Part shown: positions 1 through 64,000 of the stretch, in pieces
Numbering within the stretch: the first letter of the stretch is position 1
How the letters are laid out: each line of letters starts with the position of its first letter
Origin: Nothopassalora personata
Taxonomy: Eukaryota > Ascomycota > Dothideomycetes > Mycosphaerellales > Mycosphaerellaceae
Length of the DNA stretch: 64,000 bases
Reading direction: 5' to 3'
Assembly: GCA_033816765.1 (NCBI GenBank)
Contig: CM066293.1
Coordinates: 3,472,001-3,536,000 of the forward strand
Notes under the pieces: generated by a model
Seen by the model: the letters and a program-made list of their open reading frames with translations, nothing else
Databases searched by the model: none
Told to the model about the DNA's origin: nothing
Translations under genes and position numbers: made by a program

Positions 1-1380
1 CGGCCTTCGATTATAGTTCCTCTAGTAGTACTAAAACCCGTCTTTAACTAGGGGGTATTAGTCTTAGTCGGGGGGATTTTAGCTTAGTACCGTAGTTTAG
101 GGCTAGATAGTAGGGTCGTCCCTAGAGAGGATACTTACAAAGGTTAGTTTTTAGTTCTATTAGGTTTCTATAGGACAGTTCCTACTATCGACTAGCTTAG
201 TAAGCTTATTAACTAATCCCTATAGGGCATAAACTTACTTCTCGATCTTTACTATTACTATTAGGAGTGTCTTATCCCGTAAAAGCTCCTAAAAAGTCCT
301 AGAAGTTTAAGGATCTTATCTTATCTCTTCCAATCCCCTCTAGTAAGAGGGGTAGCGTTATTAACTAATTAGTAGCCTTTATTAAGCTTGGATTTCGACT
401 CTAGGACGTTAAATTAGAATATCTGTACTACTTTATATCGCTTTAAGGACGACGTATCTAATATAGTCTCGATAAAGGGATTCGACCTTTTTACGCCGTT
501 AAAGGGGATAAACTTCCTTTATATAATCTTATTAGCTTTATTTATATTAAGAATAAAGCTAAAAGGTTACTAGGCTAGTATAGAAGGGCCGGAGAGACTA
601 TCTTTATTCTCTAGGGGATAAAGAATAGACTCTTTATCTATATCGTCTAATTTAGGTAGTAATTTAGTATAGAAAAGAAACTTATAGAGAGCTACCTAAT
701 AACTCTTTTTCTAATTGCGTTCGGGTCCTAGCCTAATAGTAGTACTAGAGTACTCTTCTTACTACTAAGTAGAAGAAGGTATACTATAGAGAAGAGTAGC
801 TCTTAACTCTTAAGTACGCGGGCCTACGGTAACGTACGCCTTTCTCGTAGGGGAGGGAGCTACCCTTAGGTATTATAGAGTATTCTAGGGGGTACTATTC
901 TAGTAGAAGGAACTAGTCTTAAGCCTTAACCCCTAGTTCTATAACTTGTACCCTACTTCTTCTACTAGGTATAGTATATAAGTACATAGACACTTTTAAC
1001 CCTTTAGTTCTCCTTACGCTACGCCTACTTAGGGCTATAGCTTATTCTAGTATAGGGTAAATTAAGATAAGGTATGTTATTATTTTAGAAATTATCCTCC
1101 TCTTATATCTTTTCCTTCCCTTAGGAAGTAACGTTAGGATTTAGGGTTTAGCCGCGGGTTTTAGCATTTAGGAGCGTTAAACTAAAAGGGGAAGTTACCC
1201 GGAGCCGGAGCTAAGAAGCTAGGAGAACTAACTTTAAACTACTCTAACTTAAATAAGGTAGAACTCTCTTAATACTTAGGGTAGTAACCTACTTTATAGA
1301 TTAATAGATTACTCTTAATAAGGGCTTTCGAATGCGGTATGTTTCGTAATAGGGCGGTCTATATTTATAGTTTAAGGGAG
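1..1380. repeat. RIP-degraded repeat DNA, family not identified
   Basis: No reading frame survives on either strand. The sequence is strongly depleted in CpA and TpG and full of TAG/CTA and TAA/TTA, the same composition as the recognisable RIPed transposons further right. It probably belongs to a degenerate transposon, perhaps upstream parts of the family-2 Gypsy that becomes recognisable just downstream, but I could not align it to anything else in the window. Confidence 0.5.
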
Positions 1381-2300
1381 GTATATAATGTAGCGTAAAA
1401 AAGCTAAGGAATTATATATAAAATAGGATAGTCTATTATAGAGACGCGATTATAGTTCCCTAGGACTATAAAGTAAGAGCGTACCTACTACGTATATACT
1501 ATAATAATACGCTCGTAGAATACTTTAGTAAGGTAAAGACTGAAAAACTATAATAACGTAACTACTAGTAGAAGTTACTTAGTAAGGATATAAGGGAGTA
1601 TATATAAGACTATAGGATATACTAGACTTTAAAGTAAGATACTATCGACCCTAGGGCAAGTTATACCTATTACCTAGCTAGACTACCTATAGTAAGATAT
1701 TATAATAGAATTTATTACTAACCTACCGCTAAGTACGCGTACTAGATACGTATATAATATAATCCTAGTAATCGTAGATTAGTACTCTAACGTAAGCTTA
1801 TATATCCTAATAATAAAGATATATATAGCCGGGAAGCTTATAAGAATCCTACGAGATAAACTTATTAGGTACTATAATATCCTAGGCGGTATAGTAAAAA
1901 TCTATAGACTCTTCTTTATAGGTTAGTTCTAGAGTAGCTTCTATTTTTAGGCGTAAGTAAAACGTAAGCTTCCTCTCCTTTCTTCTCTTCTTCTTCTTAT
2001 CGTATTAAAGGTCGTTATTACCGCATATTAGGCTTCGAAATAGGTGTTACTTCTTAAGATTTATTTTAAGCGGGAGGTTTTTATAAGGGAGAGATTTAGT
2101 TTCTCTTTATTATAATAAAGGTACTTACGTTATCCGCCGGGTAACGACGCTCTCCTTTAGACAACTTAGACTACTATTAGAGTTAAGAATCTACGATATA
2201 TTCTATATATCCCCTATTAGTAGAACTATTGTACCTCCGGGTATACCGGATATGTCGATACTTACTATAACTTGTAATAGGAGTTATAATAGAAGTTTAA
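1381..2300 (+). pseudogene. Family-2 Ty3/Gypsy pol fragment (zinc-binding and integrase core region), RIP-degraded
   Basis: This stretch aligns by eye with the plus-strand pol of element E (about 46050-47160). It shares the segment before the integrase, the region matching the E integrase start at 46335 (Met-Asp-Phe-Ile-Thr-Asp-Leu in E, Ile-Glu-Phe-Ile-Thr-Asn-Leu here), and the end of pol with the phrase corresponding to Ile-Tyr-Asn-Ile-Phe-Tyr-Ile-Ser. Every few codons a TAG or TAA replaces Gln/Trp and many Cys/His are Tyr, so the copy is dead. It is more heavily mutated than E. The left border is not sharp and no LTR was found for it. Confidence 0.6.
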
Positions 2301-3405
2301 CGTAGGTCTACTAGTAGGTAGGGATAAGTATATATTCCTATAGTAATAGTAACAATATAACATCTACTCTAAAGAAATATATATAGTAAATTAGTAAGTA
2401 CTTAAGCTTATAACTAACGCATTATAGTATTAATTAGTAGGTTAATTCTTAGCTTAAATTATTTACTTACTTAGGCTTATATTCTAATTAGATAAAGGAC
2501 TAGTCTAAAGTAGATAGCATATTATATATTATATATCTAAGACTATATATACTTTAATGAATATATGTTAGTTAATAACTAATTTAGCTATATAATAAGA
2601 TTTCAAGCTTTACGCTATAGGCTAATAATACTAGATTATAATATAATAGAGTAGTATACGGCTGCTAAGCTTACTAAGTCTATTCTTAATATACTTATAG
2701 CCGCGTATTATCCTTAGAGAGTTATCTATTAGATTCTTTATCTCTTTAAGTATATAGTAGTTAGTACGGTAACTATCTATCTCCTTAATAATATAGTTAT
2801 TAGTATAGTTATTCTTACCTAGATTAATATCTATATATAATAGCTCTCTAGATATAAAGTAAAGTCTTATAACGAAGGTTATAGTATAATTATTAGAGGA
2901 TTATACTAACTACTTTAAGTAACACCTATCTAGCTTACTAATACTATACTCTTTATTTTTATAATTCTCCTTCTTCTATAACTATATACATGTAGTATAC
3001 TTTATTTTAATATACTTATAATAGTAGTTCTAATTCCTATTATCTAGAGCTTACGTTAGGCGTTTTTATTCGCGGCTAGAGATATTAGATATTAGCTTTA
3101 TAGAATTAGTCTCTAACCTACTAGTTATTATAAAGCTACTACTATTATTAAGATTATAGATACGTTATCTACGTACGTTAAGCTTATCTACACTATACTT
3201 AGAGGCTAAGTTAATGAATATTGATAATTAGAGAGGTTATAGATTAATAGATAGGTAGGAGTAGGAAATATACAAAATTTAGCTCTTATGCTAAGATTAT
3301 AATTTTTAGGAATTTATTTGATAATTGGGTACATTATTAGCAGGGCTCGGGAGAACCTAAGGGTATAAAGTTCTAAAGTTCTAAGCGTGTCGCCGGTATA
3401 TAATT
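2301..3405. repeat. AT-rich RIPed repeat, unassigned
   Basis: There is no supported gene. Composition is very AT-rich with the RIP pattern up to about 3330 and then shifts abruptly towards the balanced composition of the gene island. I see nothing further that can be named. Confidence 0.4.
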
Positions 3406-3417
3406 CCCCCCCCCCCC
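3406..3417 (+). repeat. Poly-C tract (12 C) at the RIPed/un-RIPed boundary
   Basis: A homopolymer of 12 cytosines sits within about 80 bp of the change from RIPed repeat to balanced DNA. Such tracts are prone to length error or slippage. Confidence 0.9.
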
Positions 3418-4439
3418 GGCGACCAATTACCCTAGTGTAAGGTGCGGTGCGAGGTCTCGCATCGGCCATGGTGCATCTTCCGATAGCATCCTTTGCATGA
3501 CTACAGCTTTATACACATCGCAGATAGTGTGGTCTATAATAAATAGCAGGTAATTGATTCATCCACTTCCTTCGAGTGCATGACAAGAAGAGGTTTACGT
3601 TCATTATGTTAAAGCAGCCTGCTCCGGACCTCGAGTACGTTCGCCGCGTGCTTAATAACTATTCTGGTCAATACAGGCCAGACAAGAGTCAGGCCGATGG
3701 CAAGCCAGCAGCACAGTCTACAGAGTCGACACCAGCGCCAAAATCCCCGTGGCTGCGACGTCCGCAGCAGCGTGTTCCGAACGGCTGACAACCTGTGTGC
3801 TGTCCGCTCGCGGCTGCAATTTGCGCTGTCGCGTCTCGTCGTAATGAAGGGCCATGTAGCGAGAGTGGTATAGGCGTGGGCAGTATGGGATGTATGGTGA
3901 AGAGCAACATGTACTTCGTGTATCGTTGGCGTCTAGGGCGTGAGTGAGGCTGAGATGATGCCTATGGAGATTTTTGGCCAGTATGAGAAGAACTGGAGGG
4001 ACGAGCCGATCATGAAACCGGGCGCAGGTTCGGTAGACGTCCAATCATTCATTAATGACGAATCTCCGTCCTTTATTAATGATCCCGCACTCCCACAAGC
4101 ACAGCACAACAGCTGTCTATATTAGCCTCACACATCCGTTCATTTTTATCGCCTGTCGACATCATGGCAATCGAAGTTGCGGGCGACTTGATATCGTGTC
4201 GTGTTCACGATCGACGATGGTGGAAAATGCGCCCGTGGCACACGACACCAAAACACATGACAAACCCGTACCGCTACACGCATCGCATCGCATCGCATCA
4301 GCTTACGACATTTCGCTCCACGCCGAAGAGAAACAGAGACACAGCCTGTCCGAGGCGCTGCTCGGTGTACACACCCGGACAAAAAGAGCTGAGATGTTGG
4401 ACCGCTGGCCACGAGCGGTGGGAAAACGGTCGGCAGAGG
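3418..4439. other. Un-RIPed intergenic DNA, no supported gene
   Basis: Composition is balanced and CpA/TpG are present, so this stretch has escaped RIP. Several short open frames exist on both strands but none has a convincing start context, splice signals or protein character. A short GCATC repeat lies near 4280-4300. It lies downstream of the minus-strand gene that ends at 4440. Confidence 0.5.
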
Positions 4440-5762
4440 TCAGAAATCATACCCGAAATGGTATACTAATACAAGTGCGTACATGTAAGCCCACGCCCCT
4501 ATTATTCTTGCATCCCAGAACGCCTGCAGGTGGCACTCGACCTGCTCCTTTAACACACAGACACTAAGCGTCGCGCCTTGCCTTTCCAACCTCACGCCGA
4601 CGCCCTTTCGCCCATACAAACACAATTCGCCCACGGCCAAGTCCTCTTCCCCACCTATCCTAATCCTCCCCAAACAAGGTCGACCATCCACTCTCCCTAA
4701 ACCCTCCCTCCCCCCTCTCCCTCTCTGCAACACCATCGCACGGAAATTCGCTAGCATTCCACTCACTCCTGCCGACGCAATGAGGGCTCGATCAATGTCG
4801 CTATCCTTGCACGCGGTCAGGACAGCATGGAGCGGTGCGGCGATGGAGGATGTGAGGAGCTGGGATACCGAAGGTGGAGATGGTGAGAGAGGGGCGGAGG
4901 CGGAAGCGGAAGAAGCTAGGATATTGGTGTTGTTGTCTGAGGTAGTGATGCTGGTGGCCGCTGGTTGTTTTGGAGGAGAGTAGGACACAGTGTTGGGGAA
5001 TTCGTCGTCGGTATCCGTGTCCGATGACACGAGGTTCAACCATTCGACGCCGCCGTCATTGTCGTCGCCGTCTTGCATGACGAGGTCGCTGGCGTGTGTC
5101 TGCTGTTCAACTGCTTCACTGCCCTGGACGGTCGCGACGGCATACCGTGGTGATGGAATCGAGCCAGTAATAAGTCCGGATGAGGAGCGATGACAGTCGG
5201 CTGCGAATGGTGGGATCTGCGTGGAGAATACCTGCTGTGTGAGGAGAGCAAAGTCGTCAGTGTTAAGAAGAGATGGCCGCAAGGGTCATCTTACCGGCCA
5301 ATCGCTGCTATGTGGATGCTTGGAGGATGTGGAGGATCCCAGCTTAGACATCTTGCTTGTGTTTGGTAACGGTTGGGTTGATGATGGACTGATCGAACGC
5401 CAGCTTAACAACTTCCCCCAATAGGTAAGAAGAGTCTTCACTTTGCTCCTGTTCTTGCTTAACGCCGTCCCAGTGCTTCCACTATAAGTCCGTAGAGCCT
5501 AACTCCCGTCAAGTAGCTGTTTCGTAGCCATCTTCATGCTCGGATGCTTAAGCTCCGGCATAGTTCTCTAAATCCACGCTAACAAGTTTGTCTTGTTCTT
5601 CCGCTCCTCGGCCGAGCCTAACGGCACTGTCGGTGTCTAGACGCACTCATCGTAGAGCGCATTAAGCTACGTAGTCGAGAGGTCCCGGAGGTAAGTGAGG
5701 TTAATAGTCTTACGGAGGTAAGTCCTAATCTTAAGGCGCGAGGCGGCGTAGTCGCACGGCAT
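4440..5762 (-). pseudogene. Two-exon gene of unknown function whose first exon is broken by RIP-type nonsense mutations
   Basis: Minus strand. Proposed start ATG at 5762-5760, exon 1 down to 5295, intron 5294-5235 (60 nt: donor GTAAG, branch-like CTGAC, acceptor CACACAG), exon 2 from 5234 to the TAG at 4440. Exon 1 reads as ordinary protein (for example Arg-Leu-Lys-Ile-Arg-Thr-Tyr-Leu-Arg-Lys) but has four in-frame TAG codons. Each fits CAG to TAG, the transition expected from RIP leaking out of the adjacent repeat. Exon 2 is clean and encodes a Ser/Thr/Pro-rich stretch with an acidic segment (Gln-Asp-Gly-Asp-Asp-Asn-Asp) and a basic Gly/Arg segment. No known domain was recognised. A competing frame over about 5350-5480 also looks protein-like, so the middle of exon 1 is uncertain. 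If transcription starts at the ATG at 5351, a shorter intact protein is still possible. Confidence 0.5.
5235..5294 (-). other. Probable 60-nt spliceosomal intron
   Basis: On the minus strand it begins GTAAGATG, has CTGAC about 25 nt before the 3' end and finishes CACACAG. Length and signals are typical for filamentous ascomycetes, and it joins two open frames in phase 0. Confidence 0.65.
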
Positions 5763-6456
5763 AGCGAGGACTGCTGGTCGGTAAGGTGAGACTTAGAACG
5801 TGGAATGAATGTAAAGAAGGATAGATCTAGGAGCTTAGTGTTAATTAGAGGTGGGAAAAGAGCATATGTATATATATAAGTAACGCTATATAGCCATCCT
5901 ATTAAACGTGTCCGTATGCAATGTAGTCTATCTAATCCGGGCAGGTTTAAGCTTCCTTAGGCACTGCTCTAACATCCTTAGCGAGGTATAGCGGGTCTTT
6001 CTAGCGGTTCCTTACTAGTTGAAATTTTATAAGTAGCTACAGTATTGTAAACCGTAAGCAGTACCGTTTATATATTGTAGGCGGTAAGTAAATAAATTAG
6101 ATAAAAAGAACTATTAGTAAACTGTCTATTTTTAAAACCGCTCCTATTATAATAGCTTTTATGTTCGTAAAACTATTCCTATAAAATAGCTGTTAATAAA
6201 CGGTTATAGTAACTAATATATAGTAGTCTATATGTAGTAATAGTTTAGTCTACAGTTTAAATATATAAATAGTTAGATTATTAGTTTATAAACTATTACT
6301 ATATAGTACCTACTACTATATTAGCTAGTTTAGTAGTATTAGCGGTTTATTTAAAATAAGCGGTTAGGGAATAGTCTATAAATAGTTTAGTATTATACCC
6401 TAAACTTAGCTTATATAGGGTAAGATACGGAGAAGTATAGAGATACACGATATAAA
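5763..6456. other. RIP-affected non-coding DNA, nothing identified
   Basis: CpA/TpG depletion increases from left to right. There is no open frame, LTR or RNA gene that I can support. Confidence 0.4.
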
Positions 6457-6661
6457 TATTAAGGTCGGTATAAGGACTATAAGAGGATGTCGTAATATAT
6501 AGTACGCCTACGATCTTCTAATTGTAGATAAACTAAAAGCTTACCTTCTTCTATAGATACTATACGCGTTACTTAGTATACGTATACGCGTTACGTACGG
6601 CTTACTAAGCTAGGCCTCGCCGTATATTATATATAAGGGTTAGCTATAGGCTACCCTTATA
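6457..6661 (-). repeat. LTR of a family-2 Gypsy (copy F, minus orientation)
   Basis: About 205 bp. It is the reverse complement of the 198-bp LTRs of element E (42384-42581, 49068-49265), with matching ends after allowing RIP transitions. It is followed on the inner side by the same polypurine tract and loop sequence as in E. Confidence 0.8.
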
Positions 6662-7645
6662 ACTACCTCCCCTTCTAGTACGAGCTACTCTTAGCTTATA
6701 GCTTTAGGAGGTTTCTATATTGTAGTTCTATCTACTTCTTAGTGGTTCTAGTACTATACCATTTGCCTACGTACCGTATACGTATCGTTATTAGGGTATA
6801 AGAGGTCGAAGTTATAGTTACTAGGTTAACTAAGGCCTACTTAAGGGTTTAAAGGTATACTCTTTTTCCACTTTTCTTCTCTTACCCGTACTACGTTATT
6901 ATAGAGTATCGTACTAGTACTACTAGTAACTTACTAGCTCCTTACTAGGTTACTACTAGTAACTCGCTAGTACTACTATAGCTTCTAAAGAAGCTATCTA
7001 AGACTAACTCCGCTAGGAGGACCTAGTACGTAACACACTAGACATACTAATACTATTACTAGTACTACTATAGATAACTAGCGCGCTAGGCGTACTAGAT
7101 ATACCTACGAAGCGTAAGTTTAGCGTACTAGGGCCGTAGACCCTAAAATTATTACTAGCTAACCGACTAGGTATAGATATTAAGATATATCTCTACTACC
7201 TCCTATACTTTATATATAGTTAGGATTCTCTACGCTCGCCGCTTATAATACGCTTACTAACCGTATAATAGATAAGCTGGATACATATAATAGTATTACT
7301 ACCGGCGAGCTACTTAAGAAGTATAGGTACTACCGGGTTAGCTAGTATAAGTATAAGAGTAATACTAGTATTACTATCGCTTAGTAACGTTTATATCTCG
7401 CCTACGCGTAGTATACGCGTAGTATAATAAGCTCGCCCGTACCCTTAGCGATCCTCCTACGTAGAAGGAGTAAGATACTCTTAACGAGTAATACCGCCTC
7501 TATACTAATATTAGCGAGTAGATTCTAGGTATAAGTACGACGCCTCGCGTACGCTCCGTACGCTCGCCGTATATACGGTATTATTACTCCTTATATAACT
7601 TAGCTAATCTCCTCCTAGGGTAAGAGGTAATATAGTACCTATAAG
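6662..7645 (+). pseudogene. 3' tail of family-2 Gypsy copy F with antisense ORF relic, cut off by family-3 insertion
   Basis: Matches, in reverse orientation, the region between pol and the 3' LTR of element E. From about 7073 a plus-strand frame, antisense to the element, reads through apart from TAG/TAA and resembles the E antisense protein, including the shared Ile-Thr-Thr-Gly-Glu-Leu-Leu-Lys-Lys-Tyr near 7280-7320. The frame degenerates before 7645, where the family-3 LTR begins. The rest of copy F does not reappear after 14553, so it was truncated or rearranged. Confidence 0.6.
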
Positions 7646-7815
7646 TATAAGAGGCGGGCCCCTATTTCTTAGTATAGGCTACGCCTATACGTCCGTACGT
7701 CCGGATTAATGTCCGGTACCTTTACTTTAGATAGCGTTCGACTTCTCCTTTCTTCCGTATTAAACTTACTATATACTATATAGAACTTTAGTATATACCT
7801 CGTTTACCCGTAACA
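7646..7815 (+). repeat. 5' LTR of family-3 Gypsy
   Basis: 170 bp, begins TATAAG (probably TGTAAG before RIP) and ends CCCGTAACA. Matches 14392-14553. Confidence 0.85.
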
Positions 7816-7816
7816 T

Positions 7817-7826
7817 TAAGTTTGAT
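7817..7826 (+). promoter_or_regulatory. Self-priming type primer-binding site of family 3
   Basis: The sequence TAAGTTTGAT starts 1 nt after the 5' LTR. Its reverse complement ATCAAACTTA is present inside the LTR at 7759-7768 as ATTAAACTTA, one RIP-type C-to-T change away. This is the arrangement of Tf1/sushi elements, where the mRNA 5' end folds onto the PBS. Confidence 0.55.
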
Positions 7827-7999
7827 CTATTTAAATTAGCTAGGTATCTACTATTAAAGAGACGGGATACGTAATAGCGTTACCGGGTAGTAAGAACTCC
7901 GGGACTAGTAGCCCGAATAAAAACTTCTAGCTTATACTCTAGTAACTATACTAGCGATAGGAAGAGATATAAGCTAAGTTAATTATAATACGCGCCGCT

Positions 8000-10900
8000 T
8001 TAAAAGAGTCGGAAGACGCTTAACGTTAGTTAACCCCTATAGTCTTACTACTAGTTTATAATAAGACAACTACTAGTAACCTAACAAGGTAGTTACTATA
8101 GACGCTAAATGCCGCCGCGCCTACGTCGCGCGCCGGCGGAGAATAGTCGGGTCCTAGAGGTTAGAACCTACCTTCCTAGGACGGTAGGGTAGAAATATTC
8201 CGGAATTACTTCTTAAGGTTAAAGAGCTCCTTAAGGACACGATCCGCCCTAAAACTGACGCTCTCTAACGAATATTACTAGGATACAATTAATAATACCT
8301 TACTAGTAAGAGAGCGTACTAGGATACGGTACTTCTAGGATAAGGGAGACGGCGAACTTAGGAGAAACCCCGTTACTTTCTTCGCGTAACTTAAGAAAGT
8401 CTTTAGTAATAGTAACGAGCGCGCTAAAGCTCTAGAGTAGCTTACTAAGATGAAATATACGAACGGTTAACCTTAGTACGATTACTAGATAAAATTTAAC
8501 GGACTCCTACTAAGTACTAGCGGAGAGAACTAGAGCGACGACGCTAAGATTAACTACCTATATAATACCTTCTTAAACTCCGCTAGAATATATATAGTAG
8601 CTATACTAAAAAAGGAGGACTACTATAAGTTTACTAAGGATGTTAAACGGATTATAACTAACCTCGAAGATATAGATTAGTTTAAAATAGCCTATAAGAA
8701 GTAGAAGGATAATAATAGGGACTCTAGTACAACTACTACGGTTACTATCCGTTCTTTTACGGGACCTACTATTACCTAGGTCGATACTAATAGTAATACT
8801 ATTATAGTACTAACCTAAATAAGTGGAGGCCGCTCTAGAAGTTATAGAGACCGGAAGGAGGATAAGGGGAAGTAAAGAGCGAAATAGGTAGATACCGCTA
8901 AGAAAGATCGAAGGCGCTAAGAATAGCTCTACTTCCGCTATAGAGCGAGCGGATATTAAGTAAAGGAATACCCGTACGCCGTAGTAGTTAATCCTACTAG
9001 GATTAATACGGCTTTAGTTACGCTAATCCTAGAGGATAAGGGTTTTAAGTCGGATCCTAAAGATATAGGAAAAGACTAGCTCCTAGGTAAAAGCTAGTAC
9101 TAGGAGATAAAGAAGTACTAGTAAAGGAGTAGTACGTAGTTAAGAGTTCTATAAACGGGAACCTTATATATACTAACGTACTCCTAAACAAAAGTTACGG
9201 AACGTTTACCCTTATCGATAAAGGATATATATACTATACTATAATAAACGGAGACCTAGTAAAAGGCCTCGGTCTTACGTATATTAGTAATAAGAGCCGT
9301 AAGGCTACGGGGTTTACGAAGGCGATATAAAACTCGATCGAAGGAGTAGTTACCTTCTATATAGAAATTGCCGGAATCTAATAGGTTATTTACGCTTACG
9401 TCGTACCTAATCTAGATTTTCCTATAATCCTAGGGACCCCCTAGGAGGCGTATAATTAGATCCGGACTACGCCTAAAAAGCGCCGGTACTACTATAGCTT
9501 AGTAAAGAAATAGGTACCTGAAGAGCGTAACTATAAAGAACGTAAGTCGGGTAAGCGCTTTACTAGAATTACCGCGGGAACCGTAGAGGTTATTAAGAAG
9601 GCCTTTAGTAAGAAGGAGCTACCTACGTAAGAGGAGCTTAAGAAGAGCCTATCTCTAGAACTTTAGGATATACTTCCGTTATTTTCTACTAGAGAAGTAG
9701 ATAGACTAGCTCCGTACTACGGTAATCTTGACTATAAGATCGAGATCCGGACGAAAGCCGACGGAAGCCCGGAACTATTACTCTAGGGACCGCTCTATAG
9801 TATATCTAAAGACGAGCTACTTATCCTCCGAAAGTTACTAATAGAACTATAGCGTAAGGGTTATATTCGCCCTTCTACCTTAGAAGCGGCGGCCCCTATC
9901 TTATTCGTAAAGAAGCCCGGAGGAGGACTTAGATTCTACTATAACTATAGAGCGCTAAACTCGATTACTAAGTAGGATCGTTACCCGCTACCCTTAATCC
10001 CTAAGACTATTCGAAAGCTAACGGGCGCTAGATAGATTACGAAGGTTAATATTATAGCCGTATTCTATTACCTACGGATAGCTCGAGGCGAAGGGTATAA
10101 GACGGCTTTTTAAACTAGATTCGGCCTATAGGAGTAGCTACTATACCCGTTCGGGCTATCTAGCGCCCCGGTAATATTCTAGCGGTATGTTAATAGTTTA
10201 TTACGGGACTACTTAGACGACTTTACCTTAGCCTATACTAACGACGTCGTTATTTACTCTAACGGAACGAAGGAGGACTATTTTTAGAAGGTTCGAGTTA
10301 TACTCTAAAAGCTTTAGGACGGAGGCCTATTCCTAGATCCGGGAAAGTATACGTTTACGTAGAAGAAGGTTAAGTATATTAGGTTTATTATATATACTAA
10401 CGGGAAAGGAGTAGGACCCGACCCTAGAAAGGTAGTAATAGTAAAAGACTAGAGGGTACCTACTACCTAGAAGGAGGTACGACGTTTCTAAGGATTCGTA
10501 AACTACTACCGGATATTTATTCTAAACTATTCGAAGCTAGCTAAGCCCTTAATATTACTAACTAATAAGAATATAGTATTCTCCTAGGGGGAACGGTAGA
10601 CTAAGGCGTTTAAGGCTCTAAAGGATAAGTACTATAAAGTATTAGTTCTAGCTTACTAGAACCCGGAGCTCCCTACCTTTTTAGAGACGGGCTATAGCAG
10701 TTTTACGCTAGGAGGCGCCCTCCTATAGGAAAAGGACGGAGTTATAAAACTAGTAGGATTCTACTCAAAGAAGCTAAATAAGGCTAAGATTAACTATAAT
10801 ATTTACGATAAGGAGATACTCGCGGTAGTCTTATATCTTAAAGAGTAGGCTCCCGAGTTAAAAACGTATAGACCCTTTATAATCTAGACGGATTATAAAA

Positions 10901-12870
10901 ACCTAGAGTACTTTATAACGAAGAGATAGCTATCTAAGCGGTAAATCTAGTAGGTAGAGGAAGTTACGAAATTCTAGTCTTTACTAGTATATAGACCGGG
11001 TACCGAGGCTATTATACCGGACGCCCTTTTACGAAGGGAGTAGGATATACTTCGGTAGGACTATAAGTTATCGCGGTATCGTAGGTTTCTTAAACTAGAT
11101 ATTATTAAGAATTAGCCGGGCCCGAAGGGGGGAAGCGAGGTAGTAGTAGACGCTACCTCGACTATAATAATTTTATTAGTACGAATCTTAGCTACGTAGT
11201 TCGAAAGACTATCTACCGTAGAAGAGGCGGATTTACCGGGCGTATTACCGGGACCCTTCTAAGACTAGGAGCTAAATAACCTTTAGGAAAGAACTATCGA
11301 GAGAGATAGTACGTTTTAGGTAGTACTCCGCGTAATTAAGGTAGGAGCGCGCTTACTTCCTAGCGAGGTAAAACTTAAGGTATAAGTAGGTAACTATAGT
11401 ATTAACTATAATAGGTATCTTCGCTACCGCGGTAGGATTTAGGTACCTAGAGCTCCTAGTACTACGGAGGTCGACTACAAGGAGACGGATATAGAGACCT
11501 ACTAGAGAGACCCTTTAGACTAAGCTAATTTAGTCCGTGTATAATTTACTAGTGTACGGCTACCCTAGCCGGGACTCTACGGTATTAATACTAGGTTATA
11601 ACTTCTACTAGCCCCTATAGTCTAAGTACGTAAGGTAGTTTCTAAGGAACTACGACTTCTATAGTAGGAATAAGGTATAGAGGGAATAAAAGTACGGCCT
11701 CCTATAACTACTACCGGTCCTAAATCGATTCTTCTAAGAGATCTCAATAGATTTTATAACGGATATACCCGAGTTATAAGGGAATACTTACCTCTAGGTA
11801 ATTAAGGATTAACTAAGTAAGACTGTCGTTTTAGAAGCGATACCTACTATAAAAGCCGAGGACTGCGCTAAAAGGTTCTTAGACTACTAGGTAAGATACT
11901 ACGGCCTCCCTTAAGCTATTACGAGTGACCGGGGTACTAACTGGACGAGTACCTTCTAGAGGACCTTCTATCGCTTAAGTGGTATAAATTAGAGACTTAG
12001 CTCCGCCTATTACCTATAAACCGACGGAGGCCCGGAAAGGTTAAACTAAGAAGTCTAAGCTTACCTTCGGAACTATATTAACTATAAGTAGTCCGATAAG
12101 AAACGCTAGCTCCCTACGGTATAACTAGCGCTAAACGGGCGGTATTACGCTAGACTAGTAATAAGCCCCTTCTTCGCGGTATACGGATACGAGGTACTAT
12201 CGCCCGTCTAGTTATAACTAGATCTAGAGACGTCCTAACTAGACGCCGCGTAACGAGTAACGCTATTTATAGAAAGAATATAAAAGTTTATAGACCTATA
12301 TTAGGCGAGTATAGCGGAAGCCGCCTAAAGATAAGAAGACTACGCTAATCGGGATAGGAGTCCCGCGCCGATCTATCGGGTAGGCGATAAAGTATAGCTA
12401 GATCTACGTAACTATACTACTATACAACCAAAGAAGAGTCTAGACTATAAACATACTAAATATACGGTAGCGGAAGTAGTCTTACCGTTATCTACCTGTT
12501 TATCTAGGATCCCTAATAGAGTCTACCCGGTCTTTTACCCTAAATTACTACGACCTACGAGCTAAGACCCCTTACCTAGGTAGGAGGTTAACGATAAATA
12601 GCCGGACCCTATCTTAATTAAGTCTTACGAGGAGTAGTAGGTAGAAGAGATCCTCTACGTAAGAACTAAGGCTAGAGGAGGAGGCTAGATATGCGAAGTC
12701 CTAGTAAAATAGACCGGATACTATAAGCCTATATAGGAACCCTTAGAGTACCTCGCGGACATAGTAGCCGCGAACGACTTTACGAAGAAATATAGGAACC
12801 TAATAACGTATAATAGACCTAGAGAGGTATAGGAGACTAAGAAGAAAGGGAGAACGACGAAAAGGTAAGG
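8000..12870 (+). pseudogene. Family-3 gag-pol, RIP-inactivated
   Basis: Approximate limits. A CCHC-like knuckle is visible around 8930-8965 with Cys/His changed to Tyr. Protease follows near 9180-9480 (Thr-Leu-Ile-Asp-Lys-Gly, then Ile-Leu-Gly-Thr-Pro). RT covers about 9850-10420, with the active site at 10234-10245 reading Tyr-Thr-Asn-Asp instead of Tyr-Thr-Asp-Asp. RNase H follows to about 11050 and includes Phe-Tyr-Ser-Lys-Lys-Leu-Asn. The integrase core runs about 11700-12200, with Ile-Thr-Ser-Asp-Arg-Gly-Thr-Asn near 11915. The Asn in the RT site is a TpG-to-TpA change (GAC to AAC). Dozens of TAG codons stand where Gln is usual. The family function is copying and integrating the element; this copy cannot do it. 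Confidence 0.8.
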
Positions 12871-14391
12871 GGATACTAAGGATTAAGCATTAATATAGGC
12901 GTTTAGGAAAGGGTAGGCGTTTATTTAGGTTAAAGAGTCTTTTTAGGAGATAGGAGAGAAGTAAGAAGATATAGGTAAGTTTAAGGACGTTTCATTTTAG
13001 TAGCGTCCGCCGTAAAAGTAGCGGACCCTAATCCCTTTTAAGATAACTATATACTAAGGTAGCCCGGTTACGGCCCGCGCGAAAGACGGAGGAGTCCAAA
13101 GGCGAGTTAGTAGAGGCCGTAGCCTAGCGTACGCGGCGTTAGCCTAGCTAGAGATTATATAGAGCGCCTCCGGGACTAAATAAGCAATTAGCGATAGTTT
13201 TCTTGCGGGGTCCGTAGTATATACGTCTACCTAAAGGTAAGCTAGGCGTTAGCTATAGTACCTATAACCTCGGCGGCGACCGTACTAAAATAATTAGTAA
13301 GCGCGTATAAGGGGGCGGAGAGCGTAGAAAACTTACTAGGAGAGTACGCTAGTACGCTAGAGAGGCTTTAAAGGCTTCTAGGCCTTAAGGACGGCGCGGA
13401 GCTTAGTATAAGCGTCGTCGCTAATAGACCGTAAGCTAATAGAAAAGGCGCGGAGGCCGCTAGGAAAGGTACTTACGTACAATTCTAGTTAGTAGCGCGG
13501 GTCTACTTAGTATAGGCGGCGTAGGTAAACTCCGGCCTTAAACAGATAGTTAGCGATGTTTTTTCTTTAGGGTGCTCGGGTTATATATATATCCTCGTAA
13601 TACTTACGATTAGTATAGTAGGCTTAGTAGGCGTAAGCTATAGCGCCCTACAAATAATTAGCGGACCCCGATAAGAATATAGCTAAAGCCGGTACTTATA
13701 TACTAGGAGATATAGTCTACGCTAGTACTAGCGTAGGAAACGTAGTAGATACGGCGTTAGGCTATTTTATACTACGTCCCGGTTAGAATATATAAGAACC
13801 CGTTAGGATTTATTCGGACCTACTTAATAGTATTAATAGGAGATATAGTAGTAGTAGTTATTTCTACGTATAGTATACTATTAGTATCTATCGGAAGCCG
13901 CGGGGAAACCGTCGGAGTACTAAGTAGTAGGTAAGGGATACGGAACCGTAGGTCTCCTAAGGCTAAGGACGCTAAGCTAGAGAGGAGGCTACTTACACTT
14001 AAGACGGGTAATAAGGAAAAGAAAGAAAGAAAAAGAGAGCGAGAGCCGGAAGATATATTCTAGGTTCCTATTATTTACCTATAATAATAGCTATTATTAC
14101 TTAGTAGATAATGGTAAACCTTATACTCGCCTAGGCGATAATACTCCGCGGGAGACCTAGATAATAAGGAAGAGAGTATCGAGCGCTTCCTATTACTATC
14201 CTAATAATAGTTATCGCTATTAATAGGTTATAACAATACTAAGTAATATTAGAAAGTAGCGCTAAGCCGTAAAAACAGCTAGGACAATAGGCTCCGGGGG
14301 GATAATAACGAACACCGGTAAAATATATATATAGACGGTACCGATTACGTAAAGCTAGGGCGAAGGGCGGCGAAGGGGGAAAGGGGGGTAA
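12871..14391. other. Family-3 tail between pol and 3' LTR, unresolved
   Basis: About 1.5 kb of RIPed sequence ending in a long purine tract just before the 3' LTR. Frames on both strands contain protein-like stretches (a plus-strand one around 13660-13900 is the longest) but neither is convincing. I could not decide whether it hosts an extra ORF as in the other Gypsy families here. Confidence 0.4.
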
Positions 14392-14553
14392 TATAAGGGG
14401 CGGGCCTCTGTTTCTTAGTATAGGCTACGCCTATACGTCCGGATTAGTGTCCGGTACCTTTACTTTAGATAGCGTTTGACTTCCTCTTTCTTCCGTATTA
14501 AACTTACTATATACTACATAGAACTTTAGTATATACGTCGTTTACCCGTAACA
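14392..14553 (+). repeat. 3' LTR of family-3 Gypsy
   Basis: 162 bp, matches 7646-7815. Preceded by a purine-rich tract from about 14370. Confidence 0.85.
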
Positions 14554-14809
14554 CTAAGTTAAGTCTTCTATAGTCTTATTCCCTTTTAGTACTCCTTTCC
14601 CCTCTAGGTCTAGTCGCTTTCGTCTATATATAGCTCTTCCGTAAAAGAATCCGCGACTTCTAAGATTAGCTTTATTCTTAAGAAATAGCTTACCTATTTA
14701 TAACTATATATTACGATACATAAATATTACTTTAGCTTTATACTTTTAGAATTAATTATATATATATTAAGGAATAGATTATATAACTTTAAGGTATATT
14801 TATCTATTA

Positions 14810-16320
14810 CTATTTTGTGCAATAGCCTTTAGCTTTAATAACTACTCCTATATAGCTAGGTATAGACTCTAATACTATACGTACTCTTTTAGTAGGTATT
14901 ACTTACTAGGTAAGCGGTAAAATGTGCTCTAGCTTAGCTGTTTAAATATCCTTCGACTTAATTAAGTTAAAGTCTAGGTTAAGGACGTATACGTACTACT
15001 TAAGTAGGTACTAAAGATACTTAATAGGGTTAAGATCTAGTAAGTATAGAGGCTACTTATCTAGTAGCTATATAATATGTTCTTAGAACTAACGCTTCGT
15101 CTTTCGAGCTATATAGATAGAAGCGTTATCTTATATAGATAGAAGCTCGTTTTTATCGTCGTCTATAGTAATTAGAAGTAGTTCTTCCTCTAAAGTACTA
15201 AGGTAGCTATTAGTAGAGTACCTACCCTTAGGACTAAAAGAATTATAAGTTATTACTACTAATTCTAAGCGCTTATAACCTAGATAGATTATAGCCTATA
15301 ATATAACTAATATAGCTTTCCTTTATCGTATATTTAGATTATCTTATAGTCCTACTTTTAGTATAGTATATAAAAGTACTACTCCTACTATTTACTAGAT
15401 CTACGCTCTATAGAGTACGTATCTAAGAAGATAAATTACATCTACTCTTAGATACTTATTATAGTTTAGCCTAGACTATATAACTATAGCTAGCTATTAA
15501 GACGTGAATAGTTACGTACGCTATACGCAATTACTTACTTACTAGCGACTTAGTAATCCGCAATTACTTACTTACTAGTAACTTAGTAAGCTACGAGTAT
15601 AGTAATGCTATCTTCTTTATATTTAGGAACGCTAAGAATCCCTTATAGTTTTAATACGTTTAACTTACTATTTAATATTACTATTTAGAATATACTAAAA
15701 CCTATTAATATTACTATTTAGAATATACCGAAACCTAACCTCTACTATACTATTTCTTAAGTCTTTATAAGACTAAGATAACTACTACTTTATTACTCTC
15801 CCTTAACGTCTTATCGGCCCGAGAATAAACCTAATTAAGCTTATCCTCTTAACTTGTAATATTATTAGGTTATACTAAACTTAATAATAGTAAGGTATCT
15901 ATATTATATTATAAATTATAGTCTAAGTTGTACTATCTGTTTAGTAAGGGCGAGTCTCTTCTTCTACTTCTAATTAGTAATATTATATACATTTAAAAGT
16001 CAATATACTATATTATAGCTAGTTTTAGTATTAAAGTCTTTAAAGAGGTTCTTATACGTAATCTTAGGGTTCTTTCTAACTAATTTAATAATCCTTCGTT
16101 CGTCGCGACGTAATAGTACCTTTATTCGTCCTTTACGGTATACTAATTACGTATAACCGGTGTTCTTAAAGTTAGTAATAGTGTCGCGTATAGTAGAATC
16201 CGGGATGTTCTCCTTCGTCGCAATCTAGGCTAGTGTAGCGCTATAACGCTATGTCCTAATAATCTAAGCTCTTAACAATAGACTTAACTCCTTTAAAGGT
16301 TACCTATTTAAGCCTATAGG
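14810..16320 (-). pseudogene. Tc1/mariner-type transposase relic, RIPed and interrupted
   Basis: Minus strand. The N-terminal part (about 16320-15900) reads as helix-turn-helix DNA-binding domains of Tc1 transposases: Ile-Pro-Asp-Ser-Thr-Ile-Arg-Asp-Thr-Ile, then Arg-Arg-Asp-Glu-Arg-Arg-Ile-Ile. The C-terminal part (about 15480-14810) has the catalytic landmarks Gln-Asp-Asn-Ala-Ser-Ile-Tyr and Leu-Asp-Leu-Asn-Pro-Ile-Lys-Tyr-Leu, matching the DNA and SPDLNPIEHL-type motifs. The frame ends at TAG 14810-14812. Many TAG codons replace Gln/Trp. The two halves are separated by an LTR-like insertion at about 15505-15828. Terminal inverted repeats were not located. Cut-and-paste transposition would be the native function. 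Confidence 0.7.
15505..15828 (+). repeat. Solo LTR relic related to element A/B LTRs, inside the Tc1 relic
   Basis: The segment at about 15611-15672 matches the core of the LTRs at 25554 and 56326 (TATTTAGGAACGCTA and following). The right end resembles their terminus after RIP. It contains two short direct duplications of about 30-35 bp (near 15528-15595 and 15680-15745). Borders are approximate. Confidence 0.5.
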
Positions 16321-16762
16321 CGCAAGCGGAGTACGTAGTGTTGCTATGTTGTGGTATTAAAGATAGGTAGAGAAACGCGAAGATACGCGTCTTCGAAAAT
16401 GACGTAAATGGCGGATTCTTTTGCGTTAGAACTGTAGTTCTAAGCTATGGTATGTTTGCAATGCCCAGGCTAGTCATTGAATTTGCACAAAAGCTACGGT
16501 AACATGAGTATACGGCGCAATGTCATTTTTCCTAGGTGTTCGTGTCAAGCTGGCATTCGGAGAAAGCAAGTTTCCTGAGGAAATGTGTTATGTCATAGTG
16601 CTTAGTTGATGATCAAGCCATGGATCGACATGCTAGGTACATGCAAGATAACATTGCTGCATAACCTTTCGCATGTTGATATCGCCTCTTGGCCTGACAT
16701 GAAAGGCAATGTGACGACAGTTTATTGTACAACTACAAGGTAGAGCATCCCCGGTCCCATCT
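16321..16762. other. Un-RIPed 3' flank of the large minus-strand gene
   Basis: Balanced composition without an open frame that I trust. It is likely the 3' untranslated and intergenic region of the gene ending at 16763. Confidence 0.4.
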
Positions 16763-19730
16763 TCAAGTTCGTCCTTCGAGTAAAGAGGAGCCTTCCTTGA
16801 GACTCTCCTTCAGGCTTTGGACAAGAGTCTCTGTCTGCTTTGTGAGTGTACTCTCCTCGGCACCGACCTTTCCAAGCACAAGTTCAGCCCAGGCAGTCAA
16901 GTCAGGCAGCAATTTCGCCGGGTTCGCTCGCTCTTTTTGCTGCTTGAAGGTATCCAGCTGGCGCTGAAGAGCAGGGCGGTCGCTGCTGTCCGCTGGCATT
17001 GCAGCCAGCAACACGGTACAGCAACGGATATGCTCGTCAATATCGGCCACCAGTAACGCAGGACAGGAGGAGGTGGTAGAGAGCTTGTGGATGATCTGCA
17101 CCTCGTTTTTGTAGCTGTGTAAAAGGTCGGTCCGGGCATCCAGTTGCTTGAGCCGAGCGCTGACTTCGGCAAAGCCACTCCGAAGCCGATTCTCCCAGGA
17201 GTCTGCCGGGTACGTTCGACTGTCCGTTGCGCAGACCCTCTGTTCCGGAAGTTGAGCGAGGTCGAGAAACTCAGTGAGGCGGCGAGAGGCCTTTTCCACG
17301 GCCGAGGTCGTAGCCAACACGCCTAGCCATGCCCACACGAAGAGTTTCTGCGGTACTGCACGATCCGTGACGAGGCGGATGGCGACAGCGAGACACCTAA
17401 CGAAGCCGGTAGGATCCTGGTCGTGGTCGTCAAAGCCAGTGGGGAGTTCGCGCATGAGATACGACGTGGTGGGCACGCTGGCAATCACCAAAGCGAAGAC
17501 CTCGGGAACTGCTGCAACTAGCTTGTCGCGCACCACAGAGGCCGCGCGGTCGGGAAGTCGGGTCGTCGAGAAGATGTGAATTGATGTAGTAGCGGTGCGA
17601 GCAGCATCCGCGTAGCGCACTGAAGCCAGCAGCCAGCTCGGGTCAGACGGATCAGCATCGCTTGGAGCTGGCGATGGCGTGACGCTGTCGGTACATGGTG
17701 GTGGGAAGATGGCCATGGTGAAGGACGCGGTTGAGCCATGTTCAGCGGTGACAAGGTCGTGTACCAGGATGCACCCATCCGACTCGGCTGCATCGATGGT
17801 GCAGGCAGGCGCCAAGGCGGCCAGCAAGCTTCGGGCGAGGCCTAGAAGACAGGCCAAGTCGGAGGCTGTTGATCGAATAGAGCTGAGGTGTGAGCGCTGA
17901 AACGAGGAGACGTGACCACTTGGCGCCGGCCCCGGCGGAGAACGTGGGGGTCGCGGTGAAGGTGAGCTCGCCTTGCGCTTGGAATGGGGGAAGAACATGG
18001 TGTTGATTTGGTCACGTGAAAGGCCTTTCGCGAGTGTTTCATGAAGCTGGGAGTGTTGATGCTGCTCCGTCGCGAGTGGTTCATGAAACCGAGCATGTGT
18101 TCTCTCTTTCGCGGTTGGATCATCAAACTGTGCGTGTGTTGTCTGTGCGTTTGTTTCCTCTTTCGCGCCTGATTCATTCGATCGTGCGTGTGTTGTCTCT
18201 CTTGCGCCTGGATCATCAGACCGAGCGTGTGTTTTGCCTTTCGCGCCTGGTTCATTCAACTGAACGCGTGTGTTCTCCTTCCCGCCTGGTTCATCAAACT
18301 GAGCGTGTGCTTTCTCTTTCGCGAGTGGTTCGTCATTCAACCGAACGTGTGTTGTCTCTTTCCCGCCCGGTTCATTAGACTGACCGTGGTGAGGCTGCTG
18401 CTCCGTCGCAAGTAAGTCCTCCTCCAGCGGAAATTGTGGTTCCTCGGTCGCGAGCGGGTCCTCCAGCTGAAACAACACCGACGTGCAATCCGCGTCCGTC
18501 GAGCGACGTGATGGCCAGAGAGGATCAGGTGATGGCTGACTTAATGCTGGTGTGGGCGCGGGACGGAACTGTGATGATGCGTGTGGCTTTGATGTTGGTG
18601 TTGGTGTTGGTGTTACTGCTGCTGGTGAAAGGTGCTGCCCCATCGGTGAATTGGGAGACTTTAATCCGTCCTCGCCAAGGCCCGGATGTGATGCCTGAGG
18701 TTGAGATCCCAAGCCTCGGCCGCGCTCGACACTGGCGCAAGACTCATTACCGTCTGCGTGTCCAGAGCCTCCCGCCATCGCGTCGTCTTCGTTGTCGACT
18801 GCATAACCACCTTGACGCCCTGCTGCTGCTGCTGGTACGGGCACCGGCTGCCCACTGCCGCTGTTCCAGCGTATCCTTATGCTCCGGAGTCTTGTGCCCG
18901 TCTCTTGGATCCCTCCTCTTTCTTCCCGTCGGCTGCTTCGGCGCCAGTATTACCTGCATGTGGAACGTCTCTTTCGCGCGCTTCATCGCGCGCTCGCAGT
19001 CCTTCGGCCGCCACTCGGCCTTCTGGCTGACGCCTGAGCCTCCGTCCTGCCCGGAGACTCGCTCCCTTCGCTCCCTGTCCAGCAGTCCATATGCCTCTTT
19101 GAACGTGAGACCTCGCGGCGATGTAACCGATGCTTGCCCGTCTTCCTCGCCGTGCACATCATTCTCAACGCTGGCGCGCATGCTGGCGAGATCGCGCAGC
19201 TGTCTCATGAACGGGACAGAGAGGCCGGTGTCGCCGAAGAGGGCATAGAATCTCAGCCGGCGTAGGTCGACGCGCCATTCGAAGGACGCATCTTGGATGC
19301 AGTTGATGTTGGATCGCACGTCCTTGTGCATTCTCATGAGCTCCACCTGGAAGGCGGCGTACAGACACTGCTCGGCGGCCGCGTGCTGCGGATGGCGCTC
19401 CAGTGATGAGACTGTTGGATCACCCGTGGTCGTTTGCGCACGCCAGAGAGCACGATAGCGTCTTAGGTACAGCAGTCGATCGTGTGCGGGTGTCTGAGCC
19501 ATCTCCCGCAACTGGAGTCCGATGCTGTCGGTATCGCTATGTTGCGTATCCTGCTCGGCGTCGCCATGTTGTGTATTCTGCTGTTCGGTCGGGCGCTTTT
19601 CTGTTTCATCTCGAGTCGTACTCTGGGTCGTGTCCTTCGCAGCGGGTCGTCGAGCAGCTCGTGTGTTCGGCTTCTTGTGTACGACGGGTGCAGGTGCAGT
19701 AGATGCGGTTTCTTGGTATAGGCGAGCCAT
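16763..19730 (-). CDS. Large protein of unknown function with tandem 14-16-residue repeats
   Basis: Two long un-RIPed minus-strand frames overlap out of phase and are most simply one gene: exon 1 19730-18954 (259 codons, ATG with A at -3), candidate intron 18953-18848 (GTAATA to GGGCAG, 106 nt, weak branch site), exon 2 18847-16763 ending TGA, together 953 aa. The N-terminal part is hydrophilic with clustered Gln/Thr/Asp and an Arg-rich middle. The middle contains about 11 degenerate repeats of the type Asp-Glu-Pro-Gly-Ala-Lys-Glu-x-Thr-His-Ala-Arg, then a Ser/Pro-rich basic linker (Lys-Arg-Lys near 17990). The C-terminal 400 residues are Ala/Leu-rich, probably helical and globular, with no clear membrane segment or signal peptide. 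I recognise no known domain. Two separate genes remain possible. Intact codons and lack of RIP argue that it is functional or recently so. Confidence 0.6.
18018..18472 (-). repeat. Coding minisatellite, about 45-bp unit
   Basis: Roughly eleven imperfect units of 42-51 bp inside the gene at 16763-19730, all keeping the reading frame. Consensus peptide: acidic pair, Pro-(Gly/Leu)-Ala-Lys-Glu, variable, Thr-His-Ala-(Arg/Gln). Unit number probably varies between strains. Confidence 0.85.
18848..18953 (-). other. Candidate intron joining the two frames
   Basis: GT...AG ends and phase 0 on both sides, but no CTRAY branch site is obvious and 106 nt is longer than usual, so this is only a candidate. 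Confidence 0.4.
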
Positions 19731-20480
19731 GCTTCGAGGCGAGCATCACGGCGTGATTGTTGGTGCAATGTGATGGCAGGCAGGCGATTGGGGTTGTGTG
19801 ATGGTGATCAATGACCGGCCCGAATTTCCACCGCATCATGAAACTGGATTTCTCATGACAGTGACAGCGACGCATTATAATATGATACCAGCGCCGGCTT
19901 ACTCTAGCCCTCTTGTACTCTTGTACTATTGTACTGATGTTGCTGTGTGCGAGCAGGCTACGCACTACAATTGAGCGATGTTTCGAAACATAATAAAGGT
20001 GGCCTGTCACCCAGCTGCTCATGGATAAATGATTCGGCGCGCTGCGATAAGTCATAACTTTGTGAGATGCATTCATTAATCCTTCAAGGGACTGCGCTAT
20101 GTAGTGATACTTCATATAAGCAGCGGGAAACCACGACGAGCTAGGTCATACGCCGTCCTTGTTTATAGCTGTGAACTATAGTATCATGACATAATTGGAA
20201 AGAAACCGCCTTGATAAGTGGTTATTAATTAACCCTACTTCGACATAGATAAATGATGCTCTCGTCGTTACAGTCATCATGCATAAGTGACGAGCTCATA
20301 ACGAACGGTATCATTTATCCTCTCCGTGCATTAAAGAACTGTAGCAGTGCTTCTGTAGCTAGCTGCTCTATTGCATCTTAACATTACGTAGCTACTAGGC
20401 CTACTGGATCTTAGAAAGCTGCGACTCGTATTACGCCTGTAGGACACTACGGGCATGCGTATCGACATATCTATCCTTGC
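19731..20480. other. Un-RIPed upstream region of the large gene
   Basis: Balanced DNA between the ATG at 19730 and the RIPed block that starts near 20480. It presumably holds the promoter; no specific element was identified. Confidence 0.4.
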
Positions 20481-20754
20481 ATGAAATTCTTCTCGCTTAC
20501 CCTATACTACTTTAACTCGGACTCTACCTACATTTAAGCCTTAAGTTTTAGTCTTCTCTTCTACCCGTTCCCTACGATAAGAGGCTAAAGAACTCGAAGA
20601 AATGAAAAGACCTAGATATAGTTACTCCTCCAATTCTTAAAGTTACGAGTAGAACTATAGGGGATATAGCATAGTCGCTATATTGTCCTAGGGCGTCTAA
20701 TTTAGAGTACTCTCTATTACAGTAGACGGCGAGCATTAAAGCTAGCCTTAGGGT

Positions 20755-21372
20755 TACGTTTCCGCGATAGACTAACCTATCTTTTATATACTAATCCTTA
20801 GCGTCTCCTTTACTAGGCGCCTACGATAAGTATATAAAGTACCTCCCGCCTAGGCCGCCTTATATTATTATAGTATATACTCTTACTAGTAGCGATCGGG
20901 TCTTATACGGCTCGTAGGCTTCTACTACTACTATTACTACCTCTTCCTATAACCTTTTATAGGTAGTAGTTACGCGCCTTACTATAGGCTCGTCCTCTCT
21001 AAGTAGGAATTCCTTCTAGAAAGATAGCTTACTTTATAGAGTAGAAAGTAAGCTCGACGTCTACTACGCTATATATACGTAGTTATTATACTATAATAGG
21101 GTATTGGCTAGGTTACTCTTCCCTAGCCTATACTCTAATATAAAGTTAAAAGATTATAGGAATATAGCCTATTAAGCTTACCTCCTATTTAGCTACTTTA
21201 CTATTATGAAATCCTATAGATTTATATAGTTAAATAGTACCTAAACTATATACATTACGTCTTTAAGGTATACTTACTAATACTTAAATACCTCTACTAC
21301 TACTAGTAGCTCCTAATCGTAGGTCTTTATTATAAACCTTCGAGATAGGCTAACTCTAATTAGAGGATAGGA
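20755..21372 (-). pseudogene. Family-2 Gypsy pol fragment (RNase H to integrase junction), interrupted by copy C
   Basis: In reverse orientation this matches element E from about 45410 to 46050, including the pre-integrase segment and the RNase H end. It stops at the LTR of copy C (21373), so copy C appears to have inserted here. RIPed throughout; the left limit is where similarity fades. Confidence 0.65.
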
Positions 21373-21596
21373 TGTTACATAGATCGAAGGGTTTCTTAGC
21401 GTTCCTAAATACAAAAGAGTATATATCCTAGATCTATAGGGTCTATCTACGGATTCCTTAGACCTAAAGAATCTATAGTATCTATCGAGGGAGCAATAGA
21501 TCCTCTATATAGGGGATCTATATTACGGGATATAGATCTAATAATGTTACGTACTAGCGCGGAGAGCCTTAGGCCCGTCGTGCCTAGACACTAATA
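21373..21596 (-). repeat. 3' LTR of Gypsy copy C
   Basis: Begins TGTTAC and contains the conserved TTCTTAGCGTTCCTAAATA core of the other LTRs of this group. Ends AATA (AACA before RIP) directly before the purine tract. About 224 bp, shorter than the 361-bp and 378-bp LTRs of B and A. The preceding TAGGA (21368-21372) would be the target duplication; the other end is not in view. Confidence 0.65.
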
Positions 21597-21612
21597 CTAT
21601 CCCCCTTCCGGC

Positions 21613-21633
21613 CTAGTCTCGTCCCGAGACTAG
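21613..21633 (-). promoter_or_regulatory. PPT-proximal hairpin of copy C
   Basis: Perfect 9-bp stem CTAGTCTCG / CGAGACTAG with loop GGA on the element sense strand, about 3 nt from the purine tract at 21597-21609. Confidence 0.6.
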
Positions 21634-21675
21634 TCTTAACCTTAACGTTATCCTACCTTATTCGTAGGTAAGGAT

Positions 21676-22317
21676 ATGTTCCCTTCTTCCTACTATTATC
21701 CTACCTTTAGACGCGCTATACTATCTACTCGAAAACGAAAGACCCGCGCAAACCGTATCTATCGCCTCGGAGAAGAAGTTATAAAGCCTTATTCTTAGTA
21801 TACGAAGAATAACCTAACGTACCGCGTATATATCTCGTTCGGAAAATACTCCTATTACTATCTTAGTAATGTAGCGCGGTACGACGCGAAGGTAACTAAG
21901 GTAGAATAGAAAAAGCTCGGAGATTAGCGAAAGAGGTTATTAGCCGATCTCGATCGCGCGAAGGAGGCCCTCTCGGAGGCTTCGGCGAAAATAATAGAGG
22001 CGTATACAAAGAAGATGCGTCTCCGGAAGCAATTAAATGCTATTAACCGTAAGGTAGAGGAGGGTCGTACTCTTAAGGAGCGAGAGATTAAGGAGGAGGA
22101 AGCAGCAGATCGGGAGTTAGTAGCGTTAGGCTTACTACTTAAACCTATCTCTAACTCTAGTCTTACTCTAAGTCCTCTAACCTAGAGTACTATAGATAGG
22201 TTTACTAATAATAGGTTCTAGGGTTTCCTCAATAGTATAGTAGCGGAACCTATTAACGGCGCGCCCCCGCTACTTAGTAGCGGTAGAAGTTTCTTAGTAG
22301 TCGGTAGCAATTCTTAA
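21676..22317 (+). pseudogene. Antisense ORF of copy C (Cys-rich coiled-coil protein), RIPed
   Basis: Plus strand, antisense to the element: ATG at 21676, TAA at 22315-22317, 213 codons with five internal TAG. The N-terminal part has Tyr at spacing typical of mutated Cys (Tyr-Arg-Val-Tyr, then Lys-Tyr-Ser-Tyr-Tyr), consistent with TGC-to-TAC RIP. A long charged helix follows (Lys-Lys-Met-Arg-Leu-Arg-Lys-Gln-Leu and Glu/Lys-rich flanks), probably coiled coil. Position, direction and architecture match the antisense ORFs of B (27534) and A (62731). Native function is unknown; a DNA-binding role is inferred only from the A copy. Confidence 0.65.
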
Positions 22318-22552
22318 GGTTCGCCCTTAGTTCCTAGGTATTTTCTAAATCGTCGTATCCTCTCTATTTAATAAGGTATCGCTAACCTCTCTTATCTAGG
22401 ATTTTTTTGACTTTAAATTCGTTTTCTACTTCTAGCTCGAAATAGAAGCTTTCTTAGTAAGGTGTTTTAGCGTCTACGGGTTCTAACCTAGAGATATAGA
22501 AGACTAGGTAGATTTTAGCGTCGGGTAGTAGTCGTAGGCGGTAGTTAACTAG
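22318..22552 (-). pseudogene. C-terminal end of pol (chromodomain) of copy C, first segment
   Basis: In reverse orientation it aligns with the chromodomain end of A pol (Leu-Val-Lys-Trp-Lys-Gly-Tyr equivalents). It stops at ACTAG (22548-22552), the target duplication of element D. The rest continues at 49402. Confidence 0.75.
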
Positions 22553-22921
22553 TATTAACGACTAATAGGTTATGTTAACCTTAGGTTTAGCGGGGGTCCC
22601 TTAGGTCTAACTTACCTTAATTTTATTTTAGTTTAATTAGACATTTAGGTAAGCTAGTAGAACCTAGTATAGCTATTAAGATATATACTGCGCAGTTGAG
22701 TATTATAAGCGTAGCATTAAGGAAACAATTCAATTTATACCTCTCGAGTAGAGGGCATAGGGGTTTAAGTCCGCTAATCCTCTTATTTATCTAGCTACTA
22801 CGCTACTCGTTACGTGACCTAATTTCACGGTCCCGGGACCGGCAAATACCCCTGCTTATGTAAGCGCCGCTCTATACTACCACAACTCGGACAGGCCTAC
22901 ATAGGGTAGTTAGTAGACATT
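22553..22921 (+). repeat. 5' LTR of element D
   Basis: 369 bp, matches the reassembled 3' LTR exactly in length. It begins TATTAACG (TGTTAACG before RIP) and ends GACATT; the missing terminal CA is unusual and may reflect an ambiguous border. Confidence 0.75.
22822..22847 (+). repeat. Palindrome in D 5' LTR
   Basis: Contains the 14-bp perfect palindrome CGGTCCCGGGACCG, also present in the 3' LTR (49302-49327) and, with one change or none in the longer arms, at 26628 and 38156. Confidence 0.8.
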
Positions 22922-23258
22922 ATTTTAGTAGTTAATAGGGGGGGTATTAAGTGTACACCCTGTAGCGTATTAGTATCTAGTTTATAAAGTCAAAATCACG
23001 GTTTAAGGTCTAAGGTTTACGGTTAAGGTTATTACTTAAGGTTAAGGTTTACGGTTAAGGTCGACTAAGGTCGAAAACACTTAAGGTCTAAGGTATTTAG
23101 TAACAATCACGGTTATAAGGTCCTATTAAGTAACAACTAGTATTAGTACATTCTAAAGTAAGTACTACGTAATAATAGATACGGCTACATTACTAGAAAA
23201 ACTTAGCACCTTTGCCGACATAGGTAGGGGCTACGAGTAGCCTATAAACCCTACGAAA

Positions 23259-25548
23259 ATGGAAGGGGTCTATAGGGACTCTGTCCCTTATAAGGGAATA
23301 GAGGAATCGGAGGAAGGGAAAACACCTAAATCTAGTAAAGAAGGGAGAAGCGGAACTAACGCCGCTAAATTAGGTATAGGTATAGGTACGAACAGTATAA
23401 TTAGAATAGATACTATAACTACCCTCTTTAGACGATTAGTAGTAGTAATAGAAAACGCTAGCCCTCGCTTTCTACCTCTAGGAGGTGCTAAGAATCCGTT
23501 CTTTAATAGCACTAATGCTACTAAGTTCTAGGAGCGGTTTAGTAACCTAATAGACTAGTATCCGCCTCGGGCATCTATTAAGAAGGATGATTTCTAGGGT
23601 AGGTTTAAGCGCAATTGCCAAACTGCTATCCGGCGTATAGTTATAAGACTACCTAGGTGGCTTACTAATAAGGTACGTTTTAGGAGGGCGTTCTTATTAG
23701 AGTTCTTAAGATTTAACGCCTATTCGATGTTAGGGAGTCGGGAATATCCTAAGGAGATTATTAGGGCGCAGTAAGGTAAGAGGCCCGAAGAATAGGATAT
23801 AAAGGAATTCATCCGCCTATTTATATTCTTAAGTAACCTAATTCAACCTAAGGATTTAGATAATAGCTCCCGGAGTCGCCTCCTCCTTTAGGGATTGCTA
23901 GAGGCAGTCGCGAAAGCGGTCTATAAGGCTTACGGGCTTTACCTAAAGTAACCTAAGAAGTTTAGGGACTTTTAGAGGATCCTCGATAAAGCTACTAGTA
24001 TCGTAGATAGTAAGGAGGGATAGAAAGCTATGTATATAGATTTCCCTCTTACTTTACCTTAGCTACACTGCTTAGTCGTAAAGCAAATGCCGCGCCTTAA
24101 GCCTAAGATAGACACGCTTAAGAAGGCTACCTCTAGGACTGTTATTAATAATAACGTAATCTAGAAGGTAGCTAAAATGAGTATACGTGCATACTAGCAC
24201 GGTCGCGTCGCGGGTGCGGGTACCTTCTACCCGAGCGAGAATTAACGCTCTATATAACTGGAGAGGTACGACCTAGATACTAAACTATAGGTTTACGTAA
24301 TATAGCGTCCCCTATCCTAGAATCGCAAACAGTCTAAAGCGATAGATAGTTGTTACTATAACTGTAGTAGTTCGAAGTACTAGGCTAGTAATTGTAGGGC
24401 GATAAGGTCCTTAATATCCCGGGGCTACGTATAACTCGCCCCGAACAACTAGTAGTATCTAGGGAAAGAAGGCGATCCGCGTCCTACTAAATTCAACTTT
24501 CGGAGGGACTATAGTAAACCGAAACTGCTCTATATGCTCCCTCTACTCAAAGAACATTATAGGCGGATCGAGTTTAATAACTAGTATAAAATTCCCGTAC
24601 TACGTAAGTAATAGATAGGTAGGGACTACACTAGGGTAATAAAGGTCACCCCTCCTAATTATTCTAAGCCCCCTCCTAACTTTAGGCATTTATTAGAGTA
24701 TAGCCCTTAGGACGCACGGTCTAGCTAAATAGAGAAGGCTACTAGGACATATTAGGTCTTATTCGGAGAAAGTAAAGCGGAGTAGGCGATCGACTTAGGC
24801 AAACTTAACGAGGTATCTGCCTATCCTATGCAGTCTAACAAAGTAAAAGGGAAGGCACCCGTAGGCATTCTAAAGAATCTGTACCCGAGGACCCGGTCCT
24901 TAGCCTAGGATCTACGAGCCCGAGCTAAGGCTACTAAGAAAGTTTACCTTCAATTAGAATAGGAGATCCGGTAAGCTAAGATTAACTAGTAGGAGGTTAA
25001 AATAATTAACGGAGTTAATGCTTAAATAAGCGAAACTTAATCATTAGCTAAATCCGGGGTAACCCTAGGAAGGGGAAATAATACCTAAGTAAACGAACTA
25101 GGGAACGATACTAGTAAAGGACTGCCTAAGGATATGCCTATTAGTCCTATAAACGCCCCCTTTACATAAAGGAAGCATATATAGAATGCTAAGACTATAA
25201 GGATTAATAACTACGTCCGATAATATAGTTTAGCTAGTAATAGCCCGGTTATAAAGGAAGAGGGTATTATCTACTAGATTAATTAGATCCTCTAGACGAC
25301 GTTTCCTAATGTAAATGCCTAGGATTAGTTTCGATATAGTCGCTAGTTCGAGGCTGCCCTCTTCAGTCGCGTTACTAACACCCCCGCTCTTTAAGAGAAG
25401 CTCGCTATAGTGCGACGCCTTATAGGAAAGGACCCTAAGGTTCGCACTAGATAAGTAGTTACCTATAAAGATAAACCTAAGTATAATAAGGAGGTCTTCC
25501 GCGAAGATAGTTAGGCCTAGTATATCGGAGTGTATTTAACTATACTTT
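23259..25548 (+). pseudogene. Element D gag-like ORF with zinc knuckle, RIPed
   Basis: ATG at 23259 opens a frame that is clean for 90 codons and then continues through TAG codons (Gln/Trp). Around residues 90-230 it reads like a retrotransposon gag helical domain. A CCHC knuckle at 24354-24395 is preserved in spacing (C-x2-C-x4-H-x4-C), with the first Cys and the His changed to Tyr by TGC-to-TAC and CAC-to-TAC. Further downstream are basic segments. The ORF is cut by the solo LTR at 25554. Gag would form the virus-like particle. Confidence 0.6.
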
Positions 25549-25553
25549 GCTCT

Positions 25554-25988
25554 TGTTACGGTTCGGATGAAGGACGGTGCAGGACGTGGCATGGGGAGGA
25601 AGAATCAGAAGACACGAACCAATCGCTAGGAAGAGAAAGGGACCCCACGCCCGGGTCACGTGCACGACCGCGCGCTTAGTGCATGGTCGAACACGACCGC
25701 AGAAGTAGCGTATGGACGTACACGACCACACGACCAGACGACCGGTCGAGTGGACAGACGGACATCTAACACCGGATGGCATACGAACCTCCTTTGTATT
25801 TAGGAACGCTAGAAACCCTTATGGTTCTGATGCGTTCAACTCATGTTACTATCTCACTGATTGGAATACAACTCTTATTCCTATCATTCATCTTCGCTCA
25901 GCTTGCTTCAGCCTCTCCAAAGAATAATACCGCCACGTGACTTGACTTATCTCTCTTTTGAGACTAGCCCTGGAACGAGACAATAACA
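25554..25988 (+). repeat. Solo LTR, un-RIPed, inside element D
   Basis: 435 bp from TGTTACGG to AATAACA, flanked by perfect GCTCT duplications (25549-25553, 25989-25993). The right 250 bp match the LTRs of A and B; the left part is GC-rich and specific. CpA/TpG are intact although the DNA on both sides is RIPed, so it arrived after the RIP of element D. Confidence 0.9.
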
Positions 25989-27099
25989 GCTCTAAAGGTG
26001 CGGTCCCTACTACTAAGCTATATAAGGACGTTAAGAAAATCGGGCTCTCTAGTGTCCTTAACAACTTTGCTATAGTCCCTAGTCCTTAGGTAGTAGCGGA
26101 GTTTAGGATAAATAAGAACTAGATTAGGTGCTAGGTGCCTAATTAATAAAGGTTCTAAGGTAAATATTATCGGCTAGAGGAACGCTTATAGGTTTAGGTT
26201 ACTAGTAATGTCGAGTGCTTAGCGTACCTTTCGAGGTGCTAGAGGGCGGGCCTAGTTTAAAGGTATTATAGGCAATTTGGATGTTTAGGTATTTAGGGTT
26301 TACTACTAGGTAGATATGTTTATCTCCTCGGATCTAAACTTACTAACAATCCTAGGACGACCGTAGGCCCGTAAGGTGCGGCTTACTATCCGTAACTACG
26401 ATAATAGTTAGTAGGAGGGGACTATTACTAGCCGTAAAGGTAAAAGTGTTATATTTACTACCCTAATTAGTTCGGACAGGTGTAAGACCCTTTAAGAACT
26501 ATTAAAAGCGTCGGGAAATAGAAGGGTAGGTTAGGTTACGGCGCTTAATCTACCGGTAACTTGCTAAAGCCGGATTTAACAAAATTAGTAAGGTTCTCGT
26601 ACGATATCGGAGAAACCTCGGACTTTAATTTACCGGCCCCGGGACCGGTAAATAGCTATAGTAAGGAAAACGGATACGACTACGACACGACGCATCTATA
26701 GGAACCCGGTAAGGCTCTAACGCCTAGCAACCATTTAGCTTACTTATTAGGATTGCTTAGGAGTACTAGAATAAAGAAACGAGTTATAGAAATTGGAACA
26801 GGCGCGTTTAAGGGAGATTCTATTACTAACGTTTATTTAGTTCGAGGGAATTGGCCCTCCGAGATCTTAAGGCAATCTACATTAAATGCTTAGGTACGGA
26901 AGTAATAAGTAGGCTAACATATAGCTAACATTAGGATACCGTAGGTCTTTACGATATATAAGCGTAAGGCGGATAAGAAGAAGCTAGTAGACGCGGGCGT
27001 TTACGAGCGCCTAGAATCACGAGTTAAGGGAGATATAGAATAGAAGCGTAGGGCACTATACCTAGAGTCTAAGATACCTAAAGGACAAGGTCCGTTTAA
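25989..27099 (+). pseudogene. Element D internal ORF segment (gag end / protease region), RIPed
   Basis: Plus-strand frames interrupted by TAG/TAA continue the coding region between the solo LTR and copy B; protease motifs are not clear. A near-perfect 26-bp palindrome lies at 26628-26653. The segment ends at TTTAA (27095-27099), the target duplication of copy B. Confidence 0.5.
26628..26653 (+). repeat. 26-bp near-perfect palindrome
   Basis: Arms differ at one base (C against the expected T). Same core as the LTR palindromes of D and the copy at 38156-38181. Confidence 0.85.
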
Positions 27100-27460
27100 T
27101 GTTATTGTCTCGTTCTAGGGCTAGTCTTAGAGGAGAGATAAGTTAAGTCACGTGGCGGTATTCTTTAGAGAGGCTAAAGTAAGCTAAGCGAAGATAAATG
27201 ATAGGAATAAGAGTTGTATTCTAATCAGTGAGATAGTAACATAAGTTGAACGCATTAGAACTATAAGGGTTTCTAGCGTTCCTAAATATAAAAGAGATTC
27301 GTAGATCTCGGTAATCAGTCTAATTATTCTAAGCATGAGTAGTCTAATTAGTCTAAGCATAAGCAGTCTAATCGCTTTATGTCTAAGCGCTTAGGTAGGA
27401 TAAGTTACGTGTTCGTCTTGTCGTTATAATTCTAGGGTCCCTAGGAATCATTCCGTAACA
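27100..27460 (-). repeat. 3' LTR of copy B
   Basis: 361 bp, TGTTATTG to CCGTAACA as read on the plus strand. Contains short tandem units of about 20 bp (GTCTAAT...CTAAGCATAAGCA type) around 27330-27390. It is the uninterrupted reference for the insertion in the 5' LTR. Confidence 0.9.
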
Positions 27461-27474
27461 CCATCCCCTTCTTA
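27461..27474 (-). promoter_or_regulatory. Polypurine tract of copy B
   Basis: On the element strand AAGAAGGGGATGG directly precedes the 3' LTR, the expected plus-strand primer site. Confidence 0.75.
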
Positions 27475-27478
27475 GCCT

Positions 27479-27495
27479 AGCTTCGTCCCGAAGCT
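27479..27495 (-). promoter_or_regulatory. PPT-proximal hairpin of copy B
   Basis: Stem AGCTTCG / CGAAGCT, loop GGA on the element strand, 4 nt from the purine tract. It also lies in the 5' leader of the antisense ORF. Confidence 0.6.
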
Positions 27496-27533
27496 TCTTA
27501 AGCCGTTATCATTTCTTGTAGTAATAGTTAACT

Positions 27534-28016
27534 ATGTCTTCTTCCTCCTATAAACGCCGTTATCGACTTGCTCTAGATATTAAAATTTCCGGTATTAAAA
27601 TAGCTCTATGTACGAATTGTTAGAAGTCTCGATCCTCGGGCGCAGTAGTAAAGTGTATCGTAGGTTCTCGGTCTAGGAAGTGTTCGGCCTATATTCGAAA
27701 AGGCTATAAAGATTACGATGTGCGTCTTTCCCGTCCGGAGTAGGAACGTCTTCGCGATTCGCGCGATAAGCTTAAGCTAGAGCTTAAGAGGATTAAAGAG
27801 GAGGAGGTGCGGCTAAAGATACGTAAGATCCGTCTTCGGAAACAGCTTCGATTAGCTAAGCGTCGTACCGACGATGCCGTCGCTAAGGAGTTAGAGGAGC
27901 TCGAGGAGGAAGAGGCGCGCGAGGAGCTAGCGTCTCTTAAGCGGGCGTCGGGGGTAGAGGTGTCGCCTTCGCTAGTCTCCTTCTCGGATATCCTAGAGAT
28001 GCCCGTAAATAACTAG
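27534..28016 (+). pseudogene. Antisense ORF of copy B: Cys-rich, coiled-coil protein (160 codons, two TAG)
   Basis: ATG 27534, stop TAG 28014-28016; internal TAG near 27624 and 27738 are consistent with RIP of Trp or Gln codons. N-terminal half: Cys-Thr-Asn-Cys, then Lys-Cys-Ile-Val-Gly-Ser-Arg-Ser-Arg-Lys-Cys-Ser-Ala-Tyr, with Tyr positions that were probably Cys. C-terminal half: a highly charged helix (Arg-Leu-Arg-Lys-Gln-Leu, poly-Glu) likely to form a coiled coil, then a Ser-rich tail. Length, position and polarity correspond to the intact 167-aa antisense ORF in A. From 27807 it is open to its end. It lies 73 bp from the LTR. The function is unknown. Confidence 0.7.
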
Positions 28017-28112
28017 GCGGCGCTTTCTAGAGCGGAGCCTTAGGGCGAGTCCCTAGGGGTAGAGACTTATTAGGGTACTTATTTGTAAGTTGTGTCCCTG
28101 TTCTTATTAATC

Positions 28113-28187
28113 GGCTAGGTAGCTCAGTTAGTAGAGCGTAAGCTGTCTACACTCTTAAGGTCGTAGGTTCGATTCCTACTCTAGCCG
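28113..28187 (+). other. tRNA-like sequence, probably a pseudogene or tRNA-derived repeat
   Basis: 75 nt. Acceptor arm 7 bp (GGCTAGG with TCTAGCC, last pair G-U), D stem GCTC/GAGC with AGTTAGTA loop, T stem GTAGG/CCTAC with TTCGATT loop. The anticodon arm is abnormal: 4-bp TAAG/CTTA stem, one mismatch and a 9-nt loop, so no anticodon can be assigned. It lies in copy B between the antisense ORF and the pol end and has no counterpart in A. Confidence 0.5.
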
Positions 28188-28217
28188 CTCCCGGCCGACT
28201 AGTCGCTAATCGGTAAC

Positions 28218-31200
28218 TTAGTTAGCTAGCCGTTTTTTAGTTTTATAGTATTCCTGGATTTTTTGCTAACAGTTTCGTAGGTTCTTTTCTAGTTCCTAGG
28301 TATTTTCTAATTCGTCGTATCCTTTCCATTTAACAAGGTATTGCTGACCTTTCTTATCTAGGATTCTTTCGACTTCGAATTCGTTTTCTACTTCCGGCTC
28401 GAAATGGAAGCTCTCCTAGTAAGGTGTTTCGGCGTCCGCTAGTTCTAGCTTAGAGATGTGGAAGACTAGGTGGATTTTAGCGTCGGGTGGTAGTCGTAGG
28501 CGGTAGTTAACTAGTCCTATAACTTTATCGATGAAAAATAGTCCGACCTTAACGTAATCTAGTTTCTTAGTCTATCTTCTTATTCTTAGGTTTTTTATAA
28601 GGAGATAGACCTTATCTCCCTCTTTTAGCAGAGGTGCTATTTTTCTCGTGTCCTACCGTTGTCGAGACAGTTTTTATTGTGTATCTTCAATCGCCTTACG
28701 TGTTTCTTTATGCACTTCCTTAAGAGTATCCGTCGTCACGATTGCTCTTTCGGCTTGTAGGTAAGATCTAGGTGTTCTAAATAGGTTAGGATCTTTGCTA
28801 AAGTTCGTATAAAATAGTGTCGTTAAAGTTATCTCCGATTTGTGGTTGTTTAGTGCAATCTACGCTATTGGCAGTAATGAGACCCAGTTGTCTTATACAT
28901 AATTAATATAGTGTCGTAGGTATTGTTCTAGCGTTTAATTCATCCTTTCGGTTTATCCGTCTATTTCCGGATAATATACTATTAATAGCTTATGTTTAAT
29001 TCCGATCGTTCCTATAAGCGTCTTCTAGTAGTTTAATGTAAATAGCTTATCTCTATCCGTTATAAACGCTTAAGGGAATCCGTAGTATCGGATAAGTCTG
29101 TCCAGTACGAGGTATCCGAGCTGCTCTACATTGTATGTCTCTAATGCAGGAATGAAGTGTACGTATTTCGTAAGTCTATTAACTATAACTAGTATCATGT
29201 CGTATAGTTGTTTCGTAACTTAATCTCTTAACGGTAGGAGTTTCGTAATAAAGTCCATTGTAACTTCGTCCTATGGTTTCGTCGGTAGTGTCCTAAACTG
29301 TAGGTAACCGTATTTTGCATGTCTCGTAGCCTTGTTTCGTTAGTAGTGTACGCATTGTTTAATGTAGCGTGACACCTTAAGTCTTATCTATAGAAATAAG
29401 AAACTGCGTTATATTAGGTCTATTGTTTTTAAAGTTCTAGGGTGTCTATAAGTTAGTCCGTCGTGATGTTGTCGTATATATTCTTCTTCTCGATCCTTAG
29501 GTACTTAGTATTTTCCTTACGATATAGGGAATTGTTCGTCCCTATCGCCTAATATCCGTACGATGTTGTTAAATTCTCTTATGTTAGTACTAAGACTTCC
29601 ATCGGGGTTCGTCTTCAATATTTTATGTTACACTAGTTCTTTTCCTTCTATATAGTCGCTTCTTCGGCTTAGCGCGTCGGCGCGGCTATTCTCTCGTCCT
29701 AGGGTATATTTAATTTCGAACTTATATTGTCCTAGCAGCTCCGACTAGCGGGCTTACCTTCGGGTAAGTTCTTTCGTCGTCGTAAAGTACGTAAGATTCT
29801 TATAGTTAGAAAGAATCGTTAACTTCGGTAGGCCCTCGACATATACTCTCTAATGTTATATAGTAGCAACAATAGCTAGAAGCTCTTTATTATAGATGTC
29901 GTAGTTCTGTTCCGCTATAGTCATTTTCCGGGAGTAATAGGCTACTAGGTGTCTCTACCTATCGTGTATCTATATTAGATATGCGCCTATTGCTATATTA
30001 GACGTATCGGTCTCGATGTAGACTTCCTTACTACTATCGAATAATCGAAGCGTAGGGGCTGAAGCGCATTATTCCTTAAGTTTCTTAAATGCTTTAATCT
30101 GTTCCTTTCCCCATTTCTAAGTAACGTCTTTTCTCGTAAGCATCGTTATTAGTACTACTGTTTTTACGTAGTCCTTAATAAATTTCCGGTTGTAGTTCGC
30201 TAGTCTAAGGAATGATTATACGTCCTTAACTGTTTTTAGTTCTAGCCATTCTCTAATTGACTATGTCTTCGTAGGGTCGATCGTTATCCCTATAGTACTA
30301 ATAATAAAGCCTAAGAATTTAACTTCTTTCTTATAGAATTCGCATTTCTCGGGTGCTGTCTTAAATCCTAAACGTGTAAGTCGTTCGAAGACGTCCTAGA
30401 CTTATCTTATGTGCTCCTATAGGGATCCTTTTGTGTAGACTAGTATGTCGTCTATGTAGGCGATAACGCATACGTCGAGTAGGTCTCTAAGTGTTCCGTT
30501 AACAAGGTCCTAGTAGGATGCGGGTACATTAGTTAATCCTATTAGTATAACTAAGAATTCGTAGAGTCCGTATCTTATTCTAAAAGCGGTTTTCTATTCT
30601 TCTCCTTCTACTATTCGTATAGCATAGAAGGCATCTCGTAGGTTAATCTTCGTGTACTAGTCTGATCCGGTTAATCTATCTTATGCTTCTTCGATGTTAG
30701 GTAGCGGGTATCGGTTCTTAATCGTAATCTCGTTTAACTTCCTATAGTCTTATACGAGTCGTAACTTCCCGTTTGCTTTTAGAACGAACATGTATAGAGT
30801 TCCTACACTTAAGGTAGATCTTCTTATCTATCCTTTAGCTAGCTTCTCCTTTAGCTATTCTCGTAGGGTCTATAGCTCTTTCTTAGACATTTAATATAGG
30901 GGTCCCTATAGAGGCTCTTTCCCTAGCTAAATGTTGATCTTATAATCCTATAGGCGGTACTTAGGTAAGGCGGTTTTACCTCTCTCCTCTTTAAAGAGTC
31001 GCGACCACTTACGATACTCCTTAGGAATACTTAACTCTAAGATATTAGTATTCTTCGATAGTACGTTACTTCTATCACTTCTAGTAACTTCGTGACCCGG
31101 CGGCCCTACGCTAGTGTCTATCCCGGTCGAAGGTAGTTCTTCTATCCTTCTAGTCGGCGTAACCTCGAATACGTTAAGCTGTTTCCTTACCTTATCTACT

Positions 31201-33640
31201 ATCGTCCGCTATCGATGCGTAGGCTAAATGTCGATAACGCAGTCACATTCCCTAAATGTAAGTACTCCTCTTCTCTAGTCGATTACTAGATTGTGCTTTC
31301 TTAACTAAGGCATACCTAATACTATATTATAACTAGCTATATTAGTAACATCTAAGGTAATATTCTCGTAGTGCTATTAGATAGCCAGTGGCAATGGTAT
31401 CGTCTCCTATTCTACGCTAGGTAACGATAATCCGTTTACCGCGATTAACTCGTAACCCTATTTCTTCTTTAGGGTAGCGAACCCGTTTCTTCTTACGAAA
31501 GACTCGGAGATAAAATTCCCCGCTACTCCTAAGTCGATTATAACACTAATCTTATGTCCGTTAACGATTGCTTATGTCTAGAAAACTATGTTTAATGTCG
31601 ATGCGTAAGCCTAAGTATTGCATAACTCCCTCCGGTCGCTTATTCCTAGGGAGCTAATCCTTTTCCCGAATAGTAGGTGGTTCGCTGTACTTCGTGCCTA
31701 GAGGCTTCGGCTAGAACCTATAGCCCGTTACCCTATGTCTACACTTATAGTCTATTACGTTCCTAGATCTTCTACGATTCTAAGTAGAGAGCCCGTATAT
31801 ACTATACTACTATTCGTAGTTCGTTTAAGACGAAAGTTCCTACCGGTATTAGGTATCCGGTATCCGTTATTCGGCTTCCTATAGGTAGTCGTTCGATAAC
31901 CGCTTTAGCTAAGTTCTTAGTATTGTTTATAGTTAGGTAGCCCTATACTATACCCCTTATTATATCGAGTGTCTTATCGAATTCGTTAGGGTTTACGTAT
32001 CGTTTCCCTAAGAACTTTAGTAGGAATTCTTCGTACCTTCGTTAGAGGTAGATAATTAACTTATAGAGTTTCCTTAGCGCGTCTACCGTAAATGTGTATA
32101 CTTCGTTTTCGTCGTCGGTGTCGCTCTCTTCTTCTTCGGATAAGTCCTCGCTTAACTCCTCCGGTACGTAATCTTCTTCGATAGTATCTAGTTCGTTTAT
32201 TTATTGTTCTAGTGCTAGTAACTAGCGTCCGTCCTATTCTAGATCCTAGTTTTCTTTATTATCGTTATCGAAGTAAGATTCGTCTATGTCTACTTCTTAG
32301 AGCTTGTTTTGTCCGTGTTAAGCTCCTAGGGTTCCTACCGGTTGTCGTAGCTAGTACCCTACGCCTAACTTAGCGTCGTAGTGGGTTTAACACGAGTCCT
32401 AGTAACAGAATCGCTAGTAAAGGCTTCCGTAACCGTGTCGAGATTCCTTCTTAACTTTATGGTTAACTCCTCGTACTATTATGCTAAACAATCTAATAGT
32501 CTTTAATTGTTAGTTATTCGGTGGTAGTGTATATTACTAAACATGGTATCCTCCTCGTCCTTATAAGGGGTCTAGGAGAGGCGTCGCAACCCGGTTGCTA
32601 TCCTTCTCCTCTACTCTCTAGGTATAGTTAAATTGTCGGGGTCTAATACTGCTCCTAGATTTGCCTACCTTTAGTTGCATTATATTAAACTACTCGCGGC
32701 GCACTATATTTTTACCGCGGCAATCTCGCGCTATGTGGCCTTCCTTGCTATAGGCATAGTATGTGAGTTTTCCTTTTTCTTTAAAGGGCTTTCCGTGGCC
32801 CCTACTCTTGTCGATCCTCCGTCCTCGTTAGGTAACGTCCAGTTCCATTAGCTATAGTCTATAGTAGGGCTAGCTTTGTCGTAAGGATTCTCCCTTCGCA
32901 ACGTACCCTCCTAAGGGTCTACGATCCGGAGTGTATCCTACTATTCCTCCTACTTTAGAGTCGTGTTTCTTTTCCTAGTGTCGTTCCTAGAGCTAGTTAT
33001 CGATGTTAATCGACGCCTTTATTAGCTCTTCGAGGTTAGTAATCCGTCCCCCGTGTCTTATTAACTCCTCCTTAACGGAGTCCTTAAGTCTACGTCGGAA
33101 CATAGTTATTAACGCCGTCTAGTCCTCTCCGGTAATCTGTCCGTATTCTTCGAATTTAGCTACATACTCTAAAGTAGACGTCTTCTACTTTGGGTGTTAA
33201 ATGATTCGTATAGCCTATTAGACTTCGTTCAAGGTTCTAAAGATTAATTTCATCTTTTCTTTAAAAAGGGTATAGCTCCTAAACATTCCGGTAGGGTCTT
33301 GTCGTCCTATACCTTTAAGGTATTCCTTAAGGTAAGGTTTAATCCAGTTCTACGCACTTCCGCGAAGGTACGTAATAGCGAAGATAGTTCTTTTATTAGC
33401 ATCGACTAGGTTAAACATAAGATACATATCTATCTAATTAACCTAGTCGTCGAACTTAGCTCTATCTCTATAGAAGAGGTCTAGCTTAGCAGCCTTAACG
33501 TCGTTCTTCCTTAGACTAGGCTCGTTATCGTTATTAGACTTATCGTCCTTAGTGGTGGTCTATTGTAGTAGCGTACGGCGGATGCTTCCTACTTCGCTAG
33601 GGGCGGGTGTTCCCCTACTAGCTACTTAAGTAGCGCTTAT
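28218..33640 (-). pseudogene. gag-pol of copy B, RIPed
   Basis: Reverse-strand counterpart of A gag-pol. The chromodomain end lies near 28290-28400. The RT site near 30440-30470 reads Tyr-Ile-Asp-Asp, catalytic residues retained and Met changed to Ile (ATG to ATA). RNase H, integrase and gag with a CCHC region (about 32700-32760) follow in order. The gag start is ATA at 33638-33640 instead of ATG. Numerous TAG codons kill both frames. Pol probably ends at TAA 28218-28220, slightly later than in A. Homology to A is clear throughout by shared peptide phrases. Confidence 0.85.
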
Positions 33641-33657
33641 CCTAAGGGCGTTTAAAG

Positions 33658-34793
33658 TGTTATTGTCTCGTTCTAGGGCTAGTCTTAGAGGAGAGATAAG
33701 TTAAGTTACGTAGCGGTATTCTTTAGAGAGGCTAAAGTAAGCTGAGCAAAGATGAATAATAGGAATAAGAGTTGTATTCCAATCAGTAAGATAGTAACAT
33801 AAGTTGAACGCATTAGAACCATAAGGGTTTCTAGCGTTCCTAAATATAAAAGAGATTCGTAGATCTCGGTGATTAGTCTAATCATTCTAAGCATAAGCAG
33901 TCTAATTAGTCTAAGCATAAGCAGTCTAATCGCTCTATGTCTAAGCGCTTAGGCAGTCGTCCTATAGAGAGCGCCTTCACGCGGCGGACGACGTAAGTAT
34001 CTTCGTTACGACGAAGAGAAACTAAGACTCTCTCTCTCGAAAAATACAAGCCTACTCGACTCGAAACAAGAAAAGACAGGTCGGACGAACCGAACGAACG
34101 AGATACGCTCAAAATCTACAAACAAGAACTCCGGAACTGCGAGAAGGGAAAGCGACGTACATAGCGTACACGTCGCTCGAACAACGAAGGCGCTGTCTAC
34201 CTGTCGTCCCGGCAAACCACGTAAACTGCCGGCTGGAACCAAGAGAGGCGTTTAGGGGCGCAAACCACGTATACTGCACGGCTGGAACCAAGAGAGGCCG
34301 AGGGGGGGACGACAGCGAGGCCACTGCGACCGAGGAGCTACACTCGAGACCGGAGAACGCGACTGGATTGAAACAGAGGCAACGGGTGTTTCTTGGGATT
34401 TTGCTCGGTGCGTACGGGTACGGCCGGCTTGGCTTTTTAAAACAAGAACGAGACACGGGCGCAAAACTTGTCTCGCCCGGGGCAAGGCGACAAACCGCAA
34501 TTCTCGACAAGACACGACTACCGGGTACGCGCGTACTACGCCGCAATATATTCGATTTACGGTTCGAATAGCGAGCGTTGCTCGCATCTTTTAAGGAGTT
34601 TTTACGTCCGGGGTACGACGGGGCTTTTCTCCTTCTCTCAAATTTTGGTCTCGTTCTCGAGACCCGTGTTGCATAGTCTTTGACTCAAATAGCACGTTAA
34701 TGGAATAATCAATCAATAAGCGCTTAGGCAGGATGAGTTACGTGTTCGTCTTGTCGTTATAATTCTAGGGTCCCTAGGAATCATTCCGTAACA
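33658..34793 (-). repeat. 5' LTR of copy B, interrupted
   Basis: Same LTR as 27100-27460 but split after a TAAGCGCTTAGGCAG sequence by a 760-bp insertion. Next to it, inside the element, lies TTAAACGCC, the RIPed form of the A primer-binding site. Confidence 0.9.
33957..34716 (+). mobile_element. Un-RIPed 760-bp insertion with 15-bp target duplication (LINE/SINE-like)
   Basis: Flanked by TAAGCGCTTAGGCAG at 33942-33956 and 34717-34731. The intact LTR at 27100-27460 shows the empty site with only RIP-type differences. The insert is GC-rich, keeps CpA/TpG, and ends in an A-rich simple repeat (AATAATCAATCAA), which suggests target-primed reverse transcription of a non-LTR element or its non-autonomous derivative. 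It has an internal duplication of about 38 bp (34204-34240, 34260-34297). Open frames on the minus strand up to 145 codons exist but look incidental. No LTRs or inverted ends. Confidence 0.65.
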
Positions 34794-34798
34794 TTTAA

Positions 34799-37700
34799 TA
34801 GGAAGTACTTAACTAAGAAATTCTTAAGTATAGAGCGAGGTAGCCGGATTACTCTAGAACGGCTTACCTTAATTAAGGTTAGCATTAAGCTATTGTTAAT
34901 AGAAAGGGCCTTATTCAATAAGATGCTCTATAACCGGGAGGCAGTCCTCGCTTAGGATTTTAGTTACATAAGGCAAATTAGGTACGACGTTATACTACCT
35001 TAGAAGATTAACACGGTCCCTTATAAGCTATAGTAGGCACGTCCTATCCGGTTGTACCCAAGTCTTAGGGCAGTTGTTAAACGTATAATTAGGGCCCGGA
35101 TTAAGAACAACATCCTAGAATACTTATAGGGAGCATATTCTAATAGCTAGTTCCTAGTCGTAAAGAAAGTTAATACTTCTAGAAGCGATGTGCTATATCG
35201 GTTAATTAATTTAGCTATGCTCCTAAATGAGGTTACTATACGCGATGCTAACATTCCACCGGACACGGATAGCTTCTTAGAGGATTTTACTAGGTGCCGA
35301 GTCGCTTCACTTATAGACCTGTTTTTAGGTTATAATTAGATCACTTTAGATAAGTCCTACCGGGACTTAATAGCCTTTATAACCCCTCTTAGCCTAGTAC
35401 GTAACACGACTCTACCTTAAGGAGCTACTAATTTAGTTACTTAGTTCGTGCGTACGGTAATGAAGATTCTACTTAATTATATCTCGTATCGAGCGAAGCC
35501 GTTTCTCGATAACATCGGTATTAAGGGACTAACTAAGGACTATAGGAATATAGAAGTAGAGCCTAGGTTAAGGAAATAGGTCGTTAAGCATATTGTTTCC
35601 CTAGATCTAGTTCTTACTAACTTAGAAAGAGCTAGTGCGGTAGTTACTAGAGGTAAATCCTAATAGTTATACGAAAAGCTTAAGATTGTTAGGTACGTTA
35701 CTAGCCCGGATAGTCGCTATCCTAACCTAAAGGTTGTAGCTAAGATCCTATATTAGCCTACGCCTACCTATATTAAGGAGGTCCGCACCTATGTAGGGCT
35801 ATGTATGTACTTCCGGATATAGATCCCCTAGTTCGTTATTATTGCTCGACTAATATATAAGCTACTAAAGAAGGACGCCGAGTTCACCTAGATAGAAAAT
35901 AATCATTCTCGAAAGAAGAGGTTACTAGATATCTTATGTAGGCTCTAGCCTTAGTTACCCTCTACTACTTACCTAGTGCTAGGTCTATCTTTATCTTAGT
36001 TGATGCTAGCGGTACTAGATAGGGATGTATCGTTTCTTAAGAATTAATGGACAGTACCCGACGGCGTTACCCGGTACGGTATAAGAGTAGAATCTAGAAC
36101 GCGTTAGAATCTAGATATAATACTAGTAAGCGGGAATGCCTTAGGGTCCTTAAGGGGCTTAAGAAGATCTAGAGATATGTTACTAGCGTTAATTTTGTCC
36201 TTAAGGTTAATACTAAGACACTTGTATAGTAGCTTAACCGGCCGGCTTCGGACCTACCTAACTTAGCAATAGCCCGGTAGGTCGTATAGATTAGGCTATT
36301 TACGTTCGAAGTAAAGCACGTTATAGGGACTAGGCACACTAGCCTAGATGCCCTGTCTCGTAGGCCCTCTACACCTTAGGAACCTAGAGAAGCTAACGAA
36401 GACAAAGTTGACCTAATAATTAATAATAAGCTATTTAGATACCCTGAGCCGGTCGACACCTATCTAGTTAAAATCTAGAAAACACAATATCTCGGAGACT
36501 AATACTCTAAAAGCTCTTAGTAACTTACTTAGGTTATAGAAACTAGGACCCGGCCCGATAGTATTACCCGTACTAAGTACCGGCGGCTAGTAAAGAAGAG
36601 CGTTAATTTCTTTATCCGGGATCAATTGCTATTCTTCTAGAAGCGCCGAGGAGCACCGTTATAACTTGTAATTAACAATAATAAGGCTTAGAAGGAGATC
36701 GTTATAGAATGCTATAAGAGACACGGTTATCGTAGCGCTAAGGATATGTATAACCTTATTTCCGATCGATATTACTAGGACGGGTGCTTCGCCGATGTCT
36801 CTACGTAGGTTCGAAGTTATGCTCCTTATAGGTTTCGCGAAGGTAACTAGCGCGCGGGTAAGCTTTACTTATCGACCCCTTAGGTTATTAGTAAGAAGTA
36901 GTACTCGGACCCCGTCTAGGTGCATAAAAATAGATACCTCCTAGTTACGCGCGAAGCACTTAGTAACTAGATCGAGGCTAGAGTAACGAGGGCACCTCCT
37001 AGCTCTAAGACGGTTACTAAGTTTCTATATAAGGATGTCTTCTATAGGCACGGCTACTATGCTAAAATTGTGCTTAATAACGCTACGGTTTATGCGGCTA
37101 AGGTTAAGCGGTTACTCGTAGGACTTAGTGTTTAAAGGATCCAAATATTACCGTACTATCCGTAATTTAATGCTCCGTTCGAGGTTAGATACCGTCCGAT
37201 TCTTATAGCGTTAGTAAAGCTTATAAGGAACATATACCGCGGATAGGAGCAATAGGTACCCGCTATGTTATAGGCTAATAGGACTACGATCTATCGTACT
37301 ACTAGAATAACGCTAGCTTAGGTCCTATATAGCTATTGTACGATTCTACCAATTAAGGTTAAGTACCCGACGTAGGCGAATTATTAATAGGGATCGGTAA
37401 GGACGACTAAGGACCTACTTACTATACGTGCGCGTTAACTCTAGGCTCGAGACCTTAGTTTAGAAGAGCTACATGCTCGAAGGAAGCGGCTAAGAGAACT
37501 TAGTAAGGACTACTTTAATTCTTACCAGAATATTAACTTTATTAGTTTCTAGAAGGGCGACCTTATTATAAGGTTCTACAAGCTATATAAGGACGACTTC
37601 TTACGCAAGATCGGTTACCGATAGTAAGGTCTATATTAGGTATCTAGTGTCTCTAGGGAATTTAGTACCTATATTCTTAAGGAACTTAATAGTACGCTAA

Positions 37701-38015
37701 TAAAGGGTGTTTAGGCACGAGAAAACCTTAAGCTAGTTCTAGAGCTTCGCCCGGATATTATAGGAGTACTAAGCTTAGATAATAGGATCGATCTCGTAAT
37801 AGGGGAGGGAGAAGTCGCTAATAGCGTCGCTAATAGCGAAGATAGTAGTAATTTAAACGAGATCGAGCCTATCGCCGACGAAGAGGTGCTACCTATAGGA
37901 GTTAACGAAAGGGGATCGGATCCTAAACCGGAATCTAAGAAGCTATAGGTTAGGCCTTATAACCTTTCTATAGCCGAAATTTCACAGTTTAGTAGGATCG
38001 AGGCTAAGAACTAAT
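34799..38015 (+). pseudogene. Element D pol: RT, RNase H, integrase, RIPed
   Basis: The frame continues from 27099 once copy B is removed. RT spans about 34990-35560. The active-site position 35502-35513 reads Phe-Leu-Asp-Asn, one TpG-to-TpA step from Phe-Leu-Asp-Asp, followed by Ile-Gly-Ile-Lys-Gly, which I recall from a divergent fungal Gypsy RT group. RNase H follows to about 36350, then a zinc-binding His-Gly-Tyr-Arg-Ser-Ala-Lys-Asp segment near 36720 and the integrase core to about 37350. The end is approximate. TAG/TAA codons are frequent. Confidence 0.7.
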
Positions 38016-38155
38016 TAGTTAGTAATAGCGTACGGAGTTCACTTCCCTTAGGCATATATTACGTATGCTCTTTAGTTTATTAAGCCAATTTGGTTATCTA
38101 GACTTTACTTTATAGGATGTTCTTACCTTAGTTAGACCTTAGTTAGTAGAGTTAC

Positions 38156-38181
38156 ATTTACCGGTCCTAGGACCGGTAAAT
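38156..38181 (+). repeat. 26-bp perfect palindrome between D pol and ORF3
   Basis: 13-bp perfect arms starting ATTTACCGG. Related to the palindromes at 22822, 26628 and 49302, all within element D. Confidence 0.9.
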
Positions 38182-38479
38182 CGGATTACGTAATAGTGTA
38201 GCATGCCTCTATCGAATGCTTACCTAGGTAGTTACTAGCACTGGTTTTCGGTTATATGTAGGGTTATCGGACCTTTAGTATAACCTTAATAGTACTACTC
38301 TTACTACTTATAAGACCGGTCTCGGTACTGCTATCTTATAACGGTTATAGGGACATACGCTAAGAGGCATACTTAAGCGTAGCTCTCTACCTACTACTTC
38401 CTCTATTTTTCTTTAAACACTAATACCCTATCTATACTAGTATATCCTTACCGATAACTAACATATCTATCTACTACTA

Positions 38480-41400
38480 CTACATACATTAGACGGTTCT
38501 TTAGCCTCTCTCTTTACGACCTTAACCTTCTTTAAAGCCCCCTACCTCGATATTAAGCTTTCAAAGCTTACTAACACTCTAGAGTCGTACTACGAGATAG
38601 CTAACTCTTACGATCTTACTACTAGCGAATCCTAGTTATTATAGCTTTAGCTAGTCCTTCGTTACGCCCGGCTAGTTCGAGTATAGCGCTTACTAGTACT
38701 ATTACTAGGCTTACCCGCCTACCTTAGACCTTGTTCGAGTCCCTTCGTCTACCGGATAACGTTAAGCATGTCCTTACTAATACGAACACGCCGAAGTCCG
38801 CCGCTAATGTTATGTTCCGGGAGCTCGGTCCTTAGAAGCGGGTTAAGGTGTTAAAGGACTTCTATAAGGGCTTCGAGAAGGTATTCGAAGACTACTCCGT
38901 CTAGGTTAACCTATTTTTCGAGGAAGTTAAGAACGGCATAGGTAAGAGCTATAAGGATAAATTCCTTAGTAATAAGAAGCTCGATGTCTTGTTTCCTATC
39001 GTCGGTAAGATTCGTAAGACTGGTTTAGAGATTCGTAATCGTAAGAAGACTCTTCGAGCTACGCTTACCCGCTACTAGCTATAGTAGATAGATAATAAGA
39101 TTCTTAATCGACGTATTATCTCCGAGCTTTATAGTACTAACAGCGGGCCCCGCTAGTTTACGGTCTTTATTAATAAGTACCTAGACTATGGTAGGGCTAT
39201 TAGTAGAATTTAGAGGGCATTAATGTAGCGTATAAGGATCCGCCGTAAGGGCATAGATCGTAAGCGAATTCTAGAGCCTAGTAATCTTACCCGGTGCGAT
39301 AGGGAGGCTAAAGCACGTAGCATTAACCCGTAGTCGGCTAAGAGTAGGGAGATCATTAGAAGACACCGCCTAGCCGTCTATAAGGATAGCCTTCTATACT
39401 TTATAGAAGGTACTATTACTAAGAAGTCCGCGTCCCTAGAGGACAGTATAGATTAACCTAGACTATCTAGCTAGTAATAGCCTTAGCTACTACCGGGTAG
39501 TAAAGGTAAAGGACGTATAAAGAGTACTACGCTAACTCTACTACTAGCCTCTACTTAGCCTATAGTCCTATCGAGAGGCGGTCGTAAGTCGAGTCGACTT
39601 AAGTAGCTCCGTATAGGCGAGAGCATAGGTGAGGATATAACTGCGCCTACTCGATCCTCGCCTAACCGAACGCTAGACGGCGTACCTATACGCGAGGGTA
39701 GTCCGCTAGGTATACCGGTTAGTACTCTACGATCTACTCCGGCCTTAACTAAGAATAGTAATCCGATACTTACTATATTACCTTCGGCTATAATTAGGGA
39801 TATATTAGTCTTTAAGGATTAGATCCTATAAGAAGACGAGGTACTCTAGATTAAGCGCGCTAACTGCACCTATAATAAGCGGTACTGTAGCGTTAAGTTT
39901 AGAAACTCGATTAACGTAGATAGCATTAACTAGCTACCTAAGTACCGGATAGCGGGCCTTAAGATGCTCGAATATACTATCTCGCGGGTTCTTAAGAGGG
40001 ATAGTAAGGTTAGCGCTATAATGTGCGATTAGCATATTCGAGATTTCTACTATAAGGCCCTCTACTTCGTTACGAATCCTAGTATTACCGCTAATACCCT
40101 ATGTAAGCGTGCGCTTAAGGTCTAAGACTAGCTCTTTAAAGGTAAGAGTTTTTTAGCTATTAAGGTAAAAAATGGGTCGTAGTTTCGCCCTAATAAGCGT
40201 AGTTAGAAGACTATTAACCCGCTTAGCTACCTCTACGTTCGAGGCAAAATCGGCACTACGAGTAGTATCGTTACGTATACTAACTATAACTAGATCCTCG
40301 ACAAATTCGGCATTAATAAAGCTAACTAAGCCGATCTTAATAGCACCGGTACCTACATTAATAGCAACATGCTATACTAGTATAATAACGCTAACCTAGC
40401 GCCGCGGGTTAAAACGGTTAGAGAAATAATAAGTCGAGAATTCGACGTGTACCGATAGCACCTACGAGAATTAAATAAGGTTAGTAACGGCGGCGTCTAC
40501 TAGAACATGTAGTATTCTCTAAGCTAATAGATTATACGATAAGACCCCGGGCTATAGCTCTTATAAGTAGCGCTACACCCTTAATACTATACTCGGTTCA
40601 TCTCCTTCCCTATGCCTACGATTTTTAGCTTTAATAGGGCTTATTAGGGAGGTAACGCGAACGCTATAGTGTAGTATACTAGGGTCGACTTAAACCTCGA
40701 AATTGAAAACTACTAGACTAGTAACCGGCTTAACATGCTATACTCTCTTAACTTAGAGGGTACTAGTAGGCCGGAGTTTTTACACGGTTTTTATAAGTAA
40801 GAGAATGCTATAGAGTTCATCTAGTAGTGCCGGAATAACGACTACATAGAAGACGGCCGATTTAAGCGTCTCTTCTCGGTTGGGGTTTAGAACTACCTAA
40901 GTAAAAACCGTATTAACTAGTTTAGAGAGGATCTAAGCGCTAGGCAAATGCGGGTAACTACTATAGGCGTTCTAATAAGGTAGGCCGTACATAAGAAGAC
41001 GCTACGTTAGATTAACCCTTACTTTATCGAGATCCGCGACGATAACTATCTTAAACTCTAGCGAAGCTAGAGCATGTACTAGGTAATAGACCTCTATCGT
41101 GACTTTAAGACGCTAAGTAAGAGCGCTGTAGGGTTTAAGTATCGACGCCTAGTACCCGGCTATCCTTTCCCTACGGGCGTACACCTTAGTAGCATTCGCC
41201 CTCTATCCGATGCCCTAGCGGGTTTAAAGTCTTAGAACGATAACAAAGTTATCCTTAATACTAGAAAGTAGCTTAATGCTACGGTCCGCCTAGACTCGAA
41301 GCTCTTCTATAAGAAGATGTATAAGTAGCGCGTCCGAGCTATAAAATTAATAGATAAATAGCTTAGCTTAGTTACTACTCTCGAGTAGCTATGCTTTATA

Positions 41401-41547
41401 AGCGAAGGGCGCGATAAGAGCTTCTTCCGTAACTACTATAGGAACTTCACTAACTAGCCGCTTAGGGACGCGTCTAATGAGACTAGTGTTAGCTATGACA
41501 ACGAGTAGGTCTAGATAAAGGAGTTATGTAAGAATAAGTGGAACTAA
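38480..41547 (+). pseudogene. Element D third ORF (about 1000 codons), unknown, RIPed
   Basis: A plus-strand frame continues for about 3 kb with TAG/TAA as nearly the only interruptions; the start is uncertain and the end is taken at TAA 41545-41547. The N-terminal third is basic and helical (Lys-Asp-Phe-Tyr-Lys-Gly-Phe-Glu-Lys-Val), the middle is Ser/Thr/Pro-rich, and the C-terminal third is mixed alpha/beta in character (for example Tyr-Pro-Phe-Pro-Thr-Gly-Val-His-Leu near 41165). No pol, env or chromodomain motif was found. It lies between integrase and the 3' LTR on the sense strand, unlike the antisense ORFs of the other elements. It could be a captured host gene or an element-specific protein. 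I do not recognise it. Confidence 0.5.
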
Positions 41548-42111
41548 GTGGTTAGTACGGGTTTATAGGCTCCTAGTTTCTAGTTGATTTTCCGGCTATA
41601 GCTATAGCCTATAGGTACTAGTTTCTAGTTCTAATTCTAGTTCTAGTTCTAGTTGATGCTTCGGGTACGGGTGCTTCTAGTCCTTAGATCTTACTTGTTT
41701 CTTATAGTTACTTATCTTCCCTTAACTAACTTTCTAGCTACGCGATAGACTCGTCTTTAGATTTATTAGGTTACTAGTACTAACACTCACTTATTTTATA
41801 AATAGCGTTCGTATTATTTAACTATCTAGCCCGTTCGATTAATGCTAATATAGCTACCTATTCCCTCGCTAGTTTCGTAGTATACGTTAACGTAGTACAA
41901 CGGGCGCGAGTCGCGGTTATTAACGTTACTATTACGGTCTCTATTAGAAGAATCCTTTCGATCTTTATAAACTGTCGCTAGTAGGCCCTAGGATTACCTA
42001 ACATCTTATATATTAAGCTAAATAATAGGGTAAGCTATTATACTACTATAAGACTACCTTAGCTTATAGCAACTAACTACGCTACCTATAGTGCCCGGGC
42101 TCACTACTTTA
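41548..42111. other. Untranslated 3' region of element D
   Basis: No supported ORF. Contains a short CTAGTTCTAGTTCTAGTT repeat near 41620-41660. Confidence 0.4.
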
Positions 42112-42129
42112 GAACCTAAGGACAGGTTC
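42112..42129 (+). promoter_or_regulatory. PPT-proximal hairpin of element D
   Basis: Stem GAACCT / AGGTTC around AAGGAC. If the first loop A is a RIPed G, the stem gains a G-C pair and the loop becomes AGGA as in element A. The purine tract AGGGGAGGA begins about 5 nt later. Confidence 0.55.
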
Positions 42130-42145
42130 GTAATAGGGGAGGATA

Positions 42146-42383
42146 TATTAACGACTAATAGGTTATGTTAACCTTAGGTTTAGTAGGGGTCCCTTAGGTC
42201 TAACTTGCCTTAATTTCATTTTAGTTTAATTAGACATTTAGGTAAGCTAGTAGAACCTAGTATAGCTATTAAGATATATACTACGCAGTTAAGCATTGTA
42301 AGCGTAGCATTAAGGAAACAATTCAATTTATACCTCTTAAGTAGAGGGCATAGGGGTTTAAGTCCGCTAATCCTCTTATTTAT
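42146..42383 (+). repeat. 3' LTR of element D, left part
   Basis: 238 bp. With 49271-49401 it reconstitutes 369 bp, the exact length of the 5' LTR. Interrupted by element E at TTTAT. Confidence 0.85.
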
Positions 42384-42581
42384 TATAAGGGTAGCCTATA
42401 GCTAACCCTTATATATAATGCGGCTATACCCGGCTTAGTATACCGTACGTAACGCGTATACGTATACTAGGAGAGGCGCATAGCGTCGATAGAAGAAAGT
42501 AAGCTTTAGTTTATCTACGATTAGAAGATCGTAGGCGTACTATATATTACGACATCCCCTTATAGCCTTACGGCCCTTATA
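42384..42581 (+). repeat. 5' LTR of element E
   Basis: 198 bp; same length as the 3' LTR 49068-49265. Confidence 0.9.
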
Positions 42582-42584
42582 GTT

Positions 42585-42593
42585 CTAAAGCTT
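42585..42593 (+). promoter_or_regulatory. Self-priming type primer-binding site of element E
   Basis: CTAAAGCTT starts 3 nt after the LTR and is the perfect complement of AAGCTTTAG inside the LTR at 42501-42509, the inferred mRNA 5' end. Confidence 0.5.
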
Positions 42594-42599
42594 CCCTTC

Positions 42600-43810
42600 G
42601 TTATAATCTATATATGCTATAGAGCCCGATCGTGACGCACACGACGGCGAGTCGCCTACGCCGCCCCTAAGCCCTAGAGTACAGTAGTAGGCGCGTCGTG
42701 TAGCCTTAGTTACGAGAAGAGAGGCCTTACGGGCTAAGATTAAAGAGTAAGAGATATAGCGGGAGATCGAGCGGCTAGAGATCTTACGCGCCATAAGCGC
42801 ACCGCCTCTAGAGCGTATAGGAGGGAGGAGAGAAGATTACCTCCCTACTATAACCCCTACCTCTATCTCTATAACTACTAACGATAATATTATAGTACGA
42901 GGCGCGGCCGTAGCGTATGCGACGCGACCGCGTCTAAAAGAGCCGACGCCTTTTAGAGGGGATTCGATAAGGAAGGTAAGGGTACTCCTTCGGGAGCTCT
43001 TACTTATCTTCGCCCTCTTAGGCACTATATACGCGATAGACGAATTAAAGGTCCTATATAGGGTTATATACCTTAGTAGAGAGGTAAGCGAGCGATAGTA
43101 TACTAACTATAGCGCCGTTAACCTTATAGGGTATATATACTAGGACTTTAAGGAGTTCTACTAAGACGTATACGGCGATCCTATAAATCGCGTACTTAAC
43201 GTTATATTAGAGTACGAGGTTACGAGATAGAAGGATAACTAGATAACGCGACAGTTCGCGACTAAGCTAGATGTTATAGAGGACTAGTTAGGTAACTACT
43301 CGGAAGCGTAACATATACGGTACCTACTAGCGAAGCTTACGCCTCGCTTACGGTCCGCTATCGTTAGCTACTATAATATCCCTACGACTAGAGAAGACCT
43401 AGTAGTCCTAGCCTCGCGTATCGAAAGTACCGAGCGCCGAGGTAGTAGCGGAGGGTACGACTACGGGCAGTATATACGTCGTAAGCGTAAAGCTAAGGGC
43501 GTACATAAGCGGGCCGATCGCCTAAAGTAATAGAAGTAGAGTTAAGTACCGGGCGCCTCGGGTACGAGTTAGTAGCGAGACGCCGGTAGCTCGTCTTTAA
43601 CTATCTAGAAGTCGAAAGTAGAGTACTACGGCTACGGTAGGAAGGGTTACTATAAGACGGAGTACCGAAATAGACACCTATAGAAAGACCGTAACGCGTA
43701 AGCGGTTCGTAGGTTAGAAACTATTAAGGCTTTAACTAAGAAGGGTAAATAGGGAAAAGGTAGAGGACTAGGTAAGGGTCGCTCCTAAGTCCGAGTTTCT
43801 ATATAGACCC
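42600..43810 (+). pseudogene. Element E gag, RIPed
   Basis: Approximate limits. The capsid-like part is around 42930-43450. At 43624-43665 a zinc knuckle keeps the C-x2-C-x4-H-x4-C spacing, but all three Cys and the His read Tyr, as expected from TGC-to-TAC and CAC-to-TAC transitions. Several TAG codons interrupt. Confidence 0.7.
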
Positions 43811-46800
43811 CTTAAGGTAAGTCGATACGAGTCTAGCGCATTACTTACGAGGCGCCGTCAAAACGCGTAAGGGCTTTCGCGAGGCTACGTTTCCTCTAGA
43901 TAACGGTATAGATTTAAGCTTAGTATCGTCCGAGTATATACTCCGATACTAGATATAGCCTATTAGTAGTATAAAGCTTCTAAATCTAGAGTCGTACGCG
44001 TAGGACTAGGGGCATTACTACGGCGCCTATGCGGTTCGCGTGCGACTAGCTAACGATATAGGAGTAGAGCGCGTAAGCGACGCTATCTACTATATAGCGC
44101 CTATAGGTAGGCCGTTAGTTATTTTAGGTAGACCCTAGCGGTATCGTAATCGGATAGTAAAGGCCGATAAGGATAACTAGTAGTACTACGGTATAGAGAT
44201 GCCTACGATTTAGTAGCGTAACGCACGCGAGTTCCTTAAGGATCTTAAGAGCTTAAAGTAGGTTTATGCAATAAGTGTTTAGGTTATTACTATAGTAGTA
44301 TCCGAAGGAGAGGGCCCCTCGTAGCCTAAAGAATTTATAGACTTCCGAGATGTATACGTACCTAATAAGTAGGCGAAGCGTAAGATGCCCGACGGGGTTA
44401 AGTATACGATTAATCTCGTTAAAGGAAAGAAACCCCCTTTTAAGCCGCTATACTACTAGTCCTTAACTAAGCTAGAGGCCTTAAAGGAGTACCTTACGTA
44501 AGTAATAGAGAAGGGGTAGATTAGGCGACCCGTAAGCGAGGCGGGTACGCCTATCCTATTCGTACTAAAGAAGAATAGTACTCTTAGGCTCTATATAGAT
44601 TATAGAGGCCTAAATAAGATTATAGTAAAGAACTAGTACCTACTACCCCTAATTAGTAAGACCTTAGATAGGTTATAGGGCGCTAGGCTCTTTACTATAA
44701 TCGACCTATAGGATACCTACTACCGTATTCCTATTAAGCGAGGAGACGAGTAGAAGACTACGTTTCGCACGCGATACGGTTACTACGAGTACTTAGTTAT
44801 ACCTTTTAGGTTAACTAACGCACTAGCTACCTTTTAGGGGTACATTAATAAGGCCCTCGCTAGGTTAGTAGATAATATCTACGTAGTCTACCTAGATAAC
44901 ATCCTTATCTATAGCGTAACGCGTAAGGAGTACGTGCGAGCCGTACGCGCGGTACTAGAGAGGCTACGAAAGTTCGCCCTATTTACGAACCTAAAGAAGT
45001 GTAGCTTCTTCTAGGAGAATGCCGAGTTCCTAGGATTTATCGTAAGTGTCGTAGGCGTATCGATAGATAGGAGTAGGGTAGCCGCAATCGAGGAATAGCC
45101 TACGCCTACGAGTTTTTATAAGGTTTAATCCTTCCTAGGATTCTATAACTTCTATAGGCGCTTTATCGAAGGGTACTCGAGAATTACGAAGCTATTAATA
45201 GACCTACTAAAGGGATGTAAGAATAGTAAGAAGTAAGGGCCTCTTATGTAGTCCGCTTACGAGGAGTAAGCGTTCTAACGGCTAAAAGCTAGGTTCCTCG
45301 GAGCACCTATCCTAAGGTACTTCGATCCTTCGTTACGTACGAGGGTTAAAACGAATACCTTAGGCTTTACGATTATAGGCATTATCTCTTAGCTATTTAG
45401 GACTAAGTAGCATCTAATTGCCTTCTATTCTCGTAAGATAATACCTACCGAGTGTAATTATAAGACCTATAACTAAGAGCTACTAGTAGTAGTAGAGGCA
45501 TTTAAGCATTAGCGACCGTACCTCGAAGGCGTATCGTATACGGTTTAGGTACTAGTCGATTATACGAACCTATAGGGTTTTATAATAGTAAAGTAGCTAA
45601 ACGGGAGGTAAGCTCGATAGGCGACGTTTCTACAATCTTTCGACTTTATAGTAGAGTATAGGTCGGGGAAGAGTAACCTAGCCGATACGCTATCGCGACG
45701 TAGTAACTACGCACGCGTAGCGTAGTAGACGTCGAACTTGCTTCCTACGCTATAAAGTAAGCTATCTTTCTAGAAGGAATCCCTATTAAGAGAGGACGAG
45801 CCTATAGTAAGGCTCGTAACCGCTACCTACGAGAAGATATAGGATAAGGCGACGATAATAGCAGTAGGAGCCTACGAGCCGTAGGGGACCCGATCGCTAC
45901 TAGTAAGAGTGTACGCTATAATAATGTAGAGCGGCCTAGGTAAACTACTTACACTACTAATAAAAATCGTATAGGGGAGAGACGATAGGTACGTTGTATA
46001 CTTATCGTAGGCGCCTAGCGAAGGGGACGCTAAGGACTAGTATATAAAAGACGGGTTAGTCTATCGCGGGAATACGATTATAGTACCCGAAGACTATATA
46101 GTAAGAGCATAGCTACTCTATATACATTATAACAACCTACTAGTAGGGCACTTTAGTAAGGTAAAGACTAAAGAGCTACTACGACGTTATTACTAGTAGA
46201 AATCACTTAGTAAGGAAGTAAGGGAGTATGTTAGAAACTGCAGGGCTTATTAGACCTCGAAGGCGAGGCGCTATCGACCCTACGGCAAGCTACGGCTACT
46301 ACCTAGGCTAGACGGTCTATAGTAGGAAATTACTATGGATTTTATTACGGACCTACCGCTAAGTAAGCGAGGAGAATACGTATATAATACGATCCTAGTA
46401 ATCGTCGACCGCTACTCTAACATGAACTTATATATTCCTACGACTAAGACATATATAGCGGCGGAGCTTACGAGGATCTTACGAGACGAAGTCGTGCGGC
46501 ATTATAGTATACTAGCGGGTATAGTAAGTAACCGCGGGTTAGTATTTACGAGTAAGTTCTAGAGTAACTTCTACTTTAAGGCGTAGGTAAAGCGTAGGCT
46601 ATCTATAGCTTTCTACCCTTAGACTAACGGCTAGACTAAGTAGGTAAACTAAACCTTAGAATAGTACCTTCGTTATTACTATAGTAAGAACTAGATAGAG
46701 GAGGCTAAGTAGCTAGCTATTACTAAATTCACATGCAATAATAGCGTCTACCCTACGCTACGTATAAGCCTATTCGAGATAGCGTATAGTTAGAGACCTA

Positions 46801-47387
46801 AGATTACCCTAACACCTATAGGATCTCGAGGCGAGATCCGGGAAGGGGAGGTACTAGTAGCGGTAGACTTAGTTAACCGTATACGAGGGATGCGCGCTAC
46901 GCTTACGAAGCGTTAGGAAATCGTAGTAGCCGATTAGACTCGCTACTATAATAAGACTTATAAGGCTAAGAGCTATCGCGTAGGCGACATAGTATTATTA
47001 TCTACGAAGAACCTAAGGTTAGTATTACCGAAGAAGAAGATAGGTCCGAAGTTTATTAGACCGTACCGCATTATCGACGCTATCGGTTCGTAGGCGTACC
47101 GCCTAGTACTACTAGCCGACTTAAGAATTTATAATATATTCTATATATCCCTCCTCGGGCCGTACGTAGGTAGCGAGAAGGATAGAGGCACTATAGCCCT
47201 TGCTAATAAGGACGGGGAATATAAAGTAGAGGCAGTACTAGGAAAGCGTAAGTATAAGGGTAAAGTGCAGTACCTAGTGCGATAGAAGGGCTAGCTAGAA
47301 GAGTATAATAGCTAGGAGCTAGTATAAGGACTCGCGAATGCTACGCGTATAGTAGCCGAATATAAGGCGTTAGCGAAGACGGTGTAA
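43811..47387 (+). pseudogene. Element E pol (protease, RT, RNase H, integrase), RIPed
   Basis: RT from about 44430 shows Pro-Ile-Leu-Phe-Val and Phe-Thr-Ile-Ile-Asp-Leu. The active site at 44889-44900 reads Tyr-Leu-Asp-Asn instead of Tyr-Leu-Asp-Asp (GAC to AAC). RNase H lies about 45340-45700 with Phe-Tyr-Ser-Arg-Lys. The integrase core starts at 46335 with an undamaged 75-codon stretch, Met-Asp-Phe-Ile-Thr-Asp-Leu-Pro onward. A chromo-like or GPY-like C-terminal segment lies near 47220-47330. Stop TAA at 47385-47387. Interrupted by TAG codons elsewhere. Confidence 0.85.
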
Positions 47388-48041
47388 GCCGGCGGAAGGA
47401 TCCGTAAAGGCTACGCGTATAGTAGTCGAATATAAGGTACCTACGAAGGCCGTATAAGGCGCTAAAACAAGGGCATAGGTTATGCATTTAGGCCTTAACC
47501 CTTCGGTAGCTAGATATAAGGACCTCTACCCCCGATAGTAAACTTAGCTATAACCTATATATAAGACACTAACCTATAGTATGTTCTATCGGACTAAAAG
47601 GCTCGCTTACTTAGTTAAGCGAATACTCCCGATAGTAATAACATTAGAGAGGGAGGTAAGGAGAGAGAAGAGTAGAGAGAAGAGTATTTATTTTAAAAAC
47701 AAACTTTTATAGGCGCGCTACGGCGCTACGTAGATAAAAGACAGGCGCGTAGTAGGCGGCTAATATACGTAGAGCGCGCGATTACTCGTTATTATTATCC
47801 TTATTATCCTCCTTATTATACTCGCCCCGTAGGGCTAGTAGTAAGAAGGCCCTATCGGCCGTAGTAGTATTAATGTTTCTAGCCTATAGGAACTATAACT
47901 ACGGTTAGTATAGGACACGTATACGATACGTATGTTACTTACCGCACGGCCGAGCTTAAAGAGCCTATTAAGGGCCCTATTCTACTCTTACTATAGAACT
48001 ACGGACGTAGTAGCGGCGGCGGAGAAGGGGGTAGTAGTAGT
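47388..48041. other. Element E 3' non-pol region
   Basis: RIPed sequence between the pol stop and the clear part of the antisense frame. It includes a repeat of about 30 bp of the pol end (CTACGCGTATAGTAG near 47340 and 47411). Otherwise unassigned. Confidence 0.4.
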
Positions 48042-48654
48042 AGAGGCGCCGGCGAAGCGTACGCGGGTGTCGCCTATACGCTTATTCTTATAGGTACTAA
48101 ACTACCTCTTAGCCTAGGAGGAGGTTAGCCGATTTATATAGGGAGCGATAGTACGCCGTACACGGCGAGCGTAGGGAGCGCTAGCGAGGCGTAGCACTTA
48201 CCTCTAAGATCTACTCGCCTAGCTAGGCGTAGACCTCGTACTACTAGTCTAGAGCATCCTACTCTTACTTAGTAATAGGGTTACTAAGCCCCTAGATAAG
48301 CTTATCGCGCTAGGCGCGAGCGGCGCGTAGGCGAGCTACTAGCTACGCGATAGCGACGCTAGTATTACTAACGTAGGGGTGCCTAATGTCTCTATAGCGC
48401 CTATACTTCTTAAGTAACTCGCCGGTAGTAATACTATTACACGTATCCTACTCGTCTACTATACTATTAGTAAGCGCATCGTAAGCGAAGAGCGTAGCAA
48501 ATACTTACTAGCTACGAAGTAGGGAAGATAACGTATACATATCTTAATATCTATACCTAGGCGCCTAGCTAGTAAGGACTTAGGGGTCTACGGCCCTAGT
48601 ACGCTAAACTTACGCTTCGCTAGCGTATCTAGTGCGCCGAGCGCGCTAGACATC
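48042..48654 (-). pseudogene. Antisense ORF of element E, RIPed
   Basis: Minus strand, antisense to the element and before the 3' LTR. From 48654 the frame reads through about 200 codons broken only by TAG/TAA (Gln), giving a protein-like sequence with Ile-Thr-Thr-Gly-Glu-Leu-Leu-Lys-Lys-Tyr, Ile-Ala-Gln-Leu-Val-Ala-Arg-Leu-Arg and helical charged segments. The truncated copy F (7073-7645) preserves the same frame, which supports real coding. The frame may extend towards 48990, where Tyr/Cys-rich spacing hints at a mutated zinc-binding N-terminus. It is not obviously homologous to the A/B/C antisense proteins. Confidence 0.55.
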
Positions 48655-49030
48655 TATACTAGTAGTACTAGTAATAGTGTTAGTAGTGCTAATAGGCCCC
48701 CTATAAGGGCCTCCTAGCGGAGCTAGTCTTAAGTAGCTTCCTCTAAAGCTATAGTAGTACTAGCTGGTCGCTAGATAGTCGCTAGCGAGGAGCTAGTAGA
48801 TCGCTAGTAGTGCGGGTGTAGTACGCTACGAGAACGTAGTATAAGGGAAAAGAAGGAAAAGGAGGGAGAGGGTACGCTTCTTAAACCCTCGAGTTAGTTA
48901 ACCCGGTAACTATAACTTTATACCTACCTATACTACGATAACGACACGTACGAGACCCGTAGGCAGGTCGTATAGTAACGGAATCTACGAGAAGTAGATA
49001 GATTACTTATATAGAAACCTCCTAAAGCCG

Positions 49031-49048
49031 CGAGCTAAGGGTAGCTCG
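49031..49048 (+). promoter_or_regulatory. PPT-proximal hairpin of element E
   Basis: Perfect 7-bp stem CGAGCTA / TAGCTCG with loop AGGG, 4 nt before the purine tract at 49053-49067. A RIPed version (loop AGAG) is present in copy F. Confidence 0.65.
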
Positions 49049-49067
49049 TCCTAGAAGGGGAGGCAGT

Positions 49068-49265
49068 TATAAGGGTAGCCTATAGCTAACCCTTATATGT
49101 AATGCGGCTATGCCCGGCTTAGTATGCCGTACGTAACGCGTATACGTATACTAGGAGACGCGTATAGCGTCGATAGAAGAAAGTAAGCTTTAGTTTATCT
49201 ACGATTAGAAGATCGTAGGCGTGCTATACATTACGACATCCCCTTATAGCCTTACGGCCCTAACA
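49068..49265 (+). repeat. 3' LTR of element E
   Basis: 198 bp, ends CGGCCCTAACA and is followed by the TTTAT duplication. Confidence 0.9.
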
Positions 49266-49270
49266 TTTAT

Positions 49271-49401
49271 CTAGCTACTACGCTACTTATTACGTAACCT
49301 AATTTTACGGTCCCGGGACCGGCAAATACCCCTACTTACGTAAGCGCCGCTCTATACTACTATGACTCGGACAGGCCTATATAGGGTAGTTAGTAGACAT
49401 T
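49271..49401 (+). repeat. 3' LTR of element D, right part
   Basis: 131 bp continuing 42146-42383. Ends at the ACTAG target duplication, where the pol of copy C resumes. Confidence 0.85.
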
Positions 49402-52400
49402 ACTAGTCCTATAACTTTATCGATAGAAAATAGTCCGACCTTAATATAATATAGTTTCTTAGTCTATCTTCTTATACTTAAGTTTTTTATAAGGAGATAG
49501 ACCTTATCCCCCTCTTTTAGTAGAGGTGCTATTTTCCTCGTATCTTACCGTTATTAAGACAGTTTTTATTATATATCTTCGATCGCCTTACGTGTTTCTT
49601 TATATACTTCCTTAAGAGTATCTATTATTACGATCGCTCTTTCGGCTTATAGGTAGGATCCCGGTGTTCCGAATAGGTTAGGATCTTTACTAAAGTTCGT
49701 ATAGAATAGTATCGTTAAAGTTATCTCTAATTTGTAGTTGTTTAGTGCAATCTACGCTATTAGTAGTAATAAAACCTAGTTATCTTATACGTAGTTAATA
49801 TAATGTCGTAGATATTGTTCTAGTGTTTAATTTATTCTCTCGGGTTGCCCGTCTATCTCTAGATAATACGCTATTAATAGCTTATGTTTAATTTCGATCG
49901 TTCCTATAAGCGTCTTCTAGTAGTTTAATGTAAATAGCTTGTCTCTGTCCGTTATAAACGCTTAGGGGAATCCGTAGTATTAGATAAGTCTATCTAGTAT
50001 AAGGTATCTGAGCTACTCTATATTATATGTTTCCGACGTAGGAATAAAGTGTACGTATTTTATAAGTCTATTAACTATAACTAGTATTATGTCGTACGAT
50101 TATTCTATAACTTAGTCTCTTAACGGTAGGAGCTTCGTAATAAAGTCTATTATAACTTCGTCCTATAGCTTCGTCGGTAGTGTCCTAAACTATAGGTAAC
50201 CGTATTTCGCGTGTCTCATAGCCTTATTTCGTTAGTAGTGTACGTATCGCTTAATGTCGCGTAGTACCTTTTATCTTATCTATAGAAATAAGAAGCTACG
50301 TTATATTAGGTCTATTGTCTTTAAAGTTCTAGGGTATCCGTAAGTTAGTCCGTCGTAGTATTGTCGTATGTACTCTTCTTCTCGGTCCTTCGGTACCTAA
50401 TATTTTCCTTATGCTATCGGGAATTATTCTTCTATATCTTAAAGAACACGTACTATATTGTTAAATTTCTTCGTATTAGTACTAAGGCTTCTATCCGGAT
50501 TTGCCTTTAGTACTTACTATCGTACTAGTTTCTTTCCTTCTATATAGTCGCTTCTTTAGCTTAATACGTCGGCCCTACTATTATCCTTACCGGGTATATA
50601 GCGGATTTCGAACTTGTACTAACCGAACAGTTCTAACTAGCGGGACTGTCTTCTCGTTAGTACTTTAGTTATGGTAAAGTAGGTAAGATTCTTATAATTA
50701 GAAAGAATCGTTAGCTTAGGTACTCCTTCCGTATATACTCTCTAGTACTATATAGTAGCGATAATAGCGAGAAGTTCCTTATAATAGATATCGTAGTTTT
50801 ATTCCGCGGGTGTTATTTTCCTTAAGTAATAGGCTACTAGGTATCGTTTCCCGTTATACTCTTATGTTAGGTATGCTCCGATAGCTATATCCGATGCGTC
50901 CGTTTCGATTAGGACTTCTTTCGTACCGTCAAATAGTCGAAGCGTTAGTACCGAGGCACATTATTCTTTTAGTCGTTCAAAGGCTAGTCGTTATTCGCTA
51001 CCCTATGTTTATTTACAGTCCTTCTTCGTAAGCTTTATTAAGGGTATAGATATCTTTAAATAGTCTCGAATAAACTTCCGGTTACAGTTAGCGAGGCTAA
51101 GGAATAATTGTACGTCTTTAACACTTATTAGCTCTAGCTATTCTCTAATAGACTATGTTTTTGCTAGATCGATCTAGATTCCTATTGTGCTAATAATAAG
51201 TCCTAGAAACTTAACTTCCTTTTTATAGAACTCGCATTTTTCCGGTACCGTCTTAAATCCTACTTAGGTAAGTCGTTTAAAGACGTCCTAGACTTATCGT
51301 ATATATTATTATAGCGATCCTTTTATATAAACTAGTATATTGTCTATATAGGCGATAATACATATATCGAGAAGTTCTCTTAGTATTTCGTTAACTAGGT
51401 CCTAGTAGGATACTAGTGCGTTAATTAGTCCTATAGGCATAACTAAGAACTCGTAGAGTCCGTATCGTGTCCTAAATGCGGTCTTCTATTCTTCTCCTTC
51501 CGCTATACGGATAGCGTAGAAGGCGTCTCGTAGATCGATTTTCGTAAACTAGTTAGATCCGGTTAATCTATCTTATACTTTTTTAATGTTTAGTAGCGGG
51601 TATCGGTTCTTAATTATAATTTCGTTTAGTTTTCGGTAATCTTAAACGTTTCGTAGTTTCCCGTTTACCTTTAGAATAAACATATATAGAGCTCCCGCGC
51701 TTAAGGTAGATCGTCGTATCTATCCTTTAGCAAGCATCTCCTTTAGCTATTCTCGTACGGTTGTTAGCTCTTTTTCGGACATTCAATATAGGGGTCCCTA
51801 TAGAGGCTCTTTCCCTAGCTAAATGTTTATCTTATAGTCCTATAGTTAGTATTTAGGTAAGGCGTCCCTACCCTTTTCCTCTTTAAAGAGTCTCTTCTAC
51901 TTAAGGTACTCCTTAGGGATAGTTAACTCCGAAATGTTAGTATCCTTCGATAGTACGTTAAGTCTATTACTTCTAGTGACTTCGTAACCCGGCGGCCCTA
52001 CGCTAGTATCTATTCCGGTCGAAGGTAGTTCTTCTATCCTTCTAGTCGGCGTAAGCTCTATCTAATTAAGCTGTCTCTTTACCTTATCTACTAGCGAACG
52101 TTACCGCTACGTAGGATTAATGTCGATAACGCAATCTTATTGCTTAAATGTAAGTACTCCTTTTCTCTAGTCGATAGCTAGATTATGCTTTCTTAACTAA
52201 GGTATACCTAGTACGATCTTATAACTAGCTATGTTAGTAATATCTAAGACAATTTCCTTATAGTACCGTTAGATAGCTAGTAGTAACGGTATCGTTTCTC
52301 GTTCTACGCTAGGTAAGGCTAATCCGTCTACCGCGATTATTTTATAACCTTCGTTCTGCTATTAGGTTACGATCCCTTTAGTCCTTATAAATGCTTCGGA

Positions 52401-53142
52401 AGTAAAGTTCCCGCTTACTCCGGAGTTAATTATAACTCTAGTCCTATAACTATTAACGATTGCTATTGTTCGGAAGACTACTATTAATACTTAAGCTTAT
52501 TATGTGTTATATAACTCCTTTTAGTCGCTTATTCCTAAGGAGTCGATCCTTTTCCCGATTGTCGGATAGAACGTTATATTTCGTACCGTAAGGCTTTAGC
52601 CTAAACCTATAGCGAAGCGCTTAGTTTCCGTGCATTTTCTCGGTTACGTTCCTAGATCTTTTATAACTATAAGTAGAGAGCCTTTATATATAGTACGGCT
52701 TATCGTAGTAAATCTAGGACTATAAGTCCTAACGGTATAATATATCCTCCGTAGATTACCTAGCTGCCTATTAGTAGTCGCTCCTAGACAACTTAGTAGA
52801 AATCTTCGACTTCTATAATCCGTAGGTGCCTCTATACTATATATCGTATAGTATCGAGCATTTTATCAAATTCTACTAGTTATAGATGTCGTTATCTAAG
52901 AATCTTTAGAAAGACCTCCTCGTTCCGTCTCGTAATATATACTAGTAGGTCGTAAACTTCATTAGGTCCGTTAATCGTAAATGTAAGTACTATATTGTCG
53001 TTATCCTTAGATTTACTCTCTTCTTCTTCGGAGGAGGAGCTTTCTTCCTCTAGCTCTTCTCCGGTATCCTTACTTTCTTCGATAGTACCTAGCCCGGTAG
53101 TTTCTTAACTTTCTTCCTATAGTTTTAGTAACTACGATCCGT
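49402..53142 (-). pseudogene. Gypsy copy C pol and part of gag, second segment, RIPed
   Basis: Resumes exactly where 22552 stopped and runs parallel to copy B 28510-32230 on the minus strand: integrase, RNase H, RT (site near 51340 with Asp-Asn instead of Asp-Asp), protease, gag C-terminal acidic region. It ends where the Copia LTR starts at 53143. The remaining gag and 5' LTR should lie beyond the window. Confidence 0.8.
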
Positions 53143-56100
53143 TGTCACGATCTAAGCGTACACCGGCGCTACAGCCTAATTAAACCTGAGGCAGCAGCGG
53201 CTAAGAATTAGGTGACATTAATTAGTTACCTATAGCCTTTTCATAAGCAGCCCTTTCAATTCTAGCTTAGATATATGCAATCTACTACCTGCTTTTGAAA
53301 CACCTTTATGAGCCCATTTCATAACTTCTAACCACTTGTAACGTAATAGTTATAAGCCCGACAGGCGCTTACTAACGTTCGCTACATAAAACGAAGCCTT
53401 AGAGCAGATTTTGCATCGTCATTAAAAACTAGTAGGATCTATCATTATCCCATTAACAACCATTGTACAGCAGTGCAGTAACCCTAGTGGACCTATAGGA
53501 ACCTTTATTAGGCCTATTAACACCGTCATAGCGACTACCGAGACACCCGGTAGTACCGGTGCTTTGCCGCACGCTACTATCGTTCTTAAGAGTCATAACT
53601 AATAGGACAAGTTTAACCGTTAGTTAGAGCTCTACGCTAAGTCTCTAAACATCTAGAAGTATGTAGATCCGAACGATACTACCGCCGAGCTAATAGAGCC
53701 GGTATACTTAACGTTCGAGTAAATCCAATTAGCATACACTACTAAAGACGCTACGGCTAAAGACAAGGAGCTTATTAAGCTCCGCTAGTTAGATACCGAC
53801 CGTAGGTAGCGGATGTATAACATCTTTACGTCTATAAGGTCCAAATTGGTTACCTACCTAATTAGGACTACTATAGAGCTAGGCTAGGAGCTAATACATA
53901 GTAAACGCACCCTTAGAGGCAAGGTCTAGGCTCTAAAGGATTAGTACGGACTAAACGACATACTACGTAAGCGATAGCTTACACTAGAGCTTAATAGGCT
54001 TTAGAAGAGTTAGGCCCGAAGGGTCGATAACTAGTGTTTAGACTAGCTAGTGCTATAGACTAAGATGCTAGATTGTAACTATGCCGAGTACGGAGACCTA
54101 CTACGACACTTCCTACTTACGATATAGTAGAAAATTCCTACCTATAGAGCATCACTATATAACGAGTAGAAGCGTAATAAGCTCTCGCTTAGTAAGCTTA
54201 CCGAGCGATACCTCGAATGGATACGCGATACTACCCTAGTTACTACGAACGGTCAATTAGTCTTCGTAACCTTTATAGGCGAACCCTTAGTAGAGGACGA
54301 GCCTCTACTACTAGCGCCTAAAGTAGGCATAGTCGGTAGGAACGATAATAACAATAACGACCGTCGTCGTAGCCGTAGCGACAAGAGTCGTAACCGTAGT
54401 AACGGTGTAAATAAAGGAAAGAGTAGTAATAATAACGATAGGCTAAGCGGCTGCTAGAACATTACCGGGGAGCCTAAGGAGAGTTGTTATAAGAACCTCT
54501 ATTTATGCGATGTAGTTAACCCTAAGAAGCGTCTATTAAAGAATTAGCGCTCTAAGTAGTAGAAGAAGTGCTAGAAGCACTTTATTAATTACTGCTTAGG
54601 CGATAATAGTAAACGCTTACTAGGCGTATTGAACCGCAATGGGCGCACGGACAAGGAACGAGATAAGGCAATTGCTAAGGGTAAGGTAGCACCGCACGGC
54701 TTCACTAGTCTCACTGTCCTTTCGAGCTCGATAAGCTAATTAAGCTTTAACTTTAGGGATTGCTAGGTATACGATAACTGCTCGGACACCTATGTTATTA
54801 ATCACTATAACTAGTAGGGCGTAGAATTCATTATAGAGCGCCTAACTACCTCATTAATCTAAGCCGGAACCACGACATTCCCTATTGCCGTATTAGGCAA
54901 GGTTCGCATAAAGATAGAGGGGATACTATTTACCCTATTGGATGTGGCCTATTGCCTAGGCTTTTATGTGAACGTTATCTCCTACTTACGCATAGAGACG
55001 GCTAGACTTTAGTGGCACGGACGCACCAATTTAGTCTATTATAATAATAAGAAATTGATGGACCTATACCGCCCTACTAGCATAATCCCCTTCTTTAAGG
55101 TGGTTATACCGCCTTAGTTAGAGATGGTCTATAAATGGCTATCGAGCAATAATAGGAGCATCCTACTAAAGATTACTAAGAAGCAGCGTATAGCGCACTT
55201 CATTAGCACAATTAGTAAGGGTAATACTATCTAAATACTACCTATTTAGGACTCTAACGGCGACCGTACCGTTATAGCAGTAATAAATAGCATAGGGGGC
55301 ACTAAAGGTGCAGTAACGTCTAGTAGGACCCCCATTAAACACCGTAAGCTCTTAGGCCGCTAGTAGTACTAAATCTTCGGCCATATTAGCGCTAAACGTA
55401 TTAACTAGCTTCCGTTTAGAGTTAAGGGGGTGGTCATTAACCCTAATGTACCTAAAGCACTCCTTACTACACATTATAGAGCATGTGGCCTAGCTAAGGT
55501 ACATAAAGTGTTTAATAGGACTAAGCTAATTAGGGCAATGACTCCCTATAGGCACGTAGCTATAGATTTAGCTAAGTTCACACTAGCATACAATGGTAAT
55601 CGTTACCTAGTTCATTTCTACGATTTAGATACCTACGGGCACTTTCAATTCACTATTAAGAATAGGGACTAACTATCAGTATTAGCTTACTTTAACAGCC
55701 TACTTAGCTTTATTAATTTTATTAGGCGTAGGTTTGTTTACTTCTATAGCGATAATAAAGCAGCTATTAGTATAGCCTTCCGCTTAACCATTAACAATAA
55801 TTAAATTAAGTGGCACAACACTGCTAATTACGCGTCTAACTAGGACCTAGTAGAACGAGCGGGCGGCGTTATTATCACGATGTCTCGCACAATCCGCATT
55901 TATACTCGCCTGCCTAAAAAGCTCTAGAATGAATGCATAGTAGCTGCCGTCTACATTCTCTAGCGGTTACTAATCTAATTAAAAGGCTAGAAGACTCCCT
56001 TCGAATTGGCAATAGGCAGGGTACTAAATGTAGGCTACATAGTAGTGTACGGCTGCCTAGCCTACGTGTACATTCATAGCACTACTTAACTAGGCAAGAC

Positions 56101-56325
56101 TAAGAAGCTTAAAGAACGAGCACTCATCGGATACCTTGTAGGCTACGACTCTACTAACATCTATAGGGTGTAGGACCTATCGAAAGATAGGGTTATGCGG
56201 GTAAAGGACGTCCTCTTTAATGAGACCACGCTCTACGACTCATTAATTCTCACTACTAGTTACTTAACCCCTATTAAGAACATCGTAATAGTAGAACCGG
56301 CTAAAGAGCCTAAACAGTACTACGA
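53143..56325 (+). mobile_element. Copia retrotransposon, left part (LTR/leader, gag, protease, integrase), RIPed
   Basis: Begins TGTCACGATC. LTR plus leader to about 53500 (the LTR end is not sharp). A plus-strand frame then runs nearly 2.8 kb broken mainly by TAG/TAA in place of Gln: UBN2/gag-like helices to about 54250, a basic Asn/Arg-rich segment, a Cys-poor protease-like region about 54750-55000, GAG-pre-integrase with Phe-Gly-His-Ile (about 55380), and an integrase core (55560 Ala-Ile-Asp-Leu onward to about 56000). Two stretches stay open (55430-55672, 56195-56325). Mutation is lighter than in D. The frame is cut by element A at TACGA (56321-56325) and resumes at 63204. Confidence 0.75.
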
Positions 56326-56703
56326 TGTTACGGATCAATATGACGAGGACACTGCCCAGCCAATGGACGCCCTACAGCTCACAGGAAGCAAGGACCAATA
56401 AGATATGGCGCGACGCTGCAAGAGCGCGACGGCTGTCGAGCCTGCGCAATGTCGAGCCAGCGCGACACAGCGCGCCTGCCAAGAGCTTCGAGCCAGAAGC
56501 ATTCTCCTATGTATTTAGGAACGCTGAGAAACCCTTATGGCTTCGAGGCGTTCAACTCATGTTACTATCTCACTGATTGGAATACACCTCTTACTCCAAT
56601 TATTGCACTTCGCTCTCAGCTCGCCTCAGCCTCTCCAAAGAATACCGCCACGTGACTTGACTTCTCTCCCCCCTTGAGATTAGCCCTGGAACGAGACATA
56701 ACA
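56326..56703 (+). repeat. 5' LTR of element A
   Basis: 378 bp, TGTTACGG to ACATAACA. The inferred U3/R border is at about 56545 (see TATA and PBS entries). Confidence 0.95.
56508..56518 (+). promoter_or_regulatory. TATA-like element of the A LTR promoter
   Basis: TATGTATTTAG lies about 30-38 nt before GGCGTTCAA (56547), the inferred mRNA 5' end. The core TATTTAGGAACGCT is kept in the other LTRs of this group. Confidence 0.45.
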
Positions 56704-56705
56704 CT

Positions 56706-56714
56706 TTGAACGCC
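56706..56714 (+). promoter_or_regulatory. Self-priming type primer-binding site of element A
   Basis: TTGAACGCC, 2 nt after the LTR, is the perfect complement of GGCGTTCAA at 56547-56555 in the LTR. No tRNA-type TGG start is present. The gag start codon follows 6 nt later. Confidence 0.65.
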
Positions 56715-56720
56715 CTCAGG

Positions 56721-58817
56721 ATGAGTGCTACTCAGGCAGCTGGTAGGGGAACACCCGCCCCCAGCGAAGCAGGAAGCATCCGCCGTGCGCCACCGCAACA
56801 AACCACCATGAAGGACGATGAGTCTGATGACGACGACGAACCCGTTCCTAGGAAGAAGGACGTTAAGGCTGCCAAGCCGGACCTCTTCTATGGAGACAGG
56901 GCCAAGTTCGATGATTGGGTCAATCAAATGGATATGTACCTCATGTTCAACCCAGTCGACTCCGACAAGAGAACTATTTTCGCCATCACGTTCCTTCGTG
57001 GAAGCGCGCAGAACTGGATCAAGCCGTACCTCAAGGAATACCTTGACGGTATGGGACAACGAGACCCCACCGGAATGTTCAGGAACTACACCCTCTTTAA
57101 GGACAAGATGAAGTCTATCTTTGGGACTTCCAACGAGGTTCAACAGGCCATACGAATAATCCAACACCTGAAGCAGAAGACGTCTACTTCGGAGTACGCG
57201 GCCAAGTTTGAAGAATACGGACAGATTACCGGATGGGACCAGACGGCGTTGATGACAATGTTCAGACGTGGACTCAAGGACTCCGTCAAGGACGAGCTCA
57301 TGAGACACGGAGGACAGGTCGACACCCTCGAGCGACTGATGCGAGCATCGATTGAGATCGACGATCAGTTGTGGGAACGTTACCAGGAAAAGAAATACGA
57401 CTCCAAAGTGGGAGGCATGGCAGGATACGTTCCGGATCGCAAGCCTTCTACGGGCTACGTTGCGAAGGGGAACTTTCCGCGACACAACCAGCCCTACTAC
57501 GGACCACAACCAATGGAGCTGGACGTTACCCAACGAGGAGAAAGGATCGACAGAGGCAAGGGCCGAGGAAAGCCCTTCAAGGGAAAAGGAAAACCGACAT
57601 GCTACGCGTGTGGCAAGGAAGGCCACATGGCGCGGGATTGCCGCGGTAAAAATATGGTGCGCCGCGAGCAGTTCAACATGATGCAACCACGAACTAGTAA
57701 ACCTGGGAGCAGCGTTGGGACTCTGGGAGACACCGACTATACTCAGGGAGTGGAAGGAAGAGTTAACGAAGGACCTTCCTTGGACCCCTCGATGGGACGA
57801 GGAGGATACCATGGTCAAGAGGACCAGCCACAACAGTTCACAGAAACATGCGAACTCGAACAACTTCTCCAGGAAAGGAACGACCTCGATAATGCATTCG
57901 ACCAGATTGACACCTGGATGTATCTTCACGAGGACCGGATAGATCTCACAGCTATACAACAACACGACGACCTCCATAAGCGATGGTGGGAAATAACCAG
58001 CGAGATCGAACGACAGGAGAAACGAGAATTCGGCATGATAGCGCGGGGAAACGAGGCTGCTACGGGCCCTCGAAATGGTCACGGAACCCTTCATTGGAGC
58101 TTCTGTTACCAAGACTCGTGCTCGATCCACTACTCCGCGAAGGAAGGAGCAGGGTATTGGCCACAACAGCCAAGGGGAACCCTGGGAGCTCAGCACAGGC
58201 AAGATGCCAGGCTCCGAGAAGTGGACATTGATGAGTCTTGCTTCGATGATGAAGACAAAGAAAACCAGGAACCAACATGGGATGGACGATGGTCCCCCGT
58301 ACAACAAGAAGAAACCCTGGATACCATCGAAGAAGATCATACCCCGGAAGAGTCGAGCGAGGACTCATCCGAAGGAGAAGAGAGCGAAACTGACGACGAC
58401 AATGAAGTCTTGACGTTCACGATAGACGCACCCAAGAAGTTCTACGACATTATTGTCTATCTGACGCGCAAGCACGAAGAATTCCTACCCAAGGTCTCGG
58501 GCAAGAGATACTTGCATCCAGTCGAATTTGACAAGACACTCGACACTATGCGAGCAATGACCGAGCGACCACCAATAGGAAGCAAGATGATAGGTACCGG
58601 GTACCTTACACCGTTAGGGATATTTGTATCCAACGAATTACGCCAAGCAGTACAGCACGTACGTGCTCTCTACTCAGAATCGCAGAAGATCCAGGAACGC
58701 AACAAACTACAGGTGTGGACACAGAGCAACGGGCTACAGGTTCTAGCCGAAGCATCTAGGCACGAAGCACAGCGAACCACATACCATTCGGGAAAAGGAT
58801 CAGCTCCCCAGGAATGA
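56721..58817 (+). CDS. gag: Gag polyprotein of element A
   Basis: 698 aa from the first ATG after the PBS (an upstream in-frame TTG at 56706 is not credible). Residues about 1-50 are acidic and disordered. About 55-230 form the Ty3-type capsid domain (Phe-Leu-Arg-Gly-Ser-Ala-Gln-Asn-Trp is the conserved helix). A basic Gly/Lys/Arg stretch precedes the CCHC zinc knuckle at residues 294-307 (C-x2-C-x4-H-x4-C, intact). Unusually, about 390 residues follow the knuckle, with an acidic run (Glu/Asp/Ser) around 540-570 and a conserved-looking terminal domain, which is much longer than in Ty3 or Tf1. Gag assembles the cytoplasmic particle and packages RNA. Its TGA overlaps the pol ATG (ATGA), so pol needs recoding or reinitiation. 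Confidence 0.93.
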   Translation: MSATQAAGRGTPAPSEAGSIRRAPPQQTTMKDDESDDDDEPVPRKKDVKAAKPDLFYGDRAKFDDWVNQMDMYLMFNPVDSDKRTIFAITFLRGSAQNWIKPYLKEYLDGMGQRDPTGMFRNYTLFKDKMKSIFGTSNEVQQAIRIIQHLKQKTSTSEYAAKFEEYGQITGWDQTALMTMFRRGLKDSVKDELMRHGGQVDTLERLMRASIEIDDQLWERYQEKKYDSKVGGMAGYVPDRKPSTGYVAKGNFPRHNQPYYGPQPMELDVTQRGERIDRGKGRGKPFKGKGKPTCYACGKEGHMARDCRGKNMVRREQFNMMQPRTSKPGSSVGTLGDTDYTQGVEGRVNEGPSLDPSMGRGGYHGQEDQPQQFTETCELEQLLQERNDLDNAFDQIDTWMYLHEDRIDLTAIQQHDDLHKRWWEITSEIERQEKREFGMIARGNEAATGPRNGHGTLHWSFCYQDSCSIHYSAKEGAGYWPQQPRGTLGAQHRQDARLREVDIDESCFDDEDKENQEPTWDGRWSPVQQEETLDTIEEDHTPEESSEDSSEGEESETDDDNEVLTFTIDAPKKFYDIIVYLTRKHEEFLPKVSGKRYLHPVEFDKTLDTMRAMTERPPIGSKMIGTGYLTPLGIFVSNELRQAVQHVRALYSESQKIQERNKLQVWTQSNGLQVLAEASRHEAQRTTYHSGKGSAPQE
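58790..58796 (+). promoter_or_regulatory. Candidate -1 frameshift heptamer GGGAAAA
   Basis: In the gag frame it reads G-GGA-AAA, the X-XXY-YYZ form. It lies 18 nt before the gag stop and inside the window (58760-58817) where the pol (-1) frame is open. Confidence 0.45.
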
Positions 58818-61800
58818 GCGGCCAAAGGGAGTTATGCAACACAGAAGCTCGAGCATCGACATCACTAACAGTTTTCCAAACCAAAGCAATCGTCAACGGA
58901 CACAGAACTAGTGTCATGATCGACTCCGGAGCAGCGGGGAATTTTGTCTCCAAGTCTTTCGCAAGAAGAAACGGGTTAGCTACCCTGAAGAAGAAATGGG
59001 GTTACGAGTTGATCGCGGTAGACGGATCATCGTTACCTAACGTGGAATGGGAGACGACACCATTGCCACTGGCTATCCAACAGCACCACGAGAATATTAC
59101 CTTGGATGTCACTGATATGGCCAGTCATGACATAGTATTAGGTATGCCTTGGTTGAGACAGCACAACCCAGCAATCGACTGGAGGAGAGGAGTACTCACA
59201 TTTAGGGAATGCAATTGCGTTATTGGCATTCAGCCTACGCATCGACAGCGGACGATGGTAGATGAGGCAAGGAAACAGCTCAACGCATTCGAGCTTGCGC
59301 CGAACAGAAGGACAGAAGAACCACCTTCGACCGGGACAGATACTGGCGTGGGGCCGCCGGATCACGAAGTCACTGGAACGGATGGACGTAACGCACCATC
59401 GAAGGATACTGGCATATCGGAACCAGCTATCCCCAAGGAGTACCTCAAGTGGAAGAGGCTCTTTGAAGAGGAAAAGGGCAAAGACGCCTTACCTAAACAT
59501 CAACCATGGGACCACAAGATAAACATTCAGCCAGGGAAAGAGCCTCCATGGGGACCCCTATATCAAATGTCCGAGAAAGAGCTAGAAACCCTACGAGAAT
59601 GGCTGAAGGAGAAACTCGCCAAAGGATGGATACGACGGTCCACCTCAAGCGCGGGAACTCCATGTATGTTTGTTCCAAAGCAGAACGGGAAACTACGACT
59701 CGTCCAAGACTACCGAAAGTTGAACGAGATCACCATCAAGAACCGATACCCACTACCGAATATCGAAGAAGCACAGGACAGACTTACTGGATCAGACTGG
59801 TACACGAAGATCGATCTACGAGACGCCTTCTACGCTATACGCATGGCAGAAGGAGAGGAATGGAAAACCGCATTTAGAACAGGATACGGACTCTACGAAT
59901 TCTTGGTTATGCCTATGGGGTTAACCAACGCACCTGCATCCTGTCAAGATCTAGTCAATGAGACACTGAGAGACCTTCTCGACGTGTGCGTTATTGCCTA
60001 CATGGACGACATCCTCGTCTATACTAGAGGATCGCTACAGGAACACATTACACGGGTCCAGGACGTCTTCGAGCGCCTTACCCGCGCAGGATTCAAGACG
60101 GCACCAGAGAAATGCGAATTCCACAAGAAACGAGTCAAATTCCTTGGATTTATTATAAGCACAACAGGAATCCAGATCGACCCAGCAAAGACACAGTCTA
60201 TCCAAGAATGGCCGACACCAGCTAATGTCAAGGACGTACAATCCTTCCTAGGACTCGCGAACTACAACAGGAAGTTCATCAAGGATTACTCTAAGACAGC
60301 TGCGGCTATGACAGCGCTCACACGAAAGGATACCAAATGGAAATGGGGCAGCAAAGAACAACAAGCGTTCCAACTACTGAAGGAACAATGCACCCGAGCA
60401 CCTACACTACGATTATTCGACGGCACAAAAGAAGTCCAGATTGAGACTGACGCATCGGACATGGCTATAGGAGCATGCCTCACGCAGGAGCATGATGGGA
60501 AACGACACCCAGTGGCCTATTACTCAAGGAAAATGACACCCGCGGAACGAAACTACGACATCCATGATAAAGAACTTCTCGCTATTGTCGCTGCAATGCA
60601 GCACTGGAGGGTATACGCGGAAGGAGCACCTAAGCTGACGATTCTTTCTGATCACAAGAATCTCACTTACTTCACTACGACGAAAGTGCTGACACGAAGA
60701 CAGTCCCGCTGGTCGGAACTGCTTGGTCAGTACAAGTTCGAAATCCGCTATACACCCGGAAAGGACAACGGCAGGGCCGACGCACTGAGCCGAAGAAGCG
60801 ACTACATGGAAGGAAAAGAACCAGTGCAGCAACAAATATTGAAGACTAACCACGACGGAAGTCTTAGCGCCAACACAAAGGAGTTTAACAGCATAGTGCG
60901 CGTTCTTCAGGACACAGAAGAACAGTTCCCACTAGCACAAGGAAAATACCAAGTACCGAAGGAACGAGAACAAGAATGCATACAGCAACATCACGACAAC
61001 CCCGTATACGGACATCCTGGAACCACGAAGACTCTCGAGATCATACGACGCAGCTTCTCTTTCCCACAGATGAGACAAAAGGTGCTTCAGTACATCAAAG
61101 AATGCACACACTGCCAACGAAACAAGGCTGCAAGACACGAGAAGTACGGAGAAATACAGTTCAGGACACCACCGACACAACCATGGGAAGAAGTTACGAT
61201 GGACTTCATTACAAAGCTCCCTATCTCTACGGACAAAGCAAACGGGACAAGGTGCGACATGATACTTGTTATGGTCGATCGACTAACCAAATATGCACAC
61301 TTCATACCTGCTAGCGAGACATACACAGCAGAACAACTCGGATACCTCGTTCTCGATAGACTAGTACGGTACCACGGATTCCCCAAAGTCTTCATTACAG
61401 ACAGAGACAAGCTATTTACATCAAACTACTGGAAGACCCTTGTAGCAGAAATTGGTATACGACACAAGCTGTCCACGGCGTACCATCCACAGACGGACGG
61501 TCAGACGGAAAGAACAAATCAGACATTGGAACAGTACCTGCGACACTACGTCAACTACGCACAAGACAACTGGGTATCACTCCTACCTATGGCACAACTT
61601 GCACTAAACAATCACGAATCAGAAACTACAAAAGAGACACCGTTCTTCGCCAACTACGGCAAGCATCCAAACCTGTTCGGAGAACGGCAAGGCCACCCGC
61701 AAGCGGAAAGAGCAATTACGGCTACAGAGAGCCTACGAAAAATACACGACAAGCTCAATTCCAGAATTCAACAACAACAGACAATACTTACGAAAACACG

Positions 61801-62221
61801 AGCGAAACGACAAATGGCACCTCAGCTTAAGAAGGGGGATAAGGTCTACCTCCTTACCGCAAAATTGAGAACAAGAAGGAAGACCAAAAAACTGGACCAT
61901 GTGAAAGTCGGACCATTTCTCGTTGAGGAAGTACGAGGACCAACCAACTACCGACTGCAATTGCCAAAGGACGCAAAAATCCACCCAGTATTCCACATTT
62001 CCAAGCTAGAACCAGCAGACCCCAAAACACCATGCCAACAGACATTCCATTTCCAGACGGAAGAAGAAGACGAATTCGAAGTCGAAAAGATCCTGCAAAA
62101 GCGAGGTCAGCACTACCTCGTCAAATGGAAAGGATACGACGACTCAGAAAATACCTGGGAACCAGAAAAGAACCTTCAGAACTGTCAGCAAAGGATCAAA
62201 CAATTTCGGGAACGAGAGTGA
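58814..62221 (+). CDS. pol: Pol polyprotein of element A (protease, RT, RNase H, integrase, chromodomain)
   Basis: 1135 aa if counted from the ATG overlapping the gag stop; pol is in the -1 frame. Aspartic protease: Asp-Ser-Gly at 37-39 and Ile-Val-Leu-Gly-Met-Pro-Trp near 106-112. RT: Tyr-Met-Asp-Asp at 396-399. RNase H: catalytic Asp546 in Glu-Thr-Asp-Ala-Ser and a following Asp-His-Lys-Asn-Leu. Integrase: His-His-Cys-Cys zinc domain around 720-765, then a catalytic triad Asp797, Asp863, Glu899 (Asp-x35-Glu) with the usual Thr-Asp-Gly-Gln-Thr-Glu-Arg context. A C-terminal chromodomain at about 1086-1135 (Tyr-Leu-Val-Lys-Trp-Lys-Gly-Tyr) is expected to direct insertion to modified histone tails, fitting its landing in a repeat block. 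All catalytic residues are intact. The stop TGA is 6 nt from the convergent antisense ORF stop. Confidence 0.95.
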   Translation: MSGQRELCNTEARASTSLTVFQTKAIVNGHRTSVMIDSGAAGNFVSKSFARRNGLATLKKKWGYELIAVDGSSLPNVEWETTPLPLAIQQHHENITLDVTDMASHDIVLGMPWLRQHNPAIDWRRGVLTFRECNCVIGIQPTHRQRTMVDEARKQLNAFELAPNRRTEEPPSTGTDTGVGPPDHEVTGTDGRNAPSKDTGISEPAIPKEYLKWKRLFEEEKGKDALPKHQPWDHKINIQPGKEPPWGPLYQMSEKELETLREWLKEKLAKGWIRRSTSSAGTPCMFVPKQNGKLRLVQDYRKLNEITIKNRYPLPNIEEAQDRLTGSDWYTKIDLRDAFYAIRMAEGEEWKTAFRTGYGLYEFLVMPMGLTNAPASCQDLVNETLRDLLDVCVIAYMDDILVYTRGSLQEHITRVQDVFERLTRAGFKTAPEKCEFHKKRVKFLGFIISTTGIQIDPAKTQSIQEWPTPANVKDVQSFLGLANYNRKFIKDYSKTAAAMTALTRKDTKWKWGSKEQQAFQLLKEQCTRAPTLRLFDGTKEVQIETDASDMAIGACLTQEHDGKRHPVAYYSRKMTPAERNYDIHDKELLAIVAAMQHWRVYAEGAPKLTILSDHKNLTYFTTTKVLTRRQSRWSELLGQYKFEIRYTPGKDNGRADALSRRSDYMEGKEPVQQQILKTNHDGSLSANTKEFNSIVRVLQDTEEQFPLAQGKYQVPKEREQECIQQHHDNPVYGHPGTTKTLEIIRRSFSFPQMRQKVLQYIKECTHCQRNKAARHEKYGEIQFRTPPTQPWEEVTMDFITKLPISTDKANGTRCDMILVMVDRLTKYAHFIPASETYTAEQLGYLVLDRLVRYHGFPKVFITDRDKLFTSNYWKTLVAEIGIRHKLSTAYHPQTDGQTERTNQTLEQYLRHYVNYAQDNWVSLLPMAQLALNNHESETTKETPFFANYGKHPNLFGERQGHPQAERAITATESLRKIHDKLNSRIQQQQTILTKTRAKRQMAPQLKKGDKVYLLTAKLRTRRKTKKLDHVKVGPFLVEEVRGPTNYRLQLPKDAKIHPVFHISKLEPADPKTPCQQTFHFQTEEEDEFEVEKILQKRGQHYLVKWKGYDDSENTWEPEKNLQNCQQRIKQFRERE

Positions 62222-62227
62222 CCTACG

Positions 62228-62731
62228 CTATAATCGAACTTCAGAACTCCCGGAGAAGACAAATGGAGACGCCACACCAATAGCCTCCAAGTCTTGGGCG
62301 AATGATTCTAGATCCGGAGGAGGATCGATATTCGAGGAGGATACCTCCCGGGAGACGCACGCAATCTTCGCGTTCAGCAGTTTGTTGTTCGCATCCCGGA
62401 CCTTCGAGTTGCGATCTATCCGCGCCTGGAGCTCCGACATGCGAGAAAACAACCGAAGAGCTTCTCGCGTTGTCTCGTCCATCTCTTTCTTATCGGCCTC
62501 GATCCTAGCCGCGAGAGCGTCGTCCACCCGGTCTAGCTTCTCCCAGGAAGAAGTGACGCACTCCTTGCCGCGACGAGCACACTCTGCGCAAGGCATAAGG
62601 GAAAAATCCGCGATGTATACGCAGCAACGGCTACGAGAAGAGCAGAAATCGCAAGGGACTGGAGCGTCGAGGGGATTGGCGAGTATTCGTCGATGGCGAG
62701 AATGACGGTCGGAGGACTTGCGAGAAGACAT
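62228..62731 (-). CDS. Antisense accessory ORF of element A: Zn(II)2Cys6-like cluster plus coiled coil
   Basis: Minus strand, 167 aa, ATG 62731-62729 (A at -3), TAG at 62230-62228. Residues 1-20 are basic. Cys27, 30, 37, 48, 51 and 58 give C-x2-C-x6-C-x10-C-x2-C-x6-C, the exact spacing rule of the fungal binuclear zinc cluster (Gal4 type), with Arg residues between the Cys; Cys36 is extra. Residues about 65-120 are a charged heptad-like helix, probably coiled coil, as often follows such clusters and drives dimerisation. The last 45 residues are acidic and Ser/Pro-containing, which could act as an activation segment. It is convergent to pol with a 6-nt gap. Not seen: the usual basic residues after the second Cys are Ser/Arg rather than Lys/Arg-rich. 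A DNA-binding regulator of the element or host is inferred from motif and fold only. Equivalent ORFs lie in copies B and C. Confidence 0.7.
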   Translation of the reverse strand: MSSRKSSDRHSRHRRILANPLDAPVPCDFCSSRSRCCVYIADFSLMPCAECARRGKECVTSSWEKLDRVDDALAARIEADKKEMDETTREALRLFSRMSELQARIDRNSKVRDANNKLLNAKIACVSREVSSSNIDPPPDLESFAQDLEAIGVASPFVFSGSSEVRL

Positions 62732-62765
62732 CGTTACAGTATCCACGAGGGCGGGGACAACCCTG

Positions 62766-62773
62766 ATTATATC
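62766..62773 (-). promoter_or_regulatory. TATA-like element upstream of the antisense ORF
   Basis: GATATAAT on the minus strand about 40 nt before the antisense ATG, between the ORF and the 3' LTR. Confidence 0.35.
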
Positions 62774-62790
62774 ATCTTACTAACACGTGA

Positions 62791-62804
62791 CCGTGAGGAC
62801 ACGG
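62791..62804 (+). promoter_or_regulatory. PPT-proximal hairpin of element A
   Basis: Stem CCGTG / CACGG, loop AGGA, ending 2 nt before the polypurine tract. On the other strand it lies in the presumed 5' leader of the antisense ORF. Confidence 0.55.
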
Positions 62805-62806
62805 CC

Positions 62807-62825
62807 AAAGGAAGGAGGGAGATGG
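62807..62825 (+). promoter_or_regulatory. Polypurine tract of element A
   Basis: AAAGGAAGGAGGGAGATGG directly before the 3' LTR; nearly all purine, the plus-strand DNA primer site. Confidence 0.85.
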
Positions 62826-63203
62826 TGTTACGGATCAATATGACGAGGACACTGCCCAGCCAATGGACGCCCTACAGCTCACAGGAAGCAAGGACCAATA
62901 AGATATGGCGCGACGCTGCAAGAGCGCGACGGCTGTCGAGCCTGCGCAATGTCGAGCCAGCGCGACACAGCGCGCCTGCCAAGAGCTTCGAGCCAGAAGC
63001 ATTCTCCTATGTATTTAGGAACGCTGAGAAACCCTTATGGCTTCGAGGCGTTCAACTCATGTTACTATCTCACTGATTGGAATACACCTCTTACTCCAAT
63101 TATTGCACTTCGCTCTCAGCTCGCCTCAGCCTCTCCAAAGAATACCGCCACGTGACTTGACTTCTCTCCCCCCTTGAGATTAGCCCTGGAACGAGACATA
63201 ACA
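62826..63203 (+). repeat. 3' LTR of element A
   Basis: 378 bp, read as identical to 56326-56703; followed by TACGA. Confidence 0.95.
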
Positions 63204-64000
63204 TACGACCTATATATGGCTCACTATAAGTAGGACATAGTATAGGCCGAGGGGGTGGAAGAATAGGCTTAATAGTAGCCGCTCTATTAAAATCCTCGTT
63301 AACACGCCCATTAATAATTACTGCTTAGGCATAAACTACACTAGCCATAATACCGAGCGCTAGTAACATTCAACTAACCTAAAGGTAACAGCAGTTTCTA
63401 GCCACTTAATTAGCCGTCATTAAATGACGCTGCAACCCCTACACTTTTACGAGACTAGGTTAAATCCGGGGTCGAACTATCGACTAATAAGAGCATAGAG
63501 AACTCCGACTATAATAATAGCTATTAAAATAACGCGGTTAACAGTAACGCGTCTTAATAGTACATTAACGACTTTAAGTAGCAATTAATGGATGCACTTA
63601 TAGAGGAAGACCGTAAGGAGATTATAGTAGATATAGATACTTCGACGACTCTAGACGTCGCTACCGCTCCTCCTTTAGCAATCCCCTTCGAAGAACTCAG
63701 TTAAATAGATGAGTTTTCCCCTAATTCTAACTACACCCTTACCGACACTAGGAAGAGGCTCCGAACCGCCTACTTCTACTATGCTCTATATAATATTATG
63801 GTCGCTAACGTTGTTATTAGCTAGATAGCGGGCATCCGCCCGAGACCTCGTTACCTAGGACGTAAGCACTACGATGTCGTACGAACACGCTGATCCTCCC
63901 CTACACGCACTATTAATACTATTACGTCGATGCACCGCGATAACCTTCTACCCGAACCTCTAAACTACCGAGCCGCTATAAAGTACCGCTTTGCCTAATA
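63204..64000 (+). pseudogene. Copia retrotransposon, right part (integrase-RT linker), continues beyond the window
   Basis: Resumes the Copia frame after element A (Tyr-Asp-Leu-Tyr-Met-Ala-His-Tyr-Lys). TAG/TAA replace Gln, and open stretches such as Asp-Ala-Leu-Ile-Glu-Glu-Asp-Arg-Lys-Glu near 63590 remain. It ends with a segment typical of the linker just before Copia RT (Asn-Tyr-Arg-Ala-Ala-Ile-Lys-Tyr-Arg near 63965). The RT itself should lie outside the window. Confidence 0.65.

What the first reader, a model, noticed from the sequence alone, without database searches (positions are those of the whole stretch)
62228..62731. A retrotransposon carries an antisense gene with a Gal4-type zinc cluster
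In the intact element A the strand opposite gag-pol encodes a 167-aa protein whose six Cys follow C-x2-C-x6-C-x10-C-x2-C-x6-C, the Zn(II)2Cys6 rule, followed by a probable coiled coil and an acidic tail. Such clusters are known from fungal transcription factors; I know of no LTR element described with one in antisense (compare retroviral antisense genes such as HBZ of HTLV-1, which is also a transcription regulator). It could control LTR transcription or host silencing.
Basis: partly seen in the sequence, partly recalled or inferred. Interest (0 to 1): 0.92.

Follow-up and report, generated by a model that had tools for sequence, protein, structure and literature searches.

The report
Retrotransposons swap regulator-plus-promoter modules
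A fungal jumping gene carries, on its opposite strand, a gene for a Gal4-like zinc-cluster protein, and near-identical elements in the same genome carry many different versions of this gene, each with its own promoter stretch, usually full of short repeats, which suggests that the elements exchange ready-made self-control modules.

Summary
Window 62231-62731(-) encodes a 167-aa Zn(II)2Cys6-like protein in the gap between pol and the 3' LTR of an intact chromodomain Ty3 element; nine genome copies, this one included, encode the same protein. It belongs to a large family: about 19 types keep all six cysteines, and the two closest type pairs show Ka/Ks 0.05-0.08.

The context is the real find. 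Small gag-only elements (gag 98-100% identical in 121 scored copies) carry at least 13 different antisense zinc-cluster genes. Autonomous elements do the same: gag-pol 95.6-97.2% identical, zinc regions 34-41%. The exchanged block runs from near the antisense stop to just before the TATA region: gene and U3 promoter vary together, R-U5 does not. In 14 of 20 distinct U3s repeats exceed every shuffle.

Best explanation: a DNA-binding regulator of its own U3, probably an activator, moved as a module. Binding, direction and transcription are untested. Antisense genes in LTR elements (brtn, Retand) and self-targeting TE proteins (VANC) are known; I found no report of this modular zinc-cluster system in the open library searched.

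The parts
56326..56703 (+). 5' LTR of element A (378 bp)
   Evidence: 100% identical direct repeat with 62826-63203
56721..58817 (+). gag (capsid, CCHC knuckle)
   Evidence: Pfam Retrotrans_gag, zf-CCHC
58760..62221 (+). pol open frame (stop to stop), -1 relative to gag: protease, RT, RNase H, integrase, chromodomain
   Evidence: Pfam hits; frames
62228..62731 (-). antisense Zn(II)2Cys6-like gene (type I cassette), 167 aa plus stop
62558..62653 (-). Cys6 cluster, residues 27-58 of the antisense protein
   Evidence: translation; Cys columns
62732..62825 (.). spacer and polypurine tract; presumed 5' leader of the antisense gene
   Evidence: sequence; role inferred
62826..63005 (+). U3 of the 3' LTR: the part that varies with the cassette between types; holds repeats such as GCGCGAC and TCGAGCC
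   Evidence: repeated 7-mers z=2.9; 1 of 200 shuffles reached the observed value
63006..63203 (+). core promoter-R-U5 part of the 3' LTR, conserved between element types
   Evidence: 86.7-88.2% identical to the matching part of autonomous types VIII (L063, L078), T199, T239 and T216
27534..28070 (+). RIP-damaged antisense cassette (type T199) of element B, whose gag-pol is on the minus strand
   Evidence: 83% aa to the T199 protein; orientation of B
21703..22305 (+). RIP-damaged antisense cassette related to type X, beside a pol remnant on the minus strand
   Evidence: 50% aa to type X; 22330-22522 matches the end of pol
25593..25790 (+). U3 part of a solo LTR of the T239 family, with ACGACC repeats
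   Evidence: 99% to the T239 U3 taken from L074

Best explanation
The antisense gene encodes a small Zn2Cys6-like protein: basic N-terminus plus zinc cluster, long coiled coil, acidic tail with aromatic residues. It binds short repeats in the U3 of its own element and controls transcription from the LTR, most likely as an activator. In the 3' LTR the U3 region would drive the antisense gene leftward, in the 5' LTR the genomic RNA rightward. Gene and U3 form one self-specific module that is moved between near-identical chassis by recombination, probably template switching during reverse transcription; gag-only elements use it too. Shown here: the gene family, its coding constraint, the module borders, the covariation of gene type with U3 type, and repeat arrays in most U3s. 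Inferred: DNA binding, its target, activation, the antisense promoter and the recombination route.
Against: No transcript, binding or reporter data. The link between protein similarity and U3 k-mers is modest (r 0.35, p 0.0005; cross-chassis r 0.26, p 0.014; Spearman p 0.10), and without T219, T207 and two near-duplicates the cross-chassis signal is gone (p 0.33). Nearest mini cassette and nearest mini U3 agree for 2 of 5 autonomous types (T199, T239) and disagree for I, VIII and T216. The U3s of XIV (shared by the II recombinant L014), XII and III show little or no repeat excess. Three minis share one premature stop and still multiplied; two others have deleted or truncated cassettes, so the protein is not strictly needed in cis. 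The T199 model found no Zn2Cys6 structure. The repeats do not look like classical CGG sites. All genome evidence comes from one genome.
Confidence: 0.55

Rival explanations
1. Repressor or immunity module: the protein binds the U3 array and limits its own element's copy number; a new module on an old chassis escapes existing repression, like heteroimmune phages.
For: Explains many module types coexisting on near-identical chassis and exchange of regulator with target as a unit.
Against: Arrays lie upstream of TATA, where activator sites usually sit, and tails are acidic with aromatic residues, typical of activators (both recalled); type III follows 26 and type IX 15 of the 121 gag copies listed, so copy number is not held low.
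Confidence: 0.2
2. Anti-silencing factor like VANC of plant VANDAL elements: the protein binds arrays in its own element and removes or blocks heterochromatin marks.
For: VANC proteins bind short tandem motifs that differ between related elements (PMC5735166, abstract and passages), a close formal match.
Against: Sequence relation to VANC was not tested; chromatin state in this fungus is unknown; RIP, the defence visible here, is mutational and would not be undone by such a factor.
Confidence: 0.15
3. Linkage only: gene and U3 are neighbours and travel together because of how reverse transcription switches templates; U3 repeats are host factor sites or slippage products and the protein acts elsewhere.
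For: Borders near R and after the coding region fit strand-transfer mechanics (inference); 14 of 20 U3s hold a CCAAT or CACGTG site; the k-mer association is modest and its cross-chassis part rests on two pairs.
Against: R-U5 reassorts while U3 stays with the cassette, with one clear recombinant (L014); shared repeats on unrelated chassis.
Confidence: 0.25
4. Chance or non-coding ORF: only the antisense RNA matters.
For: Antisense transcripts of retroelements can act as RNA (recalled).
Against: Ka/Ks 0.05-0.08 in the two closest pairs; in 15 of 15 reverse-strand frames (five pairs) at least one of the two sequences has a stop; reverse frames 0 and 2 of the two closest pairs show more nonsynonymous than synonymous change, while reverse frame 1 mirrors the coding pattern. 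Six Cys kept across types.
Confidence: 0.03

Closest known systems
brtn of Boty-like Ty3 elements, Botrytis cinerea (Zhao et al. 2011; seen only as title and as cited in passages of PMC8365987, PMC7264820, PMC4227169, PMC5987419)
   Same: Antisense gene in a fungal Ty3 element with chromodomain (PMC4227169), listed among antisense ORFs between pol and 3' LTR (PMC7264820)
   Different: No zinc cluster, U3 covariation or module exchange seen in the passages I could read; sequence relation untested
Retand antisense ORFs with TRP28 domain, plants (PMC11963269; abstract and Discussion read)
   Same: Antisense ORF between pol and 3' LTR, predicted DNA binding, family-specific tandem repeats, some non-autonomous members, regulatory role proposed
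   Different: Non-chromovirus plant elements; other domain; repeats lie in the internal region; no exchange on a constant chassis described in what I read
VANC/VANDAL, Arabidopsis (PMC5735166; abstract and passages read)
   Same: TE-encoded DNA-binding protein, related proteins with different targets, targets form tandem repeats
   Different: DNA transposon, demonstrated anti-silencing; no zinc cluster stated in what I read
Tnt1 of Solanaceae (PMC1838419; abstract read)
   Same: Modular evolution: U3 diversifies on a conserved element
   Different: The abstract names no encoded regulator travelling with U3
HTLV-1 HBZ and Tax with U3 repeats (recalled; antisense genes of HTLV are also mentioned in PMC11963269, Discussion)
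   Same: Antisense regulator gene near the 3' LTR; repeats in U3 serve a viral regulator
   Different: bZIP antisense factor; no family of exchangeable modules
Fungal Zn(II)2Cys6 regulators such as Gal4, Put3, Hap1, Leu3 (recalled)
   Same: Cys6 cluster then coiled coil; acidic activation region
   Different: Not TE-encoded; much larger; canonical CGG half-sites

Membership tests
Zn(II)2Cys6 binuclear cluster proteins | Cys spacing C-x2-C-x6-C-x5-12-C-x2-C-x6-8-C (rule recalled) | tested here: met
   Type I and ten others of 20 representatives fit; XI, XIb, XII, XIII, XIV, T199, T207, T219, T239 have a longer first loop (x11 to x13) and do not fit strictly
Zn(II)2Cys6 binuclear cluster proteins | Pfam Zn_clus curated cut-off | tested here: inconclusive
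   P0001 11.4 bits against 21, below cut-off; type V 21.0, at cut-off; 8 of 22 members match at E<=1
Zn(II)2Cys6 binuclear cluster proteins | Fold: two CxxC-helix units | tested here: inconclusive
Zn(II)2Cys6 binuclear cluster proteins | Binds two Zn and DNA | not testable with these tools
   needs protein
Ty3 chromovirus | gag, PR-RT-RH-IN order, chromodomain, LTRs | tested here: met
brtn (Boty) antisense genes | Antisense position between pol and 3' LTR | tested here: met
   compared with PMC7264820
brtn (Boty) antisense genes | Sequence homology to BRTN | not tested
   no BRTN sequence at hand; paper not held
Retand TRP28 antisense ORFs | TRP28 domain | not tested
   no TRP28 profile identified in the libraries used
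VANC-like self-targeting TE regulators (analogy, not homology) | Element's own non-coding DNA holds type-specific repeated motifs | tested here: met
   for most types: 14 of 20 distinct U3s exceed all 200 shuffles; not for XIV and XII, weak for III, T239, I, X
VANC-like self-targeting TE regulators (analogy, not homology) | Protein and motif diverge together | tested here: inconclusive
   r 0.35 p 0.0005, cross-chassis p 0.014, Spearman p 0.10; cross-chassis signal lost on dropping T219 and T207
VANC-like self-targeting TE regulators (analogy, not homology) | Protein binds motif and removes silencing | not testable with these tools
   needs experiment

The most novel reading that the evidence does not exclude
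LTR retrotransposons of this fungus have a module economy: a regulator gene and its cognate promoter array are exchanged as one unit between elements on both autonomous and gag-only chassis, giving otherwise near-identical elements private control, comparable to immunity regions exchanged among related phages. Such specificity groups would let many lineages coexist in one genome and let non-autonomous elements choose when to be transcribed.
Probability: 0.4. Interest if true: 0.95.

Novelty: new variant of a known kind. Interest (0 to 1): 0.85.

Why it matters
What antisense genes of LTR retrotransposons do is an open question (PMC7264820, PMC11963269). Here one genome holds about 19 natural versions of such a gene, each next to its own promoter, on two near-constant backbones: a ready-made swap experiment. 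If the proteins recognise their own U3, this would be a self-specific control system of LTR elements traded as a module, and a set of compact natural DNA-binding proteins whose targets can be guessed from the neighbouring DNA.

Tried and rejected
Rejected: that the ORF overlaps gag-pol in element A (it does not). Rejected: that the pattern is private to element A. Considered and dropped: an element-encoded amber suppressor tRNA serving gag-pol readthrough; gag ends in TGA in A and T199 and pol lies in another frame. Not obtained: other genomes with the same chassis; two scans of viral contigs and one of genome contigs confirmed no relative. Host species not identified; three RPB2-family loci were found, but the last protein search went to the mini gag. 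The T199 structure model gave no Zn2Cys6 match. PDB profile search of A1 gave mostly coiled coils; LAC9 and LEU3 only at E 1.5 and 1.7. NCBIfam: no hit for P0001 or the mini gag. Notes of mine give 53 mini blocks and 17 of 23 U3s; the outputs give 56 blocks, 55 with a zinc ORF, and 16 of 23, which I use.

Full report
The observation. Window 62228-62731 on the minus strand reads as a 167-aa protein with the stated cysteine spacing. It sits between the pol stop at 62221 and the 3' LTR at 62826. The element around it looks intact: 378-bp LTRs with 100% identity, gag with capsid and knuckle, and pol with protease, RT, RNase H, integrase and chromodomain. The window lies in a 54.5-Mb genome of 40 contigs, taken to be fungal from its elements and relatives; 25 of 32 bins of the window are depleted of CA/TG dinucleotides (ratio 0.54 or less), read here as RIP.

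The gene is real. Nine full-length copies at 100% protein identity occur in the genome, the window's own included, and three outside proteins match over 98-100% of the query at 93, 42 and 41% identity. Aligned with P0002-P0004 and 18 more types from the genome, five cysteines are invariant columns and the sixth is kept but shifted by a gap (six Cys in 20 of 20 representatives). Ka/Ks is 0.05 (XI/XIb) and 0.08 (XIII/T207). On the reverse strand of five pairs, at least one sequence has a stop in 15 of 15 frames (both have in 13); in the two closest pairs reverse frames 0 and 2 show more nonsynonymous than synonymous change, while reverse frame 1 shows the coding-like pattern, as expected where third positions coincide (inference). 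More distant pairs have near-saturated synonymous sites. Cassettes diverged long before they met their present chassis, so this constraint is that of the gene's history, not necessarily of the mini elements.

A constant chassis with a variable antisense gene. The genome search with P0001 scored 150 of 195 candidates. Many hits lie in small elements: LTR, a 330-aa gag, an antisense zinc ORF, LTR; in the loci read through there is no pol between the LTRs and the period is 2.05-2.10 kb. A search with this gag scored 121 of 1049 candidates, all 98-100% identical; 70 of the 121 have a P0001-like cassette downstream in antisense and 51 have none on the list. I fetched the region after gag for 28 of these 51: 23 hold full-length zinc-cluster ORFs, most of types not matched by P0001 and three of type IX that the capped list had missed; five hold broken ones (three prematurely stopped, one deleted, one truncated); none of the 28 holds anything else. 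The other 23 were not examined. Gag identity among six minis carrying five cassette types is 95.6-99.9% at nucleotide level, while their cassettes are 23-44% identical to P0001.

The same on the autonomous chassis. Types T199, VIII and T216 have gag-pol 95.6-97.2% identical over the stretches compared: 3,000 nt of gag and early pol for T199/VIII, and 1.21-1.26 kb of late pol for the three pairs. Type I of the window is a more distant chassis (about 76-88% nt in the same stretches). R-U5 is 97.1-100% identical in six of six pairs of T199, VIII, T216 and T239, yet zinc regions of T199, VIII and T216 are 34-41% identical. Identity ends 0 to 174 nt before the antisense stop, depending on the pair, returns in five of six pairs only for short pieces inside the block (up to 112 nt, mostly around the polypurine tract and LTR start; none in T199/T216 and T199/T239), and returns 2-9 nt before the R-U5 block. 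T239 could be compared only over the end of pol because pol is rearranged in L074.

Gene and U3 travel together. In 55 mini blocks with a zinc ORF (56 examined; three are second units of tandem arrays) I found 14 cassette clusters, one of which is the prematurely stopped form of IX, and 15 spacer-plus-U3 clusters. They agree except that cassette II occurs with two U3s (L014 shares its U3 with type XIV, a recombinant) and XI with two diverged forms. R-U5 behaves differently: two haplotypes 10% apart both occur with II, III, IX, X and XI, five of the six types with four or more typed copies; XII has only one. The border lies a few bases before the TATATA motif in minis. Copies within a type are recent relatives, so these are few independent events.

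Repeats in U3. Repeated 7-mers exceed all 200 dinucleotide shuffles in 16 of 23 U3s; I and X are reached by 1 shuffle, T239 by 4, III by 8, XII by 21, and the XIV/IIr sequence by 53/52 of 200. None of 15 control segments from R-U5, gag, pol and the cassettes exceeded all shuffles. The 23 include three duplicates (IIr is XIV; T206 is IX; T186 is near T207); of 20 distinct U3s 14 exceed all. Repeats include CGAGCAGA (VI), TGMTCTC (VIII, IX, XI), TGMTCAG (T199, T207, XIII, T216) and CGACC (T219, T239, II).

Do protein and motif go together? With 20 types, zinc-region identity and U3 k-mer similarity correlate: r 0.28-0.38, p 0.0006-0.0054 over six k-mer settings; for cross-chassis pairs r 0.20-0.28, p 0.015-0.060. 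The rank correlation is weak (p 0.10), and without two near-duplicates, T219 and T207 the cross-chassis signal disappears (p 0.33). T199/T207 and T239/T219 are the clear cases; for I, VIII and T216 the nearest cassette and nearest U3 among minis differ. I count this as suggestive.

Mechanism. The simplest reading is a self-specific regulator of the LTR: sites upstream of TATA, a DNA-binding domain, a dimerisation helix and an acidic tail. I favour activation, since the sites sit where upstream activating sequences sit and the tail resembles acidic activators (both from general knowledge). Broken cassettes that still multiplied (three minis with the same premature stop at separate loci) fit a product supplied in trans. 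Module transfer by template switching would explain the borders but is inferred. Because strand transfer at R may also link U3 to the neighbouring gene, linkage alone is a serious rival.

Known relatives. Antisense genes between pol and the 3' LTR are described in plants and in Boty, function unknown (PMC7264820, section 5 read; PMC8365987, PMC4227169, PMC5987419, passages). Retand elements carry antisense ORFs with a predicted DNA-binding domain and family-specific tandem repeats, and a regulatory role was proposed (PMC11963269, abstract and Discussion). VANC proteins of VANDAL elements bind tandem motifs that differ between related elements (PMC5735166, abstract and passages). Tnt1 shows modular U3 evolution (PMC1838419, abstract). 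I found no report of exchangeable zinc-cluster modules in the listings of searches of an open-licence library; subscription papers are mostly missing.

Spread. A profile search found 50 proteins at E<=0.001 among the 7,996 candidates scored, named ones from Xanthoria, Cladosporium and Camillea; mini gag relatives number 27 at E<=1e-10, one named, from Hortaea. Whether chassis and cassette are joined there could not be seen.

Noticed in passing
L072 1346-1420, L074 1436-1510, L063 1251-1328; window 28113-28188: A tRNA gene (Rfam tRNA 52.5 bits in L072, 50.6 in L063) lies beside the antisense gene on the same strand in three autonomous types and in RIP-damaged element B; ARAGORN reads anticodon CTA (amber) in all four. 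L078 has a similar stretch that ARAGORN does not call.
   Followed up: partly
G000, type VIII copies; L083: Nine near-identical type VIII cassette copies (98-99%) list one in-frame TAG each, and gag of the VIII copy in L083 has two TAG codons. Either light RIP of a copy that then multiplied or tolerated amber codons; positions in the nine copies were not compared.
   Followed up: no
G000 C12:1355701-1366457, C11:1764056-1766461, C5:3760664-3763051: Mini elements occur in head-to-tail arrays, six cassettes and six gags in a row at 2056-base spacing on C12.
   Followed up: partly
window 33957-34716: About 760 bases inserted in the 5' LTR of element B, flanked by a repeated TAAGCGCTTAGGCAG-like word, as from a target duplication.
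   Followed up: no
L014 and L027 (cassettes II and III): Types II and III share a nearly identical coding region for the C-terminal tail while the zinc and coil parts differ; VI has a similar tail. Parts of the gene also seem to recombine.
   Followed up: no
P0015 and P0060: A cassette protein and a mini-gag protein from the same source list the same longest contig length, 2164 bases, close to one mini-element unit; they may be neighbours in another fungus.
   Followed up: no
L023, L025: The two LTRs of each of these minis differ in their R-U5 part (92.8-93.4 against 97.6-98.8% to the L014 LTR), a sign of recombination between copies.
   Followed up: no
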